Source of the DNA: Reyranella massiliensis 521
GTDB lineage: Bacteria > Pseudomonadota > Alphaproteobacteria > Reyranellales > Reyranellaceae
Assembly (NCBI RefSeq): GCF_000312425.1
Contig: NZ_HE997181.1
Coordinates: 4,468,045 to 4,532,044, forward strand
Direction: 5' to 3'
Length of the DNA stretch: 64,000 nt
The notes below the pieces were generated by a model. It did not search any database. It saw only the letters and a list, made by a program, of their open reading frames with translations, and was not told the origin of the DNA. The translations under genes and the position numbers were made by a program. The stretch's first letter is position 1. Every line of letters starts with the position of its first letter. Of the stretch, positions 1 through 64,000 are shown piece by piece.

Positions 1-102
1 CACGGCCAGGGGCAGCCACTGCAACGGCGGCATGGCGAGCGCAGCCAAAGCGCCGGCGACAAAGGCGACGCCTGCGGCGCGCCAGCCTGTAAGGTTCTTC
101 AC
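1..102 (-). CDS. lnt: Apolipoprotein N-acyltransferase, N-terminal part only
   Basis: Only the first 34 codons lie in the window; the rest runs off the left edge. Translation from a GTG at 102 gives VKNLTGWRAAGVAFVAGALA followed by ALAMPPLQWLPLAV. This is the usual start of Lnt: a first membrane helix ending in a PP-x-W/L segment. Lnt adds the third acyl chain to the N-terminal cysteine of lipoproteins in the inner membrane. The position directly downstream of corC (13 bases after its stop) matches the order corC-lnt seen in many proteobacteria. The short length limits certainty, but sequence and context agree. Confidence 0.75.
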   Translation of the reverse strand, partial: MKNLTGWRAAGVAFVAGALAALAMPPLQWLPLAV

Positions 103-115
103 GATGGAGCTGTGG

Positions 116-1066
116 TCAGGCGACCGGCGCCGACTGGGTCGGCGGCCGGACTCGCAGGCGGCGAATGCGCCTGGGATCGACGTCGAGAATTTCGAACTCC
201 ACACCGGAGGGATGACGCACGACCTCACCGCGTTCGGGAATGCGCCCGAGCAGCGAGAAGATCAGGCCGCCGACCGTATCGATTTCGCGCCGCTCGTCGT
301 CGGACAGGACGCGGCCGATCTCCTCCTCGAGCAGCTCGATAGGCGTGCGGCCGTTGACGTCGATCGTGCCATCGACGCGACGCGCGACCGTCGGTGTCTG
401 CGCGACGTCGTGTTCGTCCTCGATCTCGCCCACGATCTCCTCGACCAGATCCTCGATGGTGAGAAGCCCGTCGGTGCCGCCGAACTCGTCGACCACCAGC
501 GCCATGTGCGTACGCGAGCGGCGCATGTCGAGCAGCATGTCGAGCACCGGCAGGGTCGGCGCCACGAAGACGACGCGGCGAAGTATGTCGCGCAGATTGA
601 ACTTCTTGGCCGTGCCCCAGTAGGCCAGCACGTCCTTGATGTGGATCATGCCGATCACGTCGTCGAGCGACTCGCGATAGATCGGGTAGCGCGAATGCGC
701 CTCGGCTTGGATCAGCCGCACGACTTCGTCGAGCGGCGTGTCGGCGGCGATGGCGGAAATATCGACCCGCGGCACCATCACGTCGGCCACGGTCTTGTCG
801 CGCAGCTTCAGGATGTTGGCGAGGAGGACGCGCTGGTCTTCGCTGATCGGCGTATCGCTCTCGGGCGTTTCCTCGATCAGCTCTTCGATGGCTTCGCGGA
901 CGGCTTCATTCTTTTCGCGCCGCCTGAGGCGACGCAGGATTGCACGCAGCAACCCGCCATTGGAGGGCGCCTCGGGGATCGATGATGAGGTCGAAACCGC
1001 GGGCTCGCCTGTAGACGCCGGGCCATGTAAGCCCGGCCGTGTACTGTGCGCTGTGGAGTCCGGCAT
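116..1066 (-). CDS. corC: CBS-domain hemolysin/CorC-family protein
   Basis: A 316-residue cytosolic protein. After a low-complexity N-terminus (1-45) and a charged helical stretch (46-75), two CBS modules span about 95-150 and 160-215; the VMVPR motif at 96-100 opens the first. A CorC_HlyC transporter-associated domain fills about 230-310. It has no DUF21 membrane domain, so it belongs to the soluble CorC/TlyC type linked to Mg/Co efflux; the true function is uncertain for the family. lnt follows closely. Upstream, ybeY is separated from it by an opposite-strand reductase gene, so corC-lnt probably has its own promoter. The ATG at 1066 has no clear ribosome binding site, and a start further in is possible. 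Confidence 0.9.
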   Translation of the reverse strand: MPDSTAHSTRPGLHGPASTGEPAVSTSSSIPEAPSNGGLLRAILRRLRRREKNEAVREAIEELIEETPESDTPISEDQRVLLANILKLRDKTVADVMVPRVDISAIAADTPLDEVVRLIQAEAHSRYPIYRESLDDVIGMIHIKDVLAYWGTAKKFNLRDILRRVVFVAPTLPVLDMLLDMRRSRTHMALVVDEFGGTDGLLTIEDLVEEIVGEIEDEHDVAQTPTVARRVDGTIDVNGRTPIELLEEEIGRVLSDDERREIDTVGGLIFSLLGRIPERGEVVRHPSGVEFEILDVDPRRIRRLRVRPPTQSAPVA

Positions 1067-1116
1067 GATCGCTAAGATAGGCTATCGCTCCCGCGTTGCA
1101 ATCATGGAAGTTCCTG

Positions 1117-1947
1117 ATGCGTTCCTGCAATTTGCCTTCCGGCTCGGCAATTCCGGTTTTCGGCCTCGGCACCTGGCGCATGGGCGAGAATGGCAAGCGG
1201 CGTGCCGTGGAGCTTGATGCGCTGAAGTATGGCCTCGATCTCGGCTATCCGATGATCGACACGGCGGAGATGTACGGCGAAGGTGGTGCCGAGGAAATCG
1301 TCGGCGACGCGCTCTCTGGCCGCACCTCGCGACCGTACATCGTAAGCAAGGTCTATCCGCACAACGCGACGCGCAGCGGCACGATCGCCGCCTGCGAACG
1401 CAGCCTGAAACGGATGCGGATCGACCGAATCGATCTCTACCTGCTGCACTGGCGCGGCGGCGCACGCATCGAGGAGACTTTCGAGGCGTTTCATCGCCTG
1501 CGCGACGCCGGCAAGATCGCTGACTTCGGCGTCAGCAATTTCGACGTAGACGACATGGAAGATGCTGCCCGTCTCGACAAGGGCCTGAACGGCAGCAACC
1601 AGGTGCTCTACTGCCTGTCGCGCCGCGGGCCCGAGTTCGACCTGCTGCCGTGGATGCGCAAGCGTTCGATTCCGCTGATGGCCTATTCCCCGCTCGACCA
1701 AGGCGGACTGCTGCGCAAGGCGTCACTCCAGAAGCTGGCCGACGAAGTGGGCTGCACACCGGCGCAGCTTGCGCTTGCCTGGCTGCTCGCCCAGCCCGGC
1801 GTCGTCACCATTCCGAAATCGGCAAGCCGCGACCGCGTGAAGGAGAATTTCGGCGCCCTCGACGTCAAGCTCTCGCCGCAGCTCCTCGCGGAGCTGGATC
1901 GCGCCTTTCCGCCGCCCAAGGGCAAGCAGCCTCTCGAAATGCTCTGA
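1117..1947 (+). CDS. Aldo/keto reductase
   Basis: A 276-residue TIM-barrel NADPH-dependent oxidoreductase. The AKR tetrad is visible as D48 and Y53 (IDTAEMYGEG), K78 (VSKVYP) and H111 (LLHWRG), and the C-terminal IPKS segment that binds the cofactor phosphate is present. It resembles DkgA/YvgN-type AKRs, but the substrate cannot be told. The ATG at 1117 is preferred because GGAAG lies just upstream; an in-frame TTG at 1096 is an alternative. The gene sits opposite to, and between, ybeY and corC, and ends 3 bases before the ybeY stop. Confidence 0.93.
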   Translation: MRSCNLPSGSAIPVFGLGTWRMGENGKRRAVELDALKYGLDLGYPMIDTAEMYGEGGAEEIVGDALSGRTSRPYIVSKVYPHNATRSGTIAACERSLKRMRIDRIDLYLLHWRGGARIEETFEAFHRLRDAGKIADFGVSNFDVDDMEDAARLDKGLNGSNQVLYCLSRRGPEFDLLPWMRKRSIPLMAYSPLDQGGLLRKASLQKLADEVGCTPAQLALAWLLAQPGVVTIPKSASRDRVKENFGALDVKLSPQLLAELDRAFPPPKGKQPLEML

Positions 1948-1950
1948 CGC

Positions 1951-2442
1951 TCAGCGTTCGAGGTAAGGATCGGCGATCCCAAGCTTCGCCAGCACGCGAC
2001 GCTCCAGCGCTTCCATGCGTTCGGCATCGGCATCGCCGGTCTCATGATCGTAGCCCAGCAGATGCAGAACGCCATGCACGACCAGATGCGTATAGTGGTC
2101 GGCCGGCGACTTGCGCTGCTCGCGCGCCTCGCGCCACACGGTCTGCCGCGCCAGCACGATGTCGCCCAGGAAGTCGCGCTCGCCCGACGGATAGGAAAGC
2201 ACGTTGGTCGGCTTGTCTTTCTTGCGGTCGCGCGCATTCAATTTGCGCACCGCCTTGTCGTCGGCGAGGGCAACATTCAGCGAGCGACGGCCACGGTGCC
2301 GCGTTCCGGCAAAAGCCGCACGTGCCGCGCGCCGTGCCAACCTCGCGGCATCGGGCAGTGCCTTCACCCAGCCGTGGTCGAGCTCGACCACGGTGCAGGC
2401 GAGGGACGGCTCAGCCTTTGGTTTTCTTGTCGCGCGCGTCAT
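1951..2442 (-). CDS. ybeY: Endoribonuclease YbeY, 16S rRNA maturation
   Basis: A 163-residue single-strand endoribonuclease that acts in 16S rRNA 3' maturation and ribosome quality control. The zinc motif [11 protein letters not shown] supplies H123, H127 and H133. The conserved core TNVLSYP (79-85) and the FLGDIVLA segment are also clear. The start overlaps the end of phoH by 32 bases, indicating translational coupling in the miaB-phoH-ybeY operon. Length is normal for alphaproteobacteria. Confidence 0.97.
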
Positions 2443-3387
2443 AGGCCTCGACGATGCGGGTCACGAGGTCGTGGCGCACGACGTCCTTGGAGGTGAGTCG
2501 CACGAAGCGCACGCCATCGACGTCCTTCAACGTATCGATCGCATCGTTGAGACCCGACTTCTGCCCGCCCGGCAGGTCGGTCTGGCTGGGGTCGCCGGTG
2601 ATCACCATGCGCGAGCCCTCGCCGAGACGCGTCAGGAACATGCGCATCTGCATCGGCGTGGTGTTCTGCGCTTCGTCGAGGATGACGTAGCAATGCGCGA
2701 GCGTGCGGCCGCGCATGAAGGCCAGCGGCGCGATCTCGATCTCGCCGGACTCCATGCGGTGAGCGATCTGCTCCGCCGGGATCATGTCGTGCAACGCGTC
2801 GTAGAGCGGCCGGAGGTAGGGATCGATCTTTTCCTTCATGTCGCCGGGCAGGAAACCCAGCCGTTCGCCGGCTTCGACAGCCGGCCGCGACAGAACGATG
2901 CGTTCGACCTTTCCGGCCAGCAGCAGCGACACGCCCATCGCCACCGCAAGATAGGTCTTTCCCGAACCGGCCGGTCCCAGTGCAAAGACCATGTCGCGCT
3001 CGCGCAGGGCGGCGAGGTAGGTGCGCTGGCCGGGCGAGCGCGCCTGCACGGTACGGCGGCGCGTACGGATACCTTCGCCGTCGCCCCCTTCAATGCCGGT
3101 ACGGGCAAAGCGCACGGCGGCATCGACGTCGGCAGACTCGATGGACAGGCCACGCTTCAGCCGCTCGTAGAGGCCGGCGATCGCCTTCTGCGCCACGGAC
3201 GCATCGTCGGGAGTGCCGGCAATGGCGAGCTGGTTGCCGCGGGCGCTGAGCTGCGCGTTCGTGAGCTGCTCGATGCGTACAAGATTGCGGTCGTGATTGC
3301 CGTAGAGTACGGCCAGCAGCGCATTGTCGTCGAAGGTCATGCGGCGCACGTCGGCCGCGCGGGCGGGAGCGTTCGTCGATGGATCGC

Positions 3388-3391
<4 letters not shown>
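2411..3391 (-). CDS. phoH: PhoH family ATPase/nuclease
   Basis: A 326-residue P-loop protein of the PhoH/YbeZ family that partners YbeY in RNA metabolism. It has an N-terminal KH-like region (about 20-100), Walker A GPAGSGKT at 139-146 and Walker B VILDEAQN near 230, followed by the [10 protein letters not shown] segment. The start is taken as the GTG at 3391, which overlaps the miaB stop as GTGA. Longer frames into miaB and the later ATG (codon 18) are less likely. Confidence 0.95.
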
Positions 3392-4812
<1,421 letters not shown>

Positions 4813-4856
4813 CGGTCTCCGTTGCTGGAACGGCGCGGTTCTAACACCACCGCCCC

Positions 4857-5738
4857 TCAGGGTCGAGGGGCGGCCGCCGCCGGATCGAGGGACGGCAGAT
4901 CCAGGGATGGCAGCAGGTCCGGCCGGCCGGAATTTGCCGCCTGGACGCCGGCGGACACCTGCTGGAAGCAATATTCGGCAAGCTTCTTGCGGTCGCCGAG
5001 CCTGTCTATGTCGACGGGCGGGAAAAAGGTCACGACCGCCTCGGTTTCTCCGAGGCAGACCATCTGCCAGAGGTGCGGCACCAGGTCGAGGTCGCCAAAC
5101 CAGGCGAAGAGCGGCCGCCAGTAGCGGCCAAGCGGAATGCCGTCCAGGCGCGTGTAGGAAATCGCCACGGGCTGCACGACGATCGGCTTGTCGTCGCGGC
5201 GGAGCTGGGCCACCGCGAAGAGCGCACTACGGAAAGGCAGGACGCGCGTGCCGTCGCTGCTGGTCCCTTCAGGAAACAGCATGAGATTGTCGCCGGTATC
5301 CAGGCGCTTCAGCATCTCGTCGCGGCTGTTGCTGGTCTTGCTGGAACGCCGGTCCACGAAGATCGTGCGCTGCGCCTTGGCCAGCGTGCTGAAGAAGGGC
5401 CAGGTCGCGACTTCCGCCTTGGCGACGAAGCAGCCGGGAATACGGCCACCCAGAACTTCGATGTCGAGATAGGAAACGTGATTGCAGACGAAGAGTGTCG
5501 GCATCACGGTCGAGCGCTGACCGTTTACCTTCACCTTGATGCCGAGAAGTACGCAGACCATGCGGTGATAGAGCACCGGCAGCCAGCGTACGACCGGCCT
5601 TATGCGCAACGCGAGCGCGACCAAATGAAACGGCAATGCGACGATGGTGAGCAGGAGATAGCTCACGAGCCGGAACACGCCTCGCAAAGGGGAACCAATC
5701 CACATCGCAGCGAGCGGTGCGTCAGTTGTGCTGGTCAC
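4857..5738 (-). CDS. olsA: 1-acyl-glycerol-3-phosphate/lyso-ornithine lipid O-acyltransferase (PlsC/OlsA type)
   Basis: A 293-residue membrane-anchored acyltransferase. An N-terminal hydrophobic segment (22-45) precedes motif I NHVSYLD (86-92, catalytic H87 and D92) and motif III FPEGTS (155-160). The gene directly follows and overlaps (17 bases) an olsB-like gene. That pairing suggests OlsA, which acylates lyso-ornithine lipid to ornithine lipid. General PlsC activity on lysophosphatidic acid remains possible, as some OlsA enzymes do both. Confidence 0.85.
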
Positions 5739-6573
5739 GCATCCCGCGTTCGTAGTGGCGGATGTATTTCTCCGTCACCAGCTCGGTCTTCACGATGATG
5801 AAGACGTCGGTGCTGTTGAATTCGTGGTCGATCACCGCGCCATCGCCGACGAAACCACCGAGCCGCAGGTAACCCTTGATGAGCGGCGGGACCCGCGCCA
5901 TTGCCTTGCGCGGATCGTAGGAGCCGGGCTCCAGCATATTCATGTTGATATAGCGGCTGTCGACGGCGCGCACGCGGACCTCCGGCGGCGCCAGATGATG
6001 GTGATACAGGTAGCTCAACGCCATAGCATGCTGGGTCGGATCGGTTCCCGGCAGGCTGGCGCAGCCGAACATCACCTGGATGTTATAGTGATAGGCGTAA
6101 AGGGCGATGCCCCGCCACAGCATCTGCATGGTCGCCGTGTTGCGCGCGTCCTTGGCGATGCACGAGCGACCGAGCTCCAGAACCTCGCCCGGATAGTCGA
6201 CCATCGGGCGAATGTCGTACTCCGACGCGGAATAGAAAGTACCGATTTGCGCGGCGGCGGAACGGCGGATCAGGCGGTAGGTGCCGACGATTCCCTCAGG
6301 CCCCTCGCCGCGACGGCGATCGAGCACCAGCAGGTGATCGCAAGCGATGTCGAACTTGTCGAAGTCGCGCTGTCTCGACGCCATCTCCGGCGTCGGCCGC
6401 GCCGCCATCTCCTCGTAGAAAATGCGATAGCGCAGCGCCTGCGCTGCATCGATTTCAGCAGCGCTCTGCGCCAAGCGGACTTCAAAGTCGCCAGCGACGA
6501 CCTTTACTATCTCCGCATTGGAGACAGGCGGGCCGAGAAGCTCGGCTTCACTGTCAACGCGGTCAATGCGCAT
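5722..6573 (-). CDS. olsB: L-ornithine N-alpha-acyltransferase (OlsB-type GNAT)
   Basis: A 283-residue member of the acetyltransferase_5 / hemolysin-like GNAT family. Typical segments are the LRYRIFYEE stretch (47-55), the GTYRL strand, VLELGRSCIAKDAR, and an LLKGYLRLG-like region (here LIKGYLRLGG). OlsB transfers a 3-hydroxyacyl chain from ACP to ornithine, the first step of ornithine-lipid synthesis. The next gene, overlapping it, is the matching O-acyltransferase, so the two probably form an olsBA unit. Ornithine lipids replace phospholipids under phosphate limitation in many alphaproteobacteria; no Pho box was identified here. Confidence 0.85.
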   Translation of the reverse strand: MRIDRVDSEAELLGPPVSNAEIVKVVAGDFEVRLAQSAAEIDAAQALRYRIFYEEMAARPTPEMASRQRDFDKFDIACDHLLVLDRRRGEGPEGIVGTYRLIRRSAAAQIGTFYSASEYDIRPMVDYPGEVLELGRSCIAKDARNTATMQMLWRGIALYAYHYNIQVMFGCASLPGTDPTQHAMALSYLYHHHLAPPEVRVRAVDSRYINMNMLEPGSYDPRKAMARVPPLIKGYLRLGGFVGDGAVIDHEFNSTDVFIIVKTELVTEKYIRHYERGMRDQHN

Positions 6574-6639
6574 GTGTCATCCGCAAGGGAGCCGCCCCGA
6601 TCATGAGCCCATTATCGAGGTGTCGCGGGCTCCGTCCAC

Positions 6640-7077
6640 TCATTTTTGGCGGTCGGACTTGCTGTCCAGCGGGACGCCGTAAAGCTCGAGGCGGTGGCCG
6701 ACCAAACGATAGCCTGCCTTTTCGGCGATCTTGCGCTGCAGCTCCTCGATCTCGTCATTGTGGAATTCCACGACCTTGCCGCTCTGGATGTCGATCAGAT
6801 GGTCGTGGTGCTCGTCCGGTGTTTCTTCATAGCGCGCGCGACCGTCGCCGAAATCATGCTTGGCAAGAATGCCCGCTTCCTCGAAGAGCCGCACCGTCCG
6901 GTAGACCGTGGCGATCGAAATGTTGGGATCGATCGCCGTCGCCCGACGGTGCACTGCCTCCACATCGGGGTGATCCGATGATTCCGACAACACGCGCGCG
7001 ATGATGCGGCGCTGGTCGGTCATCTTCAAGCCGCGCTCCGCGCAGAGAACTTCGAGTTTGGATTTCCGGTCAGACAT
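6640..7077 (-). CDS. fur: Fur family transcriptional regulator (Fur/Mur type)
   Basis: A 145-residue metalloregulator. A winged helix (ISIATVYRTVRLFEEAG, 54-70) is followed by a dimerisation domain with the metal motif EHHDH at 89-93. Unlike gammaproteobacterial Fur, no CxxC pair is present; this is usual for alphaproteobacterial Fur, several of which sense manganese (Mur). It does not have the HHH-plus-haem motif expected of Irr. It lies in the conserved rimI-fur-miaB neighbourhood and is divergent from tusA across 46 bases, which must hold both promoters. Confidence 0.92.
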   Translation of the reverse strand: MSDRKSKLEVLCAERGLKMTDQRRIIARVLSESSDHPDVEAVHRRATAIDPNISIATVYRTVRLFEEAGILAKHDFGDGRARYEETPDEHHDHLIDIQSGKVVEFHNDEIEELQRKIAEKAGYRLVGHRLELYGVPLDSKSDRQK

Positions 7078-7123
7078 GACGATCTACCCTACACTGACCT
7101 GAGTTCGCGGTATAGTTGGGGAC

Positions 7124-7366
7124 ATGTCCGACAAGCCCGTACAGGCAGACCATGACATCGACATTACCGGCGAGGTCTGCCCCATGACCTTCGTGCGCAC
7201 CAAACTGCGCCTGGAACGCCTGAAATCCGGCGAAACCCTGAACGTCCGGCTGCGCGGCGAAGAGCCGTTGCGCAACGTTCCCCGCGCTGCGCGCGACGAA
7301 GGCCATACAATCCTCGGGATCGTGGCCGAAGGTGACGTCCATATCGTGACGATCCGGCGCCTTTGA
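7124..7366 (+). CDS. TusA-family sulfurtransferase
   Basis: An 80-residue SirA/TusA/YedF protein with the signature EVCPMTF, whose C19 would carry the persulfide. The fold pattern (strand, CPxP-type loop, helix with R/K-L-x-x-L, C-terminal hydrophobic strand) is complete. Whether it serves tRNA thiolation, molybdenum cofactor or other sulfur trafficking cannot be read from the sequence. It ends immediately beside the rimI stop, the two TGA codons forming TGATCA at 7364-7369. Confidence 0.88.
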   Translation: MSDKPVQADHDIDITGEVCPMTFVRTKLRLERLKSGETLNVRLRGEEPLRNVPRAARDEGHTILGIVAEGDVHIVTIRRL

Positions 7367-7840
7367 TCATTTGAGAGTGAGTCGCATGACAACGGCATCG
7401 GCCGGCGGACCGGCGGCACGCGCGTAATAGCCCTTGCGATGGCCAACGGCGACGAAGCCCACGGAATCGTAAAGGGCCCGTGCTGCCGGATTATCCATGC
7501 CGACCTCAAGGAATAGGGTTCGGGCACCCGCAAGCCGCACCTTGTCGATCACGGCCTCGAGCAACCGGCGGCCTGCCCCCTGACGGCGATGGCGTGGGTC
7601 TACGGCTACGGTCAGCAACTCTGCCTCATCGGCGGCAATCCGGCAGATTGCCATGCCGACATCGCCACTCTTCGCCGCGAGCAGGAATCCGGCCGTTCCC
7701 GGCGAGGCGAGAAGGCCGGCAATGTCCTGGCGCGTCCAGCCGCGCTCTCCCATCGGTTCGAACGCCTCGCGATGGAGGCGGGCGGCACGATCGAGATCGA
7801 GAGCCCCTAAAGGCCGCTGGACCGGCTCGTCGTCGTTCAT
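7367..7840 (-). CDS. rimI: Ribosomal-protein S18-alanine N-acetyltransferase RimI-like
   Basis: A 157-residue GNAT. Motif A is VDPRHRRQGAGRRLL (acetyl-CoA pyrophosphate loop). It is followed by LEVGMDNPAARALYDSVGF, the usual RimI motif B with the N-x-x-A-x-x-L-Y signature. It overlaps tsaB by four bases (ATGA), the classic tsaB-rimI pairing. In many bacteria RimI homologues acetylate other proteins too, so the S18 substrate is inferred from the family. Confidence 0.9.
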   Translation of the reverse strand: MNDDEPVQRPLGALDLDRAARLHREAFEPMGERGWTRQDIAGLLASPGTAGFLLAAKSGDVGMAICRIAADEAELLTVAVDPRHRRQGAGRRLLEAVIDKVRLAGARTLFLEVGMDNPAARALYDSVGFVAVGHRKGYYARAAGPPADAVVMRLTLK

Positions 7841-8547
7841 TCGACCGTGCGGCGGGCGCCGTCGGGCAAGGTGATGTTGACTCCTCGCAGATAGAGAGGT
7901 CGCGGCATGCCTTCCTGGCTATTTCTTACGCGCCATGCCTCGACACCCTCGTGCAAGGCCAGACGAGCCAGCACGACGGGATCCGGGGCAGCGTCTTCCC
8001 CGATTGCATCGGTGCCGTTCGCCGTGAGGGCGGCGACCAGTGGGGCCACGTCGCAGCCGACGATCGTGCAGGCGCGGCCGGAGAGGCGGGCGACCAGATC
8101 CGCCGTCGACGTCGCGAAGGGCAACGCCTCGCCCTCTCCGAGGGCACAGAACCAATCTCCGAGATGCGTATCCACCGCTGCGACCGCCAGCCGTCCAGCC
8201 GACGGAGCCTGGGCGAGCAGAACCGATGTCGTGGGCACGCCCGCCAGCGGAACACCAAGCCCGACGGCAAGACCGCGCGCAGCCGCGAGGCCCACCCTCA
8301 CACCCGTAAAGCTGCCAGGCCCTGTCGTCACAGCAATCAGGTCGATTTCCTGCCGCGCGACGCCGGCACGCTCCAGAATTTCGCCGATTGCCGGCAGAAG
8401 CCGTGCCGCCTGGTCGCGGCCCTCCTCGCGTGCCGCGGCCACGCCGACTCCGTCGCGCACGATCGCCACGCTCTGGCCGCTGACGGCGCAATCGAAAGCA
8501 AGGACGGTGCTGGCGCCGCCCCGAGCGGCTGGGCAATCTGGGGTCAT
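7837..8547 (-). CDS. tsaB: tRNA threonylcarbamoyladenosine biosynthesis protein TsaB
   Basis: A 236-residue actin-fold protein of the Kae1/TsaD family, lacking the metal-binding HxxxH of TsaD as expected for TsaB. The hallmark VTTGPGSFTGVRVGLAAARG is complete, as is the N-terminal LAFDCA strand. TsaB scaffolds TsaD-TsaE in t6A37 synthesis. Its ATG shares two bases with the ATG of the divergent dipeptidase gene (TCATGA at 8544-8549), so each promoter must lie inside the other gene. No alternative internal start with good context was seen. Confidence 0.95.
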   Translation of the reverse strand: MTPDCPAARGGASTVLAFDCAVSGQSVAIVRDGVGVAAAREEGRDQAARLLPAIGEILERAGVARQEIDLIAVTTGPGSFTGVRVGLAAARGLAVGLGVPLAGVPTTSVLLAQAPSAGRLAVAAVDTHLGDWFCALGEGEALPFATSTADLVARLSGRACTIVGCDVAPLVAALTANGTDAIGEDAAPDPVVLARLALHEGVEAWRVRNSQEGMPRPLYLRGVNITLPDGARRTVE

Positions 8548-9103
8548 GAAACTCGACTTGGTTGCGATCGCCCCGCCCGACTTCGATGTCGACGTGACAC
8601 TGGCCTATGCGACGGATGCAAATCTAACGGGACGTCCGGTCTACCGGAATGCCGAATGCTGGCTGCATCGGGAAGCTGCCGAGAAGCTTGCCACGGCAGT
8701 TGCGTTGGCCCGCGCCCTGGGACTTCGGCTGCGCATTTTCGACGCGCTGAGGCCGACAGAGGCGCAATGGGCCCTGTGGAATGCCCGTCCCGATCCGGAA
8801 TTCCTGGCCGATCCGCGCCGCGGCTCGCCTCATTCACGCGGCGTCGCCGTCGATCTCACCCTGCTCGATGCGGAGGGCAAGGAACTCGACATGGGCACCG
8901 CCTTCGACGCCTTCACGCCGCTCTCGCACCATGCACGCACCGACGTGCCGGTCGAAGCGCAGCGCAACCGTCTCCTGCTGATGGGTCTCATGACCTCGGC
9001 AGGATGGGATTTCTACCGCAATGAATGGTGGCACTATCAGCTCTTCGATGCGCGACGGTATCCCCTGGTCAGCGATGCCGACCTGCCGCGACCGATGATG
9101 TGA
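8546..9103 (+). CDS. ddpX: D-alanyl-D-alanine dipeptidase (VanX/DdpX family)
   Basis: A 185-residue M15D zinc dipeptidase. Metal ligands H96 and D103 lie in SPHSRGVAVD, and E160/H163 in EWWHYQ; a conserved Arg lies in FDALRPT (65-71). No signal peptide is seen, so it is expected to be cytoplasmic and would cleave free D-Ala-D-Ala for recycling. There are no vanH or vanA genes nearby, so glycopeptide resistance is not implied. It starts head-to-head with tsaB in the same TCATGA sequence. Confidence 0.92.
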   Translation: MKLDLVAIAPPDFDVDVTLAYATDANLTGRPVYRNAECWLHREAAEKLATAVALARALGLRLRIFDALRPTEAQWALWNARPDPEFLADPRRGSPHSRGVAVDLTLLDAEGKELDMGTAFDAFTPLSHHARTDVPVEAQRNRLLLMGLMTSAGWDFYRNEWWHYQLFDARRYPLVSDADLPRPMM

Positions 9104-9119
9104 TGCGCCCGCGCTCGGC

Positions 9120-10241
9120 CTAGAAGCTCGACAGCTTCGCCCGGTCGAAGTCGCTGAGTTCGTTCTCGCGCATGATCTGGCGCACGAACTGCACGTAGCC
9201 CTGACCGCGCTCGGAGTAACGCAGCAAGGTGCCGATCAGGCGAAAGCCGTCCGGATGCTCGGCACGCTCGCGCATGGCCGCGCGTTCGGCGCGGAAGCTA
9301 GCATAGGCCGGATGCGTATTGAGATTGATGACATAGGCATCGGTTGCCTCGCCGACATCGGCGAACGGCTGAGGCATGCCTGCCCCCGGCTTCCACGGAA
9401 CATCGACGCTGTGACGGCCGTTGACCTGGATCTGGCCGTACAGCGCGTTGCCGTTGCGAGCGGCAAAGGAGGTGCCCCAGCCCGATTCGACGCCGGCCTG
9501 CGCGATTGCCATCGACGGCGGCACGATGTCGACGCGGCGCACCAGCTCGTCGATCCTGTCGATCGTCGTATCGTAACGGTCGGCCAGGTCGTCGAGCCAG
9601 ATGCGCTCAATGGCAGTCAGCATGCGCGGGTCGCTGGCGAGCTTGTTGCGCAGGTAGAGGAGTTGCTCGCGGTCGGCGAGCACACGCTGATTGGCTTCGA
9701 GGATGACCGGCAGCAACGCCGTGATGAACAGCATCTTGCGCTCGACACCGTCCTTAGCGCTGAGGTCGCCTGGAACACGGTCCACCTTGAGCGGCGGCAC
9801 AGGCTCGCCCTGGCGAATGTCCGTCAACGTATAGGCGACGTCGCGGAAGAAGCCGGCCAGCTCGTCGGCCGAGCGCGGGCTGATCGCACGGACCTGAACC
9901 TGCCGGCGAACGGCGTTGCCGGGCGCCGCAAAGCGGCCGTGGCCGCCGGAGGTGCCGATCGCGGAATCACGCGGGGAGCGCGCCGTCGTCTCATCGGCTT
10001 CGCTTATTTCATGGCGCACGAACATCAGCGAACCCGGCTCGGCATTCACGGCCAGAAACGCCGGCTCGCCGAGAGGCTGCGCATGTGCAGAATTCACGGT
10101 CACAAAGGAGAGGTAAGACGCCACATCGATCGACGGAGCGGGTTCGTAGAAACCCACGCCTGCCGTAAACATCGCCGCCCAAGCGGCAGGAAAAGCATAT
10201 TTGCGCCCGCATTGCAGTGCAGGCCGAACAGTCAATCGCAT
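9120..10241 (-). CDS. Bax-like glucosaminidase domain protein
   Basis: A 373-residue protein of the Bax/FlgJ-type mannosyl-glycoprotein endo-beta-N-acetylglucosaminidase family (COG2992). A hydrophobic N-terminal segment (about 13-30) could anchor or export it. The catalytic region holds AQAGVESGWGTS with the likely catalytic Glu, followed by NGNALYGQI and the C-terminal LLRYSERGQGYV motif. It probably trims peptidoglycan glycan strands in the periplasm. The ATG at 10241 is chosen because the preceding frame has no family features; a start as far out as 10370 would overlap nfuA. Confidence 0.85.
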   Translation of the reverse strand: MRLTVRPALQCGRKYAFPAAWAAMFTAGVGFYEPAPSIDVASYLSFVTVNSAHAQPLGEPAFLAVNAEPGSLMFVRHEISEADETTARSPRDSAIGTSGGHGRFAAPGNAVRRQVQVRAISPRSADELAGFFRDVAYTLTDIRQGEPVPPLKVDRVPGDLSAKDGVERKMLFITALLPVILEANQRVLADREQLLYLRNKLASDPRMLTAIERIWLDDLADRYDTTIDRIDELVRRVDIVPPSMAIAQAGVESGWGTSFAARNGNALYGQIQVNGRHSVDVPWKPGAGMPQPFADVGEATDAYVINLNTHPAYASFRAERAAMRERAEHPDGFRLIGTLLRYSERGQGYVQFVRQIMRENELSDFDRAKLSSF

Positions 10242-10344
10242 TGCCACACTCTTCGTTTCGTTTTCGAACGAACGACAGATCGCGCGGCCGCCCACCCGGC
10301 CGCGAACCCCTCCTACGCTTACGCTTAGATTGGAAGGCGACCCG

Positions 10345-10890
10345 CTACTGGGCCGCCTGCACTTCCACAACTTCTGGCACGTAGTGCTTCAGAAGATTCT
10401 CGATCCCCATCTTCAGCGTGGCCGTCGAGCTCGGGCAGCCCGAGCAGGAACCCTGCATGTGCAGGTAGACAATGCCATCGCGGAAGTCGTGAAAGACGAT
10501 ATCGCCGCCATCCTGAGCCACGGCGGGCCGGACGCGGGTATCGAGCAGCTCCTTGATCTGGGCGACGACTTCGTCGTCGTCAGCGGAGATGGACTCTGCC
10601 CGTTCTTCGGCGATCACCGGATCGCCCGAAGTGTAATGCTCCATGATGCCGCCGAGGATCGACGGCTTGAGAATCTGCCAGTCCTGGTCGGCCGTCTTGG
10701 TGACGGTCACGAAATCGGAACCGAAAAATACGCGCTCGACGCCTTCCACCGCGAACAACCGCTTGGCGAGCGGCGACGGCGCAGCAGCGTCGGCATTGGC
10801 AAAGTCTGCCGTACCCTTCTCCATGACCACCCGGCCCGGGAGAAACTTCAGGGTCGACGGGTTTGGCGTCTGCTCGGTCTGGATGAACAA
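10345..10890 (-). CDS. nfuA: NfuA-type Fe-S cluster carrier (NifU C-terminal family)
   Basis: A 181-residue Fe-S scaffold/carrier. The N-terminal Nfu_N domain begins FIQTEQTPNPSTLKF and the C-terminal NifU domain carries CSGC (C149, C152), which binds a 4Fe-4S cluster across a dimer. The start is a TTG at 890: it yields exactly the expected family N-terminus and has a strong GGAGG at 10896-10900. No ATG or GTG lies nearby, and longer readings pass through non-family sequence. It is transcribed from an AT-rich region upstream. Confidence 0.93.
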   Translation of the reverse strand: MFIQTEQTPNPSTLKFLPGRVVMEKGTADFANADAAAPSPLAKRLFAVEGVERVFFGSDFVTVTKTADQDWQILKPSILGGIMEHYTSGDPVIAEERAESISADDDEVVAQIKELLDTRVRPAVAQDGGDIVFHDFRDGIVYLHMQGSCSGCPSSTATLKMGIENLLKHYVPEVVEVQAAQ

Positions 10891-11023
10891 ACCTACCTCC
10901 GTATCGAGCGCTCGCGGGGATCCGCTTCGCGTCGCTCTGGCTGGGAGCAGGACGTCTCCGCTCCCCATTCGATGTCGTTGGACGTAGGAACCGCCAACAA
11001 GTCGATCAAGACGATTCTTCGAA

Positions 11024-11077
11024 ACAATTGTATAAATATTATGGAATATACACTTATTATTAATATTTAACAATTAC
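11024..11077. repeat. AT-rich imperfect inverted repeat upstream of nfuA
   Basis: Arms AATTGTATAAATATTA (11026-11041) and TAATATTTAACAATT (11061-11075) are inverted copies with one bulged base, separated by 19 bases. Base composition is nearly all A/T, in sharp contrast to the surrounding high-GC sequence. The repeat surrounds a likely nfuA promoter and could be a regulator site. It does not match the RirA (TGA-N6-TCA), Irr ICE or Fur patterns I know. The rest of the gene-free stretch 10891-11191 shows no other feature. Confidence 0.6.
11045..11073 (-). promoter_or_regulatory. Putative sigma-70 promoter of nfuA
   Basis: On the minus strand TTGTTA (11073-11068) and TATATT (11050-11045) are separated by 17 bases, close to the -35/-10 consensus. 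A start near 11038 would give a leader of about 150 bases before the TTG start codon of nfuA. The -35 overlaps one arm of the inverted repeat, so a protein bound there could repress. Confidence 0.45.
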
Positions 11078-11191
11078 TTAGACGTTTTAAATCTGGATGC
11101 AACCATAAGCCGCCAAACGAATACAAAAGCGAGCGAGGCGCAGATCGCCGCAGATTTCGCAGCCAAACATGACGCATGAGTCATGAATGCA

Positions 11192-11674
11192 TCAAGAAAT
11201 GGCGTCGATCTCCGCTTCGGTGAGCGCACCGGGAACGATGGTGAGCGGGATGCGGAGCTGCCCGCCGAGCTTGCCGGTGAACGCGGTGACGAGCGGTCCC
11301 GGACCTTCGACGCCGGAAGCGCTGCCCAGCACCAGGACGGAGATCGACTTGTCCTCGGCCAAAAGTTTAGCGAGCTCGTCGCGGCTCTTGCCTTCGCGGA
11401 TGTAGATCGACGGCGGCTGCCCGGTGAGCGAGACGGCGATATCGGCATGCTTCGCCACCACGAGTTCGGCCTGCTGACGCGCTTCCTCGCGCATCAGTTC
11501 GACCACGGCTCCCCACTGTTGGGCCTCCGGCGGATCCATGACGTAAAGCATGGCGACGCGGCCACCCGTGCGCTTGGCGCGACGGCAGGCGTAGCGCAGC
11601 GCATTGCGCATTTCCGGGCTTTCGTCGACGACGACGAGGAAGACGCGCTCGTCGGTCCTGGCCTGCACGCTCAT
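11192..11674 (-). CDS. Universal stress protein (UspA family)
   Basis: A 160-residue single Usp domain: N-terminal strand VFLVVVDESPEM, a middle VAMLYVMDPP strand, and a C-terminal SVLVLGSASGVEGPGPLVT loop in the position of the ATP-binding G-x2-G-x9-G(S/T). The last motif is only partly conserved (GSAS...GPGP), so ATP binding is uncertain. In alphaproteobacteria such a gene commonly sits near nfuA/tsaB. Targets are unknown. Confidence 0.88.
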   Translation of the reverse strand: MSVQARTDERVFLVVVDESPEMRNALRYACRRAKRTGGRVAMLYVMDPPEAQQWGAVVELMREEARQQAELVVAKHADIAVSLTGQPPSIYIREGKSRDELAKLLAEDKSISVLVLGSASGVEGPGPLVTAFTGKLGGQLRIPLTIVPGALTEAEIDAIS

Positions 11675-11707
11675 GATCCGCTTCCCCCTAGTTAAGACGT
11701 CGTACGA

Positions 11708-12553
11708 TCAGAGGCGCCGCACGATGGCCCCGCCGATCCATCCGGCGAGCAGCGCCATCAGAATCGCGCCGAGACCGTAGAGCGGCCCCTCGTGGGCCGA
11801 CCAGCCGGCAAGCTGGGCGCTGAAGCCGACCTTGCCCACCGGCAAGGGTCGCGACACGGCGGCCACGATCTTGCCCTCGCGCAGCAGATACGCCTTTACC
11901 TCGTAAATGCCCTCCGGCAGCCGCGATGGAAACGGCAGGTCGACACGAAACAGCCGTCCGGCCTGCACTGTCACCTGACCAATCGCCGCGGGATAGAGCC
12001 CCTCCTGCCGCTTCACCTCGACCAGGCCGGACCGGAACTTCGCCAGTTCGGCAGCGTCGCGCGGAGTCGCCGGCTTGATGGTCGAGAGCCGATCTTCCAG
12101 CGACAGGATCTCGCCGCCGGCCCCACGTGCCAGAAGGCGCTGCAGCGGCTGGCTGGCAGCGATGGCGTAATAGGCCGGAACGTCATCGAAAGACTGCCGG
12201 CCGGTGTTCAGCCACAGACCCAGCACGCGCTGCTTGCGCATCACCGTCTCGCGCGCCGCCGGCCCCTGCACAACCACCACGATCTCACCCGGCGGATCGA
12301 ACATGCCGAACATCAGGATGCTCTCGCCCTGGAAGGCCGACGTGATCGACACGCGGGCGAGCGAAAGATCGACGATCAGCTCCGGCGTCGTGGGCTCGGT
12401 CGGCACAGATGGCGGCGCACTGCCGTCCGGCGGTCCGCCCATCGGCGGCAGAGCGGCCGGCGGCGACTCGACGCGCTGAGCAAATACCGGCGCCGCAAGA
12501 GCTGCCGGCAGGGCTATCAGCAAAGCCCAAAGGGCGAGCCGTCGGCCGGTCAC
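11708..12553 (-). CDS. TIGR02186 family exported membrane protein
   Basis: A 281-residue protein with a signal peptide (MTGRRLALWALLIALPAALA, cleavage near residue 25), a Pro-rich linker, a large extracytoplasmic part, and one C-terminal membrane helix (about 257-278) ending in RRL. It matches the alphaproteobacterial transmembrane family TIGR02186 (Alph_Pro_TM), whose function is not established. The GTG start at 12553 overlaps the stop of the TauE-like permease as GTGA. This pairing is typical and suggests an accessory role for the exporter. Confidence 0.85.
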   Translation of the reverse strand: MTGRRLALWALLIALPAALAAPVFAQRVESPPAALPPMGGPPDGSAPPSVPTEPTTPELIVDLSLARVSITSAFQGESILMFGMFDPPGEIVVVVQGPAARETVMRKQRVLGLWLNTGRQSFDDVPAYYAIAASQPLQRLLARGAGGEILSLEDRLSTIKPATPRDAAELAKFRSGLVEVKRQEGLYPAAIGQVTVQAGRLFRVDLPFPSRLPEGIYEVKAYLLREGKIVAAVSRPLPVGKVGFSAQLAGWSAHEGPLYGLGAILMALLAGWIGGAIVRRL

Positions 12554-13476
12554 GGCAACACCTCGCGCGCGCTGAGCGAATAGATCGAGCTCGGCGTCTG
12601 CAGAAGCTCGGTCAGCAGTTCGGCAGCCACCGCCAGGATCAGGACCGCCATGAGCCCGCGCAGCGCCACGCCCGGCAGCTTGGCCGCGAGCCGCGAGCCG
12701 ACCGGCGCGCCGACAACGCCGCCCAGGATCAGCAGCAGCGCCAGCACCACGTCGACGGTGCCGTTGGTCGCCGCCTGCAGGAAGGTGACGTTGGCTGCCA
12801 CGAACAGGATCTGGAAGTTGGATGTGCCGATCACGACCGAGGTCGGCATGCCGAGCAGGTAGATCATGGCCGGGACCAGCACGAAGCCGCCACCCACGCC
12901 CAGAATCGCCGACAGGATGCCGATCAAGAAGCCCAGACCGAGAGGCAGCAGCGCGCTGATGTAGAGCTTCGACTTGTAGAAGCGCAGCTTCAGCGGCAAG
13001 CGATGCACGAGATAGTGGGTGTGCAGCTTGCCGCGCGGCGCCTCGGGATTGCGCCGACGCCTGAGATAGGTCCGCAGGCTCTCGGCGAGCATCAGGAGAC
13101 CGATCGACGACAGCATCACGACGTAGAGAACCGCGATGACGAAATCGATCTGGCCGATCCGCTTCAAGTAAGTGAACAGCGATACGCCGGCCGATGAACC
13201 GATCATACCCCCCAGCAACAGCACCAGCCCCATGCGCAGGTCGACGTTGCCGCGCCGCCACTGCACCTGCAGCGAGGAAACCGAGTTGGCGATCACCTGG
13301 TTGGCCTGGCTGGCGACGGCAACCGCCGGCGGGATTCCGACGAAGATCAGCAGCGGCGTCGCAAGAAATCCGCCGCCGACGCCGAACATGCCGGCCAGCA
13401 GCCCAGCCGCAGCCCCCAGGCCGAGCAGGATGAACACGTTCATCGACTGCTCGGCAATGGGCAGATAGATCTCCAC
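12550..13476 (-). CDS. Sulfite exporter TauE/SafE family permease
   Basis: A 308-residue integral membrane protein with about eight helices. It has the two family repeats: LLAGMFGVGGGFLATPLL near the N-terminus and ILSAILGVGGGFVLVPAMI in the second half. A cytoplasmic Arg-rich loop (about 137-160) separates the halves. TauE/SafE proteins export sulfite, sulfoacetate or other organosulfur anions; the ligand is not determined here. It is coupled to the TIGR02186 gene. Confidence 0.92.
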   Translation of the reverse strand: MEIYLPIAEQSMNVFILLGLGAAAGLLAGMFGVGGGFLATPLLIFVGIPPAVAVASQANQVIANSVSSLQVQWRRGNVDLRMGLVLLLGGMIGSSAGVSLFTYLKRIGQIDFVIAVLYVVMLSSIGLLMLAESLRTYLRRRRNPEAPRGKLHTHYLVHRLPLKLRFYKSKLYISALLPLGLGFLIGILSAILGVGGGFVLVPAMIYLLGMPTSVVIGTSNFQILFVAANVTFLQAATNGTVDVVLALLLILGGVVGAPVGSRLAAKLPGVALRGLMAVLILAVAAELLTELLQTPSSIYSLSAREVLP

Positions 13477-13484
13477 TCTGGCGC

Positions 13485-14525
13485 CTACTTCAGAAGGATG
13501 TTGCTGATTTCACGCAATTGCGTGCGTGCCCGCAGCAGATAGAAGCCCTGCGCGAGGAGATGGTTGGGGATCAGGAGCGCGTCGGGGTAGCCGTTCCAGA
13601 CGACCCAAGGGTCGAGCTGAGCCGCCACCCGGAAGGTTTCCACCGTGCCGTTCCACGCGTTGGTGAGCTCACGGTCGCGAATGACGTTCTGGAAGTCGAC
13701 GCCAAGATCGCGCAGCAGCAGATAGTAGGCGTAGATGCGGCCCTTGTTGAAATAGAAGATGTCGTCGCAGTTCGCATCGAACAGATCGCCGGCCCTTTCG
13801 ATGACGTGCTGGTCGATCGTCGCAGAGTCCGAGCCTATGTCGTTGGCGATCCTGTCGAGGAGGGCCTGGAGATTGTCGGCACGGCGCTCGAAGATGGCCT
13901 GCCCCGACCCGAGGCGCTTGTTGTAGGCCATGAGCTTGTCGCGGCCGGCACGATACTTCTGCGCCGACGTCGTCGACGGTAGCAGCGAGACGCTGGGCTG
14001 CCACAGCCAGATATTGGGCTGTTCGTTCAGGAAGCCACGCGCCTGCTCGAGGTCGCGATCGGTCTGGCTGGAGCCACGCGTACGGCCGAGCTGGTCCATC
14101 AGCTCGGTGCTGAAGCGGCCCAGTGCCGACATGATGCCACGTTGGAAGTTCGGCATGTTGTCGAGCAGGCCGGCCGGCGTGAAGAACGGCATCATCGGCG
14201 TCCACGTGTGAACATCGACCTCGCGCGTCACGAGATCCGCCGCGGTCGCCACGGCGCGGCTTTCGCCAGGCGCAACCCCGCGCGCCGCAAACTGCGGATC
14301 GTCGTCGATATCCTCAGTCACGATAGCGCCGATCGGATAGTAGAGCAGGACCAGGACGACCAGAACGCGCCAGGTCCAGCCCCATATCGATCTGCGGCCT
14401 GCAGGTGCCGCCGCCGCCGAAGTCGCAGACCGTCCCGGACGCCATGACTTCACGCGTTCCCAGGTCCGCTGCCGCCAGGAAGGCGCTGCCGGTTGCGGTG
14501 CGCCGTAGTCCGGTTCGAATGTCAT
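13485..14525 (-). CDS. DUF2333 family protein
   Basis: A 346-residue protein with one N-terminal transmembrane helix (WTWRVLVVLVLLYYPIGAIV) and a large periplasmic helical domain typical of DUF2333. Conserved stretches are HTWTPMMPFFTPAGLLDNMPNFQ (near residue 115) and IFYFNKGRIYAYYLLLRDLG. Function is unknown. The ATG at 14525 has AAGGTGG upstream, better than the two earlier in-frame starts. It lies 8 bases beyond the TauE gene start, so the three minus-strand genes DUF2333-tauE-TIGR02186 probably form an operon. Confidence 0.85.
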   Translation of the reverse strand: MTFEPDYGAPQPAAPSWRQRTWERVKSWRPGRSATSAAAAPAGRRSIWGWTWRVLVVLVLLYYPIGAIVTEDIDDDPQFAARGVAPGESRAVATAADLVTREVDVHTWTPMMPFFTPAGLLDNMPNFQRGIMSALGRFSTELMDQLGRTRGSSQTDRDLEQARGFLNEQPNIWLWQPSVSLLPSTTSAQKYRAGRDKLMAYNKRLGSGQAIFERRADNLQALLDRIANDIGSDSATIDQHVIERAGDLFDANCDDIFYFNKGRIYAYYLLLRDLGVDFQNVIRDRELTNAWNGTVETFRVAAQLDPWVVWNGYPDALLIPNHLLAQGFYLLRARTQLREISNILLK

Positions 14526-14621
14526 GGCCCACCTTACCATTCGACTCGTGACGAAACAGGGGCGCTGCCTGCTAGAGTGCATGTTTGTCTGCTGATGGAA
14601 GTTTGCAGGGAGTTTTGCGAC

Positions 14622-15575
14622 ATGGCGCTCGATCCGGAATCACAGCGGCTGATCGATCTGATGGTGGCGGCGAACCGTCCGGCGTGGAACACGCTGAGCC
14701 CGCAGGACGCACGCGCGCAATATCTCGCCCTGCGCCCCGCCGCGCAGGGACCGCGTCCGGCCGAGGTGAAAGTGGTCGACAGCACCATTCCTGGACCCGC
14801 GGGCGAGCTGCCCGTGCGCATCTATCGGCCGACTTCGGCGCCCGCCGACGCCAAGCTGCCGGCCCTGGTCTACGCCCACGGAGGCGGCTGGGTGTTCGGC
14901 AACCTCGACAGCCACGACGTGCTTTGCGCCCAGCTCGCGATCGAAGCCGGCATTGTGGTCTTCCATATCGACTATCGCCTGGCGCCCGAAGCGCGTTTCC
15001 CCGGCGCGTTCGAGGACGTCGTGGCTGGACTGAAGTGGGTGGGAGCCAATGGCGAGTCGGTCGGCATCGACACCTCGCGCCTCGCGATCGGCGGTGATAG
15101 CGCCGGTGGCAACCTCGCTGCCGCAGTGTCGATCTGGGCACGCGACAATGGCAGACCGAAGCTGCGCCTGCAGCTCCTCGCCTATCCCGTGACCGACGCG
15201 GTCGCCCGCTCCGAATCCTACCGCCGATACGAGGACGGCTACGGCCTCAATGCCGTGACCATGGAATGGTTCTTCGACCACTACACCCCCGACAAGGCGA
15301 CCCGCAGCGACTGGCGCGTTTCGCCGATCCGAGCCGCCTCGCTCGCCGGGCTGCCGCCGGCGCTGGTGGTCACGGCGGGCTACGACCCGCTGCGCGACGA
15401 AGGCCGGGCCTATGCGTTCCGCCTGCATCAGGAAGGCACGCAGGCCGACCTCGTGGAGTTCGGCGGCATGCTGCACGGCTTCCTGAGCTCACCCATGCTG
15501 CTGCACGGCGCACGTCGCGGAACGACGCTCTGTGCGGCGGCGTTGCGCGAAGCCCTGGTGCTGCGCGACCAGTGA
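14622..15575 (+). CDS. Alpha/beta hydrolase, hormone-sensitive lipase (family IV esterase)
   Basis: A 317-residue cytosolic esterase. The oxyanion-hole motif HGGGW is at 86-90 and the nucleophile S160 is in GDSAGG. The acid lies in GYDPLRDEG and the histidine in GMLHGF. Physiological substrate is unknown; family members act on short-chain acyl esters. GCAGGGAG just upstream supports the ATG at 14622. An MFS exporter follows 10 bases downstream and is probably cotranscribed. Confidence 0.92.
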   Translation: MALDPESQRLIDLMVAANRPAWNTLSPQDARAQYLALRPAAQGPRPAEVKVVDSTIPGPAGELPVRIYRPTSAPADAKLPALVYAHGGGWVFGNLDSHDVLCAQLAIEAGIVVFHIDYRLAPEARFPGAFEDVVAGLKWVGANGESVGIDTSRLAIGGDSAGGNLAAAVSIWARDNGRPKLRLQLLAYPVTDAVARSESYRRYEDGYGLNAVTMEWFFDHYTPDKATRSDWRVSPIRAASLAGLPPALVVTAGYDPLRDEGRAYAFRLHQEGTQADLVEFGGMLHGFLSSPMLLHGARRGTTLCAAALREALVLRDQ

Positions 15576-15585
15576 GGATCCCGGC

Positions 15586-16722
15586 GTGAGCGCAACCGCC
15601 GCGCCGAACCCTACACCTGGCGCCGCCCCTGTCGGCATGGCGCTGCCGGGGCTGGTGATCGCCATCGGCATGATCGGCGACACGCTGCTCTATGCCGTGT
15701 TGCCGCTCTACCACGACCAGTTCGGGCTGAGCCTGGCGATGGTCGGCGTGCTGCTGTCGCTCAATCGCTGGATTCGCCTGTTCGCCAACTCCACCGTCGC
15801 GCATCTCGGCGAACGCATCGGCCCGCACGCCTTGATGATCGCCGCCGCGGTCGGCTCAGCCGTCTCGACGGCGACCTACGGTCTGGTCGAGGACGCGACC
15901 GCCCAGATTTTCGCCCGCATCCTCTGGGGCATCTCCTATGCCTCGCTCAATCTCGCCACCCTGGCCTATGCGGTGAGCGACCGCGCCAACGCCGGCAAGC
16001 GGGTCGGTGCCAGCCGCGCCGCCATCGGCCTCGTGCAGGCAGCTTCGCTGGTCGGCGGCGCCTGGATCGTGCTGCAACTCGATGCCCGTTCGGTCTTCGT
16101 GATCTACGGTGGGCTGACTTTGATCTCGCTCGCGGCTGCGCTGATGCTGCCGCGCCTGCCGCCCGAACCCGTCGCCAAGCGGGGCTTCAGGCTGCCCGTC
16201 CCGCACCGGCTGGAAGTCTGGGGCTTCGTGATGGGTTTCTCAGGCGATGGTGTGTTCCTCCTCACCCTCGCCTTCCTGATGAAGGACTCGATCACATCGG
16301 TGGCGGCCATCATGGCGACGGCAATGCTGCTGGCACTGCGCTGGCTGGTCGAGGTCACGACGGGACCGATCGGCGGCTGGATCGGCGACCGCTTCGGAGC
16401 GCAGCGCATCTCGATCGCCAATGCCGCTCTTCTTGTCGGTGGCTTCGTGCTGATCGCCGCCGATCACGAACTGCTGGGCGCCCTGCTGATCGTCATGACG
16501 CGCGGCATGTTCAACACGCTGATCCCCGTGCTGGTGATCGAGCGCGGCCAGGGCAGTGTGCTCTCCAGTCAGGCGAGCTATTCGACCTGGCGCGACTTCG
16601 GCGCGGCCGTCGGCCCGCTCACGGCGCCCTGGCTGTTCCTCAACGTGCCGCAGACGCCGCTCTATGCGGCGCTCTCCCTGGCTCTCGGAACCGCCGCCTA
16701 CTTCTGCCTGGTCAGGCGTTAG
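15586..16722 (+). CDS. MFS transporter
   Basis: A 378-residue membrane protein with about 12 hydrophobic segments. It shows MFS features such as the cytoplasmic loop GGWIGDRFGAQR between two C-half helices. The GTG at 15586 is the only sensible start after the upstream esterase stop. Substrate unknown. The last codon overlaps the gloB stop on the other strand by four bases (TTAG at 16719-16722). Confidence 0.85.
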   Translation: MSATAAPNPTPGAAPVGMALPGLVIAIGMIGDTLLYAVLPLYHDQFGLSLAMVGVLLSLNRWIRLFANSTVAHLGERIGPHALMIAAAVGSAVSTATYGLVEDATAQIFARILWGISYASLNLATLAYAVSDRANAGKRVGASRAAIGLVQAASLVGGAWIVLQLDARSVFVIYGGLTLISLAAALMLPRLPPEPVAKRGFRLPVPHRLEVWGFVMGFSGDGVFLLTLAFLMKDSITSVAAIMATAMLLALRWLVEVTTGPIGGWIGDRFGAQRISIANAALLVGGFVLIAADHELLGALLIVMTRGMFNTLIPVLVIERGQGSVLSSQASYSTWRDFGAAVGPLTAPWLFLNVPQTPLYAALSLALGTAAYFCLVRR

Positions 16723-17495
16723 CGGAACGTATCCTTGCGCTGACGCACTTCGGCGAACACCGCGACCGGATCGCCGCCGGCCATGCCGACCGCCGCCTGC
16801 ACCGCCGGCACATCGGCCCGCAGGAACGGGTTTGTGGCCTTCTCCTCGCCGAGCAGCGACGGCACGGTGGCCTCACCCTTGGCCCGCGCCGCGTCAATGG
16901 CGGCGGACCGCTCGATCAGCTTCCTATTGTCGCGTTCGACCGTCACGGCGAAACGCGCATTCGACTGCGTATACTCGTGGGCGCAGTAGACGCGCATGTC
17001 GTCAGGCAGCGCACGCAGGCGGCTGAGCGACGTCCAGAACTGCTGGGGCGTGCCTTCGAACATGCGTCCGCAACCCAGCGCAAACAGCGTATCCCCGCAA
17101 AACAGGGCTTTCTGCTCCCGGAAGGCATAGGCGATGTGGCCGCTGGTATGGCCGGGCACGAAGAAGATCTCCGCCTCGGCCTCGCCGAAACGATAGCGGT
17201 CGCCGTCGTCGACCTCGACGTCGATGCCCGGAATGCGTGCGCGGTCCTGCCGCGGACCGACAATGGTGCAGCCCGTCGCCTTCTTGATCTCCAGGTTGCC
17301 GCCAACATGGTCGCCATGATGGTGCGTGTTCAGGATATGGGTGATCTTCCAGCGGCGCTTTTCGGCCTCGGCCAGGATCGGCCCGGCCACGGCAGGGTCG
17401 ACGACGCCGACCGCCCCGCTCTGCGGCTCGCGCATCAACCACACGTAATTGTCGCTCAGGACCGGGATACGGACGATGTCTAGGGTGGTGCTCAT
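16719..17495 (-). CDS. gloB: Hydroxyacylglutathione hydrolase (glyoxalase II)
   Basis: A 258-residue metallo-beta-lactamase-fold enzyme. The THHHGDH metal motif lies at 57-63; further ligands are the H of VPGHTSGH, the D of LFCGDTLFALGCGR and the H of YCAHEY. The C-terminal HAGH domain includes the NPFLR segment. It hydrolyses S-lactoylglutathione to lactate in methylglyoxal detoxification. It is divergent from a methyltransferase gene, a layout common in alphaproteobacteria. Confidence 0.96.
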   Translation of the reverse strand: MSTTLDIVRIPVLSDNYVWLMREPQSGAVGVVDPAVAGPILAEAEKRRWKITHILNTHHHGDHVGGNLEIKKATGCTIVGPRQDRARIPGIDVEVDDGDRYRFGEAEAEIFFVPGHTSGHIAYAFREQKALFCGDTLFALGCGRMFEGTPQQFWTSLSRLRALPDDMRVYCAHEYTQSNARFAVTVERDNRKLIERSAAIDAARAKGEATVPSLLGEEKATNPFLRADVPAVQAAVGMAGGDPVAVFAEVRQRKDTFR

Positions 17496-17579
17496 GGTGT
17501 GCAACGCTAGCAGAGCTGTGATGCGCCGGCCATCGCCGGGCCATGGCAGCAGGGGCGCGAATTCTGCTAAGATTGTCAC

Positions 17580-18356
17580 ATGTGGAACGACGTCCTCGAC
17601 CTTGAGGAATTCTACAGCAGCACCCTGGGCCAGATGACGGCCCGGCTGCTGCGCGCGCGGCTGCGTGACGTATGGCCAAACGTGCGCGGCGAGGCGGTCC
17701 TGGGACTGGGCTACGCCACGCCGCTGCTGCGTCCGTTCGTCGAAGAAGCCAGCCGCACCATGGCCTTCATGCCGGCCCAGCAGGGTGTCGCGCGCTGGCC
17801 GCGCGAGGGCCGCAACCACGCCACCCTGGTCGACGAACTCGACCTGCCTTTGCCCGACCGCTCCGTAGACCGCGTACTGCTGGTCCACGCCGTCGAATGC
17901 ACCGAGCAGCTCCGCCCGATGCTGCGCGAGATCTGGCGCGTCATGTCCGACGGCGGCCGCATGATCGTCGTGGCCCCGACGCGCGCCGGCTTCTGGTCTC
18001 AGGTCGACCGCTCGCCCTTCTATCAGGGCCACCCCTATTCGACAGGTCAGCTCGCCGCCCTCCTGCGCGCCAACATGTTCGCCCCGCTGCGCCAGGCGCG
18101 CGCGCTCTATATGCCGCCCACCAATTCGCGACTGCTCATGCGCATGGCGCCGGCCGTCGAGCGCTTCGGCCAGCGCTGGCTCGGCCGCTTTGCCGGGGTG
18201 AGCGTCATCGAATCCGGCAAGCAGCTCTATGCCGGTATTGCGGAGCGGGCACATTCGCCCGAGCTCGCCGTCGTCCGGCCGAAGCTGCGGATCGCCAGCT
18301 CGCGCGATACGCAAGCCGCGCGCAACTCCAAGGACGGCGAAGCCCCCGCCTCCTGA
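17580..18356 (+). CDS. Class I SAM-dependent methyltransferase
   Basis: A 258-residue protein with Methyltransf_11-like motifs: VLGLGYATPLL in place of the usual glycine-rich motif I, and LLVHAVECTEQLRPMLREIWRVMSDGGRMIVVAP for motifs II-III. Motif I is atypical (GLGYAT rather than DxGxGxG) but this is the norm for this alphaproteobacterial family next to gloB. Substrate unknown. A dehydrogenase gene follows after 29 bases. Confidence 0.85.
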   Translation: MWNDVLDLEEFYSSTLGQMTARLLRARLRDVWPNVRGEAVLGLGYATPLLRPFVEEASRTMAFMPAQQGVARWPREGRNHATLVDELDLPLPDRSVDRVLLVHAVECTEQLRPMLREIWRVMSDGGRMIVVAPTRAGFWSQVDRSPFYQGHPYSTGQLAALLRANMFAPLRQARALYMPPTNSRLLMRMAPAVERFGQRWLGRFAGVSVIESGKQLYAGIAERAHSPELAVVRPKLRIASSRDTQAARNSKDGEAPAS

Positions 18357-18385
18357 CCCCACCTCTTCATCTCCGGATCGACAGC

Positions 18386-19318
18386 ATGACTTTCTCTCCG
18401 CGCGTCATCGCGCTGCTCGGGTTTGGCGAGGCGGGTTCGGCTATTGCCCAGGGCCTTTGTGCCGAAGGCGGCTGGCGCGGTACGGCCAAGCCGGGCGACA
18501 ATGCCCCGCGCCGCCTGATCGCAATCGATACCGCTCTCGACAAGGATGCGCGCGGCACGACGCTGGGCAAGGCGGCCCATGCCCTCGATGTCGCAATCTC
18601 CGACAGCTACACCGAGGCGCTGAGCGAAGCCGACCTCGTGATCTGCGCCGTACAGGGCGAGCATGCGCTCGAAGCCGCCGCCGCTGCTGCCCCACTCCTC
18701 AAGAAGGGCGCGCACTTCCTCGATCTCTGCACCGTCACCGGCAAGATGTCCGACGAGGATCGCGCCGAGATCGAAAAGGGTGCAGGACACTACATCGACG
18801 TCGCCGTGATGGGCGGCTTCTTCAAACAGGGCATCAAGGCGCCGATGCTGGTCGCAGGCGAAGATGCCGAGCAGGCCGTCGCGTGGATGAACGCCAATGG
18901 CTTCGAGACGAAGCTGCTGGGCCTCAAGCCCGGTAGCGCCTCCTCGGTGAAGATGCTGCGCAGCACGCTGATCAAGGGGGTCGAGGCGCTGGGCGTCGAA
19001 GCGCTGGTGACGGCCAAGCGCCAGGGCATCTTGGAAGAAGTGCTGGGCTGCCTCTCCGATGCCGACCAGATGCCGTTCCGCGACTACATCGCCATGCTGG
19101 TGCAGACGCACATAGTGCATGCCCATCGCCGCTGGGAAGAGATGGGCCTCGTGGCGAAGACCCTGCGCGAGACCGGCGTCGATCCGCTGATGACCGAAGC
19201 CATCGAACGCAGCCACCGGCGCACGGTCGATGCCGGGATCGCACCCGCCAATGGCCAGGTGCCGAGCCTCGACGATGCGCTGACCATTCTTTCCGAGAAG
19301 GTGATCCGTGGCGTCTGA
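18386..19318 (+). CDS. NAD(P)-dependent dehydrogenase with DUF1932 C-terminal domain
   Basis: A 310-residue beta-hydroxyacid-dehydrogenase-like enzyme. An N-terminal Rossmann domain begins IALLGFGEAGSAIAQGL; the middle helix carries the catalytic-type KMLRSTLIKGVEAL lysine region; a DUF1932 all-helical domain follows from about residue 195. It resembles 3-hydroxyisobutyrate/6-phosphogluconate dehydrogenase relatives, but the substrate is unknown. The last 11 bases overlap the next gene (ybaK type). Confidence 0.86.
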   Translation: MTFSPRVIALLGFGEAGSAIAQGLCAEGGWRGTAKPGDNAPRRLIAIDTALDKDARGTTLGKAAHALDVAISDSYTEALSEADLVICAVQGEHALEAAAAAAPLLKKGAHFLDLCTVTGKMSDEDRAEIEKGAGHYIDVAVMGGFFKQGIKAPMLVAGEDAEQAVAWMNANGFETKLLGLKPGSASSVKMLRSTLIKGVEALGVEALVTAKRQGILEEVLGCLSDADQMPFRDYIAMLVQTHIVHAHRRWEEMGLVAKTLRETGVDPLMTEAIERSHRRTVDAGIAPANGQVPSLDDALTILSEKVIRGV

Positions 19319-19796
19319 TGTCTTCGACCGGCTCGTCGCGCTCCTGAGCGAGGCCAAGGCCAAGTTCCGCGTCATCGAGCACGAAGCGGAAGGAAAATCC
19401 GAGCTGATCAGCGCCATCCGCGGCAACCGTCCCGACCAGGCCGCCAAGGCGATGGTCCTCGATGTGCGCGGCGGCGGCGGCGGCCGGCGTCACGTGCTGG
19501 CGATCCTGCCGGGCAATCGCAAGCTCGACTTCAACGCCGTGGCGACGCTCTTCGAGGCGCGCAAATGCGGCTTCGCCTCGCCCGACACGGCGCAGGAGCT
19601 GACGGGCTGCGTGATGGGCGCAGTGCCGCCTTTTGGACTGAACCCGGACCTCGCAGTCGTGGTCGAGGAAGACCTGCTTGCCAACGAGACGCTGTTCTTC
19701 AACGCCGGCCGGCTCGACCGCTCGATGGAGCTCGACACCAAGGACTGGATCGCGGCGGCCCAGCCGCGCATCGCGCGGATCGCCGCGCGTGGCTGA
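19308..19796 (+). CDS. YbaK/EbsC-type aminoacyl-tRNA deacylase domain protein
   Basis: A 162-residue single-domain editing protein. The key lysine is K47 in AAKAMVLDV, and the GAVPPFGL loop is present. Family members hydrolyse mischarged Cys-tRNA(Pro) or related products in trans. The start is a GTG at 19308 inside the end of the preceding gene. A following GNAT gene begins at 19789 within this gene's last codons, so three genes are tightly coupled. Confidence 0.9.
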   Translation: MASDVFDRLVALLSEAKAKFRVIEHEAEGKSELISAIRGNRPDQAAKAMVLDVRGGGGGRRHVLAILPGNRKLDFNAVATLFEARKCGFASPDTAQELTGCVMGAVPPFGLNPDLAVVVEEDLLANETLFFNAGRLDRSMELDTKDWIAAAQPRIARIAARG

Positions 19797-20256
19797 CGGC
19801 ACAGGGGCGGAGTGGCGCTTCGCCCCGGCAAAGGAGGCCGATTTCGAGCCGCTGCTGGCGATCCGCATCGACGTCATGCGCGAGCATCTGGAGCGCGTCT
19901 TCCGTTACGAGCCCTCGCGCGCCCGGCGGATCTTCCGCAGGCATTTCGATGAGCCGGGCCTGCGCCTGATCCTGATCGGCGACACGCTGGCCGGTTGCGT
20001 CGCTTTCCGGCCCGGCAACGACGCCATCGTAATCGACTCCTTCTACCTCGACCGTCGCTTCCAGAATCGCGGCCTGGGCGCCGAAATTCTCAGGGTGTTG
20101 CTGGCCGAAGCCGATGCGCTGGCCATGCCGGTGCGTCTCGACGTGTTGCAGGACAGCCCCGCCGACCGCTTCTACGAACGCCACGGCTTCCGGAAGATCA
20201 AGGAAGACGAGATCGAGTGCACCTACGAACGGCCGGCGCCCAAGGCAACTCGGTAA
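19789..20256 (+). CDS. GNAT family N-acetyltransferase
   Basis: A 155-residue acetyltransferase. The acetyl-CoA motif is DRRFQNRGLGAEILRVLL, and motif B is DSPADRFYERHGF. The GTG start at 19789 overlaps the ybaK stop by eight bases. The acceptor is unknown. It is probably cotranslated with the upstream YbaK-type protein. Confidence 0.88.
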   Translation: MADGTGAEWRFAPAKEADFEPLLAIRIDVMREHLERVFRYEPSRARRIFRRHFDEPGLRLILIGDTLAGCVAFRPGNDAIVIDSFYLDRRFQNRGLGAEILRVLLAEADALAMPVRLDVLQDSPADRFYERHGFRKIKEDEIECTYERPAPKATR

Positions 20257-20333
20257 CCAGGTCGTAGGCTGGACGGGCCTGGGCAGAGGCACCATCCTGT
20301 AAAGCAGCGCTGCATTGTTGCGGATGAGTGACC

Positions 20334-21170
20334 ATGGCCGACCCGTCTCGTCTCCATTTCGACGCCACCGATCTCGCGGCCTATCTCGACCGCATCGGCT
20401 ACTCGGGGCCAGTGGCTCCCGACCTTCCGACGCTGCGCGCCCTGCACGCGCATCATGTGGCCGCGATCGCCTTCGAGAATATCGATCCGATGGTTCGCCG
20501 CACCCCCGACCTGTCGGCGCGCGGGCTGATGGCAAAGCTCGTTCATGGTGGGCGCGGCGGCTATTGCTACGAACAGAACGGGCTCTATCTCGGCATGCTG
20601 CAGCAAATCGGCTTCGCGGCGCATGGGCTGATGGGACGGGTGCGTTGGGGCGCCCCTGCCGACACCGTCGCGCCGCGCAGCCACATGATGATCCATGTGA
20701 CCTTGCCCGACGGCCCCTACCTCACCGATGCAGGCTTCGGCGGCATGACGCCGACAGGTCCGTTGAAATTCGAGGCCGATATCGTTCAGGAAACGCCGCA
20801 CGAGCCATTCCGGCTGTTGCGGGACGGCAGCGACTGGCTGCTGCAGGCCGAGGTCGCCGGCACCTGGAGTGATGTCTATCGGTTCGATCTCAATCCGCAG
20901 ATCCCGATCGACTACAAGGCCAGCAACTACTATCTCGCCAACAGCGGCGATTCCTTCTTTACCCAGGGTGTCATCGCGGCGCGTCACGTGGCGGGGCAGC
21001 GCATGGCGCTGGGCAACCACAGCTTCACGATCTACCCGACCGGCAAGGCCCCGCAACGGCGAACGCTGAAGGATGCCGCCGAAATCTGCGACACGCTGGA
21101 GACGGAATTCGGCATCCGTCTGTCCGATCGGGATGCCCTGATCGCACGGATCGAGGCGAAGAAGACCTAG
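20334..21170 (+). CDS. nat: Arylamine N-acetyltransferase
   Basis: A 278-residue NAT enzyme that transfers acetyl from acetyl-CoA to arylamines or hydrazines. The Cys-His-Asp triad is C78 (RGGYCYEQN), H117 (RSHMM) and D132 (TDAGFGG). The N-terminal helix bundle has AIAFENIDP. The ATG at 20334 is used; a GTG six bases upstream is an alternative. Its TAG and the metW TAG share CTAG at 21167-21170. Confidence 0.94.
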   Translation: MADPSRLHFDATDLAAYLDRIGYSGPVAPDLPTLRALHAHHVAAIAFENIDPMVRRTPDLSARGLMAKLVHGGRGGYCYEQNGLYLGMLQQIGFAAHGLMGRVRWGAPADTVAPRSHMMIHVTLPDGPYLTDAGFGGMTPTGPLKFEADIVQETPHEPFRLLRDGSDWLLQAEVAGTWSDVYRFDLNPQIPIDYKASNYYLANSGDSFFTQGVIAARHVAGQRMALGNHSFTIYPTGKAPQRRTLKDAAEICDTLETEFGIRLSDRDALIARIEAKKT

Positions 21171-21772
21171 TCCCGGCGCAGCATGAACACCGCCTGCTCG
21201 CCGATCAGGTTGGCGAGCAACGGCGGCATCTGGACGGGGCGGCTCTTGCTGTTCAGCACGATCGCCCGTTCGATGCGCACGCCCATGTCTCGGCAGAGCG
21301 CACGGAAGTCGTCGATGCTGCAGAGATGGATGTTGGGCGTGTCGTACCACTTGTAGGGCAGCGACGGCGTCTCGGGCATGCGCCCGCCGAACACCATCCG
21401 CAGGCGGACCTGCCAGTGGGCGAAGTTGGGAAACGACACGATGGCACGCTTGCCGACCCGCAGCATCTGGCGCAGCACTTCGCGCGGCTCGCGTGTGGCC
21501 TGCAGGGTCTGGCTCAGGATCACGTAGTCGAAGGCATCGTCGGGATAGTCGCGCAGGGCGGCGTCGGCGTCGCCCTGAATTACCGATAGGCCGTTGGCGA
21601 CGCAGGCGTTCACACCTGCCTGGCTCAATTCCATGCCACGCGCATCGACGCGCTTGAAGTTCACCAGGTAGGCCAGCAGCGAACCGTCGCCACAGCCGAC
21701 GTCGAGCGCACGCGTGCCCGGCTCGACCATGTCGGCAATGAGCTGGAGGTCGACGCGAATGGTGGCGGTCAC
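21167..21772 (-). CDS. metW: Methionine biosynthesis protein MetW
   Basis: A 201-residue SAM-methyltransferase-fold protein. Motif I is [15 protein letters not shown] and the family segments [14 protein letters not shown] and [13 protein letters not shown] are intact. MetW is needed with MetX for homoserine acylation in many alpha- and betaproteobacteria. It overlaps metX by four bases (ATGA) and belongs to the SAM-II-controlled transcript. Confidence 0.96.
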
Positions 21773-22938
21773 GACACGGCACCGAGGCCGCGCACGGCGG
21801 CCGCGCCCTTGAGAAAGCCCGACAGGGTGCGGAACATCTCCGGCTCGTCGAGCAGGAAAGCGTCATGGCCCTTGTCGCTCTCGACCTCGACGAACGACAC
21901 GTTGGCCGCGGCCGCATTCAACGCATGCACGACTTCCCGGCTCTCGCGCGTCGGGAACAGCCAGTCGCTGGTGAATGACATCAGGCAGAAGCGCGTCGGC
22001 GTGCCCTTGAAGGCATTGGCCAGCACACCGCCGTGCGCGCCCGCGAGATCGAAATAGTCCATGGCGCGCGTGATGTAGAGGTAGGAGTTGGCGTCGAAGC
22101 GGTCGACGAAGGTCGACCCCTGGTGGCGCAGATAGCTCTCCACCTGGAAGTCGGCATCGAAGCTGAAGCCCAGCACGTTGCGGTTCTGCAGTGCGCGTCC
22201 GAACTTGCGCTGCAACGCCTGCTCCGAAAGATAGGTGATGTGCGCGGTCATGCGCGCCACCGCGAGGCCGCGCGCCGGCACGGTCTGATGTAGGCGATAA
22301 TCGCCGCCCTTCCATTCCGGATCGGCCATGATCGCCTGGCGGCCGACCTCGTGAAAGGCGATGTTCTGCGCCGAATGATGCGCGGCGCAGGCAATCGGCA
22401 CCGCCGAGAAGACCCGCTTGGGATAGCTCGCGGCCCATTCGAGGACCTGCATGCCGCCCATCGAGCCGCCGATGACGCAGAACAGGTCCGGAATGCCGAG
22501 ATGATCGAGCAATGCCGCCTGCGCCCGCACCATGTCGCCAATGGTCACGACCGGAAAGCGCAAGTTCCAGGGCTCGCCGGTCGCCGGGTCGCGCGCCAGC
22601 GGCCCGGTGGTGCCCATGCAATGGCCCAGCACGTTGACGCAAATGATGTAGTAGCGCGCCGGATCGAGCACCTTGCCCGGCCCGACCAGACTGTCCCACC
22701 AGCCTTCCTTGCCGGTCACGGGATGCCGCTCGGCCACGAACTGGTCGCACGTCAGCGGGTGGCAGATCAGAACGGCATTGCTCTTGGCTGCATTCAGGGT
22801 GCCGTAGGTCTGGTAGGCGACCCGGTAGGGACCGAGATCGACTCCGCAGTCGAGCCGAAGCGGATGCTCCACACCCAGAACCGCGTGGCGGCACTGGGCG
22901 AGCGCCTTGCGCTCGGCATCGGTCAGATCGTCCAGCAC
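21769..22938 (-). CDS. metX: Homoserine O-acetyltransferase MetX
   Basis: A 389-residue alpha/beta-hydrolase-fold acyltransferase. The nucleophile S159 lies in [13 protein letters not shown] and the catalytic His in DKGHDAF near the C-terminus. It makes O-acyl-L-homoserine for methionine synthesis; acetyl versus succinyl specificity within this family needs biochemical proof. It is coupled to metW. A SAM-II riboswitch and an intrinsic terminator lie in its leader, so expression should fall when S-adenosylmethionine is plentiful. Confidence 0.95.
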
Positions 22939-22976
22939 ATGCCCTCTCTACCGGCCCGCATATACGGAAAGGCCCA

Positions 22977-23014
22977 CGAAAAAGCCCCCGACCGGAAGGA
23001 CGGGGGCTTTTTCG
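22977..23014 (-). terminator. Intrinsic terminator in the metX leader (attenuator)
   Basis: A perfect 14-base-pair inverted repeat, CGAAAAAGCCCCCG and CGGGGGCTTTTTCG, with a 10-base loop. Read on the minus strand it ends GGGGGCTTTTT, a GC-rich stem followed by a T run. It lies directly downstream of the SAM-II aptamer and 38 bases before the metX start. That is the arrangement of a transcription attenuator and not the end of an upstream gene, since the upstream gene points away. Confidence 0.88.
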
Positions 23015-23020
23015 AGCACT

Positions 23021-23077
23021 CCGACCTTTTAGCGGTGTTTAACGTGGCCGCAAGCCGGTCGGCTCAAATTCCACGGC
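23021..23077 (-). ncRNA. SAM-II riboswitch (metA/metX leader)
   Basis: On the minus strand, P1 pairs CGTGG (23075-23071) with CCACG (23047-23043). A six-base-pair pseudoknot pairs CCGACC (23062-23057) with GGTCGG (23026-23021). Between them lie the conserved elements TTTG, GGCTTGC, TTAAAC and CGCTAAAAGG of the SAM-II class as I remember the consensus. SAM-II aptamers precede metA/metX/metC genes in alphaproteobacteria. Here the aptamer is followed by a terminator, implying control by transcription termination. Confidence 0.88.
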
Positions 23078-23187
23078 AGAAGCCTATACGTACCCTGACG
23101 GCTTCGCGCAAGCGCCTTGCATTTGTTTGGCTTTACGCCGGCAGCCGGAACGTAGTATCGCCGCTGCGCACAGGAACAACCGACAGT

Positions 23188-24039
23188 ATGGACGCCTCCA
23201 CCCTCGACAATCTGCGACTGGAAATCGACGCCATCGATGGTGAATTGCACGGCCTGATTCGCCGCCGTGCGGCCCTCGTCGGAGAAATCTCGGCCGCCAA
23301 GCCGGCCGGTGGCCTGGCCCTGCGGCCCGGGCGCGAAGCCCAGGTCATGCGCCAGCGACTGGCCGCGCACGAAGGCGGGTTCCCGCCGACGGCGGTCTAT
23401 CGCATGTGGCGCGAAATGGTGAGCTCCTTCACCCTGATGCAGACACCGGGACTGAAGATTGCCATCTGCCGGCCTGCAAACCAGCCGGGCTATTGGGACC
23501 TCGCGCGCGATCATTTCGGCTGTCAGATCCCGTTCGTCGCCCACGACACGCCTGCCCAGGTGCTGGCCGCGGTACGTGCCAGCCCGACGACGCTTGGCGT
23601 CGTGCCGGCCCCGATCGAAGCCGATACCGCACCGTGGTGGCCGCTGCTCGCCAGCGGTGAGGCGACGTTGCCCAACGTGGTGGCACGGCTGCCTTTCCTT
23701 GCCATGCCCAATGCACGGGCGCGCGGCATCTCCGCTTTCGTGCTGGCCCGCATCGAGCCGGAACCCAGCGGCGACGACCGCGCCCTGATCTCGATCGAAG
23801 CCAAGAACGGCCTCAGCCGTGATCGTATTGCGGGCGCCGTGGCCAAGGTCGGGCTGCCGCCTTTCACTTCGGCGCTGGACCAGGTTGTCGCCGGCGTGCA
23901 TCACTATCTCGTCGAACTGCCGGGCGTGATCGCCGACGACGACCAGCGCCTGCGCGATCTCGGAGCGGCATTGGGCCTCGAAAACGGTCTCGTTGCGGTG
24001 CTCGGCGCCTACGCCGTTCCGGCCGATATCCGGCTGTAA
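23188..24039 (+). CDS. Chorismate mutase-domain protein with prephenate dehydratase-like C-terminus
   Basis: A 283-residue protein. An AroQ-type chorismate mutase helix bundle occupies about 1-90 (LRLEIDAIDGELHGLIRRRAALVGEI, with the key Arg and Lys). The remaining 190 residues resemble the type found in alphaproteobacterial proteins annotated as chorismate mutase, with a PDT/ACT-like layout. It probably converts chorismate to prephenate, which fits the downstream tyrA. A separate prephenate dehydratase activity is not supported by clear motifs. hisC follows after 24 bases. Confidence 0.8.
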   Translation: MDASTLDNLRLEIDAIDGELHGLIRRRAALVGEISAAKPAGGLALRPGREAQVMRQRLAAHEGGFPPTAVYRMWREMVSSFTLMQTPGLKIAICRPANQPGYWDLARDHFGCQIPFVAHDTPAQVLAAVRASPTTLGVVPAPIEADTAPWWPLLASGEATLPNVVARLPFLAMPNARARGISAFVLARIEPEPSGDDRALISIEAKNGLSRDRIAGAVAKVGLPPFTSALDQVVAGVHHYLVELPGVIADDDQRLRDLGAALGLENGLVAVLGAYAVPADIRL

Positions 24040-24063
24040 CCTGAACCATTACGGGAGACTGCC

Positions 24064-25152
24064 ATGAGCGCGCTCACCCCGCGTCCGGGCATCATGAAGA
24101 TTGCGCCCTATGTGCCGGGCAAGGACTCTGTCGAGGGCAAAGAGACCATCGCCAAGCTCTCGTCCAACGAGGGCGCGCTGGGCCCGTCGCCGAAGGCGAT
24201 GGCGGCCTACGCCAAGATGGCAAGCGAACTGCACCGCTATCCCGACGGAAACACGGAGAAGCTGCGTACCGCGATCGGCCGTCACTACGGGCTGGATGCT
24301 GCGCGCATCGTCTGCGGCGCCGGCTCCGACGAGCTTCTGAACCTGCTGGTGCGTGCCTACTGTGGGCCGGGCGACGAGCTTCTTTACAGTCAGTACGGCT
24401 TCCTGATGTATCCCATCAACGCGCTGGGCGTCGGGGCGACGCCGGTAGCCGCGCCGGAGAAGGACTATCGCGCCGATGTCGATGCGATGTTGGCCAAGGT
24501 GACGAACAACACGCGCATCGTCTGCCTCGCCAACCCGAACAACCCGACTGGCACTTACATCACCAAGGACGATGTTCGCCGTCTGTATGCCGGCCTGCCG
24601 AAGAATGTGCTGCTGGTGATCGACGCGGCCTATGCCGAGTATGTCAGCCGCAACGACTATGAGTCGGGCGTCGAACTGGTCGACCAGGCCGAGAACGTCG
24701 TGATGACGCGCACCTTCTCCAAGATTTACGGACTGGGCGGACTGCGCCTCGGCTGGATGTACGGGCCCGCCGGCATCGTCGACGTGATGAGCCGGCTGCG
24801 TCAGCCGTTCAACGTCAACCTGGCGGCACAGGCCGCGGGTGTCGCGGCGATGGAAGACATCGCCCACACCGACGCCAGCCGCACCAACAACGATATCTGG
24901 CTACCCTGGCTCAGCGCTGAACTGACGAAGCTCGGCCTCAAGCCGCTTCCCAGCGTCGGCAACTTCCTGCTGGTCGGCTTCGGCTCCAAGGAGCGCGCCG
25001 CCGCGGCCAACGACTGGCTGATGAACGACGGGCTGATCCCGCGCATGGTCGCGGGCTACGGTCTGCCCGAACATCTGCGCATCACCATCGGCAACGAGAC
25101 CGAAGTGAAAGCCGTCGCCGCCTCGCTCACCCGCTTCGTCGCCGCCAAATGA
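24064..25152 (+). CDS. hisC: Histidinol-phosphate aminotransferase (possibly also aromatic aminotransferase)
   Basis: A 362-residue class II PLP aminotransferase. PLP binds K220 in RTFSKIYGLGGLRLGW; ANPNNPTGT and DAAYAEY are standard HisC motifs. A GGGAGACTGCC ribosome site precedes the ATG. Position between a chorismate-mutase-like gene and tyrA suggests that it also transaminates prephenate or arylpyruvates, as known for some HisC proteins in Tyr/Phe operons. It overlaps tyrA by four bases. Confidence 0.93.
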   Translation: MSALTPRPGIMKIAPYVPGKDSVEGKETIAKLSSNEGALGPSPKAMAAYAKMASELHRYPDGNTEKLRTAIGRHYGLDAARIVCGAGSDELLNLLVRAYCGPGDELLYSQYGFLMYPINALGVGATPVAAPEKDYRADVDAMLAKVTNNTRIVCLANPNNPTGTYITKDDVRRLYAGLPKNVLLVIDAAYAEYVSRNDYESGVELVDQAENVVMTRTFSKIYGLGGLRLGWMYGPAGIVDVMSRLRQPFNVNLAAQAAGVAAMEDIAHTDASRTNNDIWLPWLSAELTKLGLKPLPSVGNFLLVGFGSKERAAAANDWLMNDGLIPRMVAGYGLPEHLRITIGNETEVKAVAASLTRFVAAK

Positions 25153-26048
25153 CGACGCCAGCAACCGTGGCGCCGATATTCGACAAGATCGCGCTGATCG
25201 GCATTGGCCTGATCGGCGGCTCCATCGCTCTGGAAGCGCGCAAGCGTGGTCTGGCCAGGAGCATCGTTGCCGCCACGCGCAGCCCGGAAACCGCGGCTGT
25301 CGCCAACAAGCTGAAGCTCGCCGACCACTGCGGCACCGACCTTGCGGCAGCCTGCAAGGATGCCGACCTGGTCATCATCTGCACGCCGGTCGGCGCCTGC
25401 GGGCCGGCCACCCAGGCGATCGCATCGAGCCTGAAGCCAGGCTGCATCGTGTCGGATGTCGGCTCGGTCAAGCAGACCGTTATCGCCGACATGGCACCGC
25501 ATATTCCGAAGGGCGTGCATTTCGTACCGGCCCATCCCGTGGCCGGCACGGAGAATTCCGGCCCCGAGGCTGCGCTGCTCGACCTGTTCGAGGGCCGCTG
25601 GTGCATCCTGACACCGCTGCCCGACAGCAACGCCGAGGCGGTTTCCAAGCTCGAAGCCTTCTGGAAGGGACTGGGCAGCCAGGTCGAGCGGATCGATGCC
25701 AAGGACCACGACCGCATCCTGGCCATTACCTCGCACCTGCCCCACCTGATCGCCTACACGATTGTGGGCACGGCCGACGATCTCGGCGGCCACCTCAACA
25801 GCGAAGTGCTGAAGTTCGCCGCCGGTGGCTTTCGTGATTTCACGCGCATTGCCGCCTCCGATCCCACGATGTGGCGCGACGTTTTCATGAACAATCGCGA
25901 AGCCGTTCTCGAAGTGCTGCAGCGCTTCCAAGAAGATCTCTTCTACCTGCAACGCGCCATCCGCTGGGGCGAAGGCGACAAGCTGTTCGACCTGTTCACG
26001 CGCACGCGCGAAATTCGCCGCGCCCTGATTCATCTCCATCAGGCGTGA
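25149..26048 (+). CDS. tyrA: Prephenate/arogenate (cyclohexadienyl) dehydrogenase
   Basis: A 299-residue dehydrogenase. The NAD(P) site is IALIGIGLIGGSIALEARKRGL. HPVAGTENSGPEAA holds the catalytic His region, and ITSHLPHLIAYTIVG is the second family motif. It lacks a fused chorismate mutase or ACT domain. It gives 4-hydroxyphenylpyruvate or tyrosine depending on substrate choice, which cannot be read here. It starts at ATGA with hisC and ends at GTGA with the chaC-like gene. Confidence 0.93.
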   Translation: MTTPATVAPIFDKIALIGIGLIGGSIALEARKRGLARSIVAATRSPETAAVANKLKLADHCGTDLAAACKDADLVIICTPVGACGPATQAIASSLKPGCIVSDVGSVKQTVIADMAPHIPKGVHFVPAHPVAGTENSGPEAALLDLFEGRWCILTPLPDSNAEAVSKLEAFWKGLGSQVERIDAKDHDRILAITSHLPHLIAYTIVGTADDLGGHLNSEVLKFAAGGFRDFTRIAASDPTMWRDVFMNNREAVLEVLQRFQEDLFYLQRAIRWGEGDKLFDLFTRTREIRRALIHLHQA

Positions 26049-26620
26049 GTGCAGCCAAGCCTCGCTGGGTCTTCGGCTACGGCTCGCTGATGTGGAATCC
26101 GGGCTTTGCAACGCCCGAAACGCAGCCCGCCCGCCTGCAGGGCTGGCACCGCGCCTTTTGCATCTATTCCGAGCACTATCGCGGAACGCCCAAACAACCG
26201 GGGCTGATCCTGGGACTGCTCCCAGGCGGCGCTTGTCGTGGCCTAGCTCATCGCCTTCCGGCGGCGGCCTACGACGAGGTGCGGCGCTACCTGATCCATC
26301 GCGAGATCGACAATGACGGCGTCTACGAGGAGACGATACGGCCGATCCATCTCGACGACGGGCGGACGGTACCGGCGCTGGTCTATCTCGCCGATCGCAA
26401 GCACCGGCAGTTTGCCGGCAGGCTGCCGCTTGCTACGGCTGCGGCCCTGGTACGCCGCGGACGCGGTGCCACCGGGACCAACCTCGACTATGTGCTGAAT
26501 ACGGTCGCCCATATGGGCGACCTCGGCTTGCACGATCCAGCGCTCGAAGCGCTGGCGAAGCGGGCCGCAGTTAGCGGCGCGCCGTCTCGTTCGCGAACAC
26601 GGACTTCACGACGAACTTGA
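26045..26620 (+). CDS. ChaC-like gamma-glutamylcyclotransferase
   Basis: A 191-residue protein of the ChaC/GGCT-like fold. The signature VFGYGSLMWNPGF near the N-terminus binds the gamma-glutamyl group. Catalytic Glu candidates lie in DGVYEETIRP. ChaC enzymes cleave glutathione to 5-oxoproline and Cys-Gly in the cytosol. The GTG at 26045 overlaps the tyrA stop. The 3' end overlaps the convergent TetR gene by 50 bases, an unusually long tail-to-tail overlap, and the C-terminal [15 protein letters not shown] is probably not conserved. Confidence 0.87.
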   Translation: MSAAKPRWVFGYGSLMWNPGFATPETQPARLQGWHRAFCIYSEHYRGTPKQPGLILGLLPGGACRGLAHRLPAAAYDEVRRYLIHREIDNDGVYEETIRPIHLDDGRTVPALVYLADRKHRQFAGRLPLATAAALVRRGRGATGTNLDYVLNTVAHMGDLGLHDPALEALAKRAAVSGAPSRSRTRTSRRT

Positions 26621-27200
26621 GTTCTTCGCGCGACTGCTCGACCGACAGGCCGAGCCGCTGGCGCAGCACGACCCAGCTCTCCGGCGCGACGGCCAGAGCC
26701 AGCGCCGTCAACGTCCGCTCGCGCGATTCGGCCGGCATCTCCGCCAATTCGGTGGCGAAGGCCTGCGACAGGAGTGCGGTGTTCGCACTGTAGATCTGGG
26801 AGATCATGTCCGCCGCCTCGGTCGAGCGGCGCTGCAAGGTCTCCACGAAAGTCCACATCGGACGGAGCTGCTCGTAGCGATCGGCGCACTGGCTGACCAG
26901 ATAGTTGATGCGCTCCTCGAAGGCGAAGCCGCCGGCCAGCTCGGGCGCCTCGCCGACAAGGGCGGCGAGCACACGACCGAGAACGGCAACATAGAGTTCC
27001 GCGGTGTCCGCGAAATGCTGGAACACCGTGCGTGCCGACACACCGGCCATCTGCGCGATGTCACGTACGATCGGTGCGACTTGCCCCGCAGCGGCGAGGG
27101 CAAGAGCGGAGGCGACGATGGCTTCGCGCGTACGTGCCACGCGATCGCCACGGCCGACAGTCTGTAGCGGCTTCGATTGAGTCAGGGCTTGAACTTCCAT
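26571..27200 (-). CDS. TetR family transcriptional regulator
   Basis: A 209-residue regulator. The N-terminal TetR_N helix-turn-helix is about residues 20-65 (VARTREAIVASALALAA, then VRDIAQMAGVSARTVFQHF). The ligand domain is not identifiable. The ATG at 27200 has GGGGGA upstream; 27242 is an in-frame alternative. It is divergent from the metC-like gene across about 200 bases, so either autoregulation or control of that gene is possible. No clear palindromic operator was found there. Confidence 0.88.
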   Translation of the reverse strand: MEVQALTQSKPLQTVGRGDRVARTREAIVASALALAAAGQVAPIVRDIAQMAGVSARTVFQHFADTAELYVAVLGRVLAALVGEAPELAGGFAFEERINYLVSQCADRYEQLRPMWTFVETLQRRSTEAADMISQIYSANTALLSQAFATELAEMPAESRERTLTALALAVAPESWVVLRQRLGLSVEQSREELKFVVKSVFANETARR

Positions 27201-27400
27201 GCACTGTCCCCCAAGGCAAGTGGGTTGCGGCCTCTCCGACAACCTTCCGTCGATACATCTTTAGCGTGTACGCAACGCAGCACGAATGAAGATACTAGTG
27301 CATCTCCGTTGCCGATGCGACGATGCGCCATAACGGCGCGATTGCCGTAAGCAACTTGTAAGCTGGCCATCGAGCCAGGCTCGTCAAACATGGTGTCCGG

Positions 27401-28555
27401 ATGTCTAAAAAGACCTTTGCTCCCGCATCGCTCGCAGCGCAAGCCATGGGCTGGATCGATCCGGTTACCAAAGCCATCGTACCCCCCATTCACATGGCGA
27501 GCACGTACTTACGGGACGAGGACAACGGCTATCGCTCCGGCCGCATCTACGCCCGCGCCGACAATCCCACGTTCGATCAGGCCGAGACAACCCTGGCGGC
27601 TCTCGAAGGCGGGGCCAAGGCCCTGATCTTCTCCTCGGGCATGAGCGCCGCCACGGCCTGCTTCCTCGCGCTCGCGCCGGGTGACCATGTCGTGGCCTCG
27701 AAGGTCATGTACTGGGCGTTGCGCAACTGGCTGATGACCTTTGCCACCCATTGGGGCCTGAAAATCGACTTCGTCGACGCCGACCGCACCGATGACGTGG
27801 CCGCCGCTGTGAAGCCCGGCGTCACCAAACTGGTCTGGATCGAGACGCCGGCCAACCCGACCTGGTGCGTGGCCGACATCGCGGCAATAGCCGACATCGC
27901 GCACAAGGCCGGCGCACTGCTGGGTGTCGACTCGACCGTGGCAACGCCGGTGCTGACACGGCCGATCGAGCATGGCGCCGACATCGTCATGCACTCGGCA
28001 ACGAAGTACCTGAACGGACATTCCGACATCATCGCCGGTGCGCTGGTCGGCGCGCGCGACGACGCCTATTGGGCGAAGCTCCGCACCATCCGCGCGCAGC
28101 TCGGTACGATCCTCGGCCAAACCGAGGCGTGGCTGCTGATGCGCGGCATGCGGACTCTGTTTCCGCGTGTCGCCTGGGCCTGTCGCTCGGCCCAGACGCT
28201 CGCCGAAAAGTTTGCCGCCCATCCGATGGTGGCCGAGGTGCTCTATCCCGGCCTGCCCTCCTTTGCTGGCCACCAGGCTGCCGCTCGTCAAATGACCGGT
28301 GGCTTCGGCGGCATGCTGTCGGTGCGCGTGAAGGGTGGTGAGCGCGCGGCCATCGCGACGGCGGCACGGGTCGAATTGTGGAAGCGGGCGACATCGCTGG
28401 GCGGTGTCGAAAGCCTGATCGAACACCGTGCCAGCATCGAAGGCCCCGGCACCCCTTGCCCGCCCGACCTGCTGCGCCTTTCCGTCGGCGTCGAGGAGGC
28501 GAGCGACCTGTTCGACGATCTCGACCAGGCATTGAAGCGCGCGCACAACGCCTAG
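27401..28555 (+). CDS. metC: Cystathionine beta-lyase / Cys-Met metabolism PLP enzyme
   Basis: A 384-residue PLP enzyme of the cystathionine gamma-synthase/beta-lyase superfamily. The PLP lysine is K202 in HSATKYLNGHSD. YARADNPT (50-57) and FSSGMSAA are the substrate and phosphate sites. Sequence style is closest to enzymes annotated as MetC or generic trans-sulfuration proteins; lyase versus gamma-synthase or O-acetylhomoserine sulfhydrylase cannot be separated by eye. No SAM-II element was found upstream, unlike metX. Its TAG shares CTAG with the convergent gene. Confidence 0.85.
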   Translation: MSKKTFAPASLAAQAMGWIDPVTKAIVPPIHMASTYLRDEDNGYRSGRIYARADNPTFDQAETTLAALEGGAKALIFSSGMSAATACFLALAPGDHVVASKVMYWALRNWLMTFATHWGLKIDFVDADRTDDVAAAVKPGVTKLVWIETPANPTWCVADIAAIADIAHKAGALLGVDSTVATPVLTRPIEHGADIVMHSATKYLNGHSDIIAGALVGARDDAYWAKLRTIRAQLGTILGQTEAWLLMRGMRTLFPRVAWACRSAQTLAEKFAAHPMVAEVLYPGLPSFAGHQAAARQMTGGFGGMLSVRVKGGERAAIATAARVELWKRATSLGGVESLIEHRASIEGPGTPCPPDLLRLSVGVEEASDLFDDLDQALKRAHNA

Positions 28556-29544
28556 GCGCCGAGAGAGAATCCCTCGCGCAATGGATCGTTGGCGTCGAAG
28601 CGAAACCGGCTCTCGCCGGTGATGTGAGCCTGGCCACCGACCTCGACGATCACGGCCTTGCGCGGGCCAACGGCTGGCGCGTCGCGCACGATGCGGCCGC
28701 TGAAATGGGCGCCGGTGCAGCTCTCGAACAGCCGTTCCTCGCCGGCACGAACCTGCCGCCGCGCCGCCATCAACGCCATGCGCGCGGTGACACCACTGCC
28801 GGTCGGGCTGCGGTCGATCTGGCGGCCGGCGAAGATGCAGACGTTGCGGCTCGCCTGTCCGCTCGCGCCATCGCCGCCATCGGTCAGGATCGTGCCGTAG
28901 AGAAAAGCGAGGTCGGGCTCCGACGGATGCTCGATCGGAATGGCCTTGGCCGCCGCCAAAGCTATCTCCTCGCCAGCATCGACGATGGCCCGCATCGGCG
29001 ACGTCTTGAGATTGAGCCCGATCGAGTCCGCGGCCAAGATCGCGTAGAAAGCGCCGCCATAGGCGATATCGACCGTCACCGGTCCCCAGGTCGCGGTGGG
29101 CGCGATGCGGTCCAGCGCATAGGCGAAGGCCGGCACGCTCTCGAAGCGAACCGTGCCGTCGGCCGCGACGCGCGCCGTAACCAGGCCACAGGGACATTGC
29201 AGGCGCACGATGGTCTCGGGCTCGGTGCGCGCCACGCGGCCGCTTTCGACCGACCAACGCGCCAAAGCGATCGTCGCGTGCCCGCACATGGTGCTGTAGC
29301 CCTCGTTGTGCATGAACAGCACGGCGAGATCGGCCTCCGGATGATCGGGCTCGACGAGCAGGGCGCCGTACATGCCGTCGTGACCACGCGGCTCCAGCAT
29401 CAGGCCGCGCCGCAGATGATCGAAGCACTCCTTCGCCTCGCGCCGCTTGTCGAGCAATGTCTTGCCGGAAAAGACCGGCCAACCGCCGACGATGATGCGC
29501 GTGGGCTCGCCACCCGTGTGCATCTCGACGGTCGAGAGGATCAA
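28552..29544 (-). CDS. Proline racemase family protein, probably trans-3-hydroxy-L-proline dehydratase
   Basis: A 330-residue member of the proline racemase fold. The first catalytic residue is C87 (STMCGHATIAL). The position of the second catalytic Cys is T248 (DRSPTGSG), the Cys/Thr pair that marks trans-3-hydroxy-L-proline dehydratases. The best start is a TTG at 29544 that overlaps the acyl-CoA dehydrogenase stop (TTGA) and gives the expected short N-terminus before EMHTGGEP. It would make pyrroline-2-carboxylate. It is cotranscribed with the upstream dehydrogenase. Confidence 0.85.
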   Translation of the reverse strand: MILSTVEMHTGGEPTRIIVGGWPVFSGKTLLDKRREAKECFDHLRRGLMLEPRGHDGMYGALLVEPDHPEADLAVLFMHNEGYSTMCGHATIALARWSVESGRVARTEPETIVRLQCPCGLVTARVAADGTVRFESVPAFAYALDRIAPTATWGPVTVDIAYGGAFYAILAADSIGLNLKTSPMRAIVDAGEEIALAAAKAIPIEHPSEPDLAFLYGTILTDGGDGASGQASRNVCIFAGRQIDRSPTGSGVTARMALMAARRQVRAGEERLFESCTGAHFSGRIVRDAPAVGPRKAVIVEVGGQAHITGESRFRFDANDPLREGFSLGA

Positions 29545-30710
29545 GCGCCCGCCTCTTTGGCGGCTCCGAACACCGGGCCGAGGCCAGCGCCGATGCGCTC
29601 GTTCATCATCTCGATCGAGCCGTCGGTGTAGGCCGCGATCTTGGCGCCCGCGAGATGGCGCGCCAGCGGATAGTCGGCACGCAGGCCATTGGCACCCATC
29701 GCCTGGATACAATCGGCAATACGCTGGACCGCCATGTCGGTGGCGAACTTCTTGGCATAGGCCGCCGGCAGAACGGCATCGGCGCCCTCGTCGATCAGGC
29801 GGGCAGCGCGATAGGTGAGAAGCCGGGCGGCTTCGAGATCGGTCGCCGCATCCACGAGCTTCCAGCGCACGCCCTGATGCTCCAGCACCGGCTGGCCAAA
29901 GGTCTTGCGCTGCTGCGTGTAGCGCACCGCCGTTTCGAGCGAGGCCTGCAGCATGCCGCAGCACATGGCGGCGACGTAGGCGCGCGCACCGTTGATGCCG
30001 GCAAGGGCGGCCTTGAAGGCCTGACCCGGCGGATGCAGCACCGCCTCGTCCGGTGCGATGTAATCGACCAGCCGGAAACCGCCGACGCCGATGGCGTGGC
30101 CGCCGTGCAGCTCGAACGGCTTTTCGCGATGGAAGCCCGGCCGTTCCGCTTCGATGGCGAAGCAGGCGATGCCGCGATAGCCCTTCGCCTTGTCTGTCTG
30201 CGCGTAGGCGACCGAGAGGCCCGCGACCGCCGCGTTGGTGATCCAGGCCTTGGCGCCGTTCAGCTTCCAGCCGCCGTCCACGCGGACGGCTTCCATTTCC
30301 AGCCCGCCGAAATCGCTGCCGACGCCGGGTTCGCTGAGGCCGGCGCAACCAATCAGGTCGCCGGTCAGCATGCTCGGCAGCAGGCGCGCGACATGCGCCG
30401 GCTGGCCATCGCGCGCGAAACGCGCGCAGGCATTGTGATGATTGATCATCGCGAAGGCGAAGGCGAAGTCGGCCTTGGCGATCTCCTCGAAGGCCCGCAG
30501 CTTGCAGGAGAAGGACAGTCCCTGCCCGCCATGCTTCTTGGCCAGCTCGATGGTGTTGAAGCCCTGCGCACAGCCCGCCTTGATCGTCTCCAGCGGATAG
30601 TGCCGGTCCCACTCCCAGCGGGCGGCGTTCGGGGCGACCTGCTCTTCGGCAAAGGCCCGGGCGCGCGCCACGACGGCGCGCTCTTCGACAGTCAGGATCT
30701 CGTCCAGCAT
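29541..30710 (-). CDS. Acyl-CoA dehydrogenase family protein
   Basis: A 389-residue flavoprotein with all three ACAD domains: helical N-terminus, middle beta domain (GCAGLSEPGVGSDFGGLEM, KAWITNA), and C-terminal helices (QQRKTFGQPVLEHQGVRWKL, GANGLRADYPL). The usual catalytic YEGT motif reads YTDGS at 361-365, so the base is altered or lies elsewhere. Substrate unknown. The ATG at 30710 is used; a GTG at 30725 with AAGG upstream is also plausible. Longer readings run through the tRNA-Gly gene and are artefacts. Confidence 0.88.
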   Translation of the reverse strand: MLDEILTVEERAVVARARAFAEEQVAPNAARWEWDRHYPLETIKAGCAQGFNTIELAKKHGGQGLSFSCKLRAFEEIAKADFAFAFAMINHHNACARFARDGQPAHVARLLPSMLTGDLIGCAGLSEPGVGSDFGGLEMEAVRVDGGWKLNGAKAWITNAAVAGLSVAYAQTDKAKGYRGIACFAIEAERPGFHREKPFELHGGHAIGVGGFRLVDYIAPDEAVLHPPGQAFKAALAGINGARAYVAAMCCGMLQASLETAVRYTQQRKTFGQPVLEHQGVRWKLVDAATDLEAARLLTYRAARLIDEGADAVLPAAYAKKFATDMAVQRIADCIQAMGANGLRADYPLARHLAGAKIAAYTDGSIEMMNERIGAGLGPVFGAAKEAGA

Positions 30711-30767
30711 CGGCTTGAGATACACGATTGGACCTTGAGCGCAACCGCAGGCTAGAATGCCGTCAGC

Positions 30768-30842
<75 letters not shown>

Positions 30843-30886
30843 AAAAAACTTCGCCAAAGATTCTCAAGGCAGGAAGCGTCGGCATC

Positions 30887-32242
30887 ATGGGGTCGGTAAT
30901 TTCGCCACCAGACGAGTCGATTCCAGTTCCCGACGGCGGTGACGTCGAATTCGACGGCCCGCGCTTTACCGCCTACTGGCGGCAGCTCGCCGGCAAACTC
31001 GCCCAGCTCCCGCCCAAGCCGCAACGCGACGACAAGGCCTATGCCGAGGCGGAGGCGCTAAAGCAGGCGGCGCGCGACGCCCGGTTCGCCTTCCTGCGCC
31101 GCTATGCCGTTTCGATCTACGACAGACTGACCGCCAACCGGACCAAGTTCGTGCGCATCGAGCGGCTGGTCTACGACGCGGCCGATCTGGTGCCGGGCCT
31201 CGCCCCGACCCGCACCGAGGTCGCCGCCGAAGCCGAGCTGCGCCAGTCCGAAAAGGAAGGCGTCGAGATCGACCAGGGCATCCTCTGCAATCAGTTCCTG
31301 GCGGATCCCGGCTGCGGCATGCACCTCTGCCACGCCATGCTGCTGCCACGCGAGGAATCGGCGGACGCCCTCGCCAAGTTCCAGCGCGACGGCCGGCTCG
31401 ACCTCGGCTTTGCGAAGGTCGAACGCCAGGGCAAGGCGGCCGTGCTGCTGCTGGCCAACCGCCGCTTCCTCAATTCCGAGGACAATTCGACCCAGACTGC
31501 GACCGAGATCGGCGCCGATGTCTGCATTCTCGACCGGCAGAGCGAGGTCGCGGTCCTGCGCGGCGACGTCGTACCGGAAGGCAAGTACGCCGGCCGCCGG
31601 GTCTACAATGCCGGCATCAACCTCACGCACCTCTACTACGGCAAGATTCCGTTCCTCTGGTTCCTGGTCCGCGATCTGGGCTTCGTGAACAAGATGTTCC
31701 GCGGCCTCGCCCGGCCCGACGTCTCGCCCGACGAAGTCGCCGGCGATTCGATCGAGAAGCTATGGATATCGGCGGTCGAGACCTTCGCCATCGGCGGCGG
31801 CTGCCAGATTCTGCTGGCGACCGATTTCAACATCGCCGGCCGCGATGCCTACATGACCCTGCCCGCGCGCAAGGAAGGCATCATCCCGGCAATGGCAAAC
31901 CTACGGATGGCGCGTTTCGTCGGCGATCGCCTCACCCGCCAGGCGATCATGTACGAGCGTCGCATCGACTGCGATTCCGATGTCGGCCGAATGATCTGCG
32001 ACGAGGTCGTGGCCCCGGCCGATATCGATGCCACGATCATCAAAGTCATCGATCGGCTGACCGGATCGGGTGCCGTCGGCGCCATCGGCAACCGCCGCGC
32101 CCTGCGTCTCTCGGCGGAACCGCTCGATCTCTTCCGCCGCTACGCCGCGCTCTATGCCCGCGAGCAGGCCTACTGCCATTTCAGCCCGGCGCTGATCTCG
32201 AACCTCGAACAGTACTGGAACGCCCAGAGCAGACGGGCCTGA
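30887..32242 (+). CDS. DpgC-like (3,5-dihydroxyphenyl)acetyl-CoA 1,2-dioxygenase / crotonase-fold protein
   Basis: A 451-residue protein, much longer than ordinary enoyl-CoA hydratases. An extra helical N-terminal region (about 1-175) precedes a crotonase core. Segments LNSEDN (195-200), YAGRRVYNAGINLTHLYYGK (234-253) and FAIGGGCQILLATDFNIAG (300-318) recall DpgC, which uses no metal or cofactor to oxygenate an aryl-acetyl-CoA in glycopeptide-antibiotic pathways. E198 may match the DpgC active-site Glu. No other Dpg genes are present, so the substrate is open. An atypical hydratase is the alternative. Confidence 0.75.
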   Translation: MGSVISPPDESIPVPDGGDVEFDGPRFTAYWRQLAGKLAQLPPKPQRDDKAYAEAEALKQAARDARFAFLRRYAVSIYDRLTANRTKFVRIERLVYDAADLVPGLAPTRTEVAAEAELRQSEKEGVEIDQGILCNQFLADPGCGMHLCHAMLLPREESADALAKFQRDGRLDLGFAKVERQGKAAVLLLANRRFLNSEDNSTQTATEIGADVCILDRQSEVAVLRGDVVPEGKYAGRRVYNAGINLTHLYYGKIPFLWFLVRDLGFVNKMFRGLARPDVSPDEVAGDSIEKLWISAVETFAIGGGCQILLATDFNIAGRDAYMTLPARKEGIIPAMANLRMARFVGDRLTRQAIMYERRIDCDSDVGRMICDEVVAPADIDATIIKVIDRLTGSGAVGAIGNRRALRLSAEPLDLFRRYAALYAREQAYCHFSPALISNLEQYWNAQSRRA

Positions 32243-32254
32243 CTCCGGAGCCGA

Positions 32255-32917
32255 TCAACCTCCGGCCATCAGGTCGGCAAGAGTTGGATCGGCGGCGAGT
32301 TCGGACGCCGTTCCGGAGCGCACGATGCGACCGCGGCTCAAGACGAGTCCGCGCTGGGCGACACGAAGCACGAGCCCCGCCCGCTGCTCCGCCACCAGGA
32401 TCGCCATGCCCTCCGCGGCCATGGGACCAAGCCGGCCGAGCAGATCGCCGACCACCATCGGCGCGAGACCGAGAGTAGGCTCGTCCAGCAAGAGAAGCCG
32501 CGGCCGGTGCATCAGCGCCCGCGCCAAGGCCAGCATCTGTTGCTGGCCACCCGACAGCAGCCAGGCCCGCGCCTCTGGCCGCTCGCCGAGCATGGGAAAC
32601 ATTGCCAGCATTTCCTCGACGCGACGCCGTCGCTCGGCGGGCACCAGCGACGAAGAGGCTTCGAGGTTCTCGCGCACCGTGAGGCCCGCAAAGACGCGGC
32701 GCCCCTCGGGCACATAGCCAACGCCTGCCAGCACGCGCCGCTCGACCGGCCAGCGCGTCACGTCTCGTCCGAACAAATGAACGGGCCTCGTCGACGGGCG
32801 GAAGCCCAGGATCGATTCGAACAGGCTGGTCTTGCCGGCGCCGTTGCCGCCCAGCAGCGCCACGATATCGCCGGCGGCAAGCGCAAGGCCGCCGACCTGC
32901 AGGACCGGCCTGCTCAT
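32255..32917 (-). CDS. livF: Branched-chain amino-acid type ABC transporter, ATP-binding protein LivF
   Basis: A 220-residue ATPase with Walker A GGNGAGKTS (26-34), signature LLSGGQQQ, and Walker B LLLLDEP followed by TLGLAP, typical of LivF. The N-terminus is short: between LQV and GDIVALLG about 15 residues are missing, the stretch that normally carries the A-loop aromatic that stacks on adenine. Start ATG 32917 overlaps the LivM-LivG stop as ATGA. An upstream in-frame ATG would lie in the preceding gene and add no family sequence. Confidence 0.88.
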   Translation of the reverse strand: MSRPVLQVGGLALAAGDIVALLGGNGAGKTSLFESILGFRPSTRPVHLFGRDVTRWPVERRVLAGVGYVPEGRRVFAGLTVRENLEASSSLVPAERRRRVEEMLAMFPMLGERPEARAWLLSGGQQQMLALARALMHRPRLLLLDEPTLGLAPMVVGDLLGRLGPMAAEGMAILVAEQRAGLVLRVAQRGLVLSRGRIVRSGTASELAADPTLADLMAGG

Positions 32918-34446
32918 GCCGCGGCCTCTTCGACACCGAGGAAGCTGGCGCGTACCGTGGGATCGGCGCGGACCTCGGCCGGACGGCCGATTGCAATCAC
33001 GGCTCCCCGGTCGAGGCAGATCAAGCGATCGCAAGTCCGCGACAACAGCTCGATGTCGTGATCGACGATCAGCACGCCGCGATCCGCCGCGCGCAGCCGC
33101 GCGATCAAGCTCGCAAGCTCGGCCCGGTCACGGTCCGTAGCGCCTGCGGCCGGCTCGTCGAACAACAGAAACGATGCGCCGGTGGCGATGGCACGCGCGA
33201 TATCGGTGGTACGCGTATCGTCGGCCAATGCGAGGCTCTGGAAGCTGCGACCGACGCCTGAACGCGCGATGGCGTGCGGCGGCAGATGGTCGATGCGGCG
33301 CGCGTCGAGCGTGATCGTGCCGCCGTCGGCACGTTCGAGCCCTCCGATCACGTTCAGGAGCGTCGTCTTGCCCGATCCGTTGGCGCCGATCAGGCCGACG
33401 ACCTCGCCGCGCTCCAGCGCGAAGGAAACACCTTGCAAGGCGGCAACACCGCCGAAGTGCTTGGAAACGCCGTCGAGGACGAGCCGCCGCGGTCCGTCGA
33501 CAGCCTCCAGAGCCACGGGAAGGACTGCCGACGCCGGCAGCAGGGCCCGGACGCCACGCCAGCGATCGATCAGAGCCGCCAACCCTTCGGGCGCCCACAA
33601 CACGACCAGCAGCGTCGCCGCAGCGTAGGCAAGCAGCCACGCCCCCTGCAGGTCGCGCAGAAGTTCGGGCAGGCAAACGGCGATCGCGGCCCCCAGGACG
33701 GCGCCCATCGCATGACGCGCCCCGCCTAGAACCACGGAGGTAAGACAGAGGACCATGACGGAGAAGCCGGTTACATCCGGCGACACGACGCCGCTCAGGG
33801 TTGCCGAGAAGGCGCCAGCCAGTCCTGCCAGGGCACTACCCGCCACAAACGCCTTGAGACGCCAGCGGCCACCGTCGATGCCACTGGTGGCAGCCACCAT
33901 CGGTGCTTCACGCAACAGCCGGGCCTGTTCGCCGATCGGCCCGGAGAAAAGGCGGGCCTGCACGAGGATGACGGCGATCAGGCAAAGCCAAACGGCAACG
34001 AGGAGGACCGGCCCGCGCGGCAGCGACGCCGTGAACCCAACCAGCCCGTTGGCGCCGCCGGTCAGGCTCTCGGCATGAACCGCCGCCAGATGGATCAACG
34101 ACGCAAGCGCAAGCGTCGCCAGCGCGAAGTAGTGCGACTGCAGGCGCAACATCGGCCCCGCGACGATCGCTGCCGGCAGCGCGGCCGCCAGCATCGCCAG
34201 AGGCAACGACAGGAGCCCCAGAGCCGGCGCGGTCAAGGCAACAGCGTAGGCACCAACGCCGAACAGCGCGCCCTGCGCCAGATTGAGCGCACCGAGCTGT
34301 CCAAAGACGAGCTGATAGCCGACGCCCATCAAGCCGTAGATACCAACCAGGATCGCCATGCGCTGGCCGAACGGCGGCAACAGGAGCAGCGCCATTGTCG
34401 GCACCAGGACAAGGATGGCGAGCCAGAACCTGCCCAGCGGTCGCAT
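32914..34446 (-). CDS. Fused LivM permease - LivG ATPase, ATPase part lacking the signature motif
   Basis: A 510-residue fusion. Residues 1-300 form a LivM-type permease (VFGQLGALNLAQGALFGVGAYA; GARHAMGAVLGA). Residues 320-508 are a LivG-type ATPase with Walker A GANGSGKTT (354-362), Q403, Walker B FLLFDEP (426-432) and H-loop H463. Only 27 residues separate Q403 from D430, where LivG normally has about 80. The helical subdomain and LSGGQ-type signature are gone, with the reading frame kept. Paired with LivF, one ATP site would be degenerate. Fusion of LivM and LivG itself is known; the deletion is unusual. Confidence 0.85.
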   Translation of the reverse strand: MRPLGRFWLAILVLVPTMALLLLPPFGQRMAILVGIYGLMGVGYQLVFGQLGALNLAQGALFGVGAYAVALTAPALGLLSLPLAMLAAALPAAIVAGPMLRLQSHYFALATLALASLIHLAAVHAESLTGGANGLVGFTASLPRGPVLLVAVWLCLIAVILVQARLFSGPIGEQARLLREAPMVAATSGIDGGRWRLKAFVAGSALAGLAGAFSATLSGVVSPDVTGFSVMVLCLTSVVLGGARHAMGAVLGAAIAVCLPELLRDLQGAWLLAYAAATLLVVLWAPEGLAALIDRWRGVRALLPASAVLPVALEAVDGPRRLVLDGVSKHFGGVAALQGVSFALERGEVVGLIGANGSGKTTLLNVIGGLERADGGTITLDARRIDHLPPHAIARSGVGRSFQSLALADDTRTTDIARAIATGASFLLFDEPAAGATDRDRAELASLIARLRAADRGVLIVDHDIELLSRTCDRLICLDRGAVIAIGRPAEVRADPTVRASFLGVEEAAA

Positions 34447-34460
34447 CTCAGAGACCTGCC

Positions 34461-35291
34461 TCAGGCACGTCGGCCAACCGGCTCGCCGAACAAGCCCTGC
34501 GGACGCAGGACCAGCACCGCGAGCACGGCAAGATAGAGCGCCGCTGACGCCCAGGCATCGCCCACGGCCGCGGATACGAAAGTCTCGAACAGGCCGATGC
34601 CCAGCGCGCCGAGCAGCGCTCCCGGCACACTGCCCCAGCCACCGATTGCGACGGCGATATAGGCCTTGAGCATGTGGCCGGCACCCTGGGTCGGCGCCAC
34701 GAGGAACTGGTGGCCGAGCAGAAAACCCGCGATGCCGGCCAAGGCGCCGGCCAGCGCCAACGACAGGACGACATAGCGCGCGACGGGAATGCCCACGGCC
34801 CGCGCCATGTGTCGATCGGCGGACACGGCACGCATGCGCCGCCCGGTCTGCGTACGCTCCAGCAGGAACCACACCGCGGCGACCAGAATCATGCCGACAA
34901 CGACGATGGCGAGCGGTTGCCGGCCGAGGACGACACCGCCGATCTCGACAGCACCGGCGCCGAGCAATGGCGGCGCGGTGCGCGGCGCAGCCCCCATGGT
35001 GACGGTGAGACCCTGTTCGATCATCGCGGCAAGCGCGATGGTGGCGACGAACGTCGCTTCAGGTGGGCGAGCGGCCAGCGGCAGGATCGCGATCCGTGCC
35101 GCAGCAATGCCGGCGACACCGAGCGCCAGCGCCACGAGCGGCAGCAGCAACACCCCAGGCAGCCCGGTCCACAAGCCCGCGACGACGGCCGCCGCGCCGC
35201 CCAGCACAACCAGATCGCCATGAGCGAAGTTGACGGCGCCGACGGCGTTGAGAGCAAGGACGAAGCCCAGCGCAATCAGAGCGTAGGCCAT
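34461..35291 (-). CDS. livH: Branched-chain amino-acid type ABC transporter permease LivH
   Basis: At least 276 residues, with about eight helices. LivH hallmarks are ALNAVGAVNFAHGDLVVLGG at the start and AIGGWGSVPGALLGALGIGLFE later. The ATG at 35291 cuts into the first helix. Extending to a CTG at 35333, which overlaps the regA stop as CTGA, adds LITAQLLLNALALG and gives the normal 290 residues, so a non-standard start there is plausible. It is probably translationally coupled to regA. Confidence 0.88.
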   Translation of the reverse strand: MAYALIALGFVLALNAVGAVNFAHGDLVVLGGAAAVVAGLWTGLPGVLLLPLVALALGVAGIAAARIAILPLAARPPEATFVATIALAAMIEQGLTVTMGAAPRTAPPLLGAGAVEIGGVVLGRQPLAIVVVGMILVAAVWFLLERTQTGRRMRAVSADRHMARAVGIPVARYVVLSLALAGALAGIAGFLLGHQFLVAPTQGAGHMLKAYIAVAIGGWGSVPGALLGALGIGLFETFVSAAVGDAWASAALYLAVLAVLVLRPQGLFGEPVGRRA

Positions 35292-35329
35292 GCCCAACGC
35301 CAGGGCGTTGAGCAGAAGCTGGGCGGTGA

Positions 35330-35920
35330 TCAGTGTTCGCGGGGGGCGTGCTTGCCCAGGATCCGCTGCAGCGTACGCCGATGCATGTTGAGACGGCGCG
35401 CCGTCTCCGAGACGTTGCGATCGCACTGCTCGAACACGCGCTGGATATGCTCCCAGCGAACGCGGTCGGCCGACATGGGATTGCTGGGTGGCGGCGGCAG
35501 CTTGCGGCCATGCGCCGTCAACGCCTGCTCGATCGCATCGGCATCGGCGGGCTTGGCGAGATAGTCGACCGCGCCTTCCTTCACGGCGGCGACGGCGGTG
35601 GCAATGTTGCCGTAACCTGTCAGCACGACGATGCGGATATCGGGCCGTGCCTGACGCAACGGGCCGACCAGCTCGAGCCCGTTGCCGTCGCCGAGACGCA
35701 GATCGAGCACGGCGAAAGCAGGCGGGCGGGCCGTCTGTGCCAGCGCCTCGGCAACCGAGCCGACGGCAGTCACGATAAAACCGCGCTGCTCGAGGGCCCG
35801 GGCAATGCGGTTGCGGAACGCCGCATCGTCGTCCGCGATCAGCAAGGTACGGTCCTTGTTGCTCGTCGCGCCGGCGATGACGGGCGACACGGGGCGGTTG
35901 CCACCGGTGTCCTGGGTCAT
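35330..35920 (-). CDS. regA: Redox response regulator RegA/ActR/PrrA
   Basis: A 196-residue response regulator. The receiver domain has acidic residues D30-D32 (IADDD), phospho-acceptor D73 (VLDLRLGDG) and K in LAKPAD. The C-terminal Fis-type helix-turn-helix NVSETARRLNMHRRTLQRIL is the nearly invariant DNA-reading helix of RegA/PrrA/ActR. Known family members control photosynthesis, respiration, nitrogen or carbon fixation by redox state. It lies 23 bases after its kinase gene and directly before the liv transporter genes. Confidence 0.95.
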   Translation of the reverse strand: MTQDTGGNRPVSPVIAGATSNKDRTLLIADDDAAFRNRIARALEQRGFIVTAVGSVAEALAQTARPPAFAVLDLRLGDGNGLELVGPLRQARPDIRIVVLTGYGNIATAVAAVKEGAVDYLAKPADADAIEQALTAHGRKLPPPPSNPMSADRVRWEHIQRVFEQCDRNVSETARRLNMHRRTLQRILGKHAPREH

Positions 35921-35943
35921 GGGGACTCCTTCGACATCGGCCG

Positions 35944-37302
35944 CTATGTAGCCTTGAAGACGGGGTTTGACCAGCGCACGGAGACTGCGGCGCCAACCGC
36001 ACCAGCCCTGCGATTTCCGAAGGCGACGCTGGCGCCGGTGCGCTCCAGCAGCGTTTTGGCAATGAAAACGCCCAATCCCATGTGGCCTTCCTCACCCTGA
36101 CGGGTCGAAATGAAAGGAGTGCCGAGCTCGTCCAGCAGCGCCTCGGAGAAGCCCGGCCCGTCGTCGCTGACCTCGACTTCGGCCCATTCGGTCGTCCAGC
36201 GCGTGGAAATTAGCACCTCGTGCCGGGCGAACGACACGGCGTTCTGCACGATGTTTCCAATTCCCTGCATAATTTCCGGGCTGCGCACCTGAATTGGTGC
36301 CGTAGTGGGCAATCCTTCACCGGATGGCCCCGATTCGAAGGTGATCTTTATCCCCTCGCGCTGATAATTCTGAGCTGCCGCCTCGATCAGTGCCGGGAGC
36401 GGCACCAGCGTATAGGCATCGGAGACGTCGCCGGCCGGATCGACCGAGAGACGGGCCAGGATCGACCGGCAGCGATCGGACTCGGCAGCGAGAAGCTCGA
36501 TGTCTTCGCGCAATGGATCGTCGCTGTCGATTTCGCGCTGCATCTCCTTGGCTACGACGGCAATGGTCGAGAGCGGCGAGCCAAGCTCGTGCGCGGCCGC
36601 TGCAGCCAATGCACCCAGCGCCGAGAGCCGCTGTTCGCGCGCGAGTGCGGCCTGGGCCGCGGCCAGCGCATCGGCCATCTGGCGCGCTTCCTCGGCAAGC
36701 CGCCAACCGTAAAGGGTGATCAGCAGGGTGGTGAGCGAAAGGCCGACCCAGACACCGACCTGATAGATCTCCGGCAGATTTGGCGGCGGCCCACTCCAGG
36801 GCAGCGGCTGATTGAACAGCGCGACCACGGCAATGCTCACGATGGTCAGCAGGGTGAGTGCGATGTTGCTCGCGAGCGACAGGATCGTGGCGCCGATCGC
36901 GACGGGCGCCAGGAGCAGCAGCGAAAAAGGATTGATCAGGCCGCCGGTGAGATAGAGCAGCACCGCAAGCTGCAGGATGTCGAAGGCGAGGAAGATCGCG
37001 GCTTCGCGGTCGTCGATGCGCGCCGATGCCGGACGGCCGATGCTGACGGTGAGGTTGAGAAGTGCGGACAGCGCAATCGCGCCACCGACGGCCAGCACCG
37101 GCATGCCGAAGCCCAACCCCCAATGGACCACCGCGGCGGTGAAAGCTTGGCCGGCGACCGCCGCCCAGCGAATCAGCACCAGCGCCCGCAGACGGACGCC
37201 GCCGCGAGGCAATCCACTCACGTCGCTCGACGGCCCGGTGGACAGCCGGGTGACAGCCGGAGGGGCAGCAGGCGGCGAAGCGTTCTCGGCGCGCGCCGCC
37301 AC
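35944..37302 (-). CDS. regB: Redox sensor histidine kinase RegB/PrrB/ActS
   Basis: A 452-residue membrane kinase with six N-terminal helices (about 40-200). The quinone-binding signature GGLINPF is at 120-126. The H-box AAAHELGSPL has H238. C278 (SDRCRSILARLS) matches the redox-active cysteine of RegB. The ATPase domain has DDGPGF and MGLGVFIAKTLLERTGA. All three sensing features (quinone site, cysteine, H-box) are intact. The gene starts 4 bases after the nudix stop. Confidence 0.95.
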   Translation of the reverse strand: MAARAENASPPAAPPAVTRLSTGPSSDVSGLPRGGVRLRALVLIRWAAVAGQAFTAAVVHWGLGFGMPVLAVGGAIALSALLNLTVSIGRPASARIDDREAAIFLAFDILQLAVLLYLTGGLINPFSLLLLAPVAIGATILSLASNIALTLLTIVSIAVVALFNQPLPWSGPPPNLPEIYQVGVWVGLSLTTLLITLYGWRLAEEARQMADALAAAQAALAREQRLSALGALAAAAAHELGSPLSTIAVVAKEMQREIDSDDPLREDIELLAAESDRCRSILARLSVDPAGDVSDAYTLVPLPALIEAAAQNYQREGIKITFESGPSGEGLPTTAPIQVRSPEIMQGIGNIVQNAVSFARHEVLISTRWTTEWAEVEVSDDGPGFSEALLDELGTPFISTRQGEEGHMGLGVFIAKTLLERTGASVAFGNRRAGAVGAAVSVRWSNPVFKAT

Positions 37303-37306
37303 GTCG

Positions 37307-38104
37307 CTACTCCTCGATCATCAGGTGCTTGCGATGCACCGTCGTGAAAAGCGGGATCTTGCGCTGCTTCTTGCGGTTCGGCGGTTCCTTCACCAGCCGG
37401 CCGATCTCGCCCAGGATCAGTCCTGTGATGGTAGGCAGCGGCAGTTCGCGTGCCTCGTCGAGACGCACCCACCGGACATCGCCCAGCTCGCTCGAATGAC
37501 GGATCTCGCCGGTCGCATCTTCGGCGCGCGCCATGAAGAAGCGTGCATTGAAGCGGCGCGGCCGACCGGGCGGCGTCACCGCTCGGGCGATCAGGTCGAG
37601 GCAATCCAGTGCCGGCGCAAAGCCCTGATCGAGAAAGCCGTGCCAGTGCTCGCCGTAGTCCTGCCGCGGCGCACCGCCCTTCAACGGCTTGGCCAGCATC
37701 AGGCCCGTCTCCTCGAAGGTCTCGCGTACCGCCGCGACGGCAAGCGCCCGTGCGCGCTGGGGTGACGCGGCACGCTGCAGGCGTTCGTCGACGAAGCGAT
37801 CGAGCGGCGTCGCCACCGGCACGCGCGCATCGGCAAGATCGACCCGTCCACCGGGAAACACATAGCGATTGGGCATGAACGCGTGCTTGGCGTCGCGGCA
37901 GCCCAGCAACACCTCAGGCACCTTGCCCTTCTGGCGCACGAGGATCAGCGTCGCGGCATCGCGTGGCCGCATGTAGGGGTACTTCTGGTCGACCTTTTCG
38001 ACCGGCCGTTCACTGCCGGGCTTCAAAGTAGTTTTGACCGGATCGTCGTAACCTTTGTCGGTGCCGCGCACGACGGCACCGGCGGGAATGCCTCTTTTGC
38101 TCAT
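37307..38104 (-). CDS. NUDIX hydrolase
   Basis: A 265-residue protein. The Nudix box is split by an insertion: FPGGRVDLAD... then ALAVAAVRETFEETGLML, with the REx2EExG catalytic Glu pair. This pattern resembles the NUDT19/RNA-cap or CoA-type subgroup, but the substrate is unknown. The ATG at 38104 is preferred to one six codons upstream. It heads the closely spaced series nudix-regB-regA-livH-livMG-livF. Confidence 0.87.
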   Translation of the reverse strand: MSKRGIPAGAVVRGTDKGYDDPVKTTLKPGSERPVEKVDQKYPYMRPRDAATLILVRQKGKVPEVLLGCRDAKHAFMPNRYVFPGGRVDLADARVPVATPLDRFVDERLQRAASPQRARALAVAAVRETFEETGLMLAKPLKGGAPRQDYGEHWHGFLDQGFAPALDCLDLIARAVTPPGRPRRFNARFFMARAEDATGEIRHSSELGDVRWVRLDEARELPLPTITGLILGEIGRLVKEPPNRKKQRKIPLFTTVHRKHLMIEE

Positions 38105-38149
38105 ACACCTAGGATAGAGCAATTCGCGAAGGGCAGCACAAAATTCAGC

Positions 38150-39193
38150 TCAGAAAGACCAGTCCACCGGCGTGTCCGGACGAAAGACGGTGATGGTCTT
38201 GGCGAGCGCCGGCACCTCGATGTGATCGGGCGCGTCGAGGGCCGCAGCGCGCAACGTCACACGTTCCTCGTTGGGCGGCAGGCCATAGAAGGCTGGGCCG
38301 TTCAGCGAAGCAAAGGCTTCGAGCCGGTCGAGCTTGCCCTCTTCGGCGAAGACCTGCGCATAGACCTGCATCGCCACCGGCGCATTGAACACGCCGGCGC
38401 AGCCGCAGGCACATTCCTTCGTATCCGTGGTGTGTGGTGCCGTATCGGTGCCCAGAAAGAACTGCGCGCTGTCCGACGTTGCCGCCCTTCGCAGAGCGAG
38501 ACGATGCTCCTCGCGCTTGGCGATCGGCAGGCAATAGAAGTGCGGACGAATGCCACCCTTGAAGATCGCATTGCGGTTGTAGCTGAGATGATGCGGCGTG
38601 ATCGTCCCGCCCAGCCGGCCGGGATGCGCCTCGACGAAAGCCACGCCTTCGCGCGTCGTGATGTGCTCCAGCACGATCTTGAGGCCCTGATGGCGCTTCA
38701 AGAGCGGCGCCAGGACCTTCTCGAGGAACACCGCCTCGCGGTCGAAGATGTCGACGTCGGGATCGGTCACCTCGCCATGAACGAGAAGCGGCATGCCGGC
38801 CTTCTCCATGGCCTCCAGCCCTTTCGCAACGCGATCCATCGAGGTGACGCCGTGGGCGGAGTTGGTCGTGGCATGCGCGGGATAGAGTTTGGCCGCGACC
38901 CACACGCCTTCAGTCTTGCCGCGCGTCAGTTCGGCTGGATCGGCGCCGTCGGTCAGGTAGCAGGTCATCAGCGGCTCGAACCGCAGATCCTTCGGCACGG
39001 CGGCGCGGATGCGCTCGCGATAGGCGCTGGCCTCCGCCACCTTCGTCACCGGCGGCACCAGGTTCGGCATGATGATGGCGCGGCCGAACTGGCGGGCCGT
39101 GTGCACGGCGCAGGCAGCGAGCAGCGGCCCGTCACGCAGATGAACGTGCCAGTCGTCGGGGCGGCGGATCGTGATCGTAGCGGGCAAAGGCAT
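38150..39193 (-). CDS. pyrC: Dihydroorotase (type II, PyrC)
   Basis: A 347-residue amidohydrolase of pyrimidine synthesis. Zinc ligands are H16 and H18 (DDWHVHLRDG). The carboxylated lysine is K102 (AAKLYPAHATT), with later His in VHGE and LEHITT, and the catalytic Asp in LGTDTAPHT. The short length and these motifs mark the monofunctional E. coli-type enzyme. It is divergent from the serine hydrolase gene across 49 bases. Confidence 0.96.
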   Translation of the reverse strand: MPLPATITIRRPDDWHVHLRDGPLLAACAVHTARQFGRAIIMPNLVPPVTKVAEASAYRERIRAAVPKDLRFEPLMTCYLTDGADPAELTRGKTEGVWVAAKLYPAHATTNSAHGVTSMDRVAKGLEAMEKAGMPLLVHGEVTDPDVDIFDREAVFLEKVLAPLLKRHQGLKIVLEHITTREGVAFVEAHPGRLGGTITPHHLSYNRNAIFKGGIRPHFYCLPIAKREEHRLALRRAATSDSAQFFLGTDTAPHTTDTKECACGCAGVFNAPVAMQVYAQVFAEEGKLDRLEAFASLNGPAFYGLPPNEERVTLRAAALDAPDHIEVPALAKTITVFRPDTPVDWSF

Positions 39194-39242
39194 TGCGCTT
39201 TCTACGCTTGCTCCCGGGCAGGCTCCAATGTTGATTGCGTGC

Positions 39243-40298
39243 ATGACCGATCTGAAAGACGCCATCGCCTTCGCCCAGGCCGCCGAATCCAAATGGCCCG
39301 CCAGCATGCACATGCCGGACGGGCAGTTCGTCATGACCTACGATTCCGGCGAGAAGGCCCCGGACAACGAGGTGCTGGGGCCGGTCACGCCGCGCGGCGG
39401 ACATTCGGGCATCGTCTATCGCGGCGGCCACAAGCTCGCGGAATGGGGCGAGGTCGACCGTCCCGACATGACCTTCAGCGTCGCCAAGAGCTATCTCGCC
39501 CTGCTCGCCGGCCTAGCGCTGGGCGACGGGCTCATCAAGAGCCTCGACGACAGGGCCGGCGACTATGCCCTGGATGACGGCTTCCAAAGCGAGCAGAACC
39601 GCGACATCACCTGGCGTCATCTGCTGACCCAGACCAGCGAATGGTCGGGCAGCGTGTTCGGCAAGGAAGACCGCATCGACCATAATCGCGTGGTCGGCCT
39701 CGCCGTCGCCGATGCGCCCAAGGGCACGCGCCGGGCGATGAAAAAGCCCGGCACCTTCTACGAATACAACGACGTGCGCGTGAACCGCCTCGGCTACTCG
39801 CTGCTGCAGGTCTTCAAGGAGCCGCTGCCGTCGGTCCTGAAGCGGCGCATCATGGACCCGATCGGCGGCTCGCAGGGCTGGAAGTGGGACGGCTACAGGA
39901 CCTCGACCGTGACCATCGACGGTAAGGAGATGATCTCCGTGCCAGGCGGCGGCCACTGGGGTGGCGGCATCGTGATTTCCGCGCGCGATCTCGCCTTGAT
40001 GGGCCTGCTGGTGGCCCAAGGCGGCACTTGGGAAGGCAAGCAGATCCTGCCCAAGGGCTGGACCGAGGAGCTGGTGAAGCCCTGCCCCGTCGCGCCGTTC
40101 TACGGATTGATGTGGTGGCTCAACACCGACCGGCGGCAGTTCGCGGCGGCCTCGGAGAAGAGCTACTTCGCGCTGGGCTGGGGCAGCCATATCGTCTGGA
40201 TCGACCCCGAGCACGATCTCGTGACGGTGCTGCGCTGGATCGATCGCAAGCAGGCGCCAGGCTTCGTCGAACGGCTGTTGGGTGCAATCAAGAAATGA
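39243..40298 (+). CDS. Serine hydrolase, class C beta-lactamase-like
   Basis: A 351-residue protein of the beta-lactamase/EstB fold. SxxK is S79-V-A-K82 (TFSVAKSY) and the Tyr motif is YEYNDVR (YxN). GGHWGGG is in the position of the third motif. No signal peptide is visible, so a cytoplasmic esterase or amidase role is likelier than antibiotic resistance. It is coupled by ATGA to the following hydrolase. An ATG at 39228 is also in frame. Confidence 0.87.
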   Translation: MTDLKDAIAFAQAAESKWPASMHMPDGQFVMTYDSGEKAPDNEVLGPVTPRGGHSGIVYRGGHKLAEWGEVDRPDMTFSVAKSYLALLAGLALGDGLIKSLDDRAGDYALDDGFQSEQNRDITWRHLLTQTSEWSGSVFGKEDRIDHNRVVGLAVADAPKGTRRAMKKPGTFYEYNDVRVNRLGYSLLQVFKEPLPSVLKRRIMDPIGGSQGWKWDGYRTSTVTIDGKEMISVPGGGHWGGGIVISARDLALMGLLVAQGGTWEGKQILPKGWTEELVKPCPVAPFYGLMWWLNTDRRQFAAASEKSYFALGWGSHIVWIDPEHDLVTVLRWIDRKQAPGFVERLLGAIKK

Positions 40299-41185
40299 GT
40301 CTCGACTTCTCCGCCGTCCCGCGTATGCCGGACGGCCGCACCGCCGCCGAACACATCGACTCCGTCGCCGCTCTCTCCCAAGCCGTCCGCGTGCCGATGG
40401 GCAATGGCGGCACGATGATGTGGCACGTGTTCGGCGCCGACCAGGGCAACAAGCCGATCCTGCTGCTGTTCCATGGCGGCTCGGGCTCGTGGATCCACTG
40501 GATTCGCAATGTCGTGCCCTTGTCGCAGCACTTCGCTGTCTACGCCGCCGACCTGCCCGGCCTCGGCGACAGCGACCCGCCCGACGACGTGCGCGACATC
40601 TGGTCGGTCACTCATTGCGTGAAGACGGCGATGGACGCGCTGATCCCCGGGGACCGCGACTTCGCCATCACCGGCTTCTCCTTCGGCGGCATGGTATCAG
40701 GCCACGTCGCCACTCTGGTCGGCGACCGGCTGCGCCGCATTGTTCTGGTCGGCGCCGGCGGCTTGAAGGCGACACGCAAAGCGGGCCCCAAACTGCGCAA
40801 GCTGCTTCCCGAAATGACGCCGGAGGTGCTGGCTACGGAAGCACGGCGCAATCTCGAAATCCTGATGATCCACGATCCCGCCAACGTCGACGGCGTGGCC
40901 GTTCACATGCAGATCCTGAACACCACGCGCGCCAAGACGCGCAGCCGCGAGATGGGCCAGGCCTTCCGGCTGAGCGAAGTGCTGCCGCGCGTGAAGACGC
41001 CGCTCACCGGCATCTGGGGCGAGTACGATTCGACGACCTATCCGCACATCCAGGAGCGAATCGATCTCTTTCGCTCCCTGCAGCCCGACTTCGAGATGAA
41101 CGTCATTCCGGAGGCCGGCCACTGGGTGGCCTATGAAGCCGCCGATGTTTTCAACGCCAAGCTGATGGACATCCTGCGCCGTTGA
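40295..41185 (+). CDS. Alpha/beta hydrolase
   Basis: A 296-residue alpha/beta hydrolase. The oxyanion region is LFHGGSGSWIHW, the nucleophile S129 is in GFSFGG, the likely acid is in WGEYDS, and the His is in EAGHWVAYE. It resembles meta-cleavage-product hydrolases and esterases, but no substrate can be assigned. Translation is coupled to the preceding serine hydrolase, so the two may act on one compound in sequence. Confidence 0.88.
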   Translation: MSLDFSAVPRMPDGRTAAEHIDSVAALSQAVRVPMGNGGTMMWHVFGADQGNKPILLLFHGGSGSWIHWIRNVVPLSQHFAVYAADLPGLGDSDPPDDVRDIWSVTHCVKTAMDALIPGDRDFAITGFSFGGMVSGHVATLVGDRLRRIVLVGAGGLKATRKAGPKLRKLLPEMTPEVLATEARRNLEILMIHDPANVDGVAVHMQILNTTRAKTRSREMGQAFRLSEVLPRVKTPLTGIWGEYDSTTYPHIQERIDLFRSLQPDFEMNVIPEAGHWVAYEAADVFNAKLMDILRR

Positions 41186-41285
41186 CAGCACCCCGTCGCA
41201 CGCGCGCAAATGGCGACGGCTTCACGGTCGTTTAGCGCAGGCCTCGCTGCCGCGCGCTCGGCCCAACCGAAGAGGCGGCACAGCG

Positions 41286-42353
41286 ATGACTCCGACCTGG
41301 AAACGTTGGCTTCTCATCATCCTCATCGCAGCCCTCGCCGCCACCTACTACGTCTGGGACAAATTCGGAGACCATGGCTTGCCCCCCGGGATCGCCGGCG
41401 GAAACGGCCGCATCGAGGCGGTCGAGATCGACATCTCGACCAAGATCCCGGGGCGCATCAAGGAAATCCTCGTCAACGAAGGAGACTTCGTCACGGCAGG
41501 GCAAGTGCTCGCCCGCATGGATACCGAGCAGTTGCAAGCGCAGCGCCGCCAGGCCGAGGCCCAGTTGAAGCGCGCAATCATCAATGTCGACACGGCCAAG
41601 AGCTTCGTCACGCAACGAGAGGCTGAAAGAACCGCCGCCATAGCCGTCGTCGCCCAACGCGAGGCCCAGTTCAACGCCGCGGAAAGAAGGCTGATTCGGA
41701 CGGAGCAACTGGCCAAGACCAACACGGCATCGCAGCAGGTTCTCGACGACGATCGGGCGGTCGAACAGGGGGCAAAGGCCGCGGTAGGCGCAGCCAAGGC
41801 ACAGCTCGCCGCTACGGAAGCGGCGATCAATGCCGCCAAGGCACAGCTGATCGACGCCGACGCCGCCGTCGACGTCGCCCGGGCAGCCGTCGACAGCATT
41901 ACGGCGGACATCGACGACAGCACGCTCCGGTCGCCGCGAGACGGACGCGTACAGTATCGCGTCGCCCAGCCGGGAGAGGTACTGGCAGCGGGAGGACGGG
42001 TGCTCAATCTCGTCGACCTGGGCGACGTCTACATGACCTTCTTCCTGCCCACTGCAGACGTCGGGCTTGTCCCGATCGGCAGCGACGTGCGCCTTGTCCT
42101 CGACGCGGTGCCCCAATACCCGATCCCCGCCAAGGTCACGTTCGTCTCCGACGTGGCGCAGTTCACGCCGAAGTCCGTCGAGACCGAGAAGGAGCGCCAG
42201 AAGCTCATGTTCCGGGTCAAAGCGCGGATATCGCCGGAGCTGCTCAAGAAATACATCCAGCACGTCAAGACAGGCTTGCCGGGCATGGCCTATGTCCGCC
42301 TCGATCCGAAAGTCGAGTGGCCGCCGAGCCTGACAGGCACGCTGCTCGAATGA
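41286..42353 (+). CDS. HlyD-family periplasmic adaptor (YhiI-like)
   Basis: A 355-residue membrane-fusion protein. One N-terminal anchor helix (about 6-22), a biotinyl-lipoyl-like hairpin start ([21 protein letters not shown]), a long alpha-hairpin (about 75-210) rich in Ala/Gln, and a beta-barrel domain. It matches E. coli YhiI in order, ahead of rbbA and yhhJ homologues. It would link the inner-membrane ABC pump to the periplasm or an outer-membrane channel. It is coupled by ATGA to the next gene. Confidence 0.9.
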
Positions 42354-45100
42354 GCGCGCCCGTCGCGCGGCTCGAGTTGGTGGGACTGGCCTACGGCAAG
42401 ACCCGGGCGCTCGATCGCATCACGCTCGACGTACCATCGGGCCGCATGGTCGGCCTCATCGGACCGGATGGCGTCGGCAAGTCCAGCCTTCTCTCGCTGA
42501 TTGCAGGTGCACGCCGGGTCCAGACCGGCAGCGTCGACGTGCTCGGCGGCGATATTGCCGATGCCGCTCACCGTCGGGCGACATGTTCGCGGATCGCCTA
42601 CATGCCCCAGGGGCTCGGCAAGAACCTCTATCCGACGCTTTCCGTCGCCGAGAATGTCGATTTCTTCGGCCGCCTGTTCGGCCTGGCGCCACATGATCGG
42701 CGCCGCCGCATCGCAGAGCTTCTGGAAGGCACGGGCCTGGGGCCGTTTGCCGACCGGCCGGCCGGCAAACTCTCCGGCGGCATGAAGCAGAAACTCGGGC
42801 TGTGCTGCGCGCTCATCCATGATCCGGAACTCCTGATCCTGGACGAGCCGACGACCGGCGTCGATCCGCTCTCGCGCCGCCAATTCTGGGAGCTGGTCGA
42901 AGGAATCCGCTCCAGCCGCGCCGGCATGAGCGTCATCGTGGCAACGGCCTATATGGAAGAAGCTGCCCGCTTCGACTGGCTGGTTGCAATGGATGCCGGC
43001 CGCTTGCTCGACACGGGTACCCCCGATGAACTGCTGCAGCGAACAGGCACCTCGACGCTCGACGCCGCTTTCATCGCCTTGCTGCCGGAGGAGCGCCGTC
43101 GCGACCACCGGGCCGTCGTCATCCCGCCTCGACAGTCGACCGACGCCGGGGACACGTTCGCCATCGAAGCCCAGCACCTCACCATGCGCTTCGGCGACTT
43201 CACGGCCGTCGACGATGTGAGCTTCCGCATCGAACGAGGCGAGATCTTCGGATTTCTCGGCTCCAACGGCTGCGGCAAGACGACGACCATGAAGATGCTG
43301 ACCGGCCTGCTGGCTGCCAGCGAGGGATCGGCTCGCCTGTTCGGCCGGGAAGTCGACCCCAACGACATCGAGGTGCGACGCCGGGTGGGCTACATGTCCC
43401 AAGCCTTCTCGCTCTATTCCGAGCTGACGGTCCGGCAGAATCTTGACCTGCACGCCCGCCTCTTCGCCATGCCGCCGGCGACAATTCCAGTCCGCATCGA
43501 CGGTCTGGCCGACCGTTTCGGCCTCGTCGAGGTGATGGACATGCTGCCCGAGGCGCTTCCCCTCGGCATTCGCCAGCGCCTGTCCCTGGCGGTGGCGTTG
43601 ATCCACTCTCCCGACATCCTGATTCTCGACGAGCCGACATCGGGCGTGGACCCCATCGCTCGCGATGCCTTCTGGCAGATCCTGTCGGATCTCTCCCGCC
43701 AGGAGAAGGTAACGATCTTCGTTTCCACGCACTTCATGAACGAAGCCGGGCTCTGCGACCGCATCTCGTTGATGCATGCCGGCAAGGTTCTGGTCAGCGA
43801 CACGCCGGCGGCCATCGTCGAAAGGCGTTCGGCCACTACCCTCGAGGAGGCGTTCGTCGCCTACCTGGAGGATGCGATCAGACAGGGCAGCGACAAGACG
43901 CCCGCGGCGCAACTACCGGCAGCGGTCGCCGCCATCGAGAAGACCGGCGAACCTCACGGCAGCGGGCGGCAGTTCTTCGATTTCCGGCGCATGTTCGCCT
44001 ACTCGCACCGGGAGGCCCTGGAACTGCGGCGCGATCCGATCCGGGCCACCCTCGCGCTGATCGGCAGCGTCATCCTAATGTTCGTCATCGGCTACGGCAT
44101 GAACATGGACATCGAGAACCTGACTTTCGCCGTTCTCGACCGCGACGATACGACCGTCAGCCGGGACTATGCCTTGCAGCTCGCGGGATCGCGTTACTTC
44201 ACGGAAAAGGCGCCGATCACCAACTATGCCGATCTCGACCGGCGCATGCGCAACGGCGAGCTCAGCCTCGCGATCGAGATTCCGCCCGGCTTCGCACGCG
44301 ACGTCGCGCGCGGCCGCAATGTCGAGATCGGTGCCTGGATCGACGGTGCCCAGCCGGCCCGCGCCGAGACCGTGCGCAGTTACGTACAGGGCATGCACCT
44401 CAACTGGCTGACCCAGAAGGCCCGCCAACTCTATGGCGGAACGACACTCTCCGGGAGCTTCGATCTCGCCGTCCGCTTTCGCTACAACCCCGGTATCGAG
44501 AGTCTGGTGGCGATGGTTCCGGCCGTCATACCGCTCCTTCTGATGATGATACCGGCAATGCTCGCAGCGCTCAGCGTCGTGCGCGAGAAAGAGCTGGGCT
44601 CGATCATCAATTTCTACGTGACGCCGGTCACGCAGCTCGAATTCCTGGTCGGCAAGCAACTGCCTTACGTCATCCTGGGTGTGCTGAACTTTCTGATACT
44701 GGCGGCGTTCGCGGTCTTCATCTTCCGCGTGCCCTTCACCGGCAGCTTCCTGGCCTTCTTCTGTGCGGCGTTCCTCTATGTCGTCATCGCGACGGCTCTG
44801 GGCCTCGTCATCTCCTCCTTCATGAAGAGCCAGATCGCCGCCATTTTCGGGACGGCGCTCATCACGCTTCTGCCGGCCAGCCAGTATTCCGGGATAACCG
44901 ATCCGGTCTCCTCGTTGCAGGGCTTCGGCGCCTTCATCGGCCGGATCTACCCCACGACTTATTTCGTGACGATCTCGCGGGGCACCTTCTCCAAAGCGCT
45001 CGACTTCGCCGACCTGACGGGTGCCTTCCTGCCTCTGCTGATTACCATTCCCATTCTGCTTGGTTTGGGAATCGTCCTGTTGCGCAAGCAGGCGACGTAA
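42350..45100 (+). CDS. rbbA: RbbA-like ABC transporter: two ATPases fused to an ABC-2 permease
   Basis: A 916-residue protein. The first ATPase has GPDGVGKSS (38-46), [26 protein letters not shown] and [13 protein letters not shown]. The second has [18 protein letters not shown], the degenerate signature [15 protein letters not shown], and [13 protein letters not shown]. From about residue 540 an ABC-2 permease with a large external loop and five to six helices follows. Many stretches are close to E. coli RbbA, known as a ribosome-associated ATPase. Export of an unidentified substrate is the usual inference. Confidence 0.92.
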
Positions 45101-45102
45101 GC

Positions 45103-46215
45103 ATGCACGCCGCCAACATCCTGCGACTGGGCATCAAGGAACTGTGGGGCCTTGCTCGAGACCCGCTGATGCTGGTGCTTATCGTCTATTCTTTCACGCT
45201 CTCGATCTATACGGCATCGAAGGCGATGCCGGAGACGCTGAACAAGGCGGTGATCTCCGTGGTCGACGAGGATCAATCGCCGATATCGTCACGCATCATC
45301 ACCGCATTCTACCCGCCTTACTTCGTGGTACCCCGCCTTATCTCTCTCCAAGAGATGGACGACCGGATGGATGCCGGGCTCGACACGTTCGCCCTCGACA
45401 TCCCGCCGAACTTCCAGCGCGACCTTCTGGCCGGCCGGACCCCGACGATCCAGTTGAATGTCGACGCCACCCGGATGACGCAGGCATTCAATGGCGCCGG
45501 CTACATCCAGTCCATCGTCTCCGGCGAGGTCGCGAAGTTCCTGGATCGCTACCGCGGCGTTTCCGCGCCGCCGGTCGATCTCGTGCTGCGCGCCCGCTTC
45601 AACCAGGAGCTCAACAAGGAGTGGTTCGGCTCCATCAACAACGTCATTTCTGCCATCACCATGCTGTCGATCATCCTGACCGGCGCTGCCCTCATCCGCG
45701 AGCGGGAGCATGGCACCATCGAACATTTGCTTGTCATGCCCGTCACGCCGTTCGAGATCATGCTCAGCAAGGTCTGGTCGATGGGCGTCGTCGTTCTCCT
45801 GGCTTCGACCTTCTCTCTGGTCTGCGTCGTACAGGCGTTGCTGGGGGTTCCGATCCAGGGGTCGATCACCCTGTTCGTGCTGGGCGCCGTCCTGCAGATC
45901 TTCGCGACAACTTGCATGGGCATTTTCCTGGCGACGGTCGCCGGATCGATGCCGCAGTTCGGTCTCTTGCTGATGCTGGTCCTGCTGCCGCTGCAGATGC
46001 TGTCCGGCGCGATCACGCCGCGCGAAAGCATGCCGGAAATCATCCAGACCATCATGCTCGCCGCGCCCAACACCCATTTCGTTATCCTTGCCCAGTCGGT
46101 CCTGTTTCGCGGGGCCGGTCTCGATATCGTGTGGCCGCAGCTCCTCACCCTGCTGGCGATCGGATCGGCACTGTTCTATCTGTCACTGCGTCGGTTCAGG
46201 CAGTTTCTGCGATAG
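45103..46215 (+). CDS. yhhJ: ABC-2 type permease (YhhJ-like)
   Basis: A 370-residue ABC-2 permease. One N-terminal helix (about 20-40), a large external domain, then five helices with the family segment GTIEHLLVMPVTPFEIMLSKVWSM. The gene begins 2 bases after the rbbA stop and completes the yhiI-rbbA-yhhJ operon. It probably forms a heterodimer with the RbbA permease half. Confidence 0.92.
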   Translation: MHAANILRLGIKELWGLARDPLMLVLIVYSFTLSIYTASKAMPETLNKAVISVVDEDQSPISSRIITAFYPPYFVVPRLISLQEMDDRMDAGLDTFALDIPPNFQRDLLAGRTPTIQLNVDATRMTQAFNGAGYIQSIVSGEVAKFLDRYRGVSAPPVDLVLRARFNQELNKEWFGSINNVISAITMLSIILTGAALIREREHGTIEHLLVMPVTPFEIMLSKVWSMGVVVLLASTFSLVCVVQALLGVPIQGSITLFVLGAVLQIFATTCMGIFLATVAGSMPQFGLLLMLVLLPLQMLSGAITPRESMPEIIQTIMLAAPNTHFVILAQSVLFRGAGLDIVWPQLLTLLAIGSALFYLSLRRFRQFLR

Positions 46216-46300
46216 CCAGTCGGGCCTTTGCCCGGTTGACAAGGAATGTCGACAGGGTGCGCAATCGCCACCAGCAACGCTTCACCGGGCAGAATCAATC

Positions 46301-47014
46301 ATGAAAACCGAAGTCTCCGAGATCGCGGACAAGATCTATCGCCTCTCCACGTTCGTACCCGCAGTCGGGCCGACCGGCTTCACGTTCAACCAGTTCCTGA
46401 TCGACGCCGACGAACCGCTGCTCTTCCATTACGGGCAGCGCTCGCTGTTTCCGTTGATTTCCGAGGCGGTGAAGCGCGTCATCCCGCTGGAGAAGCTGCG
46501 CTGGACGACGTGCAGCCACGTCGAGGGCGATGAATCGGGCGCGCTGAACGAATGGCTTGCCGCCGCCCCCAACGCCACGCCGGCGCACGGCCAGCTCGGC
46601 TGCAACATCTGGCTGACCGACATGGCCAACCGTCCGCCCCGGGCGTTGAAGGACGACGAGGTGCTGGACCTCGGCGGCAAAAAAGTGCGCTGGCTCGACA
46701 CGCCGCACGTCCCGCACAACTGGGATGCCGGCCTGATCTACGAGGAGACGACGGGTACGCTGTTCTCGAGCGACCTCTTCACCCAGGTCGGTCCGGCCGA
46801 GCCGACGACGGAGAGCGACATCGTGGCGCCGGCCATCGCCGTCAGCGACCGGCTGCCCTTCATGCCGCCGACACCCATGACCGAAGCGACCATGCGCCGG
46901 CTGGCCGCCCTCAAGCCGACGACGATCGCCCTGATGCACGGCCCGACGTTCAAAGGCGATGGGGCTGCGGCATTGAACGGGCTTGCGGATCACTACGCCA
47001 AATCGTTCGCCTGA
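46301..47014 (+). CDS. ODP-type metallo-beta-lactamase fold protein
   Basis: A 237-residue protein. In place of HxHxDH it has H73-V-E75-G-D77 (SHVEGDESG), followed by H139 (PHNWDAG), D158 (FSSDLFTQ) and H213 (LMHGP). That HxExD pattern belongs to the ODP family, which binds a di-iron site as in flavodiiron proteins. No flavodoxin domain is attached. A role in oxygen or NO handling or sensing is possible, but no reaction is established. Confidence 0.82.
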   Translation: MKTEVSEIADKIYRLSTFVPAVGPTGFTFNQFLIDADEPLLFHYGQRSLFPLISEAVKRVIPLEKLRWTTCSHVEGDESGALNEWLAAAPNATPAHGQLGCNIWLTDMANRPPRALKDDEVLDLGGKKVRWLDTPHVPHNWDAGLIYEETTGTLFSSDLFTQVGPAEPTTESDIVAPAIAVSDRLPFMPPTPMTEATMRRLAALKPTTIALMHGPTFKGDGAAALNGLADHYAKSFA

Positions 47015-47017
47015 AGC

Positions 47018-48205
47018 TCAAGGCGCACTCTTCAGGCCCAGCGAGGCGAGATAGCTCCAGCGAACCGTGCCGTTCCTGAGCTGGATTCCGTCGAGGTACT
47101 GCGCCATCGCACGGTCGATCAGCTCCTGCGGCGGCTTCTCTTTCTGCTTGCCGTCCGCGAACGCCACAATCTGGGCCCAGCCCTCCGGCCGCGGGATCGA
47201 GACGATCGTCGAAGGCGTGTCGAGATTCTTGTAGGTCCAGAACGACCAGCCGATATCGTGGAACTCATGCAGGCGACGGAACTCTTCGTTCCATTCGTCG
47301 GTGAGTTCGCCGGTCTCGCCGAGAAACAGCGGCACATTGTAGAGGTTGGCGAAGTTGAGATGCCGCTGGATCGAATCGCGGTTCGTCGAGGCCCAGAACG
47401 AGTGATAGGTGTAGGCCAGGTTCGCGGCAAAGGGCGGACCGAGCATGGCGAAGCTCGAACTCCACTGCCCGCCGGCCAGGATCACGATGCGCTCGGGATC
47501 GACTTCGCGGATCGCCGCCGTCGCGCGCTTGTAGAAGGGTTCGAGGCGCGCATTGAGCGTCGCCACGTCGTGATACGGGGCGGCGGGCTCGTTCAGGATG
47601 TCGTAGCCCAGCATCGTCGGGTTGCCGCGATAACGCTGGGCGATGGCGCGCCACAGCTTGATCGTGAGATCGCGGTCGCGCGGCACGTAGAACATCAGCG
47701 GATAGCCCGGCCCGTCATCGTGGTTGATGCCTGTCTGGCCACCGGGCGCGGCATGAAGGTCGGGAATGACATAGAGGCCCGATGCCTGAGCCCACCCCAC
47801 CACACGGTCGAGCAGCGCCCAGCCTTCGCCATCAATCTCGCCATTGGCGCCCATGAACAGCCGCCAGTGCAGCGGCACGCGCACCATGTTGAAGCCGACC
47901 GACTTGATGAACCGGATATCGGCTTCGGTCACATAGGTGTCGCGGTACCGACGCCAGAAGGTCTCGGCGCCGTCCTTGCCCAGTAACCGCTCGAAGGCGC
48001 CATAGATCTGGCGCGGCGCCTTGGCGACCTCGAACTTGAACATGTAGCCCTCGGGCATCAGCCAGTTGCCGAGGCTGATCCCCTTCAGCCGCAACACGCT
48101 GCCGTCGGGGGCGATGAAGTTCTTGCCTTGGATACGCACCAAGGGATCGGCGGTGGCGGGAACGGCAAGACCGAGCAGCACGAGTAAAGCGACGAGGAAG
48201 CGCAT
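47018..48205 (-). CDS. Secreted glycoside hydrolase family 5 (cellulase-type) protein
   Basis: A 395-residue protein with a signal peptide (MRFLVALLVLLGLAVPATA, cleavage before DPL). The GH5 TIM barrel begins at RLKGISLGNWL. The acid/base Glu is in GYDILNEP and the nucleophile Glu in FLGETGE. It hydrolyses beta-1,4 or beta-1,3 glucans or mannans; specificity is not readable. It ends 3 bases from the MBL gene and is divergent from a GntP permease gene across 73 bases. Confidence 0.9.
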   Translation of the reverse strand: MRFLVALLVLLGLAVPATADPLVRIQGKNFIAPDGSVLRLKGISLGNWLMPEGYMFKFEVAKAPRQIYGAFERLLGKDGAETFWRRYRDTYVTEADIRFIKSVGFNMVRVPLHWRLFMGANGEIDGEGWALLDRVVGWAQASGLYVIPDLHAAPGGQTGINHDDGPGYPLMFYVPRDRDLTIKLWRAIAQRYRGNPTMLGYDILNEPAAPYHDVATLNARLEPFYKRATAAIREVDPERIVILAGGQWSSSFAMLGPPFAANLAYTYHSFWASTNRDSIQRHLNFANLYNVPLFLGETGELTDEWNEEFRRLHEFHDIGWSFWTYKNLDTPSTIVSIPRPEGWAQIVAFADGKQKEKPPQELIDRAMAQYLDGIQLRNGTVRWSYLASLGLKSAP

Positions 48206-48278
48206 CGGCCCAGCGTATCACAAGCCGGAGCCGCAGCACTGGAGTCGCGCACCCCTGGCGGTCTAATGTCTCGCCGCC

Positions 48279-49469
48279 ATGATTCTCGCTTCGCTCCTCT
48301 TGCCGATCGCGGTCGCAGCGATCGTGTTCCTGGTCCAGAAGGTTCGTCTGCCCGTCTTTCTCGCCGTGATGGCGACGGTCGTGGTCTACGGCATCGCGGC
48401 CGACATGACCTTCCAGTCGGTCGGCAAGGCGTTCGGGCTGGGTTTCGCGACGGCGATGGAACAAGCGGGCCTGCTGGTGGTTGCGGGCGCCCTCGCAGGC
48501 GCGGTCGTACTGCGCGCGCCGCTGGGCACCGGCACCTCGGCAGCCGCAGGCGTGCTGGCCGGATTGGGCGCTTCGGCTTCCGGCGGCCTCGCACTGCTGC
48601 AACCGGCCGGCCAGGACGCGCCGCGGCGGGCGCTGGGCCTGGCCCTCACCCTCCTCGTCGTCTCCGCCCTGCTGGCACCCTCGCCGCTCGCCGTCGCGGC
48701 GGGCTCGGTGATGAAGGCCGACCTCAGCACCGCGCTGTTGATTGCCGTGCCGGTCGCCGCCGTAGCGATCATGCTGGGATGGTGGCACGTCGCACGGCAG
48801 ATCCCTTCGACCGACGAGCCGGGCCAGCTCAGTTGGGCATGGCTCTGCGTTGCGATCCCGCTGGTGCTGTTGGTCGTGCAATCGATTGCACAGATGCCCA
48901 GCGAGCCCTTGGGCAAGGGCGGCTCGCGCGAATTCTACATCGGCATCTCCAGGCCGCTGATGCTGGCGGCGATCGCCATTACCCTGGCGATCGTGCTGGC
49001 GCGGCGCTGGGAGCCGTCGGCGCTCGCTGGCCGTTCCTGGGCGCCGCTGCTGCTCGCGGTCGGCGCGTCCGGCGGCTTGGCGCGCGTGTTCGACGAGACC
49101 GGCATGGCCGAGCTTCTGGCCGAATACGTCCTTCACCCGCGCTACGGCGTGCTGACGCCGTTCCTGGCTGCCGCCATCGTGAAGACCATGCAGGGCAATT
49201 CCCTGACGGCCGTGCTGACCGCCTCGGGCATGGTCGAGCCGTTGCTGCCCGCGCTCGGGCTCGACAGCGCCTCCGGCCGCGCCATCGCCACGGCGGCAGT
49301 CGGCGCCGGCTCGATGGCGGTCTGTCATGTCAACGATCCGCTCTTCTGGATCGCCGCTCACATGGGCCGCCTCTCGCCGGGCCGAGCGCTCTATGTGATC
49401 TCGCTCGGCAGCGCCGTCATGGCGATCGGCGCCCTGATCGTGATCGCCGCGATCCGGCAGTTCGTCTGA
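48279..49469 (+). CDS. GntP-family permease
   Basis: A 396-residue membrane protein with about 11 helices. The C-terminal segments AAIVKTMQGNSLTAVLTASG and CHVNDPLFWIAAHM are characteristic of gluconate/H+ symporters of the GntP family. It is shorter than the usual 440-450 residues, mainly in the middle. Substrate may be a sugar acid or hydroxy acid. Its TGA and that of the next gene form TGATCA. Confidence 0.85.
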   Translation: MILASLLLPIAVAAIVFLVQKVRLPVFLAVMATVVVYGIAADMTFQSVGKAFGLGFATAMEQAGLLVVAGALAGAVVLRAPLGTGTSAAAGVLAGLGASASGGLALLQPAGQDAPRRALGLALTLLVVSALLAPSPLAVAAGSVMKADLSTALLIAVPVAAVAIMLGWWHVARQIPSTDEPGQLSWAWLCVAIPLVLLVVQSIAQMPSEPLGKGGSREFYIGISRPLMLAAIAITLAIVLARRWEPSALAGRSWAPLLLAVGASGGLARVFDETGMAELLAEYVLHPRYGVLTPFLAAAIVKTMQGNSLTAVLTASGMVEPLLPALGLDSASGRAIATAAVGAGSMAVCHVNDPLFWIAAHMGRLSPGRALYVISLGSAVMAIGALIVIAAIRQFV

Positions 49470-50450
49470 TCAATCGAGCTTCACGCCGGACGCCTTGACC
49501 GCGGGCTCCCAGAGCTTGCGGTCCTGAGCCAGGAATTCGCCGAATCCCTTGCGGCCGGTGGGCGGCATGTCGAGGCCGAGATCGTCGTTCCACCGCTTCT
49601 GGATGTCCGGACTCTTCAACGCATCCGCCAGCGCGGTCTCCAGTCGGGCCAGAATAGGTTCCGGTGTGCCGGCCGGGGCGCCGACGCCATACCACGAGGT
49701 CGCAACATAGCCCGGCACCGTTTCGGCGATGGCTGGAATATCGGGCGCCGCCTTGGAGCGTACGGCCGAGGTGACGCCCAGCCCCTTCAACTTGCTGCCG
49801 CGGACCTGAGGCAGCATCGAAGGCATGTTGGCGAACATCATGTTCACGATGCCGGCCATCAGGTCGGTATAGACCGGGCCTGCGCCCTTGTAAGGCACAT
49901 GGATGATGTCGACATCGGCCATCTTCTTGAAGAGCTCGCCGCTCAGGTGCAGCGACGTGCCGGGGCCGGACGAGGCGAAGGAATACTTGCCCGGCGATGC
50001 CTTGCAGAGCGCGATCAGCTCTGCGACGGAATTGGCCGGCAACGACGGCGTTACGCCCAGCAGGTTGGCGAGTGTGGCGACCCGCGAGACGCCGACGATG
50101 TCCTTGTCCGGGTTGTAAGGCAGCTTGCTGTAGAGCATGGGATTGAGCGTGTGGCTGGCCACCGAGATCAGCCCCAGCGTGTAGCCATCGGGTGCAGCGC
50201 GGGCGAGTTCCGTGGTGCCGATATTGCCGCCGGCCCCGCCCCTGTTCTCGACGATGAACTGCTGACCGAGCAGCTTGGTGAGCTGGTCGCAGATCAGCCG
50301 GCTCACCGTGTCCGTGCCGCCGCCCGGTGCGAAGGGGCAGATGAAGCGCACGGTCTTGTTGGGCCAACCCGCCGTCTGCGCCCGCAGGAGGGCCGGCGCG
50401 GCAACGGCTGGAGCGGCCAAGGCTGCGGCGAGCAGCATACGTCTTTGCAT
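49470..50450 (-). CDS. Bug/TctC-type tripartite tricarboxylate transporter substrate-binding protein
   Basis: A 326-residue periplasmic receptor with a signal peptide (cleaved near ALLRA-QTAG). Family motifs are WPNKTVRFICPFAPGGGTD, VENRGGAGGNIGT and the HVPYKGAGPVYTDL ligand loop. Its partners TctA and TctB are not in the window, which is common for the large Bug families. Ligand unknown. Confidence 0.93.
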   Translation of the reverse strand: MQRRMLLAAALAAPAVAAPALLRAQTAGWPNKTVRFICPFAPGGGTDTVSRLICDQLTKLLGQQFIVENRGGAGGNIGTTELARAAPDGYTLGLISVASHTLNPMLYSKLPYNPDKDIVGVSRVATLANLLGVTPSLPANSVAELIALCKASPGKYSFASSGPGTSLHLSGELFKKMADVDIIHVPYKGAGPVYTDLMAGIVNMMFANMPSMLPQVRGSKLKGLGVTSAVRSKAAPDIPAIAETVPGYVATSWYGVGAPAGTPEPILARLETALADALKSPDIQKRWNDDLGLDMPPTGRKGFGEFLAQDRKLWEPAVKASGVKLD

Positions 50451-50532
50451 AAATGCCTCCTGAAGGGCGTTTCCTCGATGTTTCTTCGTATTGTGGACAC
50501 CCGAGCGTAGCGGCGTCCGCTAATCTGTCCAG

Positions 50533-51993
50533 ATGAACGAACCGTCGAGCGTCCAGAGCTATATCGACCAGACGCCGTCATGGCCGGATGGAACGCCGAC
50601 GCCCACGGTTCCCATGACGCGCATGCAATGGCGCATCTGGCTCCTGGCTACCGCCGGCAAGTTCTTCGAAGGCCTGGTCGTATTCATGACCGGCGTCGCC
50701 CTGCCACTGATCGTCAAGGAGTTCGGCCTGTCCCCGGTCGAGAAGGGCATTGTGACCGCGGCGCCGCTGGCCGGCATCATGGTGGGCGCCATCGCCCTCG
50801 GCGGGCTTGCCGACATCTATGGCCGCCGCCGCATGTTCGTGGTCGAGATGCTGGTCTTCGCCATCTTCTTGGTGGGGCTCGCCGTCGCACCGGGCTTCGG
50901 TTGGCTGGTTCTCTTCCTGTTCGGCATGGGCGTCGCACTGGGTTGTGACTACCCCACCGCGCATCTCGTGATCTCCGAGAGCATCCCGAGCCGCGACCGC
51001 GGCAAGCTGGTGCTGGGTGCCTTCGCCTTCCAGGCGGTGGGCGCCCTGGTCGGCACGGTGATCGGCTACATGATCCTGGCCAGTATCCCCGAACTCGGCG
51101 CCTGGCGCCTGATGTACGCCGTGGCGATTGCGCCGGCGGTCTTCATCGTGGTCGCGCGCCTCTTCGTCACCGACAGCGGCCAATGGCTGATGTCCCGCGG
51201 CCGCCGCGCCGAGGCCGAGCACGAGTTGCAGCGCCTGCTGGCGCGCGAACCGCCCTACCCCAAGAAAGTCCGTCTCGCCGAGATCGATCCGGAGTCGGCA
51301 TTGTATAGCCAGGAAGCACGGCGGGGCCGGTGGCGCGATCTCTTCAACAAGAAGAACCGGCGCGCCACGATCCTGGCCTCGGTACCGTGGTTTCTGCAGG
51401 ACCTCGGCACCTACGGCATCGGCATCTTCACGCCGACGATCCTCTCGCACACGATCGGGCACGAAATCACGAATGCGCAGAACGTGGCGGGCGTCATCGC
51501 CCGCGACATCGCAGGCGCGAAAGGAGCAGCGCTGGTCGATACGCTGTTGATCGCGGGTATCCTCGCAGCCGTCCTGCTGGCCGACAGGGCGGGGCGCATC
51601 AAGCTGCAGATCTTGGGGTTCGTCGGCTGCGCCGTCGGTCTGGCGCTCGCCCTCCTGCAGACCCACGCCGAGGAACCATTGCGAACGTTGCTGCTGTTCG
51701 GCGGATTCATGATCTTCAACTTCATGACCAACCTCGGCCCGAACGCCCAGACCTACCTGCTGGCTGGCGAAGTCTTCCCCACCAACATCCGCGGCAAGGG
51801 CGCAGGCTTCGCCGCGGCCTTCGCCAAGATCGGCGCCGTGCTGACGGCATTCGTGTTTCCCCTGGTGCTCGACGCAGCCGGGACGAATTTCTTGCTTACC
51901 GGATTGATCTTCACGTCGCTGCTCGGGGCGTTCGTGACTTGGCGGTTTCGCATTGAGACAAGAGGCGTGAACCTCGAAGAGATCGGGCGCTAG
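50533..51993 (+). CDS. MFS transporter (sugar/aromatic acid porter type)
   Basis: A 486-residue permease with about 12 helices. The motif GGLADIYGRRRM follows helix 2, and WRLMYAVAIAPA follows helix 6. It has a central loop with RRGRWRDLFNKKNRR and a C-half motif AGEVFPTNIRGKGAG. The style is that of the metabolite:H+ symporter/sugar porter branch (NiaP-like); substrate unknown. A 14-bp inverted repeat lies right behind the stop. Confidence 0.88.
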   Translation: MNEPSSVQSYIDQTPSWPDGTPTPTVPMTRMQWRIWLLATAGKFFEGLVVFMTGVALPLIVKEFGLSPVEKGIVTAAPLAGIMVGAIALGGLADIYGRRRMFVVEMLVFAIFLVGLAVAPGFGWLVLFLFGMGVALGCDYPTAHLVISESIPSRDRGKLVLGAFAFQAVGALVGTVIGYMILASIPELGAWRLMYAVAIAPAVFIVVARLFVTDSGQWLMSRGRRAEAEHELQRLLAREPPYPKKVRLAEIDPESALYSQEARRGRWRDLFNKKNRRATILASVPWFLQDLGTYGIGIFTPTILSHTIGHEITNAQNVAGVIARDIAGAKGAALVDTLLIAGILAAVLLADRAGRIKLQILGFVGCAVGLALALLQTHAEEPLRTLLLFGGFMIFNFMTNLGPNAQTYLLAGEVFPTNIRGKGAGFAAAFAKIGAVLTAFVFPLVLDAAGTNFLLTGLIFTSLLGAFVTWRFRIETRGVNLEEIGR

Positions 51994-52001
51994 CGTGCTT
52001 A

Positions 52002-52035
52002 CGATCAGTGGAACCACATACGGTTCCACTGATCG
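52002..52035. repeat. 14-bp perfect inverted repeat between two MFS genes
   Basis: CGATCAGTGGAACC (52002-52015) and GGTTCCACTGATCG (52022-52035) with the 6-base loop ACATAC. It starts 8 bases after the stop of the upstream MFS gene. No T run follows on either strand, so it is not a typical intrinsic terminator. It could be a stabilising 3' stem-loop, a dispersed palindromic repeat or an operator. I saw no second copy elsewhere in the window. Confidence 0.7.
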
Positions 52036-52121
52036 GAAGCGTGTCGCCTTAGCTGCCTCGCTCTCCCGGCATATCCCGCCCAACCGAGATCAACGGGATG
52101 GGATATGCCTTTGGCTGATGT

Positions 52122-53348
52122 ATGGTCGCCGCAATGGACTCGCCTATTCGGGAGCTGCTGCGTTCGCCCGATTTCCTGCGGCTGTGGTTGGTCGGCGCTT
52201 TTGCCAACGCGATGCGCTGGCTGGAGCTGCTCGTCTCTGGCCTGTTCGCTTGGGAGATGACGCACTCGGCCCTCGCCGTCACCGTCGTGGTGGCGTTGCG
52301 CCAGATCCCGCAGCTCCTGTTCGGCGCTTTCGCCGGAGCGATTTCCGAGGCGCTGAACCGCAAGCTGATCGTGATGGCCTCGCTCCTCGGTCCTGCCATC
52401 GTATCGGCCGCCCTGGCGACGCTTGCCACCATGGGAGAGCTCCAGCTCTGGCATGTCGCCATCGGCAATCTCCTCAGCGGCACGATGTGGGCCTCCGAGA
52501 TGTCGACACGCCGCCGCATGGTCGGCGAAGCTGCCGGACCGCATCGTATCGTCAACGCCATCGCACTCGACAGCGCGACCTCGGCCGCCACCCGCATGGT
52601 AGGTCCGCTGCTGGGCGGCATGGCCTTCGAATGGCTGCACATGAGGGGCGCCTATACGCTGACGGCCCTGGTGCAGTTTCTCGGCGCCTTTGCCATGTCG
52701 GGCCTCGTCTACGCGCAGGTCACGCGCCGGCTCAACCTGATGCGGATTCCGCACGAGATCGTGGAAGGCCTGCGCTTTGCCTGGACCAAGCCCACCATCC
52801 TGCTGGTGTTCGGCGTCACCATCGTCACCAACGCCTTCGCCTTCGCCTATTCCGGCCTGGTGGCCCCCCTGGGCCTCGCGGCGTTCAACGTCTCACCCGC
52901 GCTGGTCGGCCTGCTGGCCGCTGGTGAGCCGCTGGGTGCCTTGATCGGCGGCGCCCTGATTGCGATGGGTGTCGTGCGCATGGACCGGCGCCTGGCCTTC
53001 GCCGGCGGCGCGGCGCTCTTCATGGTGGCGCTGATCCTGATGGCGCTCAGCCCCTCCTTCTGGTTCGCCTTCGCGATTCTCGTCCTGGGCGGCTTCGGCA
53101 CGGCGGGCTTCGGCAACATGCAATCGACGCTGATGCTGACCGAAGCACCGCCCGAGGTGCGCTCGCGCCTGATGGGAGTCGTCACGGTCTGCATCGGCAC
53201 TGGCCCGCTCGGCCAGCTCGCCGCCGGCGCGATCTCCGATCAGATCGGCCCGCGCAGCGCGGTGATCGTGATGGCCGTGATTGGCCTGGCGCTTACGGCC
53301 GCGATGGTGTGGCTTCTGAAGCAACCGTCGGGCAAGCCGCCGACCTAG
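52122..53348 (+). CDS. MFS transporter (enterobactin exporter/MFS_3 type)
   Basis: A 408-residue permease with about 12 helices and the family-like N-terminus LLRSPDFLRLWLVGAFANAMRW. Middle segments such as QSTLMLTEAPPEVRSRLMGV are typical of EntS/MFS_3 exporters. The ATG at 52122 or 52134 may be the start; neither has a good ribosome site. Its TAG shares CTAG with the next, convergent gene. Confidence 0.86.
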   Translation: MVAAMDSPIRELLRSPDFLRLWLVGAFANAMRWLELLVSGLFAWEMTHSALAVTVVVALRQIPQLLFGAFAGAISEALNRKLIVMASLLGPAIVSAALATLATMGELQLWHVAIGNLLSGTMWASEMSTRRRMVGEAAGPHRIVNAIALDSATSAATRMVGPLLGGMAFEWLHMRGAYTLTALVQFLGAFAMSGLVYAQVTRRLNLMRIPHEIVEGLRFAWTKPTILLVFGVTIVTNAFAFAYSGLVAPLGLAAFNVSPALVGLLAAGEPLGALIGGALIAMGVVRMDRRLAFAGGAALFMVALILMALSPSFWFAFAILVLGGFGTAGFGNMQSTLMLTEAPPEVRSRLMGVVTVCIGTGPLGQLAAGAISDQIGPRSAVIVMAVIGLALTAAMVWLLKQPSGKPPT

Positions 53349-53629
53349 GTCTGGGCTGACGGCACGGCGAGCTTCTTGCGCCGCAGGAGGTCCTCCATCG
53401 CTTTGATACCCTCCTCATACTGACCGCGGTCGCAATCGATCCTTGCCGATAGGCGGGTCATGTTTCGGGCGCCGTCGGAATGCTCGCCGCGGCCGGAGCC
53501 GTAGCGGTCGAAGTAGGCAATGAGCTGATCGCAGCGCGTTTTCAGGTCGTCTGCCTGGGCGACCGCAATCAGCAAGGTGCTGGTCCCGGCAAAGAGCGCT
53601 GCATGAACGAGCATCGAACGCAAAAACAT
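53345..53629 (-). CDS. Small exported protein of unknown function
   Basis: 94 residues. A signal peptide (MFLRSMLVHAALFAGTSTLL, cleavage near AQA-DD) precedes a short mature region with two cysteines (CDQLIAYFDRYG; RIDCDRGQYEEGI) that could form a disulfide. The mature part is helical and charged. I do not recognise a family. Coding is supported by the signal peptide and a GGGAGCCACG ribosome region. Confidence 0.7.
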   Translation of the reverse strand: MFLRSMLVHAALFAGTSTLLIAVAQADDLKTRCDQLIAYFDRYGSGRGEHSDGARNMTRLSARIDCDRGQYEEGIKAMEDLLRRKKLAVPSAQT

Positions 53630-53793
53630 CGTGGCTCCCTGAAATGCGCGAGGCCATGCCCTCCCGCCCGTGAACTAAGCAACACGACCTGATTATGTTC
53701 CTTAGATAACGGCAAAATTCGACCCTCCCGTATGGACACAGGCAGCCCGACAAGTAGGGTTTGCCCCGGAACAGACGGGGAGAATGCAGACAG

Positions 53794-55272
53794 GTGACTA
53801 CCAGTCCGAAAGTCCTGATTGCGGGCGCCGGCCCGGTCGGCCTCACGCTCGCCAACGAACTTGCACGGCACGGCGTGTCGGTGCGCATCGTCGACAAGGC
53901 GGGAGAGCGCACAGACAAGTCGAAGGCACTGGTCATGTGGAGCCGTACGCTCGAACTGTTCGACGATGCCGGATACGTCGACAAATTCCTCCCCGCGGGC
54001 ATGGTCGCGCATGGAGCCCAGATTTCGACGGGCAAGGAAGTTGTAGCCCGCATTTCGTTCGATTCGCTCGACAGCCGCTATCCCTACGCCTTGATGATCC
54101 CACAAAGCGAGACCGAACGGGTTCTCGAAGAACAGCTTGCGGCCCGCGGCGTGACGGTCGAGCGACTGGTCGAACTGTCGGGCTTCGACGAAGAAGGCGA
54201 CAAGGTCGACGCCGCGATCAAGAAGGCGAACGGCGAAACCGAAACGGTGAGCGCCGACTGGCTGATCGGCTGCGATGGCGCGCATTCGACGGTGCGCCAC
54301 GGGCTTGGCTTTGCTTTCGAGGGCTCGACCCAGCAAAGCGACTGGGTCCTGGCCGACGGCTATCTCTCCGGGCTGGAACCCAAGGACCGGATACACATCT
54401 TCTGGCACCGCGACGGGATCCTGGCCTTCTTTCCGATCGGCAGCGAGCGTTGGCGCGTGGTCGCCGATCTTGGCCCGGTGACCAGCGAAGCCCGGCATAC
54501 AGACCAGACCCTGGCAGAAGTCCAGGCTCTGTTGACGCAGCGCGGCTCGCCGGGAATCACGATGTCAGATCCGGTCTGGCTCGCCGCCTTCCGCATCAAC
54601 GAACGCAAGGTGAAGGACTATCGCCGGGGCCGCGTCTTCCTGGCCGGCGATGCCGCGCACATCCACAGTCCCGCCGGCGGACAGGGCATGAACACCGGCA
54701 TGCAAGATGCCTTCAATCTTGCCTGGAAACTCAAGATGGTCATCGCGGGCACCGCCAAGTCGTCGTTGCTCGACAGCTACTCGGTCGAACGCAGCGCCAT
54801 CGGCGAGATCGTACTGCGCAACGCCGGACGCATGACCGACGCGGCGATCCTGCGCAACCCGATCGCCCAAGGATTGCGCAACGCCGTCGTCAAGTTCGCG
54901 GCAGGCTTTCCCATCCTGCAACACGCCGTTGCCGACCAGCTCTCCGAACTCAAGCTCGCCTATCCCATGAGCCCGCTTACGGCCAAGAACGACCATGCAA
55001 GCCATGCCGGCCATGGGCCGAAGCCCGGCATGCGCTGGCCCGACCGGCTTCCTGGCGATGCCGCCGGCCGGACCTTCACGGCGCTGGGACCGAAAGACGT
55101 CGTGACAGCACTGGCCGAGAAGTTCCCCAAACTGGTGATGCCCGTGTCGGCAGACGATCCTGCGCATGCCGGCGCGCTGCGCCTAATCCGGCCCGACGGC
55201 TATGTCGGCTTCGTGGGGTCTGGTGCGGATCAGGAACACGCCGAGTCCTATCTGGCCGGAATCTCCGCCTGA
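53794..55272 (+). CDS. FAD-dependent aromatic monooxygenase
   Basis: A 492-residue flavoprotein hydroxylase (PheA/MhpA/UbiH group). FAD motifs are GAGPVGLTLANELARHG at the start, GCDGAHSTVRHGLG in the middle, and VFLAGDAAHIHSPAGGQGMN for the ribityl site. A C-terminal thioredoxin-like domain is short or absent compared with phenol hydroxylases. Substrate is likely an aromatic ring. GTG at 53794 is taken as start; a TTG at 53761 is an alternative. Confidence 0.88.
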   Translation: MTTSPKVLIAGAGPVGLTLANELARHGVSVRIVDKAGERTDKSKALVMWSRTLELFDDAGYVDKFLPAGMVAHGAQISTGKEVVARISFDSLDSRYPYALMIPQSETERVLEEQLAARGVTVERLVELSGFDEEGDKVDAAIKKANGETETVSADWLIGCDGAHSTVRHGLGFAFEGSTQQSDWVLADGYLSGLEPKDRIHIFWHRDGILAFFPIGSERWRVVADLGPVTSEARHTDQTLAEVQALLTQRGSPGITMSDPVWLAAFRINERKVKDYRRGRVFLAGDAAHIHSPAGGQGMNTGMQDAFNLAWKLKMVIAGTAKSSLLDSYSVERSAIGEIVLRNAGRMTDAAILRNPIAQGLRNAVVKFAAGFPILQHAVADQLSELKLAYPMSPLTAKNDHASHAGHGPKPGMRWPDRLPGDAAGRTFTALGPKDVVTALAEKFPKLVMPVSADDPAHAGALRLIRPDGYVGFVGSGADQEHAESYLAGISA

Positions 55273-55346
55273 ATGCGCAAAATCCCGGCCTTATACGATG
55301 GTCGCACTGGTCCTTTGCAGGGCGCGCTGGCAGTGTGCGCCCCACA

Positions 55347-55724
55347 ATGGCATTCCACTGGAAAATCGATTCGCAGGAAAAGCTCATCACTGTCGTAGCT
55401 GAGGGTGACGTGACGCGTGCCGAGGTCGACGCCTTCCTCGACGTGTTGGAAGGGATCGAAGGCTTCAGCTACCGCAAGCTATTCGACGGCACGACCGCCG
55501 ATACCAAGATGTCGCCGGACGAGATACTGGCACTCGGCGTTCGCATGCGCGCCGCCCATACCCAGGACAGAACGCTCGGGGCGCTGGCCGCGGTCGTACC
55601 CGACGACAAAGTCGAGCTGGTCAGCCGCGTATTGGGCATGCTGGCCGCGGCCAAGCGGCCGATGCGAGTCTTCAGTACGCTCCAGCCGGCGCAGGAGTGG
55701 CTCCAGCGCCAGCCGCGAGTCTAG
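55347..55724 (+). CDS. Conserved hypothetical protein, possible STAS/SpoIIAA-like fold
   Basis: 125 residues, no signal peptide or membrane segment. The pattern of alternating strands and helices (FHWKIDSQEKLITVVAEGDV, then KLFDGTTADTKMS) suggests a STAS-like alpha/beta domain, but the similarity is weak. It ends at CTAG shared with the convergent NTF2-like gene. Function unknown. Confidence 0.7.
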   Translation: MAFHWKIDSQEKLITVVAEGDVTRAEVDAFLDVLEGIEGFSYRKLFDGTTADTKMSPDEILALGVRMRAAHTQDRTLGALAAVVPDDKVELVSRVLGMLAAAKRPMRVFSTLQPAQEWLQRQPRV

Positions 55725-56176
55725 ACCTTGAAGGCCTGACGCGCGAGCAGCCGCCAGCTTGCGCCCTGCTTCTGCCAGACCTGCAATACGCCGATCTTCG
55801 ACACGTTCCACTTGCCGTCACCCGCGCCGCTCTCGCTCTCCCAGGCGTGGCGGACGATTGCATCGTTGCCGGCAATGGCGACGGTCTGCTTCGACAGTTC
55901 GATCGATTTATAGACGGTCTTCTTCGCGGTGATGACGTTGACGAAGTCGGCCTTGTCCTGGATCGCGCCGCTGGAATGCCCATAGCTGAGCTGGTCGGCC
56001 GTAAGCGCTTCGAGTTGCGCCTTGTCGGCCGTCAGCATGGCCTTGGTCAGAGCGGCCACGGCCTGCGTGACGGCGGCAACGTCCGCCTCGTTGGCCTGCG
56101 CAGAAGAAAGAACGAATGCCGGCATGCCCGTAGCCAGAAGCGCGACGGCGGCCAGATGGCGGCGGCTGATGATCAT
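55721..56176 (-). CDS. Exported NTF2-like (DUF4440) protein
   Basis: 151 residues with a signal peptide (RRHLAAVALLATGMPAFV, cleavage near AQA-NE, Tat-like RR) and a SnoaL/DUF4440 cone fold: AVAALTKAMLTADKAQLEAL, LSYGHSSG, WQKQGASWRLLARQ. The ATG at 56176 has a strong GGAGGA; a start 12 codons upstream is weaker. Such proteins often bind small ligands; no role is known. Confidence 0.85.
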   Translation of the reverse strand: MIISRRHLAAVALLATGMPAFVLSSAQANEADVAAVTQAVAALTKAMLTADKAQLEALTADQLSYGHSSGAIQDKADFVNVITAKKTVYKSIELSKQTVAIAGNDAIVRHAWESESGAGDGKWNVSKIGVLQVWQKQGASWRLLARQAFKV

Positions 56177-56262
56177 CGTTTCCTCCGGTTGTTGCCCGGG
56201 TTGGCGAACCAACCTGCGGGGTCTGTCCGAAGGCTATCACCCGCGATGGGGCGAGAGAACGA

Positions 56263-56709
56263 TCAGGGGGCGTGCAAGACCTGTTCGCCAATCGTACCTG
56301 GCGGCCTCACTTCGAATGAGACCTCGACGCGACCCGCCCGTTCGAAGGCAAGCGTGATCGGCAGCCGCTCGCCGACCATCAGCGGCGCCGGGAGCTGCAG
56401 TATCAAATGATAACCGCGCGGCTTGAACACGATGGCAGTTCCGTGGTGCAGATAAAGGCCGCCCTCGAGCCGGACCATCGAGATGCCGGGTCCGGTAACC
56501 CGGATGCCCTGGAGTTCGCAGGTGCTTCCCTCAGGGCCCGTCGCGCCCAGCAGACGGTCCGGCGCCGAACCGCCATTCACGACGGTCATGAAGGCACCGG
56601 CGGTCTGGGGCTTGTCCGGCAGCGTGCGTGCCCAGGGTTCCTGGATTTCGATCTGGCCGACGCTCGCGGCCGTTTCCGCCTTCTTGGGGCGGCGCAGCAA
56701 GGAGAACAT
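56263..56709 (-). CDS. PCu(A)C-domain protein lacking usual copper ligands
   Basis: 148 residues, DUF461/PCu(A)C fold (AGAFMTVVNGGSAPDRLLGA ... FKPRGYHLIL). The known copper site is H-x10-M-x21-H-x-M. Here the first His position is Q67 (CELQG), M78 remains, and the final HxM reads H101-L-I. No signal peptide is present (MFSLLRRPKKAET). Copper binding as a periplasmic chaperone is therefore doubtful. It follows a TetR gene by nine bases and is probably cotranscribed with it. Confidence 0.8.
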   Translation of the reverse strand: MFSLLRRPKKAETAASVGQIEIQEPWARTLPDKPQTAGAFMTVVNGGSAPDRLLGATGPEGSTCELQGIRVTGPGISMVRLEGGLYLHHGTAIVFKPRGYHLILQLPAPLMVGERLPITLAFERAGRVEVSFEVRPPGTIGEQVLHAP

Positions 56710-56718
56710 CAGCGTTCT

Positions 56719-57363
56719 TTACTCGCTTGGCAGCAGCCGGTCGATGGCCGAGCGCCAGACACTTTCGGCGGCTTCAGGCGACAAGCCGAAGCCGCCCCGC
56801 ATTTGGTCCCAGCTTTCGAAGCTGGTGAGCGTCGCCAGTGTGATCAGGAGCTGCTCGCGCTGCAGGGCGCCCAAGGCCGCAAGCTCCGGCCGGTACATCA
56901 GCTCCAGCCGTTCGACATTGGCGCGGCGCACCGCTTTGGCGCGCATTGCCAGCGCCGCGAGCTGCCCCTGGGTCGCCGGCGAAGTCAGGATGCGCCATAG
57001 CGGCGACCATCTCTCGCAGGACTGAGCCCGGATACGAACATGGGACGCGATGCGCGTCGGCCGGTCGCCATCGACATTCTGCGCCGGTGCCTGGGCCTGG
57101 CCGGCCGCGATGGCGTAATCCGCCGTCGCGAGGCTCAGCGCATCGAGGTCGGGGAAGCGTTCGAAGATCGACCGCACCGAATAGCCGGCGGCATGGGCAA
57201 TCTCGTTTGCGGTCGGCAAGCGGCCATGCTCCCTCACGAGTTGAAGGTAGGCCTCGATCATGAGTTGACGGGTGCGCTCGCTGCGCAGATGACGGCCGTC
57301 GAAACGGCGGCCTTTCGACCGATCGTCTGTGATAGATTGTTCCTGGGATTGGGGCTCGCTCAT
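56719..57363 (-). CDS. TetR family transcriptional regulator
   Basis: 214 residues. The HTH (RLPTANEIAHAAGYSVRSIFERF) lies at about 45-70; the C-terminal half is helical with no recognised ligand pocket. AAGGGCGAG precedes the ATG. It overlaps no other gene and leads into the PCu(A)C-like gene. It may regulate that gene or the divergent lipoprotein/SNase pair 173 bases away. Confidence 0.87.
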   Translation of the reverse strand: MSEPQSQEQSITDDRSKGRRFDGRHLRSERTRQLMIEAYLQLVREHGRLPTANEIAHAAGYSVRSIFERFPDLDALSLATADYAIAAGQAQAPAQNVDGDRPTRIASHVRIRAQSCERWSPLWRILTSPATQGQLAALAMRAKAVRRANVERLELMYRPELAALGALQREQLLITLATLTSFESWDQMRGGFGLSPEAAESVWRSAIDRLLPSE

Positions 57364-57536
57364 CGTCTCGCCCTTTCTACGGGATCACCCGCTATGACGC
57401 GACTTCAGGACCTTCGTGGGGGACACAAATCGACGCCGGATTGGATTGAATTTGCCTTGCGATCCGATCTGCACTCGACGGCCGGCACCAGACGCGATGG
57501 CCGCCACAGGATCATCCGCCTGGGCTTCGTGCTGCC

Positions 57537-57869
57537 ATGAAGAGAGTTCTTCCAATCCTGCTGGCCATACTCGGCCTTGCCGCATGCAACGACAAGGCCA
57601 CACTTGACAATTCGCGGGTGCATTACGTCACCTACGAAGGGCGCAAGTTCGAGGTGCGCGTCGCCCCGACGGGAACGCCGAACGAATACCGCTTGCTGGT
57701 GGTCCGGGCCACGCTGGTGATCAATCCCGATCCGGAACGCGAGCGCGAGCGGGACTCAGCCATCGCGTGGAAAGCTATTCAGGTAGTCTGCAAGGGTGGT
57801 CGCCCTCAGGTGCTAGAGCACAACCTGATAGACAATGTTAACTTCATGACCCGGTTTCGTTGCGCATGA
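57537..57869 (+). CDS. Small lipoprotein of unknown function
   Basis: 110 residues. A lipobox ends the signal peptide at C17 (MKRVLPILLAILGLAACN), so lipid attachment and membrane anchoring are expected. The mature part has two further cysteines (VVCKGG, FRCA) and a charged ERERERDS stretch. No family recognised. Its stop overlaps the next gene as ATGA. Confidence 0.75.
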   Translation: MKRVLPILLAILGLAACNDKATLDNSRVHYVTYEGRKFEVRVAPTGTPNEYRLLVVRATLVINPDPERERERDSAIAWKAIQVVCKGGRPQVLEHNLIDNVNFMTRFRCA

Positions 57870-58438
57870 AACACGCTCTTCTCCTGACGCTCCTTCTGCT
57901 CGCCGCCGCAGGCACGGCCTCCGCGCAGCAGCGCCGGCCACCGTCACCGCCTGAGCCCGAGAAAGCGGACAAGGCTGAAAAGCCGGGCGAATGCGGTGCG
58001 TTGCCAAAGGAATGGAACGGTGAAGCCTATGCGCGGGACGGGATAACCCTGGGCGGCGTCGGCCTGAAGCCGCAGATCAGGCTCTGGGGTCTGCAGGCCG
58101 GCGAACTCCGCGACAGGCACACCGGCCTCGAGACGGTGAGCGGCATGCAAGCGCGGGCGGCGCTGGAAGACATGCTGGAAAAGAGCGAGCACAAAGTGAA
58201 GTGCCGGCCGGCCCGATGGGACCGCGAGTGCCGCCTCGTCGCACAATGCATGGTCGAGACCGCACCGGCGCCGATCGACCTCGGTGGCTACATGCTGGCA
58301 AGCGGCATGGCCTATGGGTTCAATCTCGACGAAGCCCTACCCTGGGAACCGCGCGCCAGCCAGCGCTACGCCGGCGCGGAGGCAGATGCGCGCAAGGCCA
58401 AGCGCGGCCTGTGGCCGGTCTGGCTGGGCGAAAAGTAG
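57866..58438 (+). CDS. Exported thermonuclease-like (SNase domain) protein
   Basis: 190 residues with a signal peptide (MKHALLLTLLLLAAAGTASA). An SNase-like domain follows: IRLWGLQAGEL (in place of RLxGIDAPE), QARAALEDML, CRLVAQC, LGGYMLASGMAYGF and AKRGLWP. The first Arg of the catalytic set (R-L-W-G) is kept but the Asp of the calcium site reads Q/A, so nuclease activity is uncertain. It is coupled to the preceding lipoprotein gene. Confidence 0.8.
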   Translation: MKHALLLTLLLLAAAGTASAQQRRPPSPPEPEKADKAEKPGECGALPKEWNGEAYARDGITLGGVGLKPQIRLWGLQAGELRDRHTGLETVSGMQARAALEDMLEKSEHKVKCRPARWDRECRLVAQCMVETAPAPIDLGGYMLASGMAYGFNLDEALPWEPRASQRYAGAEADARKAKRGLWPVWLGEK

Positions 58439-58450
58439 CCTGGCCGGCCG

Positions 58451-58897
58451 TCAGCGCCGTGGGGTCGGGCGCTTTTTCCTCTTGGAGGTCGCGGGCACCT
58501 GGACGTCACGCGCGAGATTGTCGTGTCGCTCGTCCATGCGACGATAGTCCATGGTAAGTTCTTCGCCGGCGGGAATGTCGCGCACCGCGTAATAGGTCAC
58601 ATCCTCGTCGTCGGATGAGATGTTCGGATCGGCGTCATGGTTCATGTACCAGCCGGTCGAGATGCGCAGGAAATCGATCGGCGCGTGGTAGCCGCCGGTC
58701 GTGCGGATGCCGAAACGCTTGAAGAGATGGCGCTGCGGCGAGGCATGCGCCTGCTGGGTCGTAACCCAGCGGCTATCTTTGCCGTCCCACACGCGAACGG
58801 TTTCTCCCTTCCGGATGGCGCGATCGGCAAAACAGCCGATGCCTTCGATGTCGGAAGGGCCGAGATAGACGAACGCCTTACTGACCTTGCGCTTCAT
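58451..58897 (-). CDS. SET-domain protein
   Basis: 148 residues from the ATG at 58897 (an upstream ATG at 58924 is also in frame). SET-domain landmarks are GIGCFADRAIRKGE near the start, the pseudoknot NHDADPN, and GEELTMDYR. These bind SAM and substrate lysine in eukaryotic and some bacterial protein methyltransferases. No pre-SET or other domain is present. The substrate is unknown; the Lys/Arg-rich tail (RKKRPTPRR) may contact nucleic acid or protein. Confidence 0.85.
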   Translation of the reverse strand: MKRKVSKAFVYLGPSDIEGIGCFADRAIRKGETVRVWDGKDSRWVTTQQAHASPQRHLFKRFGIRTTGGYHAPIDFLRISTGWYMNHDADPNISSDDEDVTYYAVRDIPAGEELTMDYRRMDERHDNLARDVQVPATSKRKKRPTPRR

Positions 58898-58973
58898 GAA
58901 AGCTTCATACTCGCGGAAATGCACGCACCGCTGTTGGCTTAACGTGTCGCGCTGTGGAGAGGCAACGAAGAGA

Positions 58974-59840
58974 TCACGCCTTCAGCAGATAAGGCTTCGC
59001 TTCTGTATCGTAGTCTGCATAGCCCAGCGCGGCGCGCAGGTCGGCCGGGGACAGCGCCATCTTGCTTTCCGCCTCGCCGGCCTTGAGCGCTGCGAGACCC
59101 GCCTTCATGCCGGCAGCGACGGGCGAGAGCAGCCCCGTGGGATAGGTGCCGATCTTGAAGCCGAGCTTGGCGGCTTCGGTCTGCGACGGCGTTGCGCGCG
59201 GCGCTCCGGGCGAAAGCACGGCAAAGCTCGGCCGACCCTTGGCGGCGGCAACGGCACGCTTGATCTCCCCGTCATCGGCCGGCGAATCGAGAAAGAGAAT
59301 GTCGGCCCCTTCCTCGACATACATCTCGATGCGCGCCACCGCTTCGTCGATGCCTTGAGTCGGGCGGCAATCGGTGCGCGCCAGCACGAGGATGCCGGAG
59401 TCCTTCGCGGCAGTGACGGCAGCGCGGACCTTCATGCGCGCCTCCTCGCGCGGCAGGCAGGGCTTGCCGGCCGATGTCAGTGCCCGCGGGGTGATCTTGT
59501 CCTCGATCAGCACGGCAGCCGCGCCGGCACGGCCATAGGCCCGCACGGTGCGCTGCACGTTCATGGCATTGCCGTAGCCATGGTCGCCATCGGCCAGCAC
59601 CAGCAGTTCGGGCGCCGCAGCATGGACCATGTTGAAGGAGTCGAACATCTCGCCGAACGAGACCAGATCGAGATCGGGGCCACCCAGCCGGCTGGCCGCG
59701 ACGCAGGAACCGGACAGGAATGCCGTCTTGAAGCCAGCCCCATAGGTCAGCTTGGCGCTGAGCCCGTCCCAGACCGCCGGCATGACGACAAAAGCCGGAT
59801 CGGCCAACAGGGCGCGCAAGCGTTGCGGGGCAGTGGTCAC
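58974..59840 (-). CDS. Isocitrate lyase/PEP mutase family protein
   Basis: A 288-residue TIM-barrel enzyme of the PEP-mutase/isocitrate lyase superfamily. It has ADGDHGYGNAMNVQRTVRAY (metal Asp), IEDKITPRA (EDQ-type loop with K instead of Q) and ARTDCRPTQGIDEA. The catalytic KKCGH-type flexible loop is not present as such, arguing against methylisocitrate or isocitrate lyase. Oxaloacetate decarboxylase or a carboxyvinyl-carboxyphosphonate-type reaction is possible. GTG at 59840 has GGAGGAG upstream. Confidence 0.83.
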   Translation of the reverse strand: MTTAPQRLRALLADPAFVVMPAVWDGLSAKLTYGAGFKTAFLSGSCVAASRLGGPDLDLVSFGEMFDSFNMVHAAAPELLVLADGDHGYGNAMNVQRTVRAYGRAGAAAVLIEDKITPRALTSAGKPCLPREEARMKVRAAVTAAKDSGILVLARTDCRPTQGIDEAVARIEMYVEEGADILFLDSPADDGEIKRAVAAAKGRPSFAVLSPGAPRATPSQTEAAKLGFKIGTYPTGLLSPVAAGMKAGLAALKAGEAESKMALSPADLRAALGYADYDTEAKPYLLKA

Positions 59841-60004
59841 GGGAATCTCCTCCGAATGAATCTTTCGGTCGCGACGATAGCAGATCGCCTATCGCAGTCG
59901 ACACATCGAGTGAATCGGCGCTAGGCTTCGCACCGACTGCATCTACGAGGGAAGAACGAAAGAAGACGAACAACAAAATACATAGGCATCACTGGGAGGA
60001 CGAC

Positions 60005-61591
60005 ATGGTTCGCAACATGTGTCTGGCGTTGATTTGCGTGACGGCGGCGAGCGTTACGACAACAAGTGCCGCGTGGGCCCAGAAATCCGGCGGTGTGCTG
60101 AAGATCCAGCACATGGATACCCCACCCAGTGCCTCGATCCATGAAGAAGCGACGGTCTCCGTCGCCGTCCCGTTCATGGCTCTCTACAACAATCTGGTGA
60201 TCTTCGATCAGCATGTGCCGAAGAACAGCCTCGATTCGATCGTTCCCGACCTCGCGACGAGCTGGTCGACGAAGGAGGGTGGACGCAAGCTGGTCTTCGA
60301 GCTGCGAGAAGGCGTGAAATGGCACGACGGCAAGCCGTTCACGGCCAAGGACGTCGCCTGCACCTTCGACCTGCTGCTGAGCCCCGACAAGCTCAGGCGC
60401 AATCCGCGCTCGGCCTGGTACAGCAATGTCGAGAAGGTGACGGCGGATGCGCCGTTCGAGGCGACCTTCCATCTCAAGCACCCGCAACCTTCGCTGCTGG
60501 CGCTGCTCGCCTCGGGATACTCGCCGATCTATCCCTGTCACGTGCCGGCCGCCGACATGCGCCGCAAGCCGATCGGCACCGGCCCCTTCAAGCTGGCCGA
60601 GTTCAAGATGAACGAAAGCATCAAGCTCGTGAAGAATCCGGCCTACTGGAAGAAGGGCCGGCCCTATCTCGACGGCATCGAGTACACGATCATTCCCGAT
60701 CGCTCGACGCGCATGCTCTCCTTTGTCGCCGGGAAGTTCGACATGACCTTTCCCACCGATGTCTCGGTGCCTCTGCTCAAGAACGTCAAGAACGATGCCC
60801 CTCAGGCGCAATGCACCATGCGCGAGACCGGCGTCAGCACCAACCTTATCGTCAATCGCGAAGTGACGCCGTTCGACAACCCCAAGATCCGCCGCGCGAT
60901 GGCGCTAACCCTCGATCGGCAGTCGTTCATCACCATCCTGAGCGAAGGCGAAGGCAAGATGGGCGGCGCCCTGCTGCCGCCGCCCGACGGCGTGTGGGGC
61001 CTGCCGCCGGACAAGCTCAAGACCATCATCGGCTACGGTGACGTCGAGAAGAGCCGTGCCGAGGCGCGCAAGCTGATGAAGGAAGCGGGCTACGGGCCCG
61101 ATAACCGGCTGCAACTCAAAGTCAGCACACGCAACATCGCGACCTTCAAGGACCCCGCGGTTATCCTGATCGACCAGCTCAAACACATCTGGATCGACGC
61201 CGAGCTCGAGGTCATCGACACGGCAGTGTATTACAATCGCGTCTTCAAGAAGGATTATGTCGTGGCGCTGAACCTTACGGGGTCGGCCGTCGACGACCCG
61301 GACGTTACCCTGTTCGAGGGCTACGCCTGCGGGTCGCTGCGCAACTACAACAACTACTGCGACGCCGAGATGACCAAGCTTTTCGAGGAGCAGTCGCGCG
61401 AGACCGACCGCAAGAAGCGCCACGAGCTGGTGTGGGAAATCGACCGTCGTTTGCAGGAAGACATCGCGCGGCCGATCATCAGCCACGGACGCGCCGCCGG
61501 ATGCTGGCAGCCCTACGTCAAGGGCGTGACCTTCCACAGCAACAGCATCTACAACGGCTGGCGCTTCGAGGATGCGTGGCTGGACAAGTAG
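60005..61591 (+). CDS. ABC transporter periplasmic binding protein, peptide type (SBP_bac_5)
   Basis: A 528-residue receptor with a signal peptide (cleavage near AAWA-QKS). Family motifs: VPDLATSWSTKEGGRKLVFEL, GVKWHDGKPFTAKDV and PIGTGPFKLAEF. The ribosome site GGGAGGA is strong. No permease or ATPase genes flank it; DppBCDF partners must be elsewhere. Ligand unknown (peptide, opine or other). Confidence 0.92.
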   Translation: MVRNMCLALICVTAASVTTTSAAWAQKSGGVLKIQHMDTPPSASIHEEATVSVAVPFMALYNNLVIFDQHVPKNSLDSIVPDLATSWSTKEGGRKLVFELREGVKWHDGKPFTAKDVACTFDLLLSPDKLRRNPRSAWYSNVEKVTADAPFEATFHLKHPQPSLLALLASGYSPIYPCHVPAADMRRKPIGTGPFKLAEFKMNESIKLVKNPAYWKKGRPYLDGIEYTIIPDRSTRMLSFVAGKFDMTFPTDVSVPLLKNVKNDAPQAQCTMRETGVSTNLIVNREVTPFDNPKIRRAMALTLDRQSFITILSEGEGKMGGALLPPPDGVWGLPPDKLKTIIGYGDVEKSRAEARKLMKEAGYGPDNRLQLKVSTRNIATFKDPAVILIDQLKHIWIDAELEVIDTAVYYNRVFKKDYVVALNLTGSAVDDPDVTLFEGYACGSLRNYNNYCDAEMTKLFEEQSRETDRKKRHELVWEIDRRLQEDIARPIISHGRAAGCWQPYVKGVTFHSNSIYNGWRFEDAWLDK

Positions 61592-61595
61592 GCGA

Positions 61596-62309
61596 TCACC
61601 TCCCCGCCAGCACCTCGCGCAGACGGGTGGCTGCCGCGCGGCTGATGGACAGCGGTTCGGCCAGCCCCTCCAAGGTGAGGCGGCCGGCCGCACGTGACGG
61701 CGCTTCGATCCCACGCAGCCGGTCGCGATTGATCATCACCGACCGGCCGAGTCGCACGAAAGGCGGCGCCGGCAACGACGTCTCGAACTGGCCGAGCGAC
61801 CGCAGGATCATCAACGCCGGCTGGCCCGCCACGAAGACGCGCGTGAAATCGCCTTCCGCTCGGAGCGCCACGATGTCTGTAGACGCTGTGAGGACGGTGC
61901 GCTTGGGCGTCCGCAGCTCCACCACCTCCGGCCCCGGCGGCAGGGCCGCCAGCGCCAGTTGCCGCCCGGCGCGGGCCAGCGCCTCGGCCAGCCGCGTCGG
62001 ATCGACCGGCTTCAGGAGATAGTCGGCTGCATCGACGGCAAAGGCATCCACGGCATACTGCGCGAAGGCGGTGACGAAGATCACGACCGGCGGCCTCGGC
62101 AACCCTTCGAGCAGGTCGAAGCCGTCGCCGGCACTGCCATCCAGCTCGATGTCGAGAAAGATCAGATCCGGCCGCAGCGTCTCCACGGCCCGCCGCGCAT
62201 CCGCAAGGCCATCCGCCTCGCCCGCGATTTCGACTTCGGGATGTCCGGCAAGCAGGCGGCGCAGCGCACTGCGCGCCAGCGGCTCATCGTCGACGATCAG
62301 GACCCGCAC
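61596..62309 (-). CDS. LytTR-family response regulator
   Basis: 237 residues. The receiver domain has IVDDEP, phospho-acceptor D53 (IFLDIELDG) and K in YLLKPVD. A LytTR DNA-binding domain covers about 130-235. The GTG at 62309 overlaps the kinase gene end by 13 bases and has GAAGG upstream. It forms a two-component pair with the LytS-like kinase. Confidence 0.92.
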   Translation of the reverse strand: MRVLIVDDEPLARSALRRLLAGHPEVEIAGEADGLADARRAVETLRPDLIFLDIELDGSAGDGFDLLEGLPRPPVVIFVTAFAQYAVDAFAVDAADYLLKPVDPTRLAEALARAGRQLALAALPPGPEVVELRTPKRTVLTASTDIVALRAEGDFTRVFVAGQPALMILRSLGQFETSLPAPPFVRLGRSVMINRDRLRGIEAPSRAAGRLTLEGLAEPLSISRAAATRLREVLAGR

Positions 62310-63385
62310 GGCTCGCCTTCCAGAATCAGAGTGGCAACGACCTTCTTCCGATCCGGCGTCTCGCTCACTTCGCGCAAATCGAAGCTGTGACGGTCGGGAT
62401 AGTGGAGAGCCAGCCGTCGCCGCACGTTCTGTAGTCCAATACCGGGCCGGCGCCGGTGCGCGCCCTTGCCGGTCGACACCAGCGTGCCATTGTTCTCGAC
62501 AGTCACATAGAGCGCATCGCCCGCAACGCGAATGCGGACGAAGAGATCGAGCCCATGCTCCCGCCGGCCGTGCTTGACGGCATTCTCGACCAGCGGCTGC
62601 AACAGGAAGCTCGCGATACGACGCGGGGCCGCCGCGGGCTCCAGCGCAATCTGCGTGCGCAGGCGATCGCCGAAGCGCGCCTTCTGAACGCCGAGGTAGG
62701 AAGTAAGTCCACCGACCTCCGCTTCGACCGTCACCACCGTGTGGTCGATGCCGTCGAGCGAATGCCGCAGATAGGCCGTGAGATCGCGGAGCATCGCGAG
62801 TGCTGCCTTGGGATGCTCGGGAATTTCCTCGGCCACGCCGTTCAGGGCATTGAAGAGGAAGTGTGGATCGAGCTGGAGGCGCAGTTCCTCCAGTTCGGCG
62901 CGCAAGGCTTCCGCCTCCGCAACGACGGCGCGCCGATGTTCGCTCTGCTCCGCGACCGCGGCCTGAATCCAGAAATAGGCCAGGCTCCAGCCCGCCAGTG
63001 CGAAGAAATAGTGAACCTGCGGAAGCAGGAACTCTTCGAGACCGCGATGATCGGCCGGCACCATCCACGGCACGAGCTGATGGACGAGAACGATGGCCGT
63101 TGCGATGACCGTAGAGCCGACCAGCGACAGCAGAAAGATCAGCACCACCGCCTTTGCCGTCACACGGTTGGTCGGCAGATGCGCATCGTAAAAGGAGCGC
63201 ATCGCCGTCGACATCATCAGCAGGCAGACCGTGACTAGGGCCGTGCGCGCGCAGGCGATCTGGAGGCTCTGGTAGAGCAGACGCTGGCCGATCACGTCGG
63301 CAATGGCAAAAAGGCCCCAGCCGGCCAGCTGGATCCTCCAGAAGACAGGCAGGCCATTCAACCGATCGAACAACAGAGCGGACAA
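62297..63385 (-). CDS. Sensor histidine kinase (LytS/YehU type)
   Basis: 362 residues. Four N-terminal membrane helices span about 14-140, followed by the His_kinase domain with H175 in LQLDPHFLFNALN. The ATPase region has LLQPLVENAVKHG and GIGLQNVRRRL. The input domain is unrecognised. It probably regulates nearby surface or secreted functions with its LytTR partner; targets are not visible. Confidence 0.92.
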   Translation of the reverse strand: MSALLFDRLNGLPVFWRIQLAGWGLFAIADVIGQRLLYQSLQIACARTALVTVCLLMMSTAMRSFYDAHLPTNRVTAKAVVLIFLLSLVGSTVIATAIVLVHQLVPWMVPADHRGLEEFLLPQVHYFFALAGWSLAYFWIQAAVAEQSEHRRAVVAEAEALRAELEELRLQLDPHFLFNALNGVAEEIPEHPKAALAMLRDLTAYLRHSLDGIDHTVVTVEAEVGGLTSYLGVQKARFGDRLRTQIALEPAAAPRRIASFLLQPLVENAVKHGRREHGLDLFVRIRVAGDALYVTVENNGTLVSTGKGAHRRRPGIGLQNVRRRLALHYPDRHSFDLREVSETPDRKKVVATLILEGEPCGS

Positions 63386-63606
63386 AGGGCTGATTCCGGG
63401 GACTTCGTCGGGTTGGGCGGCTCACTCTTTCGCAGAAGCGGAGAAATTTGCAAGCACCGGGCAGAAGGTCTGACCCACGTGTAGATACCGCATTCGTCGA
63501 CTTTCCGGCCATGCTCACCGACTAACCAGGGCCCCCTCGATGCGCCGTGGCGATGCCGATGGCAATTCTTGGCGCACGCAAGACGCAAACCGAGTGGGAG
63601 AGCGCC

Positions 63607-64000
63607 ATGGCCGCCGTTGACTACGACGTGAAGGACGATTGGGGCTCGGGTTTCGTCGGCAACATGACCGTTGCGGCTGGCGCGACCGGCCTGAGCGGCT
63701 GGACCGTCGAGTTCGACGCGGCTTTCGATATCTCCAATCTGTGGGGTGCGGAGATCGTGAGTCGCGTCGGAAACCACTATGTGGTGCGCAATGCTGCCTG
63801 GAACGCCGATGTGCCGGCCGGTGGGACCGTCGCATTCGGCTTCCAGGCCACGCCGGGCAGCAGCGGCGGGACGACAGCGACCGGCCTCAGCCTGTACGGC
63901 GGTGGCACCGGACCGATCGTTCCCACCCTGTCGGTCGGGGACGCCACGGTTACCGAGGGTCAAGCGGGCACGGCACAACTCTCCTTCACGGTGAGCCTCT
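63607..64000 (+). CDS. CBM2/Calx-beta domain protein, N-terminal part
   Basis: The first 131 codons of a longer protein that leaves the window. Residues about 1-95 form a CBM2-type cellulose-binding module: WGSGFVGNMTV, GLSGWTVEF, NLWGAE, VVRNAAWNADVPAGG, AFGFQA. A Calx-beta-like repeat begins at about 110 (PTLSVGDATVTEGQAGTAQL). The ATG at 63607 has GGAG at good spacing; in-frame ATGs at 63553 and 63559 are alternatives. There is no signal peptide, so type I secretion with C-terminal RTX-like signals is inferred. Confidence 0.75.
   Translation, partial: MAAVDYDVKDDWGSGFVGNMTVAAGATGLSGWTVEFDAAFDISNLWGAEIVSRVGNHYVVRNAAWNADVPAGGTVAFGFQATPGSSGGTTATGLSLYGGGTGPIVPTLSVGDATVTEGQAGTAQLSFTVSL

Follow-up and report, generated by a model that had tools for sequence, protein, structure and literature searches.

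A Liv-type ABC importer of Reyranella that is probably reduced to one complete ATP site

Members of the genus Reyranella carry a Liv-type importer (LivH, a LivM-LivG fusion and LivF) in which probably a single complete ATP site is left. The usual description of an ABC ATPase is of a domain with two lobes; two such domains form a dimer that closes around two ATPs, and each ATP lies where the core of one subunit meets the signature and D-loop of its partner. In the transporter described here, site 1 would consist of the LivG core and the LivF signature, and site 2 of the core of LivF together with the signature and D-loop of LivG; this allocation, and the roles of the Walker motifs and of the A-, Q-, D- and H-loops, follow general knowledge of ABC ATPases. 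The motifs of site 1 are retained in 35 of 35 orthologues, whereas site 2 is eroded on both sides. At the level of sequence, one composite site is consensus and the other is not, as in asymmetric transporters with one degenerate site. The features of the locus are given below by their coordinates in the window, that is, the whole stretch of 64,000 nucleotides of Reyranella massiliensis 521 that was analysed.

30887..32242, plus strand: DpgC-like gene, bordering the operon downstream (369 bits to NCBIfam NF042432, under the cut-off of 530)
32255..32917, minus strand: livF, 220 aa, whose start overlaps livMG by 4 bases (ATGA) at the end of that gene
32531..32557, minus strand: LivF signature LSGGQQQML, residues 121-129, site 1; identical in 35/35
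32828..32851, minus strand: LivF Walker A GGNGAGKT, residues 23-30, site 2; intact here, broken in one subclade
32867..32917, minus strand: shortened LivF N terminus, residues 1-17, site 2, from the alignment; the NCBIfam LivF model aligns from its position 25 onwards only
32914..34446, minus strand: livMG, encoding 510 aa in which a LivM permease is joined to a LivG-type ATPase that has no helical subdomain
32917..33489, minus strand: LivG-type nucleotide-binding domain (residues 320-510), consisting of just the RecA-like lobe (AlphaFold2 model and structural alignment with LptB)
33058..33060, minus strand: LivG switch His463, site 1; [VI]DHD in 35/35, here VDHD at 461-464
33151..33171, minus strand: LivG Walker B and catalytic Glu, FLLFDEP, residues 426-432, site 1; DEP in 35/35
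33160..33237, minus strand: deletion junction, residues 404-429, 26 aa, where the helical subdomain and signature (65-90 aa) normally lie
33238..33240, minus strand: LivG Q-loop Gln403, site 1; 35/35 orthologues
33364..33387, minus strand: LivG Walker A GANGSGKT, residues 354-361, site 1; GxNGSGK[TS] in 35/35 orthologues
33640..34359, minus strand: LivM permease domain, residues 30-269 (Pfam BPD_transp_2, E 2.8e-30)
34461..35360, minus strand: livH, second permease subunit (Pfam BPD_transp_2, E 3.2e-34); start codon uncertain
35330..35920, minus strand: response regulator gene of the RegA/PrrA/ActR type, bordering the operon upstream (291 bits to NCBIfam NF033791, against a cut-off of 250)

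The livMG coding sequence runs from 34446 to 32917 on the minus strand, with its stop codon at 32914-32916, and holds 510 codons with zero internal stops. An initial annotation of this DNA had described a fusion in which Walker A, Q-loop, Walker B and H-loop are present while the helical subdomain and signature are absent with the frame intact. All four motifs were located, at residues 354-361, 403, 426-432 and 461-464, and the open frame and the alignment with LptB bear out the absence. The same annotation had counted 27 residues between Gln403 and the Walker B Asp430, against roughly 80 in LivG; the shortening holds and the comparison is fair, given the 65-90 residues of fused relatives that have a helical region, but the exact count is 26. 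Pfam ABC_tran is matched at residues 337-410 by profile positions 1-73 only, of 137, and BCA_ABC_TP_C, the LivG tail, at residues 483-507. The PDB protein LptB aligns to the nucleotide-binding domain as two separate stretches with the middle absent, and the NCBIfam LivG model likewise matches it in two pieces. A missing segment hidden in another frame was considered and rejected, as just 78 bases separate the codons for Gln403 and Asp430.

AlphaFold2 returned a mean pLDDT of 88.4 for the whole livMG product and a pLDDT of 93.8 for LivF. In the predicted model, the 185 LivG residues 320-504 superpose on 235 residues of LptB (4p33_A, 2-236) with Z 26.5 and an rmsd of 1.3, which indicates that about 50 residues, the helical subdomain, are gone and that the RecA-like lobe is whole. 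This lobe also superposes on MJ1267 (1gaj, Z 23.4), and LivF superposes on TM1139 (1ji0, Z 29.4). All three reference proteins, unlike LivG of Reyranella, have a helical subdomain, and some 50 LptB residues find no match in the LivG domain. LivG retains the helix that other ABC proteins have after the signature (predicted at 412-421). Before this helix comes a joining turn, G-[DE]-[TS]-[RK], with G in 31, D/E in 32, T/S in 29 and R/K in 33 of the 35 orthologues; being fairly conserved, the joining loop is not random, though LSGGQ is absent, and the turn could derive from either side of the deletion. The LivM coupling segment, around Arg179-Gly189, is near-invariant among orthologues. Because the helical subdomain normally helps to hold the permease coupling helix, coupling on the LivG side must be altered. 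Taken alone, the LivG domain has Walker A, Q-loop, Walker B with its Glu, and switch His (35/35), and the LSGGQ signature is missing from its own chain; the importer belongs to the LIV family by descent, with a LivG that falls short of the definition of a complete ABC ATPase. Scores against the NCBIfam models are 136 bits for LivG (cut-off 362) and 166 bits for LivF (cut-off 441), and the full-length relatives L069 (155) and L073 (202.6) also fall under the LivG cut-off.

The initial annotation had proposed an alignment of orthologues from related genomes, and this placed the deletion in all 35 distinct orthologues (34 genomes and contig L057, with L022 cut by a contig end). A livMG orthologue was found in 34 of 65 genomes of the genus (E up to 1e-60), with 64-87% identity where the match was full length or nearly so, and the gene is open in all 34 carriers, one being cut by a contig end. 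Apparent internal TGA codons in four genomes (G005, G001, G041 and G042) lie where the match overruns an earlier livMG stop, before which the frames are open. The transporter is missing from 31 of the 65 genomes, and is therefore dispensable. The spacing from the Q-loop to Walker B is 20-26 residues in all 35 orthologues, as against 65 in the relative L069, 69-90 in 10 other aligned relatives and 65-89 in further fused ones. A tree made without the helical columns, by a quick method and with long branches flagged near the root, grouped the shortened proteins together (SH-aLRT 98) with L069 as their sister (100); a single origin of the deletion is therefore enough. In the sister lineage (L069/L184, VGCH01000001.1), the operon occupies the same place between RegA and DpgC and the fusion protein is 58% identical. 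Its helical region, unlike that of the shortened proteins, is cut but present, with LAPGE in place of LSGGQ. The N-terminal segment is present in LivF of this lineage, where Arg stands in for the usual aromatic residue.

No full deletion was found in a second genus among 385 genomes of the class and 76 of the order sampled, nor among the best 80 matches of a pattern scan of genome contigs, although rare or distant cases could escape these searches. Three short matches (L143, L144 and L145) were considered as extra deletions and rejected, at least 65 residues being retained there. Four contigs from metagenome-assembled genomes with Reyranella-type or related operons (L056, L065, L057 and L075) bear the titles Asaia bogorensis, Chloroflexi or Klebsiella pneumoniae, and are likely to be mislabelled or mis-binned.

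We compared the two composite sites motif by motif. At site 1, LivG KxFGGV (with the A-loop Phe), GxNGSGK[TS], Gln403, DEP and [VI]DHD, together with LivF LSGGQQQML, are each present in 35 of 35 orthologues. At site 2, the D-loop Leu of LivG is retained in 1 of 35 orthologues, compared with 11 of 11 relatives. Beyond what the initial annotation had in view, LivF has lost parts of this same site: by alignment, the approximately 15 N-terminal residues that carry the A-loop position in relatives are missing in 35/35. Walker A of LivF is altered in 5 of 35 orthologues, its Walker B Glu is replaced by Gln in 3, and its C-terminal part is lost in 3, while its D-loop, a site-1 element, shows a small change in 4. 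Nearly all losses lie on site 2, site 1 being kept apart from the D-loop change of LivF. Since Walker A of LivF is intact in 30 of 35 and Walker B in 32 of 35, most species may retain ATP binding at site 2. In R. massiliensis, the switch region of LivF reads VAEQR, with Gln replacing the switch His. At the livF-livMG junction, a small gap takes the place of the overlap in L022, L045 and L057.

LivF erosion goes furthest in a subclade of three (L021, L063 and L134) that forms one clade in the tree with a support of 100. Its LivF Walker A reads GDDSIAKT, GEDSAEKT or GEDSARKT, VPAG replaces VPEG, DQP replaces DEP, and the chain ends before the switch position; LSGGQQQML and the LivG core are both retained. 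As this LivF has no usable site of its own but keeps its signature, and the LivG core is kept, the LivG core with the LivF signature is the only complete pairing among the four possible half-site combinations. The C-terminal tail of LivG is also lost in this subclade, which could mark early decay. Milder Walker A changes, GGNRAGKT and GGTGAGKT, occur in LivF of L055 and L067.

Over 15 chosen close pairs, omega (Nei-Gojobori) was 0.05-0.32 in the LivG domain, 0.10-0.25 in LivF and 0.09-0.22 in LivM, and within the L021/L063/L134 subclade it was 0.05-0.27 by region. The shortened ATPase is under purifying selection. Orthologues that keep LSGGQ beside a gene under relaxed selection, the case named beforehand as counter-evidence, were not seen within the Reyranella clade. 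All 7 carriers examined, like L184 of the sister lineage, have livH-livMG-livF between the RegA and DpgC-like genes; in 6 of 6 non-carriers examined (of 31), these two genes adjoin, their matches lying 27-187 bases apart with no remnant of the operon. The transporter is constrained and either complete or absent, and does not look like a relic. Of the two possibilities raised by the initial annotation, natural asymmetry is favoured over decay, given the deletion in 35/35, the omega values and an operon that is either intact or cleanly gone. Taken together, the sequences suggest that the livMG transporter is conserved and probably functional.

Across the 34 carriers, the DpgC match lies within 4 kb on the same contig in 30; in the remainder it is 14 kb away (G061), on another contig (G005) or not found (G069 and G077). 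DpgC is a dioxygenase in the synthesis of glycopeptide building blocks. The DpgC-like gene occurs in 60 of the 65 genus genomes with or without the transporter, and we therefore claim no functional link. Some 30 bases may be shared by the livH frame and the end of the RegA gene, an arrangement also seen in L040 and L041. Elsewhere in the window, a gene of the proline racemase family (28552-29499, minus strand) adjoins an acyl-CoA dehydrogenase gene, an order kept in several congeners.

The binding protein was sought in the Peripla_BP_6 family only. The genome contains 36 matches to it, of which 35 are over the cut-off, and none of the family lies within 180 kb of the locus in this genome or within about 95 kb of the operon in the sister lineage. 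An unlinked binding protein may serve this transporter. The genome also holds many LivM and LivG matches.

In most respects the operon resembles known LIV/HAAT systems (LivHMGF; the urea system UrtBCDE), which have two BPD_transp_2 permeases, two ABC ATPases, a BCA_ABC_TP_C tail on LivG and the gene order livH-livM-livG-livF; relatives likewise have LivM-LivG fusions, with a helical region of normal size, and LivF of Reyranella shares with these systems both LSGGQ and Gln instead of the switch His. It differs in that LivG is without helical subdomain and LSGGQ, LivF is without the A-loop segment, and no Peripla_BP_6 gene lies within 180 kb. Signatures of LivG in the wider family, which the initial annotation did not consider, are non-consensus even without the deletion. 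Other Liv loci supplied 31 control domains. The switch His is replaced by Gln in all 17 that are LivF-like and present in all 14 that are LivG-like, and the latter have a signature without SGG, such as LAYGD or LTAGQ; the 31 domains are those caught by motif patterns in 24 loci, others having been missed, and as the classes were set by the signature itself, the His/Gln split is the sole independent observation. The control loci that show this asymmetry are L002-L010 and L025-L039. Among 30 fused relatives, LSGG[QE]Q is present in LivF in 30 and GG at the LivG signature in 3, a count that omits duplicates (L176, L182, L183 and L184), loci whose second ATPase could not be used or which are truncated at a contig end (L171, L173, L175 and L181), and L151, though it fits, with LPHGA in LivG and LSGGQQQML in LivF. 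Two loci of another family, L163 and L164 (G341 and G418), have LQRAWST and GALRLAD at the LivG signature positions and shortened LivF N termini; they keep a helical region of 65-78 residues, and possibly represent a parallel reduction in a separate lineage.

Ordinary Liv transporters therefore look asymmetric in general. Given this asymmetry and the intermediate states of L069 and L163/L164, site 2 seems to matter less across the Liv family, with Reyranella as the end point. No discussion of asymmetry in Liv transporters, and no paper on an ABC transporter nucleotide-binding domain without a helical subdomain, was found by searching open-licence PMC papers for exact words. TM287/288, TAP, CFTR, Pdr5 and BmrCD are ABC exporters with a degenerate nucleotide-binding site and, like the Reyranella transporter, are heterodimers with one consensus and one non-consensus composite site. 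These systems change by point substitution, whereas LivG of Reyranella has lost a whole subdomain and the site is still eroding; they are also exporters, and the Reyranella transporter comes from an importer family. Degenerate sites of exporters are said in a review (PMC7756269) to have stayed under evolutionary pressure.

We infer a pairing of LivG with LivF, ATP hydrolysis and transport by the resulting complex, and weak or absent closure of site 2. In the proposed mechanism, only LivF contributes a helical arm, which would act as a one-armed clamp on the ATP bound to LivG; the LivF signature would be supplied in trans to the LivG core at site 1, and hydrolysis there would drive the LivH/LivM permease. 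It is possible, at a little under an even chance in our estimate, that one site no longer forms at all, leaving LivF as the sole helical arm and LivG as the sole catalytic core, two complementary half-enzymes; under this single-site reading, that state would be most complete in the L021/L063/L134 subclade. As a counterpoint, the ABC importer DppBCDF is reported not to switch with a single bound ATP (PMC12136057). Alternatively, both sites could bind ATP, the G-[DE]-[TS]-[RK] turn and the retained helix replacing the signature in a degenerate, non-hydrolytic site. The conserved turn positions, the helix predicted after the signature and the Walker A of LivF that is intact in 30 of 35 would fit such an arrangement, which we nevertheless consider rather unlikely: the turn may stem from the opposite flank of the deletion, LivG no longer has the helical lobe by which a signature is positioned, LivF no longer has its A-loop segment, and one subclade has lost the LivF Walker A.

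Decay, in which the LivG deletion disabled the transporter and the remaining gene set is slowly eroding, would account for the 31 of 65 congeners without the transporter, for the subclade that has lost the ends of LivF and LivG, and for the absence of a linked Peripla_BP_6 protein. We judge it improbable, as 34 of 65 genomes retain an open livMG at 64-87% identity, omega in the LivG domain is 0.05-0.32, the catalytic residues of LivG are invariant, and no remnant was seen in 6 of 6 non-carriers examined; had the gene been dead since the ancestor of the clade, it would not have kept every site-1 residue at such divergence. LivG might instead be merely a structural platform, with a LivF homodimer doing the work or the complex borrowing another LivG. 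The many LivM and LivG matches and the 35 Peripla_BP_6 matches over the cut-off in this genome leave room for such borrowing, and one paper deals with ATPase exchange among type I importers (PMC7658222). A platform would not be expected to be covalently fused to LivM and to keep every catalytic residue in 35/35, and the A-loop segment of LivF is missing everywhere; as LivF of one subclade has neither Walker A nor Glu, its homodimer there would have no complete site, and we regard this explanation as quite improbable. An assembly or sequencing artefact carries practically no weight and was rejected: independent assemblies of 34 genomes at species level, together with one further contig, give 35 distinct sequences that all share the deletion (64-87% identity), the named isolate Reyranella soli NBRC 108950 (L068) among them. 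The best reading of these data is an importer that runs on a single ATP site, at the extreme of an asymmetry already seen in ordinary Liv transporters.

A second ATP site may or may not be required as a structural glue. For exporters, the review cited above argues that degenerate sites remain under selection (PMC7756269). One site has been preserved by selection in Reyranella and the other taken away; sister lineages show intermediates, and a subclade goes further. A pump in which one of two ATP-burning subunits is without about a fifth of its usual structure provides a natural test of minimal need, and if it transports, then the helical subdomain and the second ATP site are not both required. 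The Reyranella orthologues are ready-made natural variants for testing minimal ABC machinery.
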